Positions 1-34,599 of a stretch of 34,599 bases of DNA are shown one piece after another. The notes beneath the pieces are model-generated. The model was not told the origin of the DNA. It saw nothing but the letters and a program-made list of their open reading frames with translations, and did not search any database. Position 1 is the first letter of the stretch. The number at the start of each line of letters is the position of its first letter. The stretch lies in NCBI GenBank assembly GCA_030533005.1, contig JAUNJX010000023.1, forward strand, positions 1-34,599. Direction: 5' to 3'. The position numbers and the translations under genes are program-made. Source of the stretch: Clostridia bacterium. Lineage in GTDB: Bacteria > Bacillota > Clostridia > Christensenellales > CAG-138.

Positions 1-76
1 ATATGTCGCCCCGCATGGAACGCATTTCCGTTTGCATCAGGGCAAGGATATCGAGTATTTGATCCTCTTTGTTCAT
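1..76 (-). CDS. Start of a small protein of unknown function (partial)
   Basis: Reading leftward from an ATG at 74-76 gives about 25 residues beginning MNKEDQILDILALMQTEM before the window ends. A purine-rich GAGGGAG ribosome binding site lies 6-8 bases upstream, and a SigA-like promoter precedes it (109-137). The visible part is a charged, leucine/methionine-spaced amphipathic helix, as in short coiled-coil proteins common in Clostridia. The rest lies outside the window, so no function can be given. It is transcribed divergently from flagellin. Confidence 0.6.
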   Translation of the reverse strand, partial: MNKEDQILDILALMQTEMRSMRGDI

Positions 77-108
77 GTGCGCGCTCCCTCTGTACGGTGA
101 TGGTTATG

Positions 109-137
109 AGTATAAACGAAATGCGGGAAAAAGGCAA
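109..137 (-). promoter_or_regulatory. SigA-type promoter for the divergent small gene
   Basis: On the minus strand, -35 TTGCCT (132-137) and -10 TATACT (109-114) are separated by exactly 17 bases. The predicted start of transcription is about 25 bases upstream of the ATG at 76. This is sequence match only. Confidence 0.5.
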
Positions 138-232
138 TTGGTTTCGCGGCTAGCGGGCAGTAAAGCTGACAGGGGGCTGCGGGCTTAATTGCGACATTCC
201 AAATCTTTTTTGAAATTTTTCCGAATGAACCC

Positions 233-259
233 TTAATTTTCTTTCCGGAATGACGTTAA
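233..259 (+). promoter_or_regulatory. SigD (sigma-28)-type promoter of flagellin
   Basis: TTAATTTT (233-240), 11 bases, then GACGTTAA (252-259) matches the sigma-28 consensus TAAAGTTT-N11-GCCGATAA at 6 of 8 positions in each half with correct spacing. Its -10 differs by one base from the GACGATAA box in front of flgF (13680-13687), so the two promoters look like one family. Transcription should begin near 266, leaving a leader of about 95 bases. The gene for the matching sigma factor (fliA) is in this window. Confidence 0.6.
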
Positions 260-275
260 TAAGTGCGAAGGGTAA

Positions 276-300
276 TTTTCCCCGTGGCGCCGCGGGGAAG
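276..300 (+). promoter_or_regulatory. Hairpin near the 5' end of the flagellin mRNA
   Basis: An inverted repeat TTCCCCG (278-284) and CGGGGAA (293-299) extends inward through a U-G and two G-C pairs to form a long GC-rich stem. It lies just downstream of the predicted SigD start site. There is no T-run after it, so it is not a terminator. A 5' stem of this kind could stabilise an abundant mRNA; that role is inferred. Confidence 0.4.
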
Positions 301-313
301 AAAACCGCACAGG

Positions 314-353
314 CAGGGCCGGACGCTCTGTACTAAAAAATATATCTGGAGGA
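314..353 (+). promoter_or_regulatory. Candidate CsrA-binding leader of flagellin mRNA (two GGA sites)
   Basis: CAGGGC (314-319) pairs with GCTCTG (325-330), with one G-U pair, leaving the pentaloop CGGAC. This presents GGA in a hairpin loop, the classical CsrA recognition form. A second site, GGAGGA at 348-353, is the ribosome binding site of hag itself. An upstream hairpin site plus a site on the Shine-Dalgarno sequence is the arrangement known for the B. subtilis hag leader, where CsrA blocks translation and FliW relieves it. csrA and fliW are both present at 6121-6839. Confidence 0.55.
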
Positions 354-360
354 TATTATC

Positions 361-1614
361 ATGAGGATTCAGAACAACATCACCGCGATGAATACCCATC
401 GCATGTACACCGCCAACAACAACGCTATTTCCAAGTCCGCTGAAAAGCTTTCTTCCGGCTACCGCATCAACCGCGCTGGCGACGACGCCGCAGGTTTGGC
501 GATTTCCGAAAAGATGCGCTCTCAGATTCGCGGGCTTAATATGGCGTCCAAGAACTCCCAGGATGCCAACTCCCTGATCCAGACCGCTGAAGGCGCACTG
601 CAGGAAGTCCATTCCATGCTGCAGCGCATGGGCGAGCTGGCCAACCAGAGCGCCACCGGCACCAACGAGAACTTCGACCGCACGCAGATCAGCGCCGAGT
701 TCGATCAGCTCAAGGAAGAAATCAACGACATCAGCGAGCAGACCAACTTCAATAACATGAAGCTGTTGGACGGCTCTCTTGCAAGCGGCAATTCCGGCGC
801 CAAGTATTCCGCCGGCGATATGAAGGTCAACGGCCTTATTGCCACCAACTTCACGATCACCGGGCAGACCGGTCTTTCTGATCAGATCGGCACATATTCC
901 TTTGCTACCGTATCTGCCGCTGAGGCGAGCACGATCGGCGCAACGGAAGCGAATGCCATCAAGGTCTCCTTCACGGATTCCAAGACCGGCAATGTGACCA
1001 ACACCATCGTTGATCTGTCCAAGGCCGCGCCTGACGTAGCTGCAAACACAGCCTTCAAGCTTGATTTGTCCGCATCCGGCATGGGCACCTTCGATATCAC
1101 CTCCAACGCGGACGGTGACGACGTCGCCGCTCTGAAAACCGAGCTTTTGGCCGCCGGTACCGCCGGCGTCGGCGCTTTGGTAACAGAGGCGAAGGATCCC
1201 GCTGTGGACGCTGCTGGCACGGGTGGTCTGAAGATTCAGGTCGGCGCAAACGAGAACGAGCAACTCACCATCAGCGTAGAAAAGATGAACGTTGACGGCT
1301 TGAATCTGACCGACGCCAAGATCGACACGCAGGACAACGCCGGCAAGGCTATCACCTCTACGCAGAAAGCTATCAACATGGTTTCCGAGCAGCGTGCCAC
1401 CCTGGGCGCTATGCAGAACCGTTTGGAGCACAAGATCAGCAATCTGGACAACACCTCCGAGAATTTGAGCGCTTCCGAAGCCCGTATCCGCGACGTGGAT
1501 ATCGCCAAGGAAATGACCAACTTCACCAAGAACCAGATCCTGTCTCAGGCCGCTACGGCAATGCTGGCTCAGGCCAACAGCATGCCGCAGAACGTCCTGT
1601 CCCTGCTCCAGTAA
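361..1614 (+). CDS. hag: Flagellin
   Basis: The product is the filament subunit, exported through the flagellar type III system and assembled outside the cell. It has 417 residues. The N-terminal D0/D1 region (about 1-140) has the typical flagellin signature, including SSGYRINRAGDDAAGLAIS near residues 31-50, and the C-terminal D1/D0 region (about 325-417) ends in the usual VLSLLQ. The middle, about 180 residues, is variable, rich in Ala, Thr and Gly, and small, so the surface domain is modest. The start is set by GGAGGA at 348-353. The gene is monocistronic between a SigD-type promoter and a terminator at 1671-1701, and is probably under translational control by CsrA/FliW. Neighbouring glycosyltransferase genes suggest the surface Ser/Thr residues may be glycosylated (inference). 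Confidence 0.97.
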   Translation: MRIQNNITAMNTHRMYTANNNAISKSAEKLSSGYRINRAGDDAAGLAISEKMRSQIRGLNMASKNSQDANSLIQTAEGALQEVHSMLQRMGELANQSATGTNENFDRTQISAEFDQLKEEINDISEQTNFNNMKLLDGSLASGNSGAKYSAGDMKVNGLIATNFTITGQTGLSDQIGTYSFATVSAAEASTIGATEANAIKVSFTDSKTGNVTNTIVDLSKAAPDVAANTAFKLDLSASGMGTFDITSNADGDDVAALKTELLAAGTAGVGALVTEAKDPAVDAAGTGGLKIQVGANENEQLTISVEKMNVDGLNLTDAKIDTQDNAGKAITSTQKAINMVSEQRATLGAMQNRLEHKISNLDNTSENLSASEARIRDVDIAKEMTNFTKNQILSQAATAMLAQANSMPQNVLSLLQ

Positions 1615-1670
1615 TTCTAAGCTTCGCAAGAATTGTTGTTACAGGTGTACAAACAGTAATTCTCATAAAG

Positions 1671-1701
1671 GAGGCTCGTCCGAAAGGACGGGTCTCTTTT
1701 T
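1671..1701 (+). terminator. Rho-independent terminator of flagellin
   Basis: GAGGCTCGTCC (1671-1681), a GAAA tetraloop and GGACGGGTCTC (1686-1696) form an 11-bp stem with two G-U pairs, followed by TTTTT. It lies 57 bases after the hag stop codon. Confidence 0.9.
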
Positions 1702-1726
1702 CAATCGAGCTCCCCTTTGCAGGCCG

Positions 1727-1755
1727 ATGACTTTTTCGCCATTATGCGCTATACT
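1727..1755 (+). promoter_or_regulatory. SigA-like promoter of the glycosyltransferase gene
   Basis: ATGACT (1727-1732) and TATACT (1750-1755) are spaced by 17 bases. The -10 is a good match and the -35 matches 4 of 6. It sits between the flagellin terminator and the start codon at 1791, which fits separate transcription of the glycosyltransferase. Confidence 0.45.
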
Positions 1756-1790
1756 ATTAAAGAAACAAATCCCTTCGGAGGTCTGTAGAG

Positions 1791-3194
1791 ATGGCAAAAT
1801 CAAAATATAAGCCCAAGCCCACATGGAACGTGCCCGCCAATCAAAAGACGGATGCTGCTGCGCCAAGCGTGAAGCCGCTTCGCATCTCGCAGTGCATGAT
1901 CGTAAAGGACGAGGAAAAGAATATCGAGCGCGCCCTAAGCTGGGGCAAAGATATCATGTGCGAGCAGATCGTGGTGGATACCGGCTCTACCGACCGCACC
2001 GTGGAGATCGCGGAGCGCATGGGCGCAAAGGTGTATCATTTTGCGTGGATCAACGATTTTGCCGCCGCAAAAAACTATGCGCTCGAACAGGCCACAGGCG
2101 ACTGGATCGCTTTTTTGGATGCGGATGAATACCTAAATGAAGAAACAGCAAAAAAACTGCCGCAGTTCCTTGACGGAATCCGTGCCGCAAATCAAAAGGG
2201 GCCTGTCGTCATCATTGCAACACTCGCAAATTTGAACGATAGCGGGCAAATATTCCATCTGTGCGCGCAAGTCCGTATTTTTTCCAATCACCCGCACTTG
2301 CGTTATGCCCGCGCCATACACGAAGACCTTGTCTCCATATCGCCGGAAACCTGCCCAACCTATTTGGACGTGTCTTCCACGCTCACCATTTTTCACACCG
2401 GCTACGCATTAAACGTGAGGAAAGAAAAAAACAAGGAGCTTCGCAACATTACGGCGTTGCGCGGCGAGCTTGCGAAGCATCCGGACGATCTGCTATGCAA
2501 GGGGTATTTAGCCGAATCTCTGGACGCCTCCGGCGAAAATCCCGCCGAAGCCGAAGATCTGTTCCGCGAAATGATCAGCATCCCGCTTTCAGAAAACGAT
2601 GATTTGCGCATGCGGACGCTGCAAAGCAATGCGTTCCGCCATCTCATGGAGAAATATATCCAAAGGGAGCAGCCGGTAGAAGACTTTCGACGTCTCTATA
2701 CCAAAGCAACGTCCCGCTATCCTTCCATTCCCGACTATGATTATTACATGGGCGTGCGCTGCTTTATGGAAAACGACTATACGCAGGCATTACCTTTTTT
2801 CCTTCAATCGGAAGAAAAAGGCAACTGTTTTATCAGCAACGGTTATCAAAGCCAGATGAGCGAATTGCTTCCTCACCTTTATCAGCATATCTCGATTTGT
2901 TTTGAAAAAAATAACGATCTGCCAAGCGCGATCCGCTACGCGGTGCTGGTGCTGAAAAAAGAGCCCTACGATCAGCAATGGCTCACCTCTTTCCTCAACG
3001 TGTTGACCCGTGAGGATTTCCACGGCACGGCACAAGCCACGATGAACCTGCTGGGGCAGCTTTATGACTTTTCCAAGCTCAAGGATAAGCTGATCCTGCT
3101 CAAATGCGCCAAGGCGATCGGCAATGAGCCGCTGTATGCGTTGATCTATGGCAAATTTACCCCGGAAGAAAAGACGTGGTTTGAAAGCAAGTAA
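1791..3194 (+). CDS. GT2 family glycosyltransferase with C-terminal helical repeat region
   Basis: A 467-residue protein. Residues about 30-200 form a GT-A fold glycosyltransferase of family 2: a CMIVKDEE strand near 35-42, DTGSTDRT (63-70) and the metal/sugar-nucleotide motif DADEY (110-114) are all present. The later part is helical with TPR-like spacing, a frequent companion of this GT2 subgroup, and has no membrane segment. The start follows a GGAGG site about 10 bases upstream. It directly follows flagellin, and together with the pyruvyl transferase gene on the other strand it suggests flagellin or surface glycan modification. The substrate cannot be read from sequence. Its stop lies only 12 bases from the stop of the convergent gene at 3207, with no clear terminator between them. 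Confidence 0.85.
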   Translation: MAKSKYKPKPTWNVPANQKTDAAAPSVKPLRISQCMIVKDEEKNIERALSWGKDIMCEQIVVDTGSTDRTVEIAERMGAKVYHFAWINDFAAAKNYALEQATGDWIAFLDADEYLNEETAKKLPQFLDGIRAANQKGPVVIIATLANLNDSGQIFHLCAQVRIFSNHPHLRYARAIHEDLVSISPETCPTYLDVSSTLTIFHTGYALNVRKEKNKELRNITALRGELAKHPDDLLCKGYLAESLDASGENPAEAEDLFREMISIPLSENDDLRMRTLQSNAFRHLMEKYIQREQPVEDFRRLYTKATSRYPSIPDYDYYMGVRCFMENDYTQALPFFLQSEEKGNCFISNGYQSQMSELLPHLYQHISICFEKNNDLPSAIRYAVLVLKKEPYDQQWLTSFLNVLTREDFHGTAQATMNLLGQLYDFSKLKDKLILLKCAKAIGNEPLYALIYGKFTPEEKTWFESK

Positions 3195-3206
3195 TATTGG
3201 CTGCCG

Positions 3207-3983
3207 CTATTGCGTGCAATAGGCTTTGAGCAGTTCGCCGATGCTCGTGACCGCCTCATCCGTCAGCGCGATCATGGAAAACATCTCGCCCAGCTCGCCG
3301 CTTTCCCGTTTTTGTATGGTGTATTGCAGCGCTTCGCGCACGGTGTCGTTTAGCTCCATGGCGCGCCGCAGCTTATCGCAAAGCGCGTTCAGGTTTTGAT
3401 CCAGCGCCTTTTCGGCATTTTCCTCCACCCCGCCCCCATAATAGCATATGGCAAGCTTGCCGTCGCTGCGCCGCACCTGCCGCAGCGCGACGCGCCTTTG
3501 GGCGTCCCGTTCCCGAAGCTGCGCAGGTATATGCACCAGCGCGTCCAACGTCGCAACGGCGTAGGTTTCCATGCCGTCGTTCAATAAATTGATGGAATCC
3601 GCCGTGTTATCCGCAAACGCCGCATAGCCCGTGAGCGAAAGCAGCAAAAGCGCCAGATACGTCTTTTGGGAAAGCTCGTCATCCAGCATAGGATACGCCG
3701 CAAGCATGTCCACCGCATGCTTTTTTAAATATACAATGACGGTATAGCGGGATGCGTCGTGCACATCGGCGGGCAGCTCCGCAAGCTGCATCATCGCGTC
3801 GCCTACGGCTTCTTCCACATTGATCTCAAAAAGCTGCGTTTGGCTTTGCTGGCGGTTTGGCTGCCGCAGCGCCGCTGCATAACAGGCGATCTCCGCCACA
3901 TTATGCGTGAACAGAAGGTCGCAAAGCGTTTGAATATCAAAATAGTAGTCGGCAGTTTTATTTAGAAAGCGTTCTCTGTACAT
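3207..3983 (-). CDS. Protein of unknown function, coupled to the pyruvyl transferase gene
   Basis: A 258-residue soluble protein, mainly alpha-helical as judged by its Leu/Ala-rich amphipathic stretches, with no signal peptide, no long membrane segment and no catalytic motif that I recognise. Its start overlaps the end of the upstream gene by 22 bases, so translation is probably coupled, with AAAGG six bases before the ATG. The overlap implies work in the same pathway as the pyruvyl transferase/FrhB protein. I do not recognise the family and assign no function. Confidence 0.75.
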   Translation of the reverse strand: MYRERFLNKTADYYFDIQTLCDLLFTHNVAEIACYAAALRQPNRQQSQTQLFEINVEEAVGDAMMQLAELPADVHDASRYTVIVYLKKHAVDMLAAYPMLDDELSQKTYLALLLLSLTGYAAFADNTADSINLLNDGMETYAVATLDALVHIPAQLRERDAQRRVALRQVRRSDGKLAICYYGGGVEENAEKALDQNLNALCDKLRRAMELNDTVREALQYTIQKRESGELGEMFSMIALTDEAVTSIGELLKAYCTQ

Positions 3984-6061
3984 AGGCGGCCTTTCTCCAA
4001 TTCACAAGCAAGATTCATGCGCTGTGCGCCCACGGGCGCGCAGCTCGTCGCAAGCGGGTTCGCTTTGAGCGCCGCTTGCAGCTCTGTTTCTCTGCAATCC
4101 ATACGGTCACGCAGCGCTTGCAGCAGCTTCAAGCCCTTTTCGCTGTGTACAAGCACAAGCGAGGTGCCCTTGTTATCATCCAATTCCGGCATGACGCCTT
4201 CTACACCCCAAAAGTCCGCCATCGTCAGATCCGCCATGCGGTCTGTCGTTTTATAATGGCAGGCGAAGCAGGAACGCCGCAATGTATCATTGGCCATAAA
4301 GGCGTAGATATACGGATCGTCCATCGCGGTGCTGCAATATACGCTGCCGTTCTCGAATTCGTATTTCACATTGTACCCATGCCATCCGTTTTCCTTGCAG
4401 CGCAGGTTCACGCTTGTTAGCCTTGCGCCCGCCGCCGCTTCACGGTAGGCCAAATATTGCTTCCATGCCAGCGGGGAGGGCGTACCATAGCACACCACGT
4501 CCACGCAGGTCAAGTTTCCATACGCTTTGCCCAAGTATTGCAGCAAGCCCGCGATCTGGCAGGCTGTGCCGGAAAAGAGCACTTCGCGCCCCGTTTCCAG
4601 AAACGCCTTGGCGTCACGATACGCCGTGCCGATCCGGCTTTGGGTATATTTGGAGCCGCGGAAGCGCCAAAGCGCCTCTGCGCTTTCCGCATAGGCGTGC
4701 TTCACGCTGAAATCCTCGTCATAAATCGCGCCGAACACCACGCCGCCGTTCGCCACCGTGTTTTGTGATAGCAGCGAGAACACGCCGCCGGAGGAGCTTG
4801 CAAGGCGCGTCGCTTCATCCTTGTTGCGGCAGGCAAACGCGCGCGTTTTTTCCTTGGGCAGCGCCCTTTGGTACAGCGACGGGCAGGCTTCGCGGCAAAG
4901 GTCGCAGTGTATACAGCTTTCTTCATCGATATGGGGATACAAAAAGCCTTCGGCATCCGCCTGCATGGTGATGCAGCCGTTGGGACAGGCGTTAAAGCAG
5001 GCAGTGCAGCCCGTACACTGCGCCTTCTCCACAATGGCGCCCGGCTGCAGCCCCGCATCCTCCAAGCCCAGCGCTTCCCGAAGATATGCAATCGCGCGCG
5101 ACCTTTCCGTGCGCAGCGTTTCATCCGCCTTTGTGAAATCGACGTCATAAACCTTCTCCTCACGGAACTGCGAAAAGCGCCGATCCATAAGCCCGTAGGT
5201 TTCAAGCAGGCTGTCGATGCGCGTCGATACGCGCTCATTGTGGGAGGTAAACACCACAAAGGGCTTGTGGAACAATATGGAAAAGGCGCAGTTATGGAAG
5301 GAATCCGTACAGACCAAAGCCGCGTCGTTCACATAATCCAAATATTCGGCAGGGCCGATCTCGTTTTTCATCGCAAGCGCGTTAAGATCGACGATCGCAA
5401 GACCCAGCTTCGCCGCAAGCGCTTGGATATATTTGATGTCGCCCTCTGCCCCCTGTATAACATAATTGACGGCCATATAAGGTTTCTTTGGCTTTCCCGC
5501 ATGCGGTCTGGCAATGGAAAGCCACTTTTCCTTATCCAAAAGCAGGGACGGATCGGGCAGCACCGGCGCATCCAGCGCACAAAGGTTTTGCACGATCGCC
5601 GCACCGCTTTTTTCGCGTAATGAAATGCGGTTCATCCCAAGCAAACCTATGCTGTATTTCGCGCGAAGCTCCGCCGGTATCTCCGGCATGCCAAAGCTGG
5701 CAGCATAGGCCACGCGTTTGCCCTTGGGCGCAAACTGCAAAAAAAACAGGGGCAGCACACTGGTCACGGATGTGAAATGCGGCGCCCATACCTGATCGCT
5801 GCCCACGACGAAATAATCGTATTTCGCGTTGAACTTTGCCCAATTTTCATTATTCGTTATATCGTACTTGATTTCTTGTATGTGCTTTTCGCTGAAAGTC
5901 TGAAATTTGCGAATAGGCTGATACGCAGCATAGCGCTGATCGAACAGGCAATCCGCATCCAAGCCCAACGCCTTGATGGTCTCGCGCAAAGCATAGTTTT
6001 GCAGGCGGTTCCCAAAGTTGTTATAGCAATCCAGCGTAATGATCGCAACGCGTTTCTTCAT
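3962..6061 (-). CDS. Polysaccharide pyruvyl transferase fused to ferredoxin and FrhB-type domain
   Basis: A 699-residue two-part protein. Residues about 1-330 are a polysaccharide pyruvyl transferase (WcaK/PssM-like): an N-terminal Rossmann strand, GSDQVW near 87-92, and the family motif CTDSFHNCAFSI at about 251-262. Residues about 345-395 hold two [4Fe-4S] ferredoxin motifs (C349, C352, C355, C359; C383, C386, C389, C393). The remainder is the coenzyme F420 hydrogenase/dehydrogenase beta-subunit (FrhB) fold, with SSGGVFS at about 423-429 and a further Cys pair in CFACHY. The family transfers pyruvate from PEP to sugars as ketals. The FrhB partner is a flavin/iron-sulfur oxidoreductase often found near such transferases, of unclear substrate. 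GAGGG precedes the ATG. It is separated from csrA by a terminator. Confidence 0.9.
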   Translation of the reverse strand: MKKRVAIITLDCYNNFGNRLQNYALRETIKALGLDADCLFDQRYAAYQPIRKFQTFSEKHIQEIKYDITNNENWAKFNAKYDYFVVGSDQVWAPHFTSVTSVLPLFFLQFAPKGKRVAYAASFGMPEIPAELRAKYSIGLLGMNRISLREKSGAAIVQNLCALDAPVLPDPSLLLDKEKWLSIARPHAGKPKKPYMAVNYVIQGAEGDIKYIQALAAKLGLAIVDLNALAMKNEIGPAEYLDYVNDAALVCTDSFHNCAFSILFHKPFVVFTSHNERVSTRIDSLLETYGLMDRRFSQFREEKVYDVDFTKADETLRTERSRAIAYLREALGLEDAGLQPGAIVEKAQCTGCTACFNACPNGCITMQADAEGFLYPHIDEESCIHCDLCREACPSLYQRALPKEKTRAFACRNKDEATRLASSSGGVFSLLSQNTVANGGVVFGAIYDEDFSVKHAYAESAEALWRFRGSKYTQSRIGTAYRDAKAFLETGREVLFSGTACQIAGLLQYLGKAYGNLTCVDVVCYGTPSPLAWKQYLAYREAAAGARLTSVNLRCKENGWHGYNVKYEFENGSVYCSTAMDDPYIYAFMANDTLRRSCFACHYKTTDRMADLTMADFWGVEGVMPELDDNKGTSLVLVHSEKGLKLLQALRDRMDCRETELQAALKANPLATSCAPVGAQRMNLACELEKGRLCTENAF

Positions 6062-6098
6062 GGTTTTCCCTCACTGTGCTTAATCAGGCAGGTAAAGT

Positions 6099-6121
6099 AA
6101 AAAACGGCTTTCGCCGCTTTT
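6099..6121 (-). terminator. Rho-independent terminator after csrA
   Basis: On the minus strand AAAAGCGGC, a GAAA tetraloop and GCCGTTTTT form a 9-bp stem with one G-U pair, ending in six T. The stem begins at the last base of the csrA stop codon, so fliW-csrA ends here. Confidence 0.9.
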
Positions 6122-6360
6122 CATTTCTTTTCGTCCTCCGCGGCGGCGTTTTTCAAAAGCGCCGAAAGATTCATGCCGGAGGTGGCGGATACGCGGTTCT
6201 GCTCCCGCGTCTGGTCGAGCGTCTCGCCGCGGAGAATCTTGACCGTGCGCGGCGCATCCACGCCAAGGCGAACCTTATCGCCCGTCACGCCCAGAACCGT
6301 GACGCGGATCTCGCTGCCAAGGAGCAGGCTTTCCTCAACTTTTCGGGTCAATACAAGCAT
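6121..6360 (-). CDS. csrA: Carbon storage/translation regulator CsrA
   Basis: A small dimeric RNA-binding protein that binds GGA motifs in mRNA leaders and blocks ribosome access. It has 79 residues. The MLVLTRK start, the VRLGVDAP strand and R44 are the conserved RNA-binding features. The C-terminal 25 residues form a helix with an acidic tail, as in the Gram-positive form. The ATG overlaps the fliW stop codon by one base (TAATG) and has a GGAGGA site inside fliW, so the two are translationally coupled. Candidate targets in this window are the flagellin leader (314-353) and the flgB leader (26210-26224). Confidence 0.97.
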   Translation of the reverse strand: MLVLTRKVEESLLLGSEIRVTVLGVTGDKVRLGVDAPRTVKILRGETLDQTREQNRVSATSGMNLSALLKNAAAEDEKK

Positions 6361-6839
6361 TATTTTTGATCCTCCGTCTCTGCCTTTTCCAGCTCCTGAT
6401 AATAGGAAACGAGGCCGGCAAAGGCGGGATAGCGTATGGAATTGGGCTGATTGTACTCCATGATGATCTGGCGCGCCCTACGATTTTTGAGGTTGATAAG
6501 GATGGGCGCGGAGAGATTCACGGTCATTTGGCGGATATCCTCCGGGATCACCGTGACGCTGACCACCAGCACATCCTCCGACGCGGGATTGCCGATGCTG
6601 CCAAGCTCCGCATCGTCCACATCCAGCTCATAATCGGGCTTGATGAGGAAGGGATTGATAATGGGCAGGGATACCATGGGATCATCCACCGCCTGCAGCC
6701 ACTGGATAGGCTCCGTGTTGTTGGACAAAATGATGGCAAAGCGGTGCAGCTCCTCAAAGCCTAGCAAGCCTTCCGTAAAGGTCAGAATGCTTTCGGGATC
6801 GATTTCCGTTCTGCCAAAGCGGCCGGTTTCAATCATCAT
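6360..6839 (-). CDS. fliW: Flagellar assembly factor FliW
   Basis: A 159-residue single-domain protein that binds CsrA and relieves its repression of flagellin; free flagellin competes for FliW, giving a homeostatic loop (known from B. subtilis). The family pattern is clear: TRFG-like GRFG near the start, LTFTEGLLGFEE, a PFLIKPDYELDV stretch and INLKNRRARQII. I place the start at 6839, because GAGG lies 9 bases upstream at 6849-6852. A longer in-frame ATG at 6914 has no ribosome binding site and its extra residues would be read through a terminator hairpin. Confidence 0.95.
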   Translation of the reverse strand: MMIETGRFGRTEIDPESILTFTEGLLGFEELHRFAIILSNNTEPIQWLQAVDDPMVSLPIINPFLIKPDYELDVDDAELGSIGNPASEDVLVVSVTVIPEDIRQMTVNLSAPILINLKNRRARQIIMEYNQPNSIRYPAFAGLVSYYQELEKAETEDQK

Positions 6840-6878
6840 AGCGCAAAACCTCATCTTTATATTAGTGTAATAGAAATG

Positions 6879-6911
6879 AAAAAGGGCGCAGTTCATGTAG
6901 ATGTGCGCCCT
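6879..6911 (-). terminator. Intrinsic terminator between yviE and fliW (possible attenuator)
   Basis: On the minus strand AGGGCGCA (6904-6911) pairs with TGCGCCCT (6883-6890) around a 13-base loop and is followed by a T-run (6879-6883). It lies 34 bases after the yviE stop and 39 bases before the fliW start. It can end the flgF-yviE transcript. It also lies downstream of the best fliW promoter (6934-6962), so transcripts from there must pass it. Confidence 0.75.
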
Positions 6912-6933
6912 CATACAAACCGAACTACTATAT

Positions 6934-6962
6934 ATTGTACTACAGTCACACTTCTTTGTCTA
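6934..6962 (-). promoter_or_regulatory. SigA-type promoter for fliW-csrA, inside the end of yviE
   Basis: On the minus strand TAGACA (6957-6962) and TACAAT (6934-6939) are separated by 17 bases, each one base from consensus. The predicted start near 6927 gives an 88-base leader that contains the terminator hairpin. Match by eye only. Confidence 0.5.
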
Positions 6963-7545
6963 TACGTTTTCCGTAGCCTTGTTTTTCAATGCTCTTGGCT
7001 TCCTGCTCGCCCACGCGGATGATCTCGCCGCTGATGAGGCGAATCTCCACCGAATGCGGCGTGACCTCGATGGACGGCCTGCCGCCGCCCTCCCAGTTCA
7101 TTTCCAGTTCACCCATATCCCACTCGATCTCCATGGAGCCGGTGTCCCATTCTACCTCCGGCATCGTGCTGGGAACGTTCGCCACATCGATGATATTGGT
7201 GGGCTGATTGAGGATGCTGTTAAGCTGCACCTGCGCTACCACGCTGGGGCCGCCGCTGCCATACGCCTGATAGTTGGCCATGGCGTCCGCCTGCGCGTTG
7301 ACCTTGGAAATGCCGTGCATCATGGCCATCTGCGCCCGGCGCATCATCTCCTGCCGCTGGGCATTGGGGGGGCGTCTGCCCACCTGCTCGCCCAAAAGCT
7401 GCTTGGAATTAGCGATCTTGAATTTGGGACGGGTGCGGTGCACCTTCATGCGGGGCGATGTGCGCTCCACCGTCAGCCGCATGGGCTGCCGGGTGATTTG
7501 CAGCTGCGCGCGCGTAGAATGAATATCCAATCTCGGTATTGCCAT
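6946..7545 (-). CDS. yviE: YviE-like flagellar protein (DUF6470 family)
   Basis: A 199-residue protein in the position held by yviE in B. subtilis, between flgL and fliW. The N-terminus PRLDIHSTRAQLQI and the following Arg-rich stretch match the family pattern; the middle contains alternating acidic/aromatic strands (EVEWDTGSMEIEWDMGELEM), and the C-terminal part is predicted to be beta-rich. No signal peptide is seen and the molecular role is unknown. The start at 7545 is chosen because GGAGGG lies seven bases upstream; an in-frame ATG at 7602 has no ribosome binding site. Confidence 0.85.
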   Translation of the reverse strand: MAIPRLDIHSTRAQLQITRQPMRLTVERTSPRMKVHRTRPKFKIANSKQLLGEQVGRRPPNAQRQEMMRRAQMAMMHGISKVNAQADAMANYQAYGSGGPSVVAQVQLNSILNQPTNIIDVANVPSTMPEVEWDTGSMEIEWDMGELEMNWEGGGRPSIEVTPHSVEIRLISGEIIRVGEQEAKSIEKQGYGKRIDKEV

Positions 7546-7623
7546 TGCGTTGCCCTCCGTGGCTTTACTGTGCTCTCGCGCGGCGATCCTTGCCGCACGC
7601 ATCGTTGTAGGTTGCTTACTGTC

Positions 7624-7663
7624 GTGTTTGCTTCCTTGGTGTTTGCTTATATCGTGTTTGCTT
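7624..7663 (-). repeat. Three 15-bp tandem repeats between flgL and yviE
   Basis: The 10-base unit GTGTTTGCTT (plus strand) occurs at 7624-7633, 7639-7648 and 7654-7663, each followed by five varying bases, giving an exact 15-base period. A degenerate copy flanks each side (GTAGGTTGCTT before, GTATTGCTC after). In the mRNA the unit reads AAGCAAACAC. It lies in the 148-base spacer upstream of the yviE ribosome binding site. Function unknown. Confidence 0.8.
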
Positions 7664-7693
7664 TCGCCGTATTGCTCGCGCCCTGATGCAGCA

Positions 7694-8974
7694 TCAGTTC
7701 AAAAAGTCAAGCAGCGTGGGCTGTATGACCTTGGCGCCCACACCAAGGCTCTGCTGATAGACGGCCTGCGCCATCTTCCACTGCATGATGGTCTCCGCCG
7801 AATCGATGTCCTCGATGCGGGAGACGATAGCGGTATAATCGATCTCGTCGCTGCCGTAGCGATCCTCCAGCTTGCTGATCTTGACCTCCGTGGCCGCGAC
7901 CTTGACAAGACAGGTCGTGATATTTTGCTGTGCGTTTTGCAGATCGTCGATCTTATGGCTTAAATTCTCCGCCACATCCGCGTCCGATCCGTTTTCCATG
8001 AGCTTTATCACGTCGTTGATGATCTGGAACAGATTCTGTTCGCCAACGCCTACCACCTCAATGCCCGTCATGCTCGCGTCCAACCCCAGATCATAACCCG
8101 CCTGAAACTGAATCTGCTGCTGCTCCTCATTGAGAATCAACGCCTGATTGTCAGGGGTAGAGAAGGTGCGAAGGTCGATGCCGTTGTAGTCCATATCCAC
8201 ATCCGCGCCGCTTGCGGTGAATGCAAAGGTGGGCACGGTGGCGCTGGGCGTGGGTACGGCGGTGCTGACTGCCTTTGTGCCGTCATCCGCAATGGTCACA
8301 TGGAAGCTGGCATTGGTAAAGGGAACGCCGTTTGTGGTGGCGGTCGGCTGCCCGTCAGCGCCGATGGTCACGCGCATCATGGGAGCGGTCGTGCTGAACG
8401 CTTTGTTCAGCTCCACAACGGAAAGGTTGCCGCCCACATCCTCCGTAATGCCGTAGCCGAGCGTCCCGATATCGGTAAGATCCAGTCCGTTATAGCGGAT
8501 GGGGGTGGTGCTGCTCGCTTCATCCACCTTGGTAAAGGGCGGATTGTTGGTGTTGTAGCCCGAAAAGATATAGGTGCCGCCCACCGCCGTGTTCAATCCC
8601 TCCATGATGGTCTCCCGAAGGCCGATCATCATCTGAGCGATGTTCTCGCGGTCGCTGGGGTTATAGATATCCGTGGCCGCCTGCGTCACACCCTCCAGAA
8701 CGCTCGTAAGATGGCTGCTGATCTGCTGCAGGCAGGTGTCCGCCGATTCCGTCCATGTTTTCGCATCCTTGATGTTATTCTGGAAGCGGCGAATATCCGA
8801 AAGGCGGGTGCGCGCCGTGAGCGAATCCAGCACCCCCACAGGGTCATCCGAAAGGCGCACGATCTTGCGGGTGGTCGCAAGCTGCTGCGTAAATTTGTCC
8901 ATCTTCTGGAGGTTGTTCTGCATATTCCTCTGGAAGGAGTCCGTCATCATATTATTGGTAATCCGCATTGCCAT
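7694..8974 (-). CDS. flgL: Flagellar hook-associated protein 3 (hook-filament junction)
   Basis: A 426-residue junction protein that links FlgK to the filament. The flagellin-like N-terminal D0/D1 helix contains MRITNNMMTDS and LSDDPVGVLDSL, and the C-terminal helix contains SRIEDIDSAETIM, with a variable middle domain of about 200 residues. Export is through the flagellar type III apparatus without a cleaved signal. AGGAGG lies seven bases before the ATG at 8974. It follows flgK by 15 bases in the same operon. Confidence 0.95.
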   Translation of the reverse strand: MAMRITNNMMTDSFQRNMQNNLQKMDKFTQQLATTRKIVRLSDDPVGVLDSLTARTRLSDIRRFQNNIKDAKTWTESADTCLQQISSHLTSVLEGVTQAATDIYNPSDRENIAQMMIGLRETIMEGLNTAVGGTYIFSGYNTNNPPFTKVDEASSTTPIRYNGLDLTDIGTLGYGITEDVGGNLSVVELNKAFSTTAPMMRVTIGADGQPTATTNGVPFTNASFHVTIADDGTKAVSTAVPTPSATVPTFAFTASGADVDMDYNGIDLRTFSTPDNQALILNEEQQQIQFQAGYDLGLDASMTGIEVVGVGEQNLFQIINDVIKLMENGSDADVAENLSHKIDDLQNAQQNITTCLVKVAATEVKISKLEDRYGSDEIDYTAIVSRIEDIDSAETIMQWKMAQAVYQQSLGVGAKVIQPTLLDFLN

Positions 8975-8989
8975 ATCGCTTCCTCCTTC

Positions 8990-10705
8990 TTATCTGCCGA
9001 CCGTGCCCATCTTGTTGATGAGCGTATCCAACTCGTCGTCGATGGCCGTAAGGATACGCGCCGCCGCGTTGTACGCGTGGGTGTAGCGCACCATATCCGT
9101 CATTTCATCATCCAGCGACACGCCGGATACCGACTGGCGCTGCAGCGCCACCGCGTCCTGCCGGCTGGTCTGCGCCACGTTCATATTGATGTAGTGCTTC
9201 TCAGCCGTTGCAACGCTCGTAACAAGGGTCGTCAGGCTGCTGGCGAAGTTGTTGGGCAGACCCAGTTCGTCCTTGCGGTTGAAAAGGTCGATGATCTCGT
9301 TGATCTTGCTGTTGTTGCCCATGAGCTGGTTGACGTCGTCGTATTTTTCGTCGGGAGAAAGCACCTGCTCGCTAGAGCCCGCAATGAAGTGGGTGGAATC
9401 GAGCACGGCGTCCGACAGGGAAAAGTTGCGGGCATTGACCTGCGAATAGTCCGCATAGTTGCCGGATGCAAAGAAATCCACGCCCTGCACGGAAGGATAA
9501 TACCATGTGCCGTCCGCAGCCTGCAAGGGCTGCACGCCGCGCTCCATGATGAACAAGCCGTCGGCATTGACGGCAGGCGTGCCGTCTGCGTTCATGCGGT
9601 GATACATGACATTCTCGCCGCCGGATAGGTTGTCGCTAAGCGTAAACGGGAGTGTATAGCCCGACGCGTGGATGGAGTTGACCTCCTGCGCGATCTTGCG
9701 AGCCAGCTCATTGAGCTGCTCCACCACATACGGGATGCCGACGTTATCCTCGTTATCCCCGTCGCGCATATCGAAATAGGCTTCCAGCTGCCCACCCTCC
9801 GGCTTGATCTGATCCTTGAGCAAAATGCTCGGCTTGCCAAACATATCCGCCCATGTGACGGTATACTGCCTGCCGATCACAGGCTCGTTGGAAAGCAGGT
9901 CGAGCTTATTGTCCGTGCCCATGGGGTTGACGACGATCTTGTTGCTTTCAGCACCGCCGACAAGCTCCCGCCCGCCGAGGGTAACGACCATCTGCCCCTT
10001 AAGATCCTCATAATATTCGATGCCGACCATGCCGCTCAGCTCGTCCAGCGCGTTGTTGCGCTTGTCCCGCAGGTCGTTCGCCTGCGCGCCGGTCATTTCG
10101 TAGCCGAATATCTGCTCGTTGAGCTCGGCGATGTAGGCGGCGGTATCGTTGATCTGGTCAACGACCGTGGAGATGTTGGTATTGATGTTGCTGTGCTGCT
10201 CGGCAAGCTTGCCGTAAACGTAGTTGAAGGATTCCGTAAGCTGTATGCCCGCCTCCACCAGCGTCGTACGGATGTCCTTGGAGGACACGTTCTTGGAGAC
10301 GTTGTTGAGCGCGATGCCGAAATCCTCCAGCGCGTTATAGATGCTCGCGGAGGAATCCTTGTCCTCCAGCACGGAGTTGAATATCTGCTCTACGGAATAG
10401 AACTGCGTTTCGCAGGTATCCCAGTAGCTCGTTTGCGAATTTTCTTCCCGATAGGTTTTATCCAAAAACAGGTCGCGTATCTGCCCCACCTTCAGCGCTT
10501 CGGAGCCCTGACCGGTGGTGAAGCGATTGTCCAGCGCGTATTGGGTGACGGATTTGGCGACGACCTTGGCCGCCGTGTCCAGCCGCTGCCGCGTATAGCC
10601 CACCGTATCCACGTTGGAGACGTTATGGCCGGTGATATTCAATTCGCTTTGGGCCGTGTATAAGCCGGATCGCGCTACCTCCAGCCCGTAGAATGTTGAT
10701 CGCAT
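8990..10705 (-). CDS. flgK: Flagellar hook-associated protein 1
   Basis: A 571-residue junction protein placed between hook and FlgL. The rod/hook-family N-terminal motif ITGHNVSNVDTVGYTRQR is near residue 25, and the C-terminal LDDEMTDMVRYTHAYNAAAR helix is intact. The large central region is variable. The length is normal for the family. The start has a GGAAAGGAA site. It is the expected export client of the FlgN-like chaperone encoded 31 bases upstream. Confidence 0.96.
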   Translation of the reverse strand: MRSTFYGLEVARSGLYTAQSELNITGHNVSNVDTVGYTRQRLDTAAKVVAKSVTQYALDNRFTTGQGSEALKVGQIRDLFLDKTYREENSQTSYWDTCETQFYSVEQIFNSVLEDKDSSASIYNALEDFGIALNNVSKNVSSKDIRTTLVEAGIQLTESFNYVYGKLAEQHSNINTNISTVVDQINDTAAYIAELNEQIFGYEMTGAQANDLRDKRNNALDELSGMVGIEYYEDLKGQMVVTLGGRELVGGAESNKIVVNPMGTDNKLDLLSNEPVIGRQYTVTWADMFGKPSILLKDQIKPEGGQLEAYFDMRDGDNEDNVGIPYVVEQLNELARKIAQEVNSIHASGYTLPFTLSDNLSGGENVMYHRMNADGTPAVNADGLFIMERGVQPLQAADGTWYYPSVQGVDFFASGNYADYSQVNARNFSLSDAVLDSTHFIAGSSEQVLSPDEKYDDVNQLMGNNSKINEIIDLFNRKDELGLPNNFASSLTTLVTSVATAEKHYINMNVAQTSRQDAVALQRQSVSGVSLDDEMTDMVRYTHAYNAAARILTAIDDELDTLINKMGTVGR

Positions 10706-10736
10706 AACCGTTCCTTTCCGTGGTCGCAGGGTTTGT

Positions 10737-11237
10737 TTAAATCTCGCTGTCTAAAAACCGCGCGGCGCTGATATCGTTGGGCTCCAGCTCCGTGCCGTCC
10801 ATGCTGTAGTAGGTGCCGGGGCCGCTGCCGGTATCCCTTGCCGCGTCCATCACGAACGCCGCAAGGCGCAGCTTGATCTCGAGAAGCCGCGCGTTGGTCT
10901 CGTTCTGCCGCCTAAGAAGCTGCAAACAGTCCAAAAGCTGTTCCGCAGCGCGGGTAAGCTGTACGGAAAGCTCCCCTTGACACTGGCTCGCCATGAAGGC
11001 TACCGTGACGTTTTCCGCCTGCATGCCCCACATCAAGGCAAGCTGGTTCACCATGCCCATGCGCTCGTTTTCCAGCTTGAAGGCTTGATCGGAGGCTTCC
11101 TCCTCCCGCTTGGTCACGTCGCTAAGGGCTTTCAGGTCGTCTCGCGTGAGGGCGTCGGTTTTTTCCCGCGCCAACGAAAGCAATTGCGTGTATACTTTTC
11201 CCAGCTCCAACAGCTGCGCGAGCACCTTCTCCATCAT
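10737..11237 (-). CDS. flgN: FlgN-family export chaperone for FlgK/FlgL
   Basis: A 166-residue, almost entirely helical protein in the yvyG/flgN position, between flgM and flgK. Heptad-rich helices at about 1-115 match the antiparallel bundle of FlgN proteins, and the C-terminal tail (about 135-166) is less ordered. Family members hold FlgK and FlgL in the cytoplasm before export. There is no clear ribosome binding site before the ATGATG start, and flgM ends six bases upstream, so translation probably depends on coupling to flgM. Confidence 0.85.
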   Translation of the reverse strand: MMEKVLAQLLELGKVYTQLLSLAREKTDALTRDDLKALSDVTKREEEASDQAFKLENERMGMVNQLALMWGMQAENVTVAFMASQCQGELSVQLTRAAEQLLDCLQLLRRQNETNARLLEIKLRLAAFVMDAARDTGSGPGTYYSMDGTELEPNDISAARFLDSEI

Positions 11238-11243
11238 AGCGGT

Positions 11244-11519
11244 TTACAGACCCAGCAGCTTGGTGCTGACGTCCTCGGCGCTGACGTTGTATGTGCCCGC
11301 CTGCATGCGCGCGGCGATGTCAGAAACATGCGCTTCATACGCGCCGTCCGTCGTCTCCGCACCCTTGCGGGCGGCTGCCATGGCGTCGGAATAGATCTTG
11401 GCAAAGCCGGATATCTCCACCTTGTCCATACCCATGCTTGCAGGCTTTTGCGCCTGCGCGCGCTGCGTACGGCTGGTTTGATACTGCCCCACCACCGAGT
11501 ATACCTCATTGATCTTCAC
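11244..11519 (-). CDS. flgM: Anti-sigma-28 factor FlgM
   Basis: A 91-residue protein that holds the SigD/FliA sigma factor inactive until it is exported through a completed hook-basal body. The central DKVEISGFAKIYSDAM matches the FlgM signature; the N-terminus is disordered and Gln/Ala-rich, and the C-terminal helices (about 55-91) are the sigma-binding part. A GGAGGAA site lies just upstream. Its placement behind a SigD-type promoter (13680-13706), four genes upstream, would make it part of a negative feedback loop. Confidence 0.93.
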   Translation of the reverse strand: MKINEVYSVVGQYQTSRTQRAQAQKPASMGMDKVEISGFAKIYSDAMAAARKGAETTDGAYEAHVSDIAARMQAGTYNVSAEDVSTKLLGL

Positions 11520-11608
11520 TTGTGGTTCCTCCTTCTCCGCCCGGCCCCCGGCCGTTTGGATCGTCTTGTCTTATATTTTTAAATGATTGCAGCAGGCGTT
11601 GGCCTGTT

Positions 11609-12001
11609 TTAATTTCTTCTGTCGTCGTTGGTGTAAATGCGCGGACCCGCGGCTCTGCCGGACTGTATCGCCTCCCGCGCCCCCTTCATCTTGGAGCCCA
11701 GCCGTATCGCGCACTCGTCGCAAAACCGGCCTGAGGTGATCGCCCTGCCGCATTGCTCGCAGCGGATCAGCCCGCTTGCGTTTTTCATGGTAAGGCGCGC
11801 ATCCCGCAAAAAGTGCATGATCATCCATTCCGGCGTTTCCGTCGCTTTTGCGACCTCCTCTACCGACTGGTCGGGATTGTCATAAAGATAATCGCGCACG
11901 ACCTTGTACTTATAGTCCATCTCCTTGACGCATTCCGGACAGAAGGGCGTGCCTATGCTGTCAAACAGCGCGCCGCAGGTCTTGCATTTTTTAACCGCCA
12001 T
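11609..12001 (-). CDS. yvyF: YvyF-type flagellar operon protein with two zinc-binding motifs
   Basis: A 130-residue cytoplasmic protein. The N-terminal zinc ribbon has CKTC (6-9) and CPEC (21-24) pairs; a helical middle (about 35-75) resembles a small winged-helix; a second CEQC and CDEC pair lies near 88-106. This is the flagellar operon protein known as YvyF in Bacillus, placed just upstream of flgM. Its molecular role is not established; DNA or RNA binding is suggested only by its zinc motifs. AGGAG lies eight bases before the start. Confidence 0.88.
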   Translation of the reverse strand: MAVKKCKTCGALFDSIGTPFCPECVKEMDYKYKVVRDYLYDNPDQSVEEVAKATETPEWMIMHFLRDARLTMKNASGLIRCEQCGRAITSGRFCDECAIRLGSKMKGAREAIQSGRAAGPRIYTNDDRRN

Positions 12002-12033
12002 CTTTTTTGCTCCTTTCGGGGATGTTCATGCGT

Positions 12034-12834
12034 TTAGCCGCGGATCGTATTTGCCTGATGATCCATCTCATCCGCCGTGGTAAGGGCGCTTGACACCAGC
12101 GAGAACACACGCTGCGTGCGGATGAGCCTTGTCATTTCCTGCGCCAGATCCACGTTGGAGCCTTCGCGGTATCCTTGGATCACATGGGTATCCACGTCAT
12201 CCTGCGGCGCGCCTGAATTTTCCGTTTGCCGGAATTTGTTCGCGCCCACCGCCTCGAGCCCCTTGCGGTTCATAAACTTCTTGATGTCCAGCTGCCCGGC
12301 CTGTGTAAAGGTCTGGGTGGGCGGCGTCACGGTATTATCGGTTCTCACGATGTAGACCCTGCCGTCCTTCGCCACCTGAATATCGCTCAGATTCGCCCCC
12401 GCCACATTGATCTTCTGGTTGTTCTTGCCCATGACATATGCGCCGTCGGAGGTGACCAGATAGCTTGCCTGCCCCTCCTCGGAAAGGGCGAAGGTGCCGT
12501 CGCGCGTGTAGCTAAGCTGCCCGTCGCTGTCCTGCACGGTAAAAAATCCGTCTCCCTGCAGCATAAAGTCCAGCGGATAACCCGAAGATGTCGGCGTACC
12601 CGCCGCAAAGCTGCGGGTGGTGGCGCCCAAGGTCGTGCCCACGCCGCGATTGAGGTTATCATCCTCCTGCGGCTGCACGGGACGTTGCAGCTCCTGAAAC
12701 ATCAGCGTCTTAAAATCCGCACGCGACGCCTTATAGCCCACGGTGCCGACGTTCGCCATATTATTGGCAATGGTGTCAAGGCGCTGTTGCAGGGTGTTCA
12801 GCCCGCTTCTTGCCGTATACCGCGATTGAATCAT
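12034..12834 (-). CDS. flgG: Flagellar rod/basal-body protein, FlgG (FlhP) type
   Basis: A 266-residue rod-family protein with N-terminal RLDTIANNMANVGTVGYK at about 18-35 and the C-terminal helix motif YREGSNVDLAQEMTRLI, flanking a beta-rich core with DFMLQGDGFF. It is one of two tandem FlgF/FlgG-like genes, as in B. subtilis flhO-flhP. The second position and the length favour the distal-rod/FlhP type, but which of the pair acts as true FlgG cannot be settled without a tree. AGAGGAA precedes the ATG. Confidence 0.9.
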   Translation of the reverse strand: MIQSRYTARSGLNTLQQRLDTIANNMANVGTVGYKASRADFKTLMFQELQRPVQPQEDDNLNRGVGTTLGATTRSFAAGTPTSSGYPLDFMLQGDGFFTVQDSDGQLSYTRDGTFALSEEGQASYLVTSDGAYVMGKNNQKINVAGANLSDIQVAKDGRVYIVRTDNTVTPPTQTFTQAGQLDIKKFMNRKGLEAVGANKFRQTENSGAPQDDVDTHVIQGYREGSNVDLAQEMTRLIRTQRVFSLVSSALTTADEMDHQANTIRG

Positions 12835-12855
12835 ACGTTTTTCCTCTCAGGCGCG

Positions 12856-13617
12856 TTAGAAGCGCGCTATATCGTTGACCGCCGCGTCCAGCGTCTGGTC
12901 GATCATGCCCGCCACCGTCTGGCTGGTTTCATAGGCGCGGCTGGCGATGATCATGTTCACCATCTGGTTGGCGATGTTGACGTTGCTGCTCTCGATATAC
13001 CCCTGCATGACGGTGCTATTTTCCGCGTCCCGCATGCCGGCGTCCTCGTAGACGTAAAACATGTTCCCGGCCTGCTCGCGCAGGTTATCCTCGTTGGTGA
13101 ATTCCACCACGCGCAGCGTCGCCACCTCGTTGCCCGTCACCTCATCGTAAATCACGCCCCGCGGGGTAACGACGAAATGATCGCTTGTCAGCGTAATGTT
13201 GCCGTTCTGCCCTTGGACGGGATTGCCCATGGGATCGCGCAAAACGCCCCCTGCATCCAAGGTAAAGTTGCCGGCGCGCGTGTAACGGTCGCCAGCGGGC
13301 GTGTTGACCACAAAAAAGCCGTCGCCCACGATCGCCATGTCCGTCGTCAGTCCCGTTTCCTCCGGCGCGCCCTGTCCAAAGGAGATGTTGATCTCGTCGA
13401 TATGCGTGCCGGTGCTTAGCGGCCCCACCTGTCGATCCTGCCGCAGCACCGCGGGATCGTTCTGCCTGTCCAGCAGCATATCCTCAAAGGTGCGCGAGAG
13501 CATAGATTCCTCACGAAAGCCGATGGTATCGGCATTGGTGAGGTTGTTGGTGATGACGTCCATCTTGTTTCGCTGGGTGAGCATGCCCGTGCCAGCGATG
13601 TATAACCCACGGATCAT
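12856..13617 (-). CDS. flgF: Flagellar rod/basal-body protein, FlgF (FlhO) type
   Basis: A 253-residue rod-family protein starting MIRGLYIAGTGMLTQ, with MDVITNNLTNADTIGFRE at about 19-36 and the C-terminal ESSNVNIANQMVNMIIASRAYE helix. These N- and C-terminal helices pack together in the rod. It is the first gene after the SigD-type promoter at 13680-13706, with a leader of about 55 bases and AAGGAC before the start. The split of the flgF and flgG names between this gene and the next is provisional. Confidence 0.9.
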   Translation of the reverse strand: MIRGLYIAGTGMLTQRNKMDVITNNLTNADTIGFREESMLSRTFEDMLLDRQNDPAVLRQDRQVGPLSTGTHIDEINISFGQGAPEETGLTTDMAIVGDGFFVVNTPAGDRYTRAGNFTLDAGGVLRDPMGNPVQGQNGNITLTSDHFVVTPRGVIYDEVTGNEVATLRVVEFTNEDNLREQAGNMFYVYEDAGMRDAENSTVMQGYIESSNVNIANQMVNMIIASRAYETSQTVAGMIDQTLDAAVNDIARF

Positions 13618-13679
13618 CGGCCAGTCCTTTCTGCTGCTGCGGCTGTTCCTACGTTTCCTCTACACTTCTTCTACACCCT

Positions 13680-13706
13680 TTATCGTCACAATAGGGAAAT
13701 AGTTTA
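13680..13706 (-). promoter_or_regulatory. SigD (sigma-28)-type promoter of the flgF-flgG-yvyF-flgM operon
   Basis: On the minus strand TAAACTAT (13699-13706), 11 bases, then GACGATAA (13680-13687). This is TAAA-N15-GACGATAA, one base off the sigma-28 core consensus TAAA-N15-GCCGATAA. It lies in the only sizeable gap (174 bases) of the minus-strand cluster, 63 bases before flgF. It would place flgF through yviE in the SigD regulon. Confidence 0.75.
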
Positions 13707-13740
13707 GGGTTCGCCGCTCTTTTTCTTGCTATTTCTTCAC

Positions 13741-13785
13741 AAAAAAAGTCCGCGCGATCTCGTGTAAACGGAACCGTCCGGGCTT
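13741..13785 (-). terminator. Weak possible terminator upstream of the flgF promoter
   Basis: On the minus strand AAGCCCG (13779-13785) can pair with CGGACTT (13746-13752), with one mismatch, around a 26-base loop, and seven T (13741-13747) end it. The stem is poor, so termination of the early operon here is only suggested by the T-run and by the SigD promoter that follows. Confidence 0.25.
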
Positions 13786-13791
13786 CTTTGG

Positions 13792-14115
13792 CTATATCTC
13801 TATATCCAGCAGCTTATCCTCCGCGTAGCCCACAGAGGGTATCTTGAGACCCAGCGCCTCCTCGGCTGCCTCCTGCTGCTTTTTCTTTTCCTTCTGCTCG
13901 CGGGCTTCCTGCTCGCGCTGCTTTTTTTCCGTTATGTGCTTCTCCTCCGCGTGCTCCGTTCCCGTTACGCCCACGGCCTGCTGCTCCGCACTCTGGCGCG
14001 CCATACGCGCCGCGTGCTCGCCGGCAAGCTCGCTTTTTGCCAGCTGCTCGCTTGCAAGAGGCGTATAATTCACAGGCCTGTGCGTCATGACCTGCAAATC
14101 CATTCCCTTCATCAT
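13792..14115 (-). CDS. Small charged protein of the flagellar operon, unknown function
   Basis: A 107-residue cytoplasmic protein: an N-terminal DLQVMTHRPVNYTPLA segment, then an Ala/Gln/Glu/Lys-rich helix (about 22-90) expected to form a coiled coil, then a short tail ending in DIEI. AGGAGG lies eight bases before the ATGATG start. It is the last gene of the early unit, 50 bases after fapA. Short proteins with a DLQV-like start and a charged helix are found at this place in several clostridial flagellar clusters as far as I recall; no function is known to me. Confidence 0.7.
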   Translation of the reverse strand: MMKGMDLQVMTHRPVNYTPLASEQLAKSELAGEHAARMARQSAEQQAVGVTGTEHAEEKHITEKKQREQEAREQKEKKKQQEAAEEALGLKIPSVGYAEDKLLDIEI

Positions 14116-14165
14116 AGAAACCGCCTCCTTTCCATCCGCGTGATCCTATTCCGCCCTTACTGCCG

Positions 14166-15935
14166 CTAACGCCTGAGCCGGGGCATGCGCGCAGGCTTTT
14201 GCTTGAAGCGGCAGCTTGTGAATTCGATCTCCTTTTCCAGCGCCCGGAACGTCGCATAGGATATCTCCGATTTCACGCCGAAGCGCAGGTTGCCTATGGC
14301 AATGGTAGCGCCCGGATACACCTTCATGAGCACATGCACAAGACCCTCCTTCGCACCGTCCACCTGCGCCTTGAGCCTTTCAAATTCTTCTTCCTTCTGT
14401 TCCTTGCTCTCGCTCGCGGCAAGCAGCTTTTTGACCATATCGATGCGTTCCTGCTTCACTTCCTCCGGCTGGTTGGCGGCAATGGGCCGTTTGACGATGG
14501 ATTGCAGGCCGCCCATGATCTTGTTGAGCTTTTCGATCTGGTTTTTGAGCGTGGTCACCTTTTCCTTGATCGCGGGGGACACGCCCACCTCCAAAAAGGT
14601 CTTGCAGCCGCCCTGCGTGCCCACAAAGCGCGTGGCGATGTACCGGCACGCCGTCATGCTGCCGCCGATGATGGTGCCGCGGCCGTTGAGCGCCTCTACC
14701 GCGCCGTCGCAGGTCACGTTGCAGTTCAATATGCTCTCGGACACCACCATATCCCTCGCATAAACGGTAGCATACTCCATAAAGCGGGCATATACGCTGC
14801 CGCCCGCCCGAATATTGCCCTTGCCTGCGCCCTGTATGCCGCCGTAGGCCAGCACGTCGGCGCCCGCATCCAAAATGGCGGCCTCCACGGTACCCGTGAC
14901 CTCGATAGAGCCCGTAGCCTTCACGATATAGCCGCTTTCCACGCTGCCCCGCACCACCACGTCACCGTCAAAGGCCACATTGCCCACGGAAAGATCCACA
15001 TTGCCATCCACCACATAGGTGTTGGACACCTCCACCTTGTCCTTGACGATATAGACGCGCCCGTTCGCCATGGAATACAGCTTGAGCTTGTCCTCGGACA
15101 CATAGGTGTTTTTGCCGGTCGGCAGGTTATAGAGCATGCCGGATTCGCCCGGTATCATGATGCCCAGCACCGTATAGCCCGGCGTGCCGGGCTTGGGCAG
15201 CACCTTGGTGACAAGAAGCTGATCCTTGGTTACGGATTCAAACAGATCCAGCTCCTTGAAGTCCACCTTGGATTCGTCATCCTCATCCAGCGTGTGCGCC
15301 CGGTATTCGCTGTTTTTGAAGCGCTTTTCAAAATGATAAATCAACTGCCCGTCCGCGCCCGTCACGGGAGGCAGGCCTTCCGCGACAAGGATGCGCTGGT
15401 CGTATTTATGGTTTTCCAGCGCGTCCGCCACAGCCTCCTTTTTCAGCCCGTAGCCGATATGGTACATGCCCTGTATATCCTGCATGACCCGCTGAAACGT
15501 AAGCTGCCGTCCCTTGTTGGGCTCGGGCGAGGTCAGCACCATATAGGCCGTCATTTGATTGTCCTCGATGCTCACGCTGAAGGATTCGTCATAGATGAAT
15601 TCGCGCTGCTCGGGCGCTATGCGGATCAGCTCGTCCCGCTTTGCAAAAAGGTTGTTGGCGATGACGGAGGTATCCATCGTATAGATGCGCTTGCGGGAAA
15701 GGTGCGTAAGCAGCGCTCGCTGCTCCGCCTCGCTGGGGGGCGCTACAAGCTTGACGGTGATGAACACGCCGTCCGGCTTATAGGATAGCAGAAATGCATT
15801 CTTGGGCGCATTGGGCGATTGTTCCACCTCCTTGGGATCAAAAAGGAGTTGGCTGAACCTGACGTACCCTTTTTCCAGTACGCCTTCCGTTTCCCTTTGC
15901 TGCGCGCCGCCGGTCTTTTTTTCTTCTGCTTCCAT
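14166..15935 (-). CDS. fapA: FapA family flagellar assembly protein (DUF342)
   Basis: A 589-residue protein of the FapA/DUF342 family. The N-terminal half (to about residue 270) is the mixed domain; residues about 275-440 form a stack of short Val/Gly-rich repeats (VDGNVDLSVGNVAFDGDVVV and similar) typical of its beta-helix; the C-terminal part (about 455-560) is coiled coil. Homologues influence flagellar assembly or polar placement in Vibrio; the exact role in Clostridia is not known. GGAGG precedes the start by five bases, and fliA ends 53 bases upstream. Confidence 0.9.
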   Translation of the reverse strand: MEAEEKKTGGAQQRETEGVLEKGYVRFSQLLFDPKEVEQSPNAPKNAFLLSYKPDGVFITVKLVAPPSEAEQRALLTHLSRKRIYTMDTSVIANNLFAKRDELIRIAPEQREFIYDESFSVSIEDNQMTAYMVLTSPEPNKGRQLTFQRVMQDIQGMYHIGYGLKKEAVADALENHKYDQRILVAEGLPPVTGADGQLIYHFEKRFKNSEYRAHTLDEDDESKVDFKELDLFESVTKDQLLVTKVLPKPGTPGYTVLGIMIPGESGMLYNLPTGKNTYVSEDKLKLYSMANGRVYIVKDKVEVSNTYVVDGNVDLSVGNVAFDGDVVVRGSVESGYIVKATGSIEVTGTVEAAILDAGADVLAYGGIQGAGKGNIRAGGSVYARFMEYATVYARDMVVSESILNCNVTCDGAVEALNGRGTIIGGSMTACRYIATRFVGTQGGCKTFLEVGVSPAIKEKVTTLKNQIEKLNKIMGGLQSIVKRPIAANQPEEVKQERIDMVKKLLAASESKEQKEEEFERLKAQVDGAKEGLVHVLMKVYPGATIAIGNLRFGVKSEISYATFRALEKEIEFTSCRFKQKPARMPRLRR

Positions 15936-15988
15936 CGTAGCCTCCGATCCTCTCTGTGTGGCGCAGGCGCTTCACACGCGCCGTTGTT

Positions 15989-16849
15989 TTACTTGGTTGG
16001 TTCCAGATATCCCCGTATGCCCTTTTTGATCTTCTCCAGCGCCCTTGCGTGAATCTGGGATACGCGGGCGGGCGTGACGCGCAAAAGCGCCGCGATGTCC
16101 TTGAGCATGAGCTCCTCGTAATAGTAGAGGGTAATGATCTGTTTTTCCTTTTCTGGCAGGTCGTTGATGATATTGGCGATGCTCTTTTTGAGCTCCTGCT
16201 TTTCCAGCGCCTTGTCCGGGTGCGCGCTCGCGTCGCCGCCGGGCATGGCGTCAAGATAGGTGTCGCCGCCGTCCACGGTGCTGCTGATGAGCGTCTCAAA
16301 ATGCAGGACGTTGAACATGTACGCCTTTTCGGACGCGGCGCGCACCTGCCGCACATCCAGCCCCAAATACTCCGCCACATCCTCGTCCGTGGCCTCAAGG
16401 CCGCTCGCCTCCATCTGCTCGTAAGCCTTGTCGATCTGCTTGATGCGGCTTCGCAAACTCGCGGGCGCCCAGTCCTGCCTGCGCATGCTGTCGATGATCT
16501 CGCCCTTGATGCGCTTGACGGCATAGGTCTCGAATTTCACGTTTCGCTCCGGCGCATATTTATCCACCGCGTCGATGAGCCCCAGCACGCCGTACCCTAC
16601 AAGATCCTCATAGCTCGTGCCCGCCGTGTACATGGGGACGATCCTGGAAACGATCCTGTTGACCAGCGGCACATAATGCACCACCAGCCTGTTCTTGTTC
16701 TCCGTCGTGCGGCTTTTCTGGAAAGCTGCCCAAAGCGCTTCCGCCTGCGCGTCGGCCTCTGCCGGAAGCGGCGCTTTTTGCAGCGCGCCCGGATCGGCGG
16801 CGAAGGCTTTATAGGCATTTTTCCATTTTTCTTCTCTACTGTTGTTCAT
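15989..16849 (-). CDS. fliA: RNA polymerase sigma-28 factor (FliA/SigD)
   Basis: A 286-residue sigma-70 family factor that directs late flagellar and motility transcription and is held by FlgM. Region 2 (about 60-130) contains DLVGYGVLGLIDAVDKY and FETYAVKRIKGEIIDSMR; region 3 follows with LRSRIKQIDKAYEQ; region 4 has LPEKEKQIITLYYYEEL and a helix-turn-helix VTPARVSQIHARALEKIK. The N-terminus is about 35 residues longer than in many homologues, with an acidic linker. The start overlaps flhG by 14 bases, with GAGGAAG close to the ATG. Two promoters fitting its consensus occur here (233-259 and 13680-13706). Confidence 0.96.
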   Translation of the reverse strand: MNNSREEKWKNAYKAFAADPGALQKAPLPAEADAQAEALWAAFQKSRTTENKNRLVVHYVPLVNRIVSRIVPMYTAGTSYEDLVGYGVLGLIDAVDKYAPERNVKFETYAVKRIKGEIIDSMRRQDWAPASLRSRIKQIDKAYEQMEASGLEATDEDVAEYLGLDVRQVRAASEKAYMFNVLHFETLISSTVDGGDTYLDAMPGGDASAHPDKALEKQELKKSIANIINDLPEKEKQIITLYYYEELMLKDIAALLRVTPARVSQIHARALEKIKKGIRGYLEPTK

Positions 16850-17726
16850 TCTTCCTCAATACCTTGTCGATATACTGGTGCAGTCCGCCGCGGAAGCTGC
16901 GCTTGGTGATATTGGCGTAGTTCATGGCAAGGTCGCGTATGTCCTTGGACGCCTTGCTGTTTGCATTGCTGATGGCGATAGGCGCCTGCGCCTTGATGGA
17001 TTTGACCATGTTCTTGTCGTAGGAGACATAGCCCAGATACCCAAGCTCGCAGGCAAGGTATTTGGACACCACGTTTTTAAAGGTGTGCGCCACCGTCACC
17101 GCCTCGATGAGCGAATCCACGCGGTTCATCACAAACCGTATGGGCGGCGGCGTCTTAAGCCCCTGTATGCTCTTGACCAGCACGAACGCGTCCGTCACGG
17201 CGGTCGGCTCCGGCGTCATGACGATGAGCGCCTCGTCGCAAAACGAAGTGATGTAGAGCACCTGCGGGTTCACGCCCGCGCCGCAGTCGAAGATCACATA
17301 GTCGTAGGCTTCGTCCATGTGGATGGCCTGCTTGAGTATGGTACGCATCTGCCGCTTGTTGATGGACAAAAGCTCCTTGGCGCCCGCGCCCCCCGCGATA
17401 TAGAACACGCCGCCGTAGCCGCGGCAGACGACCTCGCTCAACGTCTTTTCCCCGCGCAATACATGCGAGAGGTTGAATTCGGGCTTTGTGCCGTACATCA
17501 CATCGAGATTGGATAGGCCAAAGTCCGCATCCAGCACCAGCACCCTTTTGCCGGCGAGCGCGAGCGAGATGGAAAAGTTCACGGAAAAGCAGCTCTTGCC
17601 CGTGCCGCCCTTGCCGCTGACGATCGCAATGGTAACGGCATGGTGCGCGGGCTCCTTTGCCGCGTCCGTCCGCCCCTTATTCTCACTTTCGGCCAACTGC
17701 CGGAGTTTTTCAGCTTGATCGCTCAT
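16836..17726 (-). CDS. flhG: FlhG/YlxH, MinD-like ATPase setting flagellar number
   Basis: A 296-residue P-loop ATPase of the MinD/ParA family, acting with FlhF at the membrane to set flagellar number and place. The deviant Walker A is KGGTGKS at 39-45; Walker B/switch features are in VLDADFGLSNLDVM. The N-terminal DQAEKLRQL resembles the DQAxxLR motif that stimulates FlhF GTPase activity in known homologues. The start shares ATGA with the flhF stop (4-base overlap). Confidence 0.95.
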   Translation of the reverse strand: MSDQAEKLRQLAESENKGRTDAAKEPAHHAVTIAIVSGKGGTGKSCFSVNFSISLALAGKRVLVLDADFGLSNLDVMYGTKPEFNLSHVLRGEKTLSEVVCRGYGGVFYIAGGAGAKELLSINKRQMRTILKQAIHMDEAYDYVIFDCGAGVNPQVLYITSFCDEALIVMTPEPTAVTDAFVLVKSIQGLKTPPPIRFVMNRVDSLIEAVTVAHTFKNVVSKYLACELGYLGYVSYDKNMVKSIKAQAPIAISNANSKASKDIRDLAMNYANITKRSFRGGLHQYIDKVLRKNEQQ

Positions 17727-19360
17727 CTTGATATCCTCAGCAGCATGTCGATCACCACATCAAGATCGGCGCGGCGGATATCCTCCGGCACGTTCTGTCC
17801 GATGGTAAAGTAGGCAAGCGGCTGTTTATTATAATAACACAATGTAATGGCATTGCCATAGGAACCCGCTTCGTCCACCTTGGTGATGATGTTTTTGTAT
17901 TTCTTCGCAAAACTGTAGTTCTGCGCGATCTGCTTGCAGATGCGAGCCGATGTGGTGCTGGAGGTGACCAGATAGATCTCATGGAGCACGCCCAGATTGA
18001 TCATGCCCGAAAGCTCCTCCTGATACTTTTTGTCCATGGAGGCGCGGCCGCCCGTGTCCACGAAGATATAGCGGCAGTCGCTAAAGGTTTCGATGGCTTG
18101 CCGCAGCTCCTCCGTATTGTGGATGGTGCAAAAGGACGCGCCCAGAATATTCGCGTAAGTCTCCAACTGCTCCTGCGCGCCCACGCGGAACACGTCCGCG
18201 TTGATGATGCCCACCTTGGCATGGCGGTTAAAGGTGCATTCCGCGGCAAGCTTGGCAACCGTGGTGGTCTTGCCTACGCCCGTGGGACCCATGAGCATGA
18301 TGACGCGCGTGCCCTTGGGGCTGCTTTGCAAATATTTGGGTCTTCCCAAAAGCTCCCGTATGGCAAGGCGCATCGCGGCTCCCGCCGAAAGCTTTTCATC
18401 CTTTGCCATGCGCGCTTCGGCGCGGGAGACGAGCTCCCCGACGGCCGCCGCGTCCACATCCTGCTCCAGCAGCCGAAGCCGCATCGCTTCCATGCTGGGG
18501 TTGGCGTCCTCTACGAACGCCTCCTGCTCGGCTTCCTCCTCCGCCTCTGCCTGACTCATTTTGCGCATGTCCGCCGCAAGCGCCTTGAGCATTTCCTCCA
18601 TGGTGGAAAGCCTTGCGTCCATCTCCGGCGACGCCGCCTTTTCCGGGGCGGGCGCGGGCGCAACGGGCTTTTCAGGCGCTTTTTCCGTCGCCTTTTCCTT
18701 CTTTTTTGCGGGCGGGGGCTCCGGCATGGGCGCAGGCTCGATTTCCGTCTCCGGCTCGTCCTGCGAAAGGATCACGGGATACGCGGGCGGCAGGGGTTCG
18801 GGTATATCCTGCACGGTGTTTGAGGCCATGGTCTGCACGATTTGGTAGGCGCTTACCCGGCTTTGCGCGATCGCTTCATCCGGCGTGGCGCGCAATTTGT
18901 TGGCACGGCGCGCCTCCTTGGGGTTGGTGGAGCCGACCAGCAGCAGCTTTGCAAGCTCCAGCTCCTCCTCGGTAAGCTGTTTGGGTTCTTCTATCGCGGC
19001 TTCCGCCTGCACGGGCGCCGCTTCCGGCGCTGCAGGCGCGCTTGCCTCGGCCTTTTGCGCGCTCGCCGCGGCGGGTGTGTCGGCCTTGGGGGTCACCGTG
19101 CGACCCATGAGGGGCACCGGCGGCTGCACGGGCTTGGGTGGATACGGCTTCCACGCGCTGCCCTTTCCCTTCTCCTGCGGCAGATCGTCCGGGTCGTAGC
19201 TCACAACGATCTCGTACACGGGCTTGGTGAACCAGCCCTTGATCCCGGGCTGCCGCGTTTTGCGGCTCCGCACGATGGCGGCGTCGGCGCCCAGCTCATT
19301 CTTGATCTGATCCAAGGCTGTGGACAGCTCTTTGGAATAGTACGTTTTCGTCTTCATCAT
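17723..19360 (-). CDS. flhF: FlhF, SRP-type GTPase for flagellar placement
   Basis: A 545-residue protein. The N-terminal B-like domain (about 1-60) is followed by an unusually long Pro/Ala/Glu-rich disordered linker (about 60-285), then an NG domain: P-loop GPTGVGKT (358-365), NADVFRVGAQEQL (388-400), DTGGR (435-439, usually DTAGR), and TKVDE. It recruits early basal-body parts to the membrane site and is regulated by FlhG. It overlaps both flhA and flhG by four bases (ATGA-type), so the three are coupled. Confidence 0.94.
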   Translation of the reverse strand: MMKTKTYYSKELSTALDQIKNELGADAAIVRSRKTRQPGIKGWFTKPVYEIVVSYDPDDLPQEKGKGSAWKPYPPKPVQPPVPLMGRTVTPKADTPAAASAQKAEASAPAAPEAAPVQAEAAIEEPKQLTEEELELAKLLLVGSTNPKEARRANKLRATPDEAIAQSRVSAYQIVQTMASNTVQDIPEPLPPAYPVILSQDEPETEIEPAPMPEPPPAKKKEKATEKAPEKPVAPAPAPEKAASPEMDARLSTMEEMLKALAADMRKMSQAEAEEEAEQEAFVEDANPSMEAMRLRLLEQDVDAAAVGELVSRAEARMAKDEKLSAGAAMRLAIRELLGRPKYLQSSPKGTRVIMLMGPTGVGKTTTVAKLAAECTFNRHAKVGIINADVFRVGAQEQLETYANILGASFCTIHNTEELRQAIETFSDCRYIFVDTGGRASMDKKYQEELSGMINLGVLHEIYLVTSSTTSARICKQIAQNYSFAKKYKNIITKVDEAGSYGNAITLCYYNKQPLAYFTIGQNVPEDIRRADLDVVIDMLLRISR

Positions 19361-21408
19361 CTAAGTGTGACAACTCCTTCGGATTTCACCTGTACGTCGG
19401 GACTGATCTCGTTATAGGAAAGCACCACGAAATCGGGGGCGATCTGCTCGGTCAGCTTCTTGAACTGCCTGCGGATGAGCGGCGACGTGAGCACGATGGG
19501 CGTAAGACCCATGTTGGTGATGCGCTCCAGCGCGTTTCTAAGGCTCAGGTAGATGGCCTGCAGCTCGTTCTGCTCCAGCGCCACATAGGTGCCCTGATCC
19601 GTACGGCGCATGCGTTCCACCATCAGCTGTTCGACGGACGCGTCCACCGTGATGACGCGCGCCTTGCCGTCGGGGATAAAGCGTTTGGATATCGCCCTTC
19701 CCATCGCCTGACGGACATATTCCACCAGCGTTTCCGTATCCCGCGTCACGGCGCTGTAATCGCTGAGCGTTTCGAGTATCGTGCCCAGATCGCGTATGGA
19801 CACGCCCTCCCGAAGCAGCGACGCGAGCACCTTTTGCAGCTCGCCCAGCGAGAATAGCTTGGGCACGACCTCGTCTACGAGCGCAGGCTGCTGCGTCTTG
19901 AGGTTGTCCACGAGTATCTGCACCTGCTGGCGGGTCAAAAGCTCCGCGCTGTGCCGCTTGATCACGTCCGTAAGATGCGTGGCGATCACGGAGGGCGGAT
20001 CGATGGTGGTGTAGCCCAAAAGCTCCGCGCGTTCCCGGTTGGCGGCCGTGATCCAGAGGGCGGGCAGGCCGAAGGTGGGCTCCACGGTGGGTATGCCGTC
20101 GATTTTGCCCATGACTTCGCCCGTGGACAGCGCCAGAAAATGATCCATCTTGACCTCGCCGGACGCCACCTCGATACCCTTGATCTTGATGACATACTGG
20201 CTGGAGCTGATCTGGATATTGTCCCGCAATCGTATGACGGGTACGATGATGCCCAAATCCATCACGAGCTGCCTGCGTATCATGACCACACGCTCCAAAA
20301 GATCCCCGCCCTGCGACGCGTCCACCAGCGGCAATAGGCCATATCCAAGCTCCACGCCGATCAGATCGACCTGCAAAAGTGTCGTGACCTTCTCGGGCTT
20401 TAGCATCTCCTTGGCGGCTTCCTCCTGCACATCCTTCGGCGCCTCCTCCACAAGCGCAGCCTTTTTTTGCGCCCGCAGCAGCAGATATCCCAGCCCCCCC
20501 ATCAGCAGCGCGAGAAGGAGGACGGGAATGGTGGGCATGCCGGGGATGATCGCAAAAAAGACCATCATGCCGCCCAGGATCAGGAACAAAACGGGCTGTG
20601 CCCCGAACTGCGCCGCAAGATCGCGGCCCAGGTTGTTTTCAGACGTTGCGCGGGTGACGATGATGCCCATGGAGGTGGACACGAGCAAGGCCGGTATCTG
20701 GCTGCACAGGCCGTCGCCCACGGTGGCGATGAGATAGGTGTTGACCACCTCGTCCGTGGTCATGCCGGAATCCCCCACAAGGCCGATGATAAGCCCGCCC
20801 ACGATGTTGACGATGGTGATGAGGATGCCGATGATGGCGTCGCCCTTGACGAACTTGCTGGAACCGTCCATAGCGCCGTAAAAATCCGCTTCGCGCTGTA
20901 TCTTGCTGCGCCGCTCCTTGGCCTGCTGTTCATCGATCAAGCCGGAGTTCAGATCCGCGTCGATGGCCATTTGCTTGCCGGGCATGGCGTCCAGCGTAAA
21001 CCTTGCGGCGACCTCCGCCACGCGCTCCGCGCCCTTGGTGATGACGACGAACTGCACCATGATGATGATAACGAAGATGATGAGACCCACGACGAGATTG
21101 TCGCCTATGATGAAGTTCGCAAACGTCCGTATCACGCTGCCCGCGTCGCCGTTGTTGCCAAGGATCAGGGTGGTGGTGCGGATGTTGAGCGCCAGACGGA
21201 AGATGGTCAGCAGCAGCAGCACTGTGGGAAAGGCGGCAAACTGCAAGGGCTCCGTGATGTAGATGGTCATAAGGAGCACCATCAGGGATACCGCGATGTT
21301 GAGTATGAGCATGATATCCATCACGGCGGGCGGCACGGGGATGATGATCAGCATCACGACCGAAAGGATCGCAACAGCTATGAGCACGTCTTGCGGCTTG
21401 AACTTCAT
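19357..21408 (-). CDS. flhA: Flagellar export gate protein FlhA
   Basis: A 683-residue integral membrane protein of the type III export gate. The N-terminal half (about 1-315) has eight predicted membrane segments and the FHIPEP-family loop GAERVAEVAARFTLDAMPGKQM with conserved charges used in proton-driven export. The C-terminal cytoplasmic half (about 345-683) forms the nonameric docking ring for chaperone-substrate complexes. The length is typical. It is followed by flhF with a 4-base overlap and preceded by flhB 29 bases upstream. Confidence 0.97.
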   Translation of the reverse strand: MKFKPQDVLIAVAILSVVMLIIIPVPPAVMDIMLILNIAVSLMVLLMTIYITEPLQFAAFPTVLLLLTIFRLALNIRTTTLILGNNGDAGSVIRTFANFIIGDNLVVGLIIFVIIIMVQFVVITKGAERVAEVAARFTLDAMPGKQMAIDADLNSGLIDEQQAKERRSKIQREADFYGAMDGSSKFVKGDAIIGILITIVNIVGGLIIGLVGDSGMTTDEVVNTYLIATVGDGLCSQIPALLVSTSMGIIVTRATSENNLGRDLAAQFGAQPVLFLILGGMMVFFAIIPGMPTIPVLLLALLMGGLGYLLLRAQKKAALVEEAPKDVQEEAAKEMLKPEKVTTLLQVDLIGVELGYGLLPLVDASQGGDLLERVVMIRRQLVMDLGIIVPVIRLRDNIQISSSQYVIKIKGIEVASGEVKMDHFLALSTGEVMGKIDGIPTVEPTFGLPALWITAANRERAELLGYTTIDPPSVIATHLTDVIKRHSAELLTRQQVQILVDNLKTQQPALVDEVVPKLFSLGELQKVLASLLREGVSIRDLGTILETLSDYSAVTRDTETLVEYVRQAMGRAISKRFIPDGKARVITVDASVEQLMVERMRRTDQGTYVALEQNELQAIYLSLRNALERITNMGLTPIVLTSPLIRRQFKKLTEQIAPDFVVLSYNEISPDVQVKSEGVVTLR

Positions 21409-21437
21409 TCCCTGCTCCCATTGTCCTCAAAGGACGG

Positions 21438-22514
21438 TTATTTCCCCTGCCTGCTCTTAAACACCCGCGCGAGTATCTCAGCCACGGCCTGATACAGCTC
21501 CAGCGGGATCGCGTCGCCCACCTCGCACATGGCGTAAAGGCTGCGGGCGACCTCCTTGTTCTCTACGATCTCGACGTCGTTCTCCTTGGCGATCTGTTTG
21601 ATGCGCTGCGCCAGATAATCCTGTCCCTTTGCGATCACCATGGGCGCGTCGGAGACCTCCGCGTCATACTTGAGCGCCACGGCAAAGTGCGTGGGGTTGG
21701 TGATGACCACATCCGCCTGCGGGATCGCCTCCATGGTGCGCATGGCCGCCATCTGCCGCTGTTTTTGCCGTATCCGTCCCTTGATCTGCGGGTCGCCCTC
21801 GGTCTGCTTGTACTCTACCTTGACCTCGTACTTGGTCATGCGCAGATCCTTTTCGTACTTGAACCACTGATAGAGAAAATCGAATATGGCGATGATGAGC
21901 AGCGCAAGCCCGATCTTGAAGCCCGCGTTGCGTATGGCGAGCGCGGTGGCGCCGATGGCGGCGTTGATGTTGTTGCCCGCCATCATGGAAAAGCTTGGCG
22001 CCGCCTTGATGACCTCGTCGTAGGCGACCACGCCGATCACGATCACCTTTACGATGGTTTTGGCCATCTCAAAAAGGGTGCGTGTGGAGAACATGCGCTT
22101 GATGCCCTCCATGGGATTCAAGCGGCTGAACTTGGGCGTGAGCGCCTTGGAGGAAAACAGGAAGCCGATCTGCACGACGTTTACGCAGATGGCCGCCGCA
22201 AAGGCTATGAGCAGCAGCGGCAGCACGATGCGCGCAAACTCGATGCTGCTAAGCTGCATAAGCCGGGGGATATCCGCCGCCAGCAGCAGCTCGCTTTGCT
22301 GCCAACCCAGCGTCAGCCCCGTGTGCACAAGCGACTGCATATTGCCCCACATGCCCGGTCCCAGCAAGGATAATGCGCCAAACATAATGAGCAGCATGAG
22401 CGCCGAAACCAGCTCCTGACTTTTGCGAACCTGCCCCTTTTCCCGCGCCTCACGGCGCTTTTTAGGCGTTGCCGGTTCTGTGCGTTCGCCGCCGGGTCCC
22501 TCATTGCTCGCCAT
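21438..22514 (-). CDS. flhB: Flagellar export switch protein FlhB
   Basis: A 358-residue membrane protein that switches export specificity from rod/hook to filament substrates. It has a charged N-terminal tail with ERTEPATPKKRREAREKGQV, four membrane segments (about 35-215), and a cytoplasmic domain with the self-cleavage motif NPTH at 273-276, so autocleavage between Asn and Pro should be intact. It follows fliR by only six bases. Confidence 0.97.
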   Translation of the reverse strand: MASNEGPGGERTEPATPKKRREAREKGQVRKSQELVSALMLLIMFGALSLLGPGMWGNMQSLVHTGLTLGWQQSELLLAADIPRLMQLSSIEFARIVLPLLLIAFAAAICVNVVQIGFLFSSKALTPKFSRLNPMEGIKRMFSTRTLFEMAKTIVKVIVIGVVAYDEVIKAAPSFSMMAGNNINAAIGATALAIRNAGFKIGLALLIIAIFDFLYQWFKYEKDLRMTKYEVKVEYKQTEGDPQIKGRIRQKQRQMAAMRTMEAIPQADVVITNPTHFAVALKYDAEVSDAPMVIAKGQDYLAQRIKQIAKENDVEIVENKEVARSLYAMCEVGDAIPLELYQAVAEILARVFKSRQGK

Positions 22515-22520
22515 ATCCCA

Positions 22521-23309
22521 TCATACCCCCGCCATCGTGGATAACAGCCCGCTCAGGCTTGCGTACATCTCATCGAAGATCACCGCGGAAAACTCCACAT
22601 ACACGGGCAGGATCAGCAGCAATACCACAAAGCCCATGGCGACCTTGAGCGGCATACCCACCACAAAAACGTTCATCTGCGGCACGGTATGGATGATCAT
22701 GCCCATGATGGCCTCCGTCATAAGGCCGGATGCGAGTATGGGCAGCGCCATGCGCACCGCCAGAATGAACATATCCGTGAACATGTCCACAAACGCCAAG
22801 GCCGTATCCGCCGTCACCGTAACGCCGCCCACGGGTATCTTTACGATGGTCAGATACAGAATGCTGATGAGCTTTCGATCGCCGCCCACCGCAAAAAACA
22901 CGAGGATCATGACAACGTTGAGCAGATTGCCCATAAGCGGCACCTGCGCGTTGGTCTGCGGGTCGTAGACGTTGGCCATGCCCAAGCCGATCTGCATATC
23001 GATCAGCTGTCCGGCCGAATGGGAAACGCTGAAGAACAGCGTCAGCACGAAGCCGATCACAGCGCCTATGAGGATCTCCTTGACGCATAATAGCGCGTAG
23101 GTGAGCAGCGTGTCGTACGCCGGCTGCACCGCAGCGGGGACGCTGGTGAAGAAAAAGTACGTCAGCGCCAGCGCAAAGGCGATGCGCGCCAGTGCGGGAA
23201 TATTGCGCCGTCCATAGATGGGGTTTGTCCAGACGATGCCCGCCACCCGCAAAAACAGAAGCAATATGTAGTCGAGCGCGACGGTTTGCAGTTCCCTAAG
23301 CGCCGCCAC
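22521..23309 (-). CDS. fliR: Flagellar export gate protein FliR
   Basis: A 262-residue hydrophobic protein with five to six membrane segments, including YRRNIP-like YGRRNIPALARI at about 38-49 and a long helix LLTYALLCVKEILIGAVIGF. It forms the FliP5Q4R1 export gate with FliP and FliQ. Its ATG overlaps the fliQ stop by one base, so the pair is translationally coupled. Confidence 0.95.
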   Translation of the reverse strand: MAALRELQTVALDYILLLFLRVAGIVWTNPIYGRRNIPALARIAFALALTYFFFTSVPAAVQPAYDTLLTYALLCVKEILIGAVIGFVLTLFFSVSHSAGQLIDMQIGLGMANVYDPQTNAQVPLMGNLLNVVMILVFFAVGGDRKLISILYLTIVKIPVGGVTVTADTALAFVDMFTDMFILAVRMALPILASGLMTEAIMGMIIHTVPQMNVFVVGMPLKVAMGFVVLLLILPVYVEFSAVIFDEMYASLSGLLSTMAGV

Positions 23310-23578
23310 TAGAAGATCAGCTGGGTCACATACCCATACATGCGCGTAAAGAAGCCCGCAAGCTCGGAAACGATGTAGCCGCTGGTGAACAGCAGCATCA
23401 AAAACACGCCTATGATCTTAGGCACAAAGGCGAGCGTCTGCTCGTTGACCTGCGTCGCCGCCTGTATGATGGAAACGATGATACCGATCACCATGGCCGC
23501 AAGCAGCAGGGGAAGCGAGCATTTGAGCACCGTCATAACGGCGTCCCGCATCACGGTGATGATAAGTTCCTGCGTCAT
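23309..23578 (-). CDS. fliQ: Flagellar export gate protein FliQ
   Basis: An 89-residue protein of two membrane hairpin helices separated by a loop containing QAATQVNEQTLAFVPKI, the FliQ signature. It is a gate subunit with FliP and FliR. It lies 63 bases after fliP and overlaps fliR by one base. Confidence 0.96.
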   Translation of the reverse strand: MTQELIITVMRDAVMTVLKCSLPLLLAAMVIGIIVSIIQAATQVNEQTLAFVPKIIGVFLMLLFTSGYIVSELAGFFTRMYGYVTQLIF

Positions 23579-23641
23579 CTTTCAACCTCCCGAAGCATGC
23601 TTGTGTACTGCGTCCGCCGGCCGCCCCTCCTCGGGGCTTAC

Positions 23642-24565
23642 TTAGCCGAAGCTCGAAAGCAGGGTTTGTACGGTAAGGCTCCACCCGTCCGCCACCACGA
23701 AAAGCAGCACCTTGAAGGGCAGCGATATGGTGATGGGCGGCAGCATCATCATGCCCATGGACATAAGCGTGCTCGACACGATCATGTCGATGACGATGAA
23801 GGGGATGTAGATGAAAAAGCCGATCTCGAACGCGCGGCGGAATTCGCTCGTCAAAAACGCGGGTATGACGATCTTCATAGGCGAATCCATGACGTCCTCG
23901 GGTATCTCCTCCCCCGTGAAGCGGAAAAACATGCCAAGGTCGTCCGCGCGGGTCTGCCGGAGCATGAATTCCCGAAGGGGACCCGAGCCGCGCTCCACCG
24001 CTTCCTCCAGATCGATCTGCTCCAGCACATAGGGAATGTACGCGTCGGTCTTGATCTCCTCGATCACGGGCGACATCACGAACAGCGTCAGGATCAGCGC
24101 AAAGCCGATCAATACCTGATTGGGCGGCATCTGCTGCAGCCCCAGCGCGTTTCGCGTAAAGCCCAGCACCATGATGATGCGCACGAAGCAGGTGAGCATG
24201 ATGAGCAGCGACGGCGCTATGGACAAAAGCGTGAGCAGCACGATGATGCGCACGCTCGCCGAGCGGCTGCCCAACAGGTCGGTCAGCTGGCCGATTATGC
24301 TGGGATCCTCCTCCGTCTCCGCGCGCTCGCCGTCCAGGAATTCCTCGTCGGTGAGCTCGTCCTCCGGATCCGTAATGCCCTCTGTTGCCGAGGGCATCTC
24401 CTCGTCCGCCGTTTGCGCCTGATTCGCAAGCGCCGCGTCGATATCCGCCTGCGATACGCAGCCGATGGCGCTCACCGTCAAAAGCAGGATGAGCTGCGCC
24501 ATGCAAAGCACGCGCATCATGCGCCCGTGTTTTCGGTTTCGCCTGGGGGGGCTATTCCGCTTCAT
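23642..24565 (-). CDS. fliP: Flagellar export gate protein FliP with long N-terminal extension
   Basis: A 307-residue protein, against about 220-260 in most homologues. Residues about 1-14 are basic, 15-36 form a hydrophobic signal-like segment ending near a Cys, 40-90 are a strongly acidic linker (Glu/Asp-rich), and about 98-307 are the canonical FliP core with TRNALGLQQMPPNQVLIG, an extracytoplasmic domain and the conserved C-terminal VSSTLMSMGMMMLPP helix. The start at 24565 is chosen for the GGGGGA site just upstream and a 14-base overlap with fliO. Upstream in-frame ATGs lie deep inside fliO and lack a site. Confidence 0.93.
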   Translation of the reverse strand: MKRNSPPRRNRKHGRMMRVLCMAQLILLLTVSAIGCVSQADIDAALANQAQTADEEMPSATEGITDPEDELTDEEFLDGERAETEEDPSIIGQLTDLLGSRSASVRIIVLLTLLSIAPSLLIMLTCFVRIIMVLGFTRNALGLQQMPPNQVLIGFALILTLFVMSPVIEEIKTDAYIPYVLEQIDLEEAVERGSGPLREFMLRQTRADDLGMFFRFTGEEIPEDVMDSPMKIVIPAFLTSEFRRAFEIGFFIYIPFIVIDMIVSSTLMSMGMMMLPPITISLPFKVLLFVVADGWSLTVQTLLSSFG

Positions 24566-24968
24566 GCTTCCCCCGATCCCGCCACGCGTCCAGCATGTCC
24601 TTGAACACGCCGGGGGCTGGCGCTTCCGCCTGCGCGACCACATCCTCGGGCAACGCGCCCAGCTTTTCAAGCAGCGTCACCTGCTCGCCCATGCCGATCA
24701 GATAATAGTCCTCGCCGACCTTGATCAAAAGCACGCTATGCTCCTTATCCACGGCCAGCCTGTCGATGAGGGTAATATATGCCCCTGGCCGGAACGCGTT
24801 TTTACCGCCCCCCAGCAGCACGCCCCGCTGCGCCATGCGCGCAAACAGGCGCGTCGCGTAATAGGCGCCCACGAGTATGAGCACGAGATAGAGGATCATG
24901 AGCAGGATATCTCCCGTCATGCTCCCGCCGGCCGCCGTATTGATCTGGGGCACCGTTGGCGTTCGCAT
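24552..24968 (-). CDS. fliO: Flagellar biosynthesis protein FliO
   Basis: A 138-residue single-pass membrane protein that helps assemble the FliP ring. It has one membrane helix (about 19-40, LLMILYLVLILVGAYYATRL) followed by a small beta-rich cytoplasmic domain with ITLIDRLAVDKEHSVLLIKVG, the FliO pattern. It lies between fliE and fliP, 15 bases after fliE, and overlaps fliP. Confidence 0.92.
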   Translation of the reverse strand: MRTPTVPQINTAAGGSMTGDILLMILYLVLILVGAYYATRLFARMAQRGVLLGGGKNAFRPGAYITLIDRLAVDKEHSVLLIKVGEDYYLIGMGEQVTLLEKLGALPEDVVAQAEAPAPGVFKDMLDAWRDRGKHEAE

Positions 24969-24983
24969 CGATTGCCTTACCTC

Positions 24984-25289
24984 TTAGACCTGCATACGCA
25001 TGATCTCGTTATAGGCGTCCAGCGCCTTGTCGCGTATCTGCACCACGAGGCTGACGGAAAGCTCCGCCTCCGTCGCCGCGATCATGGGGTCGTGCAGGTT
25101 GCTGGATTCGCCCATCAGCAGCGCGTCGTTATACGCGATGGAGGTCTCGCCCGTGTCCGTCATCTCGTCGAGCGCCGTGCTCAAAAAATCCTGAAAGGAC
25201 ACGCCGCTGCTTTCCGCGCTGGTCTTTCCCGCGGCGGAAAGGCCGTTGATGACGTTGGATACCGCCTGTACGGAAGAAATATCCGGCAT
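24984..25289 (-). CDS. fliE: Flagellar hook-basal body protein FliE
   Basis: A 101-residue protein joining the MS ring to the rod. The C-terminal helix AELSVSLVVQIRDKALDAYNEIMRMQV is the conserved FliE end, and FQDFLSTALDEM lies at about 32-43. It follows flgC by 19 bases. In B. subtilis fliF comes next, but here the next gene is fliO. Confidence 0.95.
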   Translation of the reverse strand: MPDISSVQAVSNVINGLSAAGKTSAESSGVSFQDFLSTALDEMTDTGETSIAYNDALLMGESSNLHDPMIAATEAELSVSLVVQIRDKALDAYNEIMRMQV

Positions 25290-25308
25290 TTACCAGTCCT
25301 CCTCTTTC

Positions 25309-25740
25309 TTAAATCTCCAATGCCTTGAGCGCCATGCTCTTGAAGGCGTTCACGGCGGTGATGTTGGCTTCGTAGGAACGCGTGGCCGCCATCATGTCGA
25401 TCATCTCCACGGCAAGATCGACGTTGGGGTGTTCCACATAGCCCTCCTCGTTCGCGTCGGGGTGTTCGGGATTATAATCCAGCTTGAAGGGCGAGGTATC
25501 CTCCCTGATCTCCGCCACCTTCACGCCGCTGTCCGAGGATACGCCCAGCGCGCGCTCCATAAAGGAGCCAAAGTTGTTCTGCTTGTTCTCCTGCATCACG
25601 GTATAGCGCCTGCGATACGCCCCGCCCTCCGCCGTGCGGGTGGTATCCACATTGGCAAGGTTCTCCGCGATCACGTCCATGCGCAGCCGCTGCGCCGTCA
25701 GCGCCGACGCGCTGATATCCAGTCCCTTGAGAAAGCTCAT
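25309..25740 (-). CDS. flgC: Flagellar rod protein FlgC
   Basis: A 143-residue proximal rod protein with the N-terminal rod motif LRMDVIAENLANVDTTRT at about 22-39 and the C-terminal helix VDLAVEMIDMMAATRSYEAN. It starts two bases after the flgB stop. Confidence 0.97.
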   Translation of the reverse strand: MSFLKGLDISASALTAQRLRMDVIAENLANVDTTRTAEGGAYRRRYTVMQENKQNNFGSFMERALGVSSDSGVKVAEIREDTSPFKLDYNPEHPDANEEGYVEHPNVDLAVEMIDMMAATRSYEANITAVNAFKSMALKALEI

Positions 25741-25742
25741 GC

Positions 25743-26147
25743 TTATACGCCTCCCTTAATGGCGGTGGAAAGCTGTGAAAATTCGCTCGAAACCTTTTTC
25801 TGGAGCGTTTGGTAATAGATCACGTTGCTTGCCAGATCCGTCATTTCCTTTTCGATGTCCACATTGTTCCCGTCCATGCGCATGGTCGTGGCCTCATCCT
25901 CGGTCACGGTAATGCGCGGCGTCCTGTCCGCGCCTATATCCATATGCTTGTCCCGCGTGCGTTTGAGCGCAAATCCGTCCTCCGCCTCCAGCGCGGCCTT
26001 GTAATGCTCCTCAAACGCCACGGTCGACCGGTTAAAGCCCGGCGTGTCGTTGTTTGCGATGTTGTTCATGATGACTTCGTTGCGTTTCCACGCGGCATCC
26101 ATGCCTCTGGACAGCTTCTCTACCTCACCGAACATATCGAACGGCAT
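25743..26147 (-). CDS. flgB: Flagellar rod protein FlgB
   Basis: A 134-residue proximal rod protein with RNEVIMNNIANNDTPGFNRS at about 22-41. It is the first gene of the early flagellar operon. The start at 26147 is preceded by an extended GGAGGAGGTGG site; an in-frame ATG at 26165 lies upstream of that site and is unlikely to be used. The leader from the SigA promoter (26285-26314) is about 130 bases and carries a GGA-loop hairpin. Confidence 0.95.
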   Translation of the reverse strand: MPFDMFGEVEKLSRGMDAAWKRNEVIMNNIANNDTPGFNRSTVAFEEHYKAALEAEDGFALKRTRDKHMDIGADRTPRITVTEDEATTMRMDGNNVDIEKEMTDLASNVIYYQTLQKKVSSEFSQLSTAIKGGV

Positions 26148-26209
26148 AGGATCCACCTCCTCCAATCAGCATTCTGCATACCGTTGCTTTTTCCGGCTGC
26201 GGCGCATGC

Positions 26210-26224
26210 AAGGCGTCCCGCCTT
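26210..26224 (-). promoter_or_regulatory. GGA-triloop hairpin in the flgB leader (candidate CsrA site)
   Basis: On the minus strand AAGGCG, GGA, CGCCTT: a perfect 6-bp stem with GGA alone in the loop, 62 bases before the flgB ATG. The flgB ribosome binding site itself contains several overlapping GGA triplets. The same two-part layout, a hairpin GGA plus a GGA-rich ribosome binding site, is seen in the flagellin leader. CsrA binding is inferred. Confidence 0.4.
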
Positions 26225-26284
26225 CCATGGCTTTTCTTGCAAATGCACAGCAATCGCCAGTTTTGGCATGGTATTATTATGTTG

Positions 26285-26314
26285 AGTATAGCATTTTATC
26301 GCAAAAAGCGTCAA
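26285..26314 (-). promoter_or_regulatory. SigA-type promoter of the early flagellar operon
   Basis: On the minus strand TTGACG (26309-26314), 18 bases, TATACT (26285-26290), each one base off consensus. It lies upstream of flgB and should drive flgB through fapA. Confidence 0.7.
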
Positions 26315-26559
26315 CCTTCCCCTGTCCACGCGGTTTTGCCCGCCCGGATATTTTTCGGCATTTTTTGGCGTCTCACCTATTCCTCCCCTCGCGTTCCCCC
26401 GTCCGCATCCTTCCTGTTTTTGCCTGTTTTACACGGTTTTAACGCTGTATGGCGCTCCTTTTTTCTCCTTTTCCCCGCGCAAAAAAGCACAAAAGTTAAC
26501 CTTTCTCCGCATTTCTTAAAAATTATTTAGAATTATGCGTTGATTCCCAGTGCCGATTC
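26315..26559. other. Non-coding part of the divergent intergenic region
   Basis: The space between flgB (starts 26147) and the cheW-CZB gene (starts 26691) is 543 bases and has no credible ORF. This central part is strongly pyrimidine-rich on the plus strand up to about 26515, then AT-rich. I see no repeat, RNA gene or known riboswitch in it. Confidence 0.5.
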
Positions 26560-26579
26560 GCCGATATTTTTGGTATGAT
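26560..26579 (+). promoter_or_regulatory. Promoter elements of the cheW-CZB operon
   Basis: Two overlapping possibilities exist. GCCGATAT (26560-26567) is a near-perfect sigma-28 -10 box, but the -35 at the right distance (TGAT, 26541-26544) is poor. TGGTATGAT (26571-26579) is an extended SigA -10 without a good -35. Which one is used decides whether the operon belongs to the SigD regulon. Confidence 0.4.
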
Positions 26580-26581
26580 AT

Positions 26582-26670
26582 AGATGTCTATAGGTATATC
26601 TGTCGATCACCCGTAGATATTGCACATCTGTTTGGATAATTCGTTATGCAAGCCGTCCGCACGGGGCGGC
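26582..26670 (+). promoter_or_regulatory. Structured leader of the cheW-CZB operon
   Basis: Nested inverted repeats: AGATGT (26582-26587) with ACATCT (26624-26629) outside, and ATATCT (26596-26601) with AGATAT (26615-26620) inside. A second hairpin, GCCGTCC (26652-26658) and GGGCGGC (26664-26670), abuts the GGAAGGGA ribosome binding site at 26671. No known riboswitch class is recognised. It could be a protein operator as well as an RNA fold. Confidence 0.35.
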
Positions 26671-26690
26671 GGAAGGGATGACAGCTGACT

Positions 26691-27533
26691 ATGAAACGCA
26701 ATCTCATTTCGGGCGATACGGCGGATTTCCCCTCGCTCACCTTTCGCGTGGGCGGCCATTTTTGTTCGATCTCGGCACGGCATGTCTCCGGCATCATGCT
26801 CATGCCCGACGTCGTGACCCCTATCCCGCAGGTACCCGCCTACTGTCTTGGCATGGTGGATATACGGGGCTATGTGGTGCCTTTGGTCGATCTGCGCACC
26901 CTTTTCGGCCTGCCCACGCTGGACAGCCAATATACGGATTTTTGCGCCATGATCGATTCCTATAAGGCGGATCATGAAAAGTGGGTCAATACCCTGCGGG
27001 AATGCATCGTGACCAAAGCCCCCTTCCCCCTCTCCGCCGATGCGCACGGCTGCAGGCTGGGCAAATGGTTCGACACCTACGCGCCCGCCAATCAATCCGT
27101 TGCCAGCCAGCTTAAAAAGCTGGAGGAGCCGCACGAAAGATTCCATGAGAGCGCCGCGCTTTATGAAAAATATCTGGCCGATCCCAACGGCGACGTCACG
27201 CTTGCACGCGTCAAGACCTTCTTCGATCGTTCCGCTACCCTCTATAAGCCCGAAATACTCAAGATTTTGGAGGACACCAAGGAGTCCTTCCTGCGGGAAT
27301 ATCAGTCCATCCTCATCATACTGGAGCAGGACGGCGAAACGACGTTGAGCTTCATCGTGGATTCCGTGGACGCCGTAGAGACCATCACGCGCGTGCCGCA
27401 GGCGCAGGAAGGCGGCTTCTGGCAAAACAGCCAGTTCGTCATCGGCATCGGCCGGGGCGAACGCAATACCTCCAACATCCTGATGCTGGACGACGCCGCG
27501 CTGGCGGCGCTGGCAGAGCATATCACACTCTAA
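26691..27533 (+). CDS. CheW-type chemotaxis adaptor with inserted CZB zinc-binding domain
   Basis: A 280-residue protein. Residues about 13-85 are the first half of a CheW domain (LTFRVGGHFCSISA, then VPAYCLGMVDIRGYVVPLVDLRTLFG), and about 203-280 are the second half (LIILEQDGETTLSFIVDSVDAVETI, GIGRGERNTSNILMLD). Between them, about 90-200, lies a helical CZB (chemoreceptor zinc-binding) domain with its 3-His/1-Cys set: H95 in DHEKW, C121 in GCRLGKW, and H148/H152 in PHERFH. CheW couples receptors to the CheA kinase; CZB domains in other proteins bind zinc and sense zinc or oxidants. It is the first gene of a four-gene plus-strand operon that encodes a receptor but no CheA. Confidence 0.9.
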   Translation: MKRNLISGDTADFPSLTFRVGGHFCSISARHVSGIMLMPDVVTPIPQVPAYCLGMVDIRGYVVPLVDLRTLFGLPTLDSQYTDFCAMIDSYKADHEKWVNTLRECIVTKAPFPLSADAHGCRLGKWFDTYAPANQSVASQLKKLEEPHERFHESAALYEKYLADPNGDVTLARVKTFFDRSATLYKPEILKILEDTKESFLREYQSILIILEQDGETTLSFIVDSVDAVETITRVPQAQEGGFWQNSQFVIGIGRGERNTSNILMLDDAALAALAEHITL

Positions 27534-27550
27534 AGCCGAAAGGTACACGC

Positions 27551-29776
27551 ATGGCCAAGAAATATTACGCCAAGAACAAGCGCAAAGCGCCGCCCGCTCC
27601 CCCGCCGGCTGATCTGGTTTTCGCGCTGGACATCGGCACCCGCTCCGTCGTGGGCATTCTGGCACGCCAGGAGGAGGATGCTTTTCACATCCTCGACTAC
27701 GAGCAGATGGAGCATCCCAGCCGCGCCATGACGGACGGGCAGGTAGAGGACATCAAGGCGGTGGGCGCGCTCATAGGCAAGGTCAAGCACCGTTTGGAGG
27801 AACGCAATCGCGTTACGCTAAGCAACGTGGCTGTCGCCGCAGCCGGCCGCGCGCTCAAAACCGTGCGCACGCGTCTGGATCGCGCCGTGCCGGACGAAAG
27901 CGCCATCGACGCGGATTTCGTGCTGGGCATGGAAAGCGAAGCCATTGAGCAGGCGCAGCAATCCATCCAAAACAGCGACGCGCCGCTTTCCATGCGCTTC
28001 TATTTCGTAGGCTACAGCATCGTTCAATACGCGATGGACGGCCACAGCGTCGCCTCCCTCGTCGGCCATACCTGCACCAACGCCGCCGTGGAGCTGATCG
28101 CGGCATTTTTGCCCTACAGCGTCATCGAAAGCCTTTACGCCGCCGTGGAGACCTGCGCGCTTACGGTCACAAGCCTTACGCTGGAGCCCATCGCGGCCAT
28201 GAACCTTCTCATCCCGCCCGAGCTTCGGCTTTTGAATTTGGCGCTGGTGGATATAGGCGCAGGCACCTCGGACGTGGCGGTCTGCCGCGACGGCGCGGTG
28301 TTCGCCTACGATATGGCGACGGTCGCGGGCGATGAGATCACCGAAGCCGTCATCCGCGCGTGCTTAGTCAACTTTGAGACGGCGGAGCGCATCAAGCGCG
28401 CGCTGTGCACGAGCGACGAGAGCGTTTCCTACGACGACGTGCTGGGTCTTGCGTGCACGCGCCCGCGCACGGAGATCCTGTCCGCCATAGACGATTCCAT
28501 CGATTCCCTTGCCAAGATCATTGCCGAGCGCATTCTCGCCTGCAACGGCGATGTGCCCGCCGCCGTGTTCCTCGTGGGCGGCGGCAGCCAGATACCCGGC
28601 CTTGGCAAAAAGCTTTCGGCGCATCTGGGCTTGGACGAATCCAAGATATCGGCGGGCGTTTCCCGCACCCTGCGCGGCGTCAAAACCGAATTTCCCGCCC
28701 TTTCCAGCCCCGAATACATCACCCCCATCGGCATCGGCATGACCTCCATGCACCAGCAATCTTTCCAATTTTGGGGCGTAACAGTGAATGGAAAGCCGTT
28801 AAAGCTACTTATTTCCCGGGAAATGCGCATGATCGACATGCTTCTTATGGCGGGCTTCCAAACCTCGCAGATACTGGGTCGCGCCGGGCGCAGCCTCACC
28901 TATACCCTCAACGGCGAGACCTTTACCCGCAAAGGGGGGCTGCCCGAGCATGCCCGCCTCACGGTCAACGAAGCGGAGGCAAACGTCGATACGCTTGTTT
29001 ATCCCGGCGACGCCATCACCTTTATCCCCGCCGTCCACGGCGAGGATGCGGCGGCAACGCTGCATGAGGTCGCGGGCGTACCGCTGCAAGCCGCGGGTCG
29101 CGTGACCCTGTGCGGCGGCGTCCACCGCATCGGCGTATGGGCGGACGTCAACGGCACGCCGCAGGATAGCGACATTCCCCTGCGGCAAGGCGATGCTGTG
29201 ACCATCCACGCCATTTACACCCTCAAGGAGCTTTGCGACGCGTGCCAGATGGATATGGAGGTTGCGGAGCTGATCGCCGACGGCGTGCCGCTCGCGCCCT
29301 CCACCGTGCTGCGCGACGGCATGGTGATCACGCTGCCCGCCCGGCAAAGCCCCGCCGCGCCCGTTTTACCCGAAGCCTCTGCTTTACCCGTGGCCGCGCC
29401 GGCGCAGGCGCCGGACATTCCCCCCGCGCCTGCCGCAGCCAAGCCGGAGCCTATAACCGAACCAATACCCGAACCCGCGCCCGAACCCGTTTTCATCGCG
29501 CCGCAGCCCGCGCCGGAGCCTGTCGGGCAGGAGCCCGAACCCGCTTCCATCGAGCCGCCACCCAAACCCGTTCTCGCGCTCACGCTCAACGGCGAAACGG
29601 TGGAGCTGCCGCTGGATGGCGCGCACTCCCACTATTATGTAATGAACCTGTTGGGTCGCTGCGGGCTGGATCTCAAAAAGCCGCAGGGCGCCATCCGCAT
29701 CAAGGTGAACGGCAGCGACGCGGCGTTTTCCCAAATGCTGCACCAAAATGACATCGTGGAGATCGGCTGGGCCTGA
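27551..29776 (+). CDS. FtsA-like actin-fold ATPase with C-terminal beta-grasp-like extension
   Basis: A 741-residue protein. Residues about 20-400 are an FtsA/PilM-type actin fold: phosphate-1 loop LDIGTRS (26-32), a 1C-like subdomain (about 88-185), phosphate-2 VDIGAGTSD (233-241), TVAGDEIT (257-264), and an adenosine motif FLVGGGSQIPG near 347-357. Residues about 415-600 contain repeated small beta-rich domains (VTVNGKPLKLLIS, then a DAITFIP-like edge), followed by a Pro/Glu-rich linker and a last domain with LNGETVELPLD ending GWA. It lacks the amphipathic membrane helix at the end of classical FtsA. Divergent FtsA-like proteins of this size are known in Clostridia without a firm role. It starts 17 bases after the cheW-CZB gene. 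Confidence 0.85.
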   Translation: MAKKYYAKNKRKAPPAPPPADLVFALDIGTRSVVGILARQEEDAFHILDYEQMEHPSRAMTDGQVEDIKAVGALIGKVKHRLEERNRVTLSNVAVAAAGRALKTVRTRLDRAVPDESAIDADFVLGMESEAIEQAQQSIQNSDAPLSMRFYFVGYSIVQYAMDGHSVASLVGHTCTNAAVELIAAFLPYSVIESLYAAVETCALTVTSLTLEPIAAMNLLIPPELRLLNLALVDIGAGTSDVAVCRDGAVFAYDMATVAGDEITEAVIRACLVNFETAERIKRALCTSDESVSYDDVLGLACTRPRTEILSAIDDSIDSLAKIIAERILACNGDVPAAVFLVGGGSQIPGLGKKLSAHLGLDESKISAGVSRTLRGVKTEFPALSSPEYITPIGIGMTSMHQQSFQFWGVTVNGKPLKLLISREMRMIDMLLMAGFQTSQILGRAGRSLTYTLNGETFTRKGGLPEHARLTVNEAEANVDTLVYPGDAITFIPAVHGEDAAATLHEVAGVPLQAAGRVTLCGGVHRIGVWADVNGTPQDSDIPLRQGDAVTIHAIYTLKELCDACQMDMEVAELIADGVPLAPSTVLRDGMVITLPARQSPAAPVLPEASALPVAAPAQAPDIPPAPAAAKPEPITEPIPEPAPEPVFIAPQPAPEPVGQEPEPASIEPPPKPVLALTLNGETVELPLDGAHSHYYVMNLLGRCGLDLKKPQGAIRIKVNGSDAAFSQMLHQNDIVEIGWA

Positions 29777-29797
29777 CCCCGCCAGTAAAGGAATCCC

Positions 29798-30514
29798 ATG
29801 CAAGGCAACGTACTGATCGCGGACGATGATCCCAAGGTTGTCGAAGAACTATCGCTGTATCTTGAAAACAGCGGTATGCGCGTGTTCCCCGCAGAAAACG
29901 GCCTCACGGCGCTTTCTACCCTCCAGCGAAACAGCATCCAGCTCATGCTGTTGGACGTCATGCTGCCGGACATGAGCGGGTATGAGCTGCTCAAGCGCAT
30001 ACGAAGCGAAAGCCCCGTCCCCATCATATTGCTTTCGGCCAAGGGGCAGGACAGCGACAGAATACTGGGGCTGGATCTGGGCGCTGACGATTACATCGTC
30101 AAGCCCTTTAACCCCTTGGAGGTAGCCGCCCGCGCGCGCGCACAGCTTCGCCGGTATCTAACGCTCGCGCCCGTCCCCAAGGAACAGGTGCTCACGGCCG
30201 GAGAGCTGCGGCTCGACCCCGCCTCGCTGACGCTGACGCGGCGCGGCGCGCTCATTCCCGTAACGCTCGCCGAATACAAGATACTCTTTCGGCTCATGCG
30301 CTCCCCCGGCGAGGTCTTTTCCAAGCGCCAGCTGTACGCGTGCATCAACCTGACCGCCGCGGAAAGCGGGCGCAACACCATGGAAAGCGACGAAAACACC
30401 GTGATGGTGCACATCTCCAAGATCAGGGAAAAGATCGAGGACGATCCGCGCGCCCCTCGCTACATCAAGACCGTTCGCAATCAAGGCTACCGCTTTGCAT
30501 ACCGCCCGCGCTAA
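29798..30514 (+). CDS. OmpR-family response regulator
   Basis: A 238-residue two-domain protein. The receiver domain (about 1-120) has the acidic pocket D9-D11, phosphoacceptor D53, S80 and K102 all intact. The C-terminal winged helix-turn-helix (about 135-236) ends with the usual IKTVRNQGYRFAYRP. It is a DNA-binding transcription factor. No histidine kinase gene lies within the window on either side, so its partner is unknown; it lies 21 bases after the FtsA-like gene and 67 before the receptor gene. Confidence 0.93.
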   Translation: MQGNVLIADDDPKVVEELSLYLENSGMRVFPAENGLTALSTLQRNSIQLMLLDVMLPDMSGYELLKRIRSESPVPIILLSAKGQDSDRILGLDLGADDYIVKPFNPLEVAARARAQLRRYLTLAPVPKEQVLTAGELRLDPASLTLTRRGALIPVTLAEYKILFRLMRSPGEVFSKRQLYACINLTAAESGRNTMESDENTVMVHISKIREKIEDDPRAPRYIKTVRNQGYRFAYRPR

Positions 30515-30522
30515 GCATACCC

Positions 30523-30540
30523 CGGCGTTGCAAAACGCCG
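30523..30540 (+). promoter_or_regulatory. Hairpin between the response regulator and receptor genes
   Basis: CGGCGTT (30523-30529), loop GCAA, AACGCCG (30534-30540): a perfect 7-bp stem with a stable loop, 8 bases after the response-regulator stop. No T-run follows, so it is not a classical terminator. It may adjust mRNA stability or expression of the downstream receptor (inference). Confidence 0.4.
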
Positions 30541-30581
30541 CAAGGCATAGATGAAAAATCGAAAGGATAAGGTCTTACTTT

Positions 30582-32009
30582 ATGAGAAATCTATCCATCC
30601 GCTGGAAGCTGGCGCTAGGCTACATCATCGCTTTTTTGATGTGCCTTGGCATGCTCACCGCCGCATTCGTATCCCTTTCCCGCATCAACGGCTACTTTGA
30701 CGAGGCGGTAAGCATCTCCACCGCGCGCAGCCCGTCGCTTTATCAGGAGCTTGCGCCGCTTTCCGAGGAGGCGCACGCTTCCTACGACAGAGCCACCAAG
30801 CTGGTCGTTATCGAGATCGTTGTACTGGTCGCTGCGGGCGTGCTGTTCGTTCGCATCACGCGTCTTGGGATCGTGCCGCCGCTCATGCAGATCGGCACGG
30901 GCATGAAAGCCCTTGCAAGCGGCGATCTAAGCGCCGAGGTCTCCTATACCAGCAAGGACGAGCTTGGCCAGACCTGCGACTGTATGCGTACGAGTCTCAA
31001 CTCGCTTCGTTCCTACATCGCCAAGATCGACGAGGCCATGCAGGAGCTTTCCGATGGTAATTTCTCCATGGAGCTCAAGAACGAATTCGTGGGCGACTTT
31101 GAAAACATCGGTCACAGCATCGACACGCTGAGCATCAAAATGTCCGACGTGATGCGGGAGATACAAAACGCCGCCGAGCAGGTTTCCTCCGGCGCTTCTC
31201 AGCTCGCCGTGGGCGCGCAGTCGCTCTCCGAGGGCACGACCGAGCAGGCCGCCTCCGTCGAGGAGCTTTCCGCCACCTTGGACGGCATATCGGATCAGGT
31301 CAAGGATACGGCCAAGTTTGCCATGAATTCCGTGATGCTCACCACGAAGGTCGGCGAATCCATCCACGATTGCAACGGGCAGATGAAGGAGCTTATGGCC
31401 GCCATCAAGGATATCGCCACCACCTCTGACGACATCGGCAAGATCGTCAAAACCATTGACGACATCGCGTTCCAAACCAACATACTGGCTCTGAACGCCG
31501 CCGTGGAGGCAGCGCGCGCGGGCGACGCGGGAAAGGGCTTTGCGGTGGTCGCGGACGAGGTGCGAAATCTCGCCCAAAAATCCTCCGAAGCCGCCCAAAG
31601 CACCGCCACCCTCATCGACAAGGCCGTTTCCTCCGCCAACAAGGGTAACGCCCTCGCTTCTATCACGGGCGACGCCTTTGAGGCCGCCGCCAAAAAGGTT
31701 TCCGCCGTCGTGGAGATCGTGACCAAGATCGCCAAGGCCGCCGAAGACCAGTCCACCTCCATCGAGCAGGTCACGCTCGGCGTCAGCCAGATATCCGATG
31801 TTGTGCAGACCAACTCGGCCACCTCCGAGGAAAGCGCGGCCGCAAGCGAAGAACTTCACGGGCAGGCGCAGCTTCTCAACGAGCTGATCGCCCGCTTCCG
31901 TCTGCGCGGGGAAGCAGGCGCCGCCTCGCACGCGGCCATACCCGTTTCCAGCGCCGATTTTGTGGATGGCATCGAATCCTTGCTCCCCGAAAGCGAAATC
32001 TCGATCTGA
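30582..32009 (+). CDS. Methyl-accepting chemotaxis protein with minimal extracytoplasmic domain
   Basis: A 475-residue chemoreceptor. TM1 is at about 9-32 and TM2 at about 73-93, leaving only about 40 residues outside, too few for a normal sensor domain. Residues about 93-145 are a HAMP domain and a second HAMP-like unit ([19 protein letters not shown]) follows at about 150-195. The signalling helix hairpin has the invariant tip [21 protein letters not shown] (about 294-314). There is no C-terminal CheR-binding pentapeptide. Input may come from the membrane, HAMP region or partner proteins such as the CheW-CZB adaptor in the same operon (inference). AAAGGATAAGG precedes the ATG. Confidence 0.95.
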
Positions 32010-32035
32010 TCGCCAATCACGCGGTTTTTTTGGAA

Positions 32036-32067
32036 GGGCACGGCAACAAAAGCCGCGCCCTTTCATT
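32036..32067 (+). terminator. Terminator of the cheW-CZB operon
   Basis: GGGCACGGC (32036-32044) and GCCGCGCCC (32052-32060) form a 9-position stem with one A-C mismatch, followed by TTTCATTTT. It lies 27 bases after the receptor stop codon. Confidence 0.75.
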
Positions 32068-32124
32068 TTCACCGCACGCATGAAATGCACCCGCATTGGA
32101 AACTCTATATGCGAGGTGATTTGA

Positions 32125-32274
32125 ATGGAAAACCGGAAAAGACCGACGGTGGCCGATATCTATGCCGCCCTTGACAACGACCTTGCATGGGACAATCTCG
32201 AACACGACCTTCCCGCGGCGGATCTTGCGGATCTGGAGCACAGTCTGCCCGGCGCCAACGGCGAGGATTTTTAG
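32125..32274 (+). CDS. Small acidic protein (49 residues), unknown
   Basis: A 49-codon ORF starting MENRKRPTVADIYAAL with a near-ideal ribosome binding site, GAGGTGAT, six to eight bases before the ATG. It is basic at the start and acidic after, and contains two similar segments, NLEHDLP and DLEHSLP, spaced 13 residues apart. There is no signal peptide or membrane segment. It follows the operon terminator and precedes the convergent secreted-protein gene. I do not recognise it. The strong start site and internal repeat support a real gene. Confidence 0.55.
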   Translation: MENRKRPTVADIYAALDNDLAWDNLEHDLPAADLADLEHSLPGANGEDF

Positions 32275-32293
32275 CTTCGGCTCGCCGCTAAGG

Positions 32294-32319
32294 GCGGAAA
32301 CGGCCGGCTGCCTTTCCGC
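32294..32319. other. Inverted repeat between convergent genes
   Basis: GCGGAAA (32294-32300) and TTTCCGC (32313-32319) with a 12-base GC-rich loop. It lies between the stop codons of the small ORF (32274) and the convergent secreted-protein gene (32329). Neither strand has a T-run after it, so terminator function is doubtful. Confidence 0.3.
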
Positions 32320-32328
32320 TGAAGCACA

Positions 32329-34452
32329 TTACCGCAGGCGGTATCGATAGAGGGTCTGCGTTCTTACCTCGCAGCTCTCCGTCGGGACGATCATGCTATC
32401 CCCGTAAGCCGACCAATCCGACCAACGGTAGAAATAATAAGTATGCAGCAAATCCCGCGTGCATGCGCGATACTGTGTTTTGTAGTAGGTGTTGGTCACA
32501 AAAAGCACCTCCGATTCCATGGGGACAAACGATGTAGCGTATCGCCGTCCCTGCTCGCCACTCGTGCCCGTGACCGTCTGGTAGCCGCCGCTTATGCCTG
32601 AGAAGCTGTATTGCTGACTCCATCCCACACATTCGTACCCACAGTTTTTCATTTGTGTTTCGTTGCGGAACCACCCCCATGCCAGATTCCCATTATTGTC
32701 GTATATGCGGGCAACAAACGTTTCGAGATCGACTGCGGCCTCTACCGAACGCGTTTCCACCTGAACAGAATCAGACGAAGCAATAGCGGCATCCTGCCAG
32801 CCACCCCAGTCCCCATATGCGCTCCATTCCTCTCCGTCATCATACTTTGTCCAGCCCTCCATGACGCTTTCCTGCGAGGACGCCGTTTCTTTTGTCCTGC
32901 TGCTATATTGCACCTTGGTTTGCGATTCGTAAAGCGGGTCGTTGAGCATGGACGCGTCTGTCGTCCATGTGCCCCAAGTGCCGCCCACGCTTATGGAAAG
33001 CTTCACGTTGCTTCCCTTTGCCGCGATATAATTGGGCGCGGGGTCTTGTGCAAATACGCAGCCCGCCTCTACATCGGAATTCGGCAGCTCTACGGTCGTA
33101 TAAGTAAATCCCTCCGCCGTCAGCGCTCCAATCGCGGCGCTTTCCGTCAATCCGATCAAAGGCGGAACCTTGGATGCTTCCATGGGCAGCGTGGCAACAG
33201 TGCCAACTATATGGCGGCACATGAGGATAATATCGATAAGATTCGTTTTCCCGTCAAGATTTACATCCGTTTTATCCAGTAATAAGCCGTCCGGAACGGA
33301 AAGATTGACATTCTTGCGGCAAAGCAGTACCGTGTCCCGTGTCGTAACCTGCTTATCGCCGTCCAGATCGCCATACACATGGGTGCCGTCATCCCGCCAA
33401 ATGGCGATCATGGTCGTGGAAGCGTTTCTCGTATACACGTCGCCCGCCGCGTAGATACCGTTTTCATCGTTGGCGTCCTGCCAGCCAAGAAAATCATATC
33501 CGCTTTTTGTCGGCGTCTGGCTGTGCAGTGTAAGCGGGCCGTCATGCAGCTTGGCCTGTGCCAAAAAACCACTGCCGGAGCCGCCCGAAAGATCATACTG
33601 CACGGTATAGCCCGATACTGCCTGCCAAACCGCATACAGCGTGGTGGCCGCGTTGGCGGTATAGCTTGCACCTGCTGCATAGTCTGGCAGCGTAGCTGTA
33701 GCGCTAGTCGCCCAGCCTTGGAACATATAGCCGGGGCGCGTGGGCTTCGTGGCGCTTAAGATCAGCGTCGCATCCTGTGTTTTGGTTTGCGCCGCAGGTG
33801 CTCCCGTGCCGCCATTGGCGTTGTAGGTGATGGGGTAGGTGGCGGGAGATGGGGCGGCAGGATAATTCCATGGCATATGTACATAAGTAATTTGCCCACA
33901 TGTGTTTGCATACTCCTGCCAGGTAAAATAAGTGATACTGGTATTGCAATATCCTCTACTCGCATTGTTCCAGTTTGAATGAAGAATCCATATACCCGTT
34001 GCATCAGACTTCAAATATACCATCGCATGTTGCAAGTTCGCATATCCTTCTAAACAAAATATCGTCGCTCCCGTCTTTATTCCAAGATTTGTGAGCGTAG
34101 CTTGCATAGATGCAGCAGTCGTCGTAGAGCCAAGCGTTCCATCACGATAATCCCAATCATAGTAGTACCCCACCTGATTGGCATGATTCTGATCAAACAC
34201 ACCAAATAGCTGAAGAAATGTCCATCTTGCAAAAGCCATACATTCATAATTCCCATTATATTCCTGCATCGCATATGAAGGATATGTATCCATAACTGTT
34301 TGTAACCGGGTAGCAACGACACTGTTGCTCGTAAAATCTGTCGCTTTATAACTTGACAAGTCATTCGTCGCAATCGCTCGTGTCCGTACTGGTACAAGGC
34401 CATTTAACATCATCAATACAAGTATCAACGCCACGCATTTCCTGATCTTCAT
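32329..34452 (-). CDS. Secreted modular protein: cysteine-hydrolase-like domain, InlB-type repeats, dockerin, PASTA
   Basis: A 707-residue exported protein. Signal peptide at about 1-27. Residues about 40-195 resemble a CHAP/NlpC-like cysteine hydrolase, with candidate catalytic C71 (YECMAFARW), H142 (LQHAMVYL) and N160 (LHSNWN). Two Listeria-Bacteroides (InlB B-type) repeats lie at about 206-276 and 283-352, each ending in an AVW/AIW motif. A dockerin-like pair of Ca-binding segments (GDLDGDKQVTTRD, DVNLDGKTNLID) lies at about 361-417. A PASTA domain (VPPLIGLTESAAIGAL) lies at about 429-490. The C-terminus has two Trp/Tyr-rich units with WSAYGD followed by VETRS or VRTQTLYRYR. Murein or peptide cleavage at the cell surface is plausible but unproven. 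The 5' third of the gene is visibly more AT-rich than the rest. The ATG follows GGGGGGAA. Confidence 0.85.
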   Translation of the reverse strand: MKIRKCVALILVLMMLNGLVPVRTRAIATNDLSSYKATDFTSNSVVATRLQTVMDTYPSYAMQEYNGNYECMAFARWTFLQLFGVFDQNHANQVGYYYDWDYRDGTLGSTTTAASMQATLTNLGIKTGATIFCLEGYANLQHAMVYLKSDATGIWILHSNWNNASRGYCNTSITYFTWQEYANTCGQITYVHMPWNYPAAPSPATYPITYNANGGTGAPAAQTKTQDATLILSATKPTRPGYMFQGWATSATATLPDYAAGASYTANAATTLYAVWQAVSGYTVQYDLSGGSGSGFLAQAKLHDGPLTLHSQTPTKSGYDFLGWQDANDENGIYAAGDVYTRNASTTMIAIWRDDGTHVYGDLDGDKQVTTRDTVLLCRKNVNLSVPDGLLLDKTDVNLDGKTNLIDIILMCRHIVGTVATLPMEASKVPPLIGLTESAAIGALTAEGFTYTTVELPNSDVEAGCVFAQDPAPNYIAAKGSNVKLSISVGGTWGTWTTDASMLNDPLYESQTKVQYSSRTKETASSQESVMEGWTKYDDGEEWSAYGDWGGWQDAAIASSDSVQVETRSVEAAVDLETFVARIYDNNGNLAWGWFRNETQMKNCGYECVGWSQQYSFSGISGGYQTVTGTSGEQGRRYATSFVPMESEVLFVTNTYYKTQYRACTRDLLHTYYFYRWSDWSAYGDSMIVPTESCEVRTQTLYRYRLR

Positions 34453-34599
34453 TTCCCCCCACTCTTATCCTCTTTGTCAAAATGTTTGTATTTTAGATAC
34501 CATACAGCAACCAGAAAAGACACCAGATTGGGTGCGTTTGAGCAACCTATTTTCCCGGCTCTGCAAGCATGGTCGTGCCGCGTCGGCGCGAACACCTTC
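34453..34599. other. Non-coding end of the window
   Basis: No ORF with a credible start is seen. The half next to the secreted-protein gene is AT-rich and should hold its promoter; a TAAAAT -10-like hexamer is visible on the minus strand but no good -35 was found. Confidence 0.4.

Follow-up and report, generated by a model that had tools for sequence, protein, structure and literature searches.

FtsA-like actin-fold ATPases of a motility-associated clade in Clostridia, and a candidate accessory chemosensory operon containing one of them

An FtsA-type actin-fold ATPase, encoded by the second gene of a probable four-gene chemosensory operon of a clostridial genome, belongs to a supported clade (99/99; SH-aLRT 99 in the tree with 24 clade rows) whose members recur next to chemotaxis or flagellar genes in six arrangements across five families. 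The novelty of the locus is this ATPase clade, and not the list of genes that was first noticed. With confidence only slightly above even, we read the four genes as an accessory chemosensory operon which feeds the CheA array of the cell and carries a motility-linked actin-fold scaffold. More tentatively, and a little short of even confidence, we propose that the clade of the window's protein (the E66 clade, after its residue 66) is an undescribed, dedicated component of clostridial chemotaxis and flagellar systems, a scaffold positioning or assembling arrays or flagella, which in this genus would be joined to a zinc/redox-gated coupling protein.

The placement of chemosensory arrays and flagella in Gram-positive bacteria is little understood; an actin-fold ATPase encoded in a che operon would add a new kind of player. 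The ATPase family is apparently uncharacterised; no description of it, or of its link with motility, was found in the open-access literature searched. It is widespread in Clostridia, including closed chromosomes, and the motility idea is therefore directly testable. If it is true, the family's default label “cell division protein FtsA”, a possibly misleading one, would be corrected; NCBI usually names such proteins “cell division FtsA domain-containing”.

The four-gene operon and its genomic context

The window, i.e., the whole stretch of DNA analysed (34,599 nucleotides), is an entire contig (C52). Four plus-strand open reading frames (Table 1), encoding in this order a CheW-CZB protein, the FtsA-like ATPase, an OmpR-type regulator and a chemoreceptor, are separated by gaps of 17, 21 and 67 bases; the ORFs and Pfam bore out the original prediction on genes, gaps and domain names. 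The flagellar genes of the contig lie on the minus strand, and include flgB, flgC, fliE, fliO, fliP, flhB, flhA, a flhF-type SRP GTPase and a flhG-type ParA ATPase, together with fapA, two FlgE/F/G-type rod genes and flgK.

Table 1. Features of the operon and of the adjoining flagellar operon (positions in the window)
Feature	Position	Strand	Basis or remark
flgB, opening the divergent flagellar operon (flgB-flgC-fliE-fliO-fliP; flhB, flhA, flhF and flhG further on)	25743..26165	-	conserved in L034
Extended -10-like element TGgTATGAT	26571..26579	+	stretch conserved with the congener (alignment)
CheW-CZB, CheW domain split by a chemoreceptor zinc-binding domain	26691..27533	+	Pfam CheW 9.1e-19, CZB 2.3e-13
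FtsA-type actin-fold ATPase, 741 aa	27551..29776	+	Pfam FtsA 2.5e-12, PilM_2, MreB
OmpR/PhoB-type response regulator, phospho-acceptor D53 intact	29798..30514	+	Pfam Response_reg plus Trans_reg_C
Transmembrane chemoreceptor (MCP), HAMP region, canonical signalling tip	30582..32009	+	Pfam HAMP plus MCPsignal 4.1e-40
Intrinsic-terminator-like hairpin, then ATTTT	~32031..32065	+	MFE z -4.7 over 32003-32075

The sole other genome of the genus in the comparison, a public MAG (G248), carries the four genes in identical order on its contig L034, with 77-84% protein identity and also diverging from flgB. Such an identical set and order exceeds chance, and the genes are indeed neighbours in a related genome, a point on which the original prediction had staked itself. 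Between the two species, each of the four genes shows purifying selection (NG86 dN/dS ~0.11-0.17). A single transcript is likely, since gene order is kept, selection is purifying, the -10-like element is conserved and the strong hairpin with its ATTTT after the receptor gene fits a terminator, although the mechanical sigma-70 scan listed no plus-strand promoter for the operon. A sigma-28 (flagellar) promoter was rejected, the pattern search giving 0 matches for the operon. Past the terminator lie a 49-aa ORF without family match (32126-32272, plus strand; MENRKRPTVADIYAALDNDLAWDNLEHDLPAADLADLEHSLPGANGEDF) and then, convergent with the operon, the gene for a large, apparently secreted protein that has type I dockerin, PASTA and Listeria-Bacteroides repeat domains (32332-34452, minus strand).

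CheA, CheY and the adaptation enzymes are absent from the four-gene operon, and no histidine kinase lies in it beside the OmpR-type regulator. The statement that CheA, CheB, CheR and CheY are missing holds for the operon only: beside fliS/fliD, contig C41 has genes for a receptor, CheA, CheY, a PilZ protein, another CheY, CheR and CheW, and no CheB was seen in this che stretch. With CheA, CheY, CheR and CheW elsewhere in the genome, and at least five chemoreceptors in total, the CheW-CZB protein and the receptor of the operon have a CheA array to join. The PilZ protein of this main che cluster (C41; L036, 8521-14677) is encoded between the two CheY genes.

The ATPase family and its motility-associated clade

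A profile search found the ATPase family in 81 of the 341 genomes of the class. This overturned the outcome of the order search, in which no homologue turned up beyond the genus among the genomes sampled from the order of the window and the ATPase appeared confined to the genus. Family members are proteins of ~700 aa with the full architecture in common, at 29-38% identity over their full length. Residue 66 (window numbering) separates them: it is E, D or Q in 24/24 rows of the clade, and H in all 64 others. Position 257 does so nearly as well (T in 23/24 clade rows versus P, S or A outside), and the two positions are a possible functional switch.

Chemotaxis or flagellar genes occur within 3.5 kb of the ATPase gene in 12/24 clade members versus 1/64 members outside (Fisher 1.5e-7, in a row-wise test that ignores the relatedness of the rows). 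Counted per arrangement, by eye, the figures are 6/13 in the clade versus 1/26 outside (p 0.003), and if a chance of 5-10% per lineage is assumed, six arrangements out of thirteen have a probability of 2e-5 to 9e-4. The class sample was neutral; the sample from the order of G502 was picked for CheW-CZB, not for motility, and gave three motility arrangements nonetheless; the relatives of G402 were picked after a motility arrangement had been seen, and yielded a different one (a che operon).

Besides the family of the window, four bacterial families hold relatives of the ATPase in chemotaxis or flagellar clusters. The ATPase lies inside a che/flagellar cluster in six genomes of family f95, five of which have cheR and cheB before it, with cheA and cheW ahead of these where the contig extends; the resulting order is cheA-cheW-cheR-cheB-[ATPase]-flgM-flgN-flgK-flgL, with fliW and csrA further downstream. 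Elsewhere, the ATPase gene is accompanied by a convergent receptor (MCP) gene and then flgB, flgC, fliE, fliF and fliG (G402); by a 669-residue protein without BLAST match and then flgB-flgC-fliE-fliF-fliG (G1089); by an upstream receptor (MCP) and a CheY-like receiver protein (G1079); or by an upstream fliD-fliS (G1039). The clade members at L129, L250, L251 and L252-L256 lack motility neighbours within the stretch that was read, and L250 and L251 belong to the very genus of G402.

At the first 62 loci, most family members have neighbours of nth/glgA, polA/coaE or SpoVB/RluA type, names obtained by reading sequences that were scanned in part only. With the family outside the clade in ordinary contexts such as nth/glgA and polA/coaE, motility may be a secondary role of the family. 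A GAF-GGDEF gene, mostly directly downstream, is present at 20 of the 62 (e.g., L107, L103, L099). As most of the family resides outside motility loci, amid polA, nth or GGDEF genes, the ATPase could have a general role in housekeeping, in the envelope or in relation to c-di-GMP, being found in motility loci because these are stable operons, and the four genes of the window would then only be co-expressed. We consider such hitch-hiking unlikely: a single clade, with a diagnostic residue, displays six different motility arrangements, and in f95 a dedicated che/flg cluster contains the ATPase gene, flanked by cheB and flgM.

The CheW-CZB protein, the regulator and the receptor

Both domains of the CheW-CZB protein score above their Pfam cut-offs, and the CZB domain is inserted within the CheW domain, not appended to it: a CheW half spans residues 16-79, CZB residues 95-156, and CheW-like strands follow after ~205, a layout with which the strand/helix pattern of a low-confidence model agrees. 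The 3His/1Cys zinc ligands (H95, C121, H148, H152) are present and invariant in 10 homologues; a TM scan found no transmembrane segment. CZB domains are sensors of zinc and of redox state (PMC8262984; preprint PMC13370339); the CheW-CZB proteins, a described subgroup, make up 1.4% of 10,140 CZB proteins and have their highest abundance in Clostridia (PMC8262984). The window's protein has in common with this subgroup the CheW plus CZB fusion, the occurrence in Clostridia and the 3His/1Cys zinc site. It differs in the residue after the zinc cysteine, R or H here but poorly conserved or Ala in the described subgroup (PMC8262984), and in its genetic setting, opening an operon that continues with ATPase, regulator and receptor, whereas CheW-CZB is a lone gene in eight other genomes.

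Adjacency of CheW-CZB and the ATPase was seen in the two congeners and in no case outside the genus; the neighbourhood check proposed in the original prediction succeeded within the genus only, and the idea of a widespread gene pair was rejected. On present sampling the pairing is specific to this genus. Overall, the components are less unusual than the original prediction took them to be: CheW-CZB itself is a published subgroup (PMC8262984), CheA, CheY, CheR and CheW are present on C41, and the genome has a second protein with a better FtsA match. Co-occurrence in the same genome was not established either: G481 and G502 carry both genes, but only one of the two CheW-CZB genomes in the order of G502 has the ATPase. 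A phylum-wide profile search with CheW-CZB returned mostly ordinary CheW proteins and CZB receptors, and none of the matches listed from outside the class spans both domains.

The receptor has two transmembrane segments (~15-33 and ~74-92) with only ~40 residues between them. The regulator, in mid-operon with an intact D53 and no adjacent kinase, would suit a transcriptional stress operon, in which it would be the main output, the receptor, CheW-CZB and the ATPase forming a switch, kinase-free or with a borrowed kinase, that has nothing to do with swimming. This explanation appears improbable to us, given that the operon lies beside flgB in both species, that the ATPase is found in motility contexts elsewhere, and that the regulator is missing from the other ATPase arrangements.

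Architecture of the ATPase and comparison with FtsA and PilM

The ATPase comprises a core (~20-400), a beta-grasp-like middle, a Pro-rich linker (~598-672) and a C-terminal beta-grasp-like domain (~675-740); ThiS/ubiquitin-like segments occur in its C-terminal half, and the TM scan found no transmembrane segment. It shares with FtsA an FtsA-type ATPase core with all nucleotide motifs: in 88 homologues, the core positions of the three ATP motifs (phosphate 1, phosphate 2 and adenosine) are invariant or nearly so. FtsA also provides its nearest solved structures by sequence (best PDB match 7q6f, 3.5e-18). PilM, the actin-like adaptor of the type IV pilus and hence likewise of a motility machine in the membrane, has the fold class in common but is a weaker match (1.9e-8), and no pilus genes occur among the identified neighbours of the ATPase. 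The protein is missed by both curated models, with 85.9-87.8 bits against the cut-off of 175.85 of the FtsA equivalog TIGR01174, and 62.5 bits against a PilM cut-off of 133. AlphaFold models built from two-sequence alignments (pLDDT 32 and 48) did not have the quality needed for searching by fold.

The differences from FtsA concern both sequence and setting. An FtsA-style C-terminal amphipathic membrane helix appears to be absent, the predicted tail being instead the Pro-rich linker with its beta-grasp-like domain, and the neighbours are motility rather than division genes. Furthermore, another FtsA-like protein of the genome (contig C67) matches the FtsA model better, with 156.8 bits versus 87.8; both fall below the curated FtsA cut-off, as likewise in all 41 searched genomes of the family. 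The original prediction had joined the chemosensory genes to an FtsA-type ATPase and to cell division: the former, a real evolutionary link, is supported by the recurrent chemotaxis and flagellar placement more strongly than could have been foreseen, whereas the latter, by which the FtsA-like protein would connect the arrays with FtsZ and with either the division site or the new pole, we regard as highly improbable in spite of FtsA being its nearest solved structure and of the inheritance of chemosensory arrays through the poles, in view of the better FtsA candidate on C67, the tail of the ATPase, and its neighbours, among the annotated part of which no FtsZ or other division gene was identified.

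Proposed mechanism of the accessory operon

In the accessory chemosensory operon that we favour, the receptor, almost devoid of an extracellular domain, would signal into the genomic CheA array, which CheW-CZB would join as a second coupling protein; the inserted CZB domain would render this coupling zinc- or redox-dependent, and the OmpR-type regulator may set expression. This part of the reading is based on what is known of the domains and on the gene content of the genome. The FtsA-like ATPase, whose motility link rests on recurrent gene context, would be a scaffold for the motility apparatus, cytosolic and under the control of ATP, recruiting or placing chemosensory arrays or flagellar parts, with the tethered beta-grasp-like tail as a putative binding arm. 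Such a role in placement or assembly is suggested by analogy with FtsA, which recruits the Z-ring, and with PilM, which recruits the pilus machine.

Other gene contexts of the family

Several further contexts were observed in the family. A GAF-GGDEF (diguanylate cyclase) gene often directly follows the FtsA-like gene in several families outside the motility clade, and a link of the whole ATPase family to c-di-GMP signalling is possible on these neighbourhoods. In family f245, a PilZ-domain gene (L245, 5613-6326, minus strand) is located directly upstream of the FtsA-like gene, pointing once more to c-di-GMP or flagellar control. Finally, nine f38 genomes outside the clade (L099, L100, L104, L108, L110, L115, L117, L119, L122) carry a stand-alone CheW gene with an adjoining argJ-like gene; this CheW gene is convergent with the FtsA-like/GGDEF pair at ~1.8-2.6 kb from the ATPase, a proximity that may be accidental.

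Follow-up and report, generated by a model that had tools for sequence, protein, structure and literature searches.

The window, that is, the whole stretch of 34,599 nucleotides analyzed here, encodes a CheW adaptor protein that also contains a CZB zinc-binding domain. How are the two domains arranged, and is the product an ordinary CheW or a coupling protein with a sensor of its own? The preliminary description of this DNA proposed that the CheW sequence breaks off at around residue 85 and resumes at around residue 203, with the CZB domain inserted inside the CheW fold. The gene and its parts are as follows.

26691..27533, + strand: cheW-CZB gene, 280 aa (open reading frame; Pfam CheW and CZB)
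26691..26945, + strand: N-terminal part of CheW, residues 1-85 (Pfam CheW at 16-79; phmmer to E. coli CheW 20-85)
26946..27299, + strand: CZB insert, residues 86-203 (the excised 118 aa match PF13682, E 4e-14)
27300..27530, + strand: C-terminal part of CheW, residues 204-280 (phmmer 207-258 to E. coli CheW 87-140; splice control)

The domain search suggested there as a check recovered both families. PF01584 (CheW) matched the 280-aa protein with 67.9 bits (E 9.1e-19) in two stretches, the best at residues 16-79. PF13682 (CZB) matched the same protein with 50.8 bits (E 2.3e-13) at residues 95-156, covering positions 1-61 of the 64 in the profile. Both scores exceed the curated Pfam cut-offs (23.5 bits for PF01584 and 29.4 bits for PF13682), and CheW and CZB are the only families above cut-off. 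The CheW-CZB subgroup is defined by both domains in one protein without other domains, and the product shows this composition.

The phmmer comparison with solved structures indicated that collinear CheW halves flank the insert; residues 16-84 correspond to E. coli CheW 20-85, and residues 207-258 to 87-140. In the splice control, in which residues 86-203 were taken out, the CheW match is 75.6 bits in one stretch, over positions 3-134 of 138 in the profile. The excised residues match CZB by themselves. Since the splice control restores a contiguous CheW and the insert alone is a CZB, the CZB domain in ORF 26691-27533 is nested inside a single CheW domain. The proposed interruption and resumption are thus borne out by Pfam, by the phmmer halves, and by the splice control. 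An orthologue in a congeneric genome, 84% identical, shows the same layout, and together with the other aligned relatives it rules out a fusion artefact or a frameshift. Applied to the relative L026, the same splice control produced one uninterrupted CheW match of nearly full length; applied to the relative L044, it produced a match limited to profile positions 3-96. The relatives show a divergent C-terminal half of CheW.

The CZB junction in the window protein corresponds to residues 85-87 of E. coli CheW in the phmmer alignment. Every CheW-CZB recovered is nested at one point, the mobile loop at about residues 82-86 of E. coli CheW. Comparison of the insertion point across homologues, also suggested at the outset, thus gave an identical site in four families of the class. 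Simulations of unbound CheW from E. coli were aligned on a set of low-mobility residues, and this set does not include residues 82-84 (PMC3828127). Because the junction adjoins these residues, the insert lies in or beside a naturally mobile loop, a permissive place for insertion. Among the long CZB frames examined for CheW, no end-fused CheW-CZB was found.

The insert contains four predicted zinc ligands.

26973..26975, + strand: His95, predicted zinc ligand; invariant in 13 proteins, opposite the DgcZ His (3t9o)
27051..27053, + strand: Cys121, predicted zinc ligand and redox-active thiol; invariant in 13, opposite the DgcZ Cys
27132..27134, + strand: His148, predicted zinc ligand; invariant in 13, opposite the DgcZ HxxxH
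27144..27146, + strand: His152, predicted zinc ligand; invariant in 13, opposite the DgcZ HxxxH

The ligand alignment includes the window protein and 12 relatives. The 3His/1Cys set of H95, C121, H148, and H152 is unchanged in all 13, as are K92, W98, F112, G124, W126, and P147. With a profile of the insert, the CZB chain of DgcZ from E. coli is detected (3t9o, E 8.6e-5); in the alignment, the two proteins match at the His, at the Cys, and over the HxxxH motif. The full CZB metal set named in the preliminary description is therefore present. Zinc binding by the window protein is predicted from this conservation. The residue that follows the zinc Cys varies; it is Arg in the window protein, His in the orthologue, Ala in most relatives, and Phe in one. 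This variability agrees with the description of the CheW-CZB subgroup, in which, according to the text of Perkins et al. (2021, PMC8262984) on the subgroup, this residue is poorly conserved or Ala.

The nested protein is sparsely distributed. In the family of the window it was found in 2 of 103 genomes, both from one genus. Of 391 genomes sampled evenly across the class, 45 have a CZB domain, and six, from four families, encode a nested CheW-CZB. The other CZB proteins inspected in this sample were receptors or, in one case, CZB alone. The genus of L026 has the nested form in 9 of 19 genomes, with 10 CZB places in all. The genome G897 has two different nested CheW-CZB genes (L092 and L098). 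A whole-protein search of the genome contigs gave a single match, the orthologue from the same genus. The plasmid search gave partial matches only, none of which reached 80% query coverage. In the profile search of the phylum (398 genomes), plain CheW and CZB receptors dominate, and there is no further nested protein among the matches listed.

In a tree of the CheW halves, built without the insert, a single branch with support of 99/99 sets the 13 nested proteins apart; this value is to be read with caution for long branches. Because the CheW halves alone form one clade, it is likely that one insertion event gave rise to all nested CheW-CZBs, followed by patchy inheritance or transfer. In the tree of the CZB domains, which includes those of clostridial receptors, the nested CZBs formed one group in 25% of bootstrap trees; this low value is explained by the long branch of L044. 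A derivation of the insert from clostridial receptor CZBs is neither favored nor disfavored by this tree.

Is the CheW part still an ordinary CheW? Two positions bear on this question.

26790..26792, + strand: Gly34, at the position of E. coli CheW Glu38; the salt-bridge partner is absent (alignment with 20 plain CheWs)
26865..26867, + strand: Arg59, equivalent of E. coli CheW Arg62, retained (R in 13/13 nested proteins and in 20/20 plain CheWs)

In CheW, Glu38 and Arg62 are reported to be nearly invariant; their salt bridge aligns the receptor and kinase sites, and substitutions of Glu38 weaken receptor binding in E. coli (PMC3828127). Glu38 is highly conserved in CheW, but it is not a formal requirement of PF01584. 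All 13 nested proteins have G, T, A, or S at this position, whereas the 20 plain CheWs, taken from the same genomes and their relatives, have E (17) or Q (3). The equivalents of Gly57 and Arg62 (Gly54 and Arg59 in the window protein) are kept in all 13 nested proteins, and that of Val105 is also retained in the alignment. From Glu38 to Gly57, 11 of the 13 align without a gap; the other two, the window protein and its orthologue, carry one additional residue in this interval. As the 13 nested proteins form one clade, the absence of Glu38 may represent a single loss. By analogy with the E. coli substitutions, this loss could reduce receptor binding. It suggests that the protein is a specialized, modulating adaptor and not an ordinary CheW. 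With the Glu38 equivalent lost, the window protein is probably a CheW by fold and not an ordinary, drop-in CheW in function.

The gene neighborhood gives a possible partner. Flagellar genes are upstream of cheW-CZB on the opposite strand. Downstream, three genes follow in an apparent operon with gaps of 17, 21, and 67 bp.

27551..29776, + strand: FtsA/PilM-like ATPase, 741 aa, the next gene after a 17-bp gap (PF14450, E 2.5e-12; PF11104)
29798..30514, + strand: OmpR-type response regulator, 238 aa (Pfam PF00072 and PF00486)
30582..32009, + strand: MCP, 475 aa, with HAMP and signaling domain (Pfam HAMP and MCPsignal only)

Hydropathy indicates transmembrane segments at residues 4-22 and 74-92 of the MCP with a loop of about 50 aa, and no ligand-binding domain was recognized in it with Pfam. 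The same four-gene order is observed in the other genome of the genus (L086). Two other genera of the family have the FtsA-like gene but no CheW-CZB, regulator, or MCP next to it. In other families, no recognizable chemotaxis genes were observed near CheW-CZB in the stretches inspected. The link between CheW-CZB and an MCP is restricted and not general outside the genus of the window, since among the neighbors inspected there the gene stands alone. The genome of the window (85% complete) contains a plain CheW and CheA on another contig, so CheW-CZB is an additional CheW; there are also further MCP genes. No second CZB protein was found in this 85% complete genome.

Some features of the neighboring genes were also observed. 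The 741-aa ATPase shows weak ThiS/TGS-like (beta-grasp) matches and has a proline-rich C-terminal region. It is 77% identical to the protein in the other genome of the genus and 51-54% identical to those in two other genera, with weak matches only elsewhere in the family. In a related genus, a plain CheW with Gln at the Glu38 position (L111, 8398-8937) lies directly after the FtsA-like gene; the FtsA-like/CheW association thus recurs without CZB. Two further minimal MCPs are encoded in the genome of the window (L083, 904-1743, and L082, 1021-2061). One of them has two transmembrane segments about 25 aa apart, and the other has no transmembrane segment and lies beside cheA.

We lean towards the reading that CheW-CZB is an auxiliary adaptor of the chemoreceptor array, tuned by the zinc or thiol state of its CZB domain. 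It would be a cytosolic protein with a complete CheW fold, save that the mobile loop between the two halves accommodates a four-ligand (3His/1Cys) zinc domain. The CheW fold would dock on receptors, in the genus of the window perhaps on the operon MCP that has no recognized ligand-binding domain. If zinc were lost or Cys121 oxidized, the CZB would loosen. Because both ends of the CZB are tethered in the CheW core, such a change would pass straight into the core and alter kinase coupling. With the Glu38-Arg62 bridge missing, the geometry between receptor and kinase could be set, or left adjustable, by the CZB. Four points favor this tuned adaptor: the regulatory role of CZB domains in other proteins, the invariance of the reactive Cys, the attachment of the insert to the CheW core by both of its ends, and the broken Glu38-Arg62 pair. 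It is plausible, as proposed in the preliminary description, that the sensor would reside in the coupling protein instead of a receptor. We infer incorporation into the array, the direction of the signal, and the physiological signal.

The lost Glu38 and the divergent C-terminal half would also be expected of a specialized linker like FrzB, which would bind receptors and not CheA and shape or localize clusters for the neighboring MCP, with the CZB as an assembly or dimerization module. FrzB of Myxococcus xanthus is CheW-like, lacks the CheA-binding strands, and functions upstream of the receptor (PMC6952110), and an MCP is present in the same operon as CheW-CZB. However, the whole CheW profile is covered once the insert is removed, and the equivalents of Gly57, Arg62, and Val105 are kept. 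Such a linker seems unlikely. We give a similarly low probability to a purely structural zinc, in which the CZB would be a rigid insert that holds the CheW halves together or dimerizes the adaptor without sensing. A structural role would equally keep the four ligands invariant, and the zinc affinity of the DgcZ CZB is extremely high (PMC8262984). On the other hand, known CZBs act in regulation, with the reactive Cys as fourth ligand, and a Cys is kept in 13/13 proteins.

If the CZB does tune the adaptor, which signal would it receive? The CZB chemistry of TlpD and DgcZ responds to Cys oxidation and to zinc (PMC6715182, PMC8262984). A sensor of HOCl (bleach) has been proposed for host-associated CZB proteins, and in TlpD, McpA, and DgcZ, HOCl reacts with the conserved Cys of the CZB. 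Here this role is very improbable, as nothing ties the genus of the window to an HOCl-making host. The CheW-CZB lineages are presumably anaerobic, which would also make HOCl unlikely as the natural signal. Zinc supply or general oxidant stress is a more plausible signal. A more specific form of the tuned adaptor can be formulated for the whole clade. In this form, the nested proteins would be monophyletic gated adaptors in which a CZB anchored by its two ends takes the place of the lost Glu38-Arg62 clamp, and its zinc/Cys state directly sets the receptor-kinase geometry; in the genus of the window, it would provide input to an array on the MCP without a recognized ligand-binding domain. This form is speculative, and we consider it rather doubtful.

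Both the domain pair and the idea of sensing through CheW are already published. CheW-CZB accounts for 1.4% of 10,140 CZB proteins and is most abundant in Clostridia, as given in the text of Perkins et al. (2021, mBio, PMC8262984). The subgroup described there has the same domain pair and the same four ligands as the window protein. Its text on CheW-CZB gives counts and motif statistics, and in that text no nesting, insertion point, or CheW losses are stated. CheW-CZB is also listed among known CheW architectures in the relevant text of Muok et al. (2023, PMC10653840), where CheWS is presented as the first characterized CheW-fused chemotaxis sensor and sensing via CheW is said to be possibly widespread. 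In the text passages of these two papers that treat CheW-CZB, nesting, single origin, and the loss of Glu38 are not stated. What is added here is some new anatomical and evolutionary detail: the nesting, the single insertion site, the single clade, the loss of Glu38 with Arg62 kept, and, for the genus of the window, the apparent operon that ends in the MCP.

The window protein would resemble CheWS of Treponema denticola, in which a sensor domain is carried on an array-anchored coupling protein, giving input without a receptor (PMC10653840). The sensor of CheWS, in contrast, is a CheR-like SAM sensor fused at the C-terminus, and the CZB of the window protein is inserted within the CheW fold. 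With the CZBs of DgcZ and TlpD it shares the 3His/1Cys set, the ligands aligning with those of DgcZ 3t9o, although in those proteins the CZB is terminal and regulates a diguanylate cyclase or a receptor. Like FrzB (PMC6952110), it is a divergent, additional CheW alongside a normal one; FrzB lost the CheA-binding strands, whereas the window protein gained a domain and lost Glu38. If the CZB gates the coupling protein, chemotaxis arrays could receive zinc or redox signals from the cytoplasm through their scaffold, bypassing receptors. Besides CheWS, this would make a second class of sensors carried on CheW, and the insertion loop together with the absent Glu38-Arg62 clamp would offer a clear molecular handle. 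As the domain pair is already known, the gain would be in mechanism and not in a new kind of system.

Additional features were observed in the flanking DNA. A secreted-looking protein of 707 aa with List_Bact repeats, a dockerin type I domain, and a PASTA domain is encoded at 32329-34452 on the minus strand. A candidate sigma-D (flagellar) promoter, GCCGATAT at 26560-26567, was rejected; it is unconserved in the other congeneric genome, and its motif is no more frequent in the window than expected by chance. An extended -10-like element, TTGGTATGAT at 26570-26579 on the plus strand, about 110 bp upstream of cheW-CZB, is conserved in the other congeneric genome.
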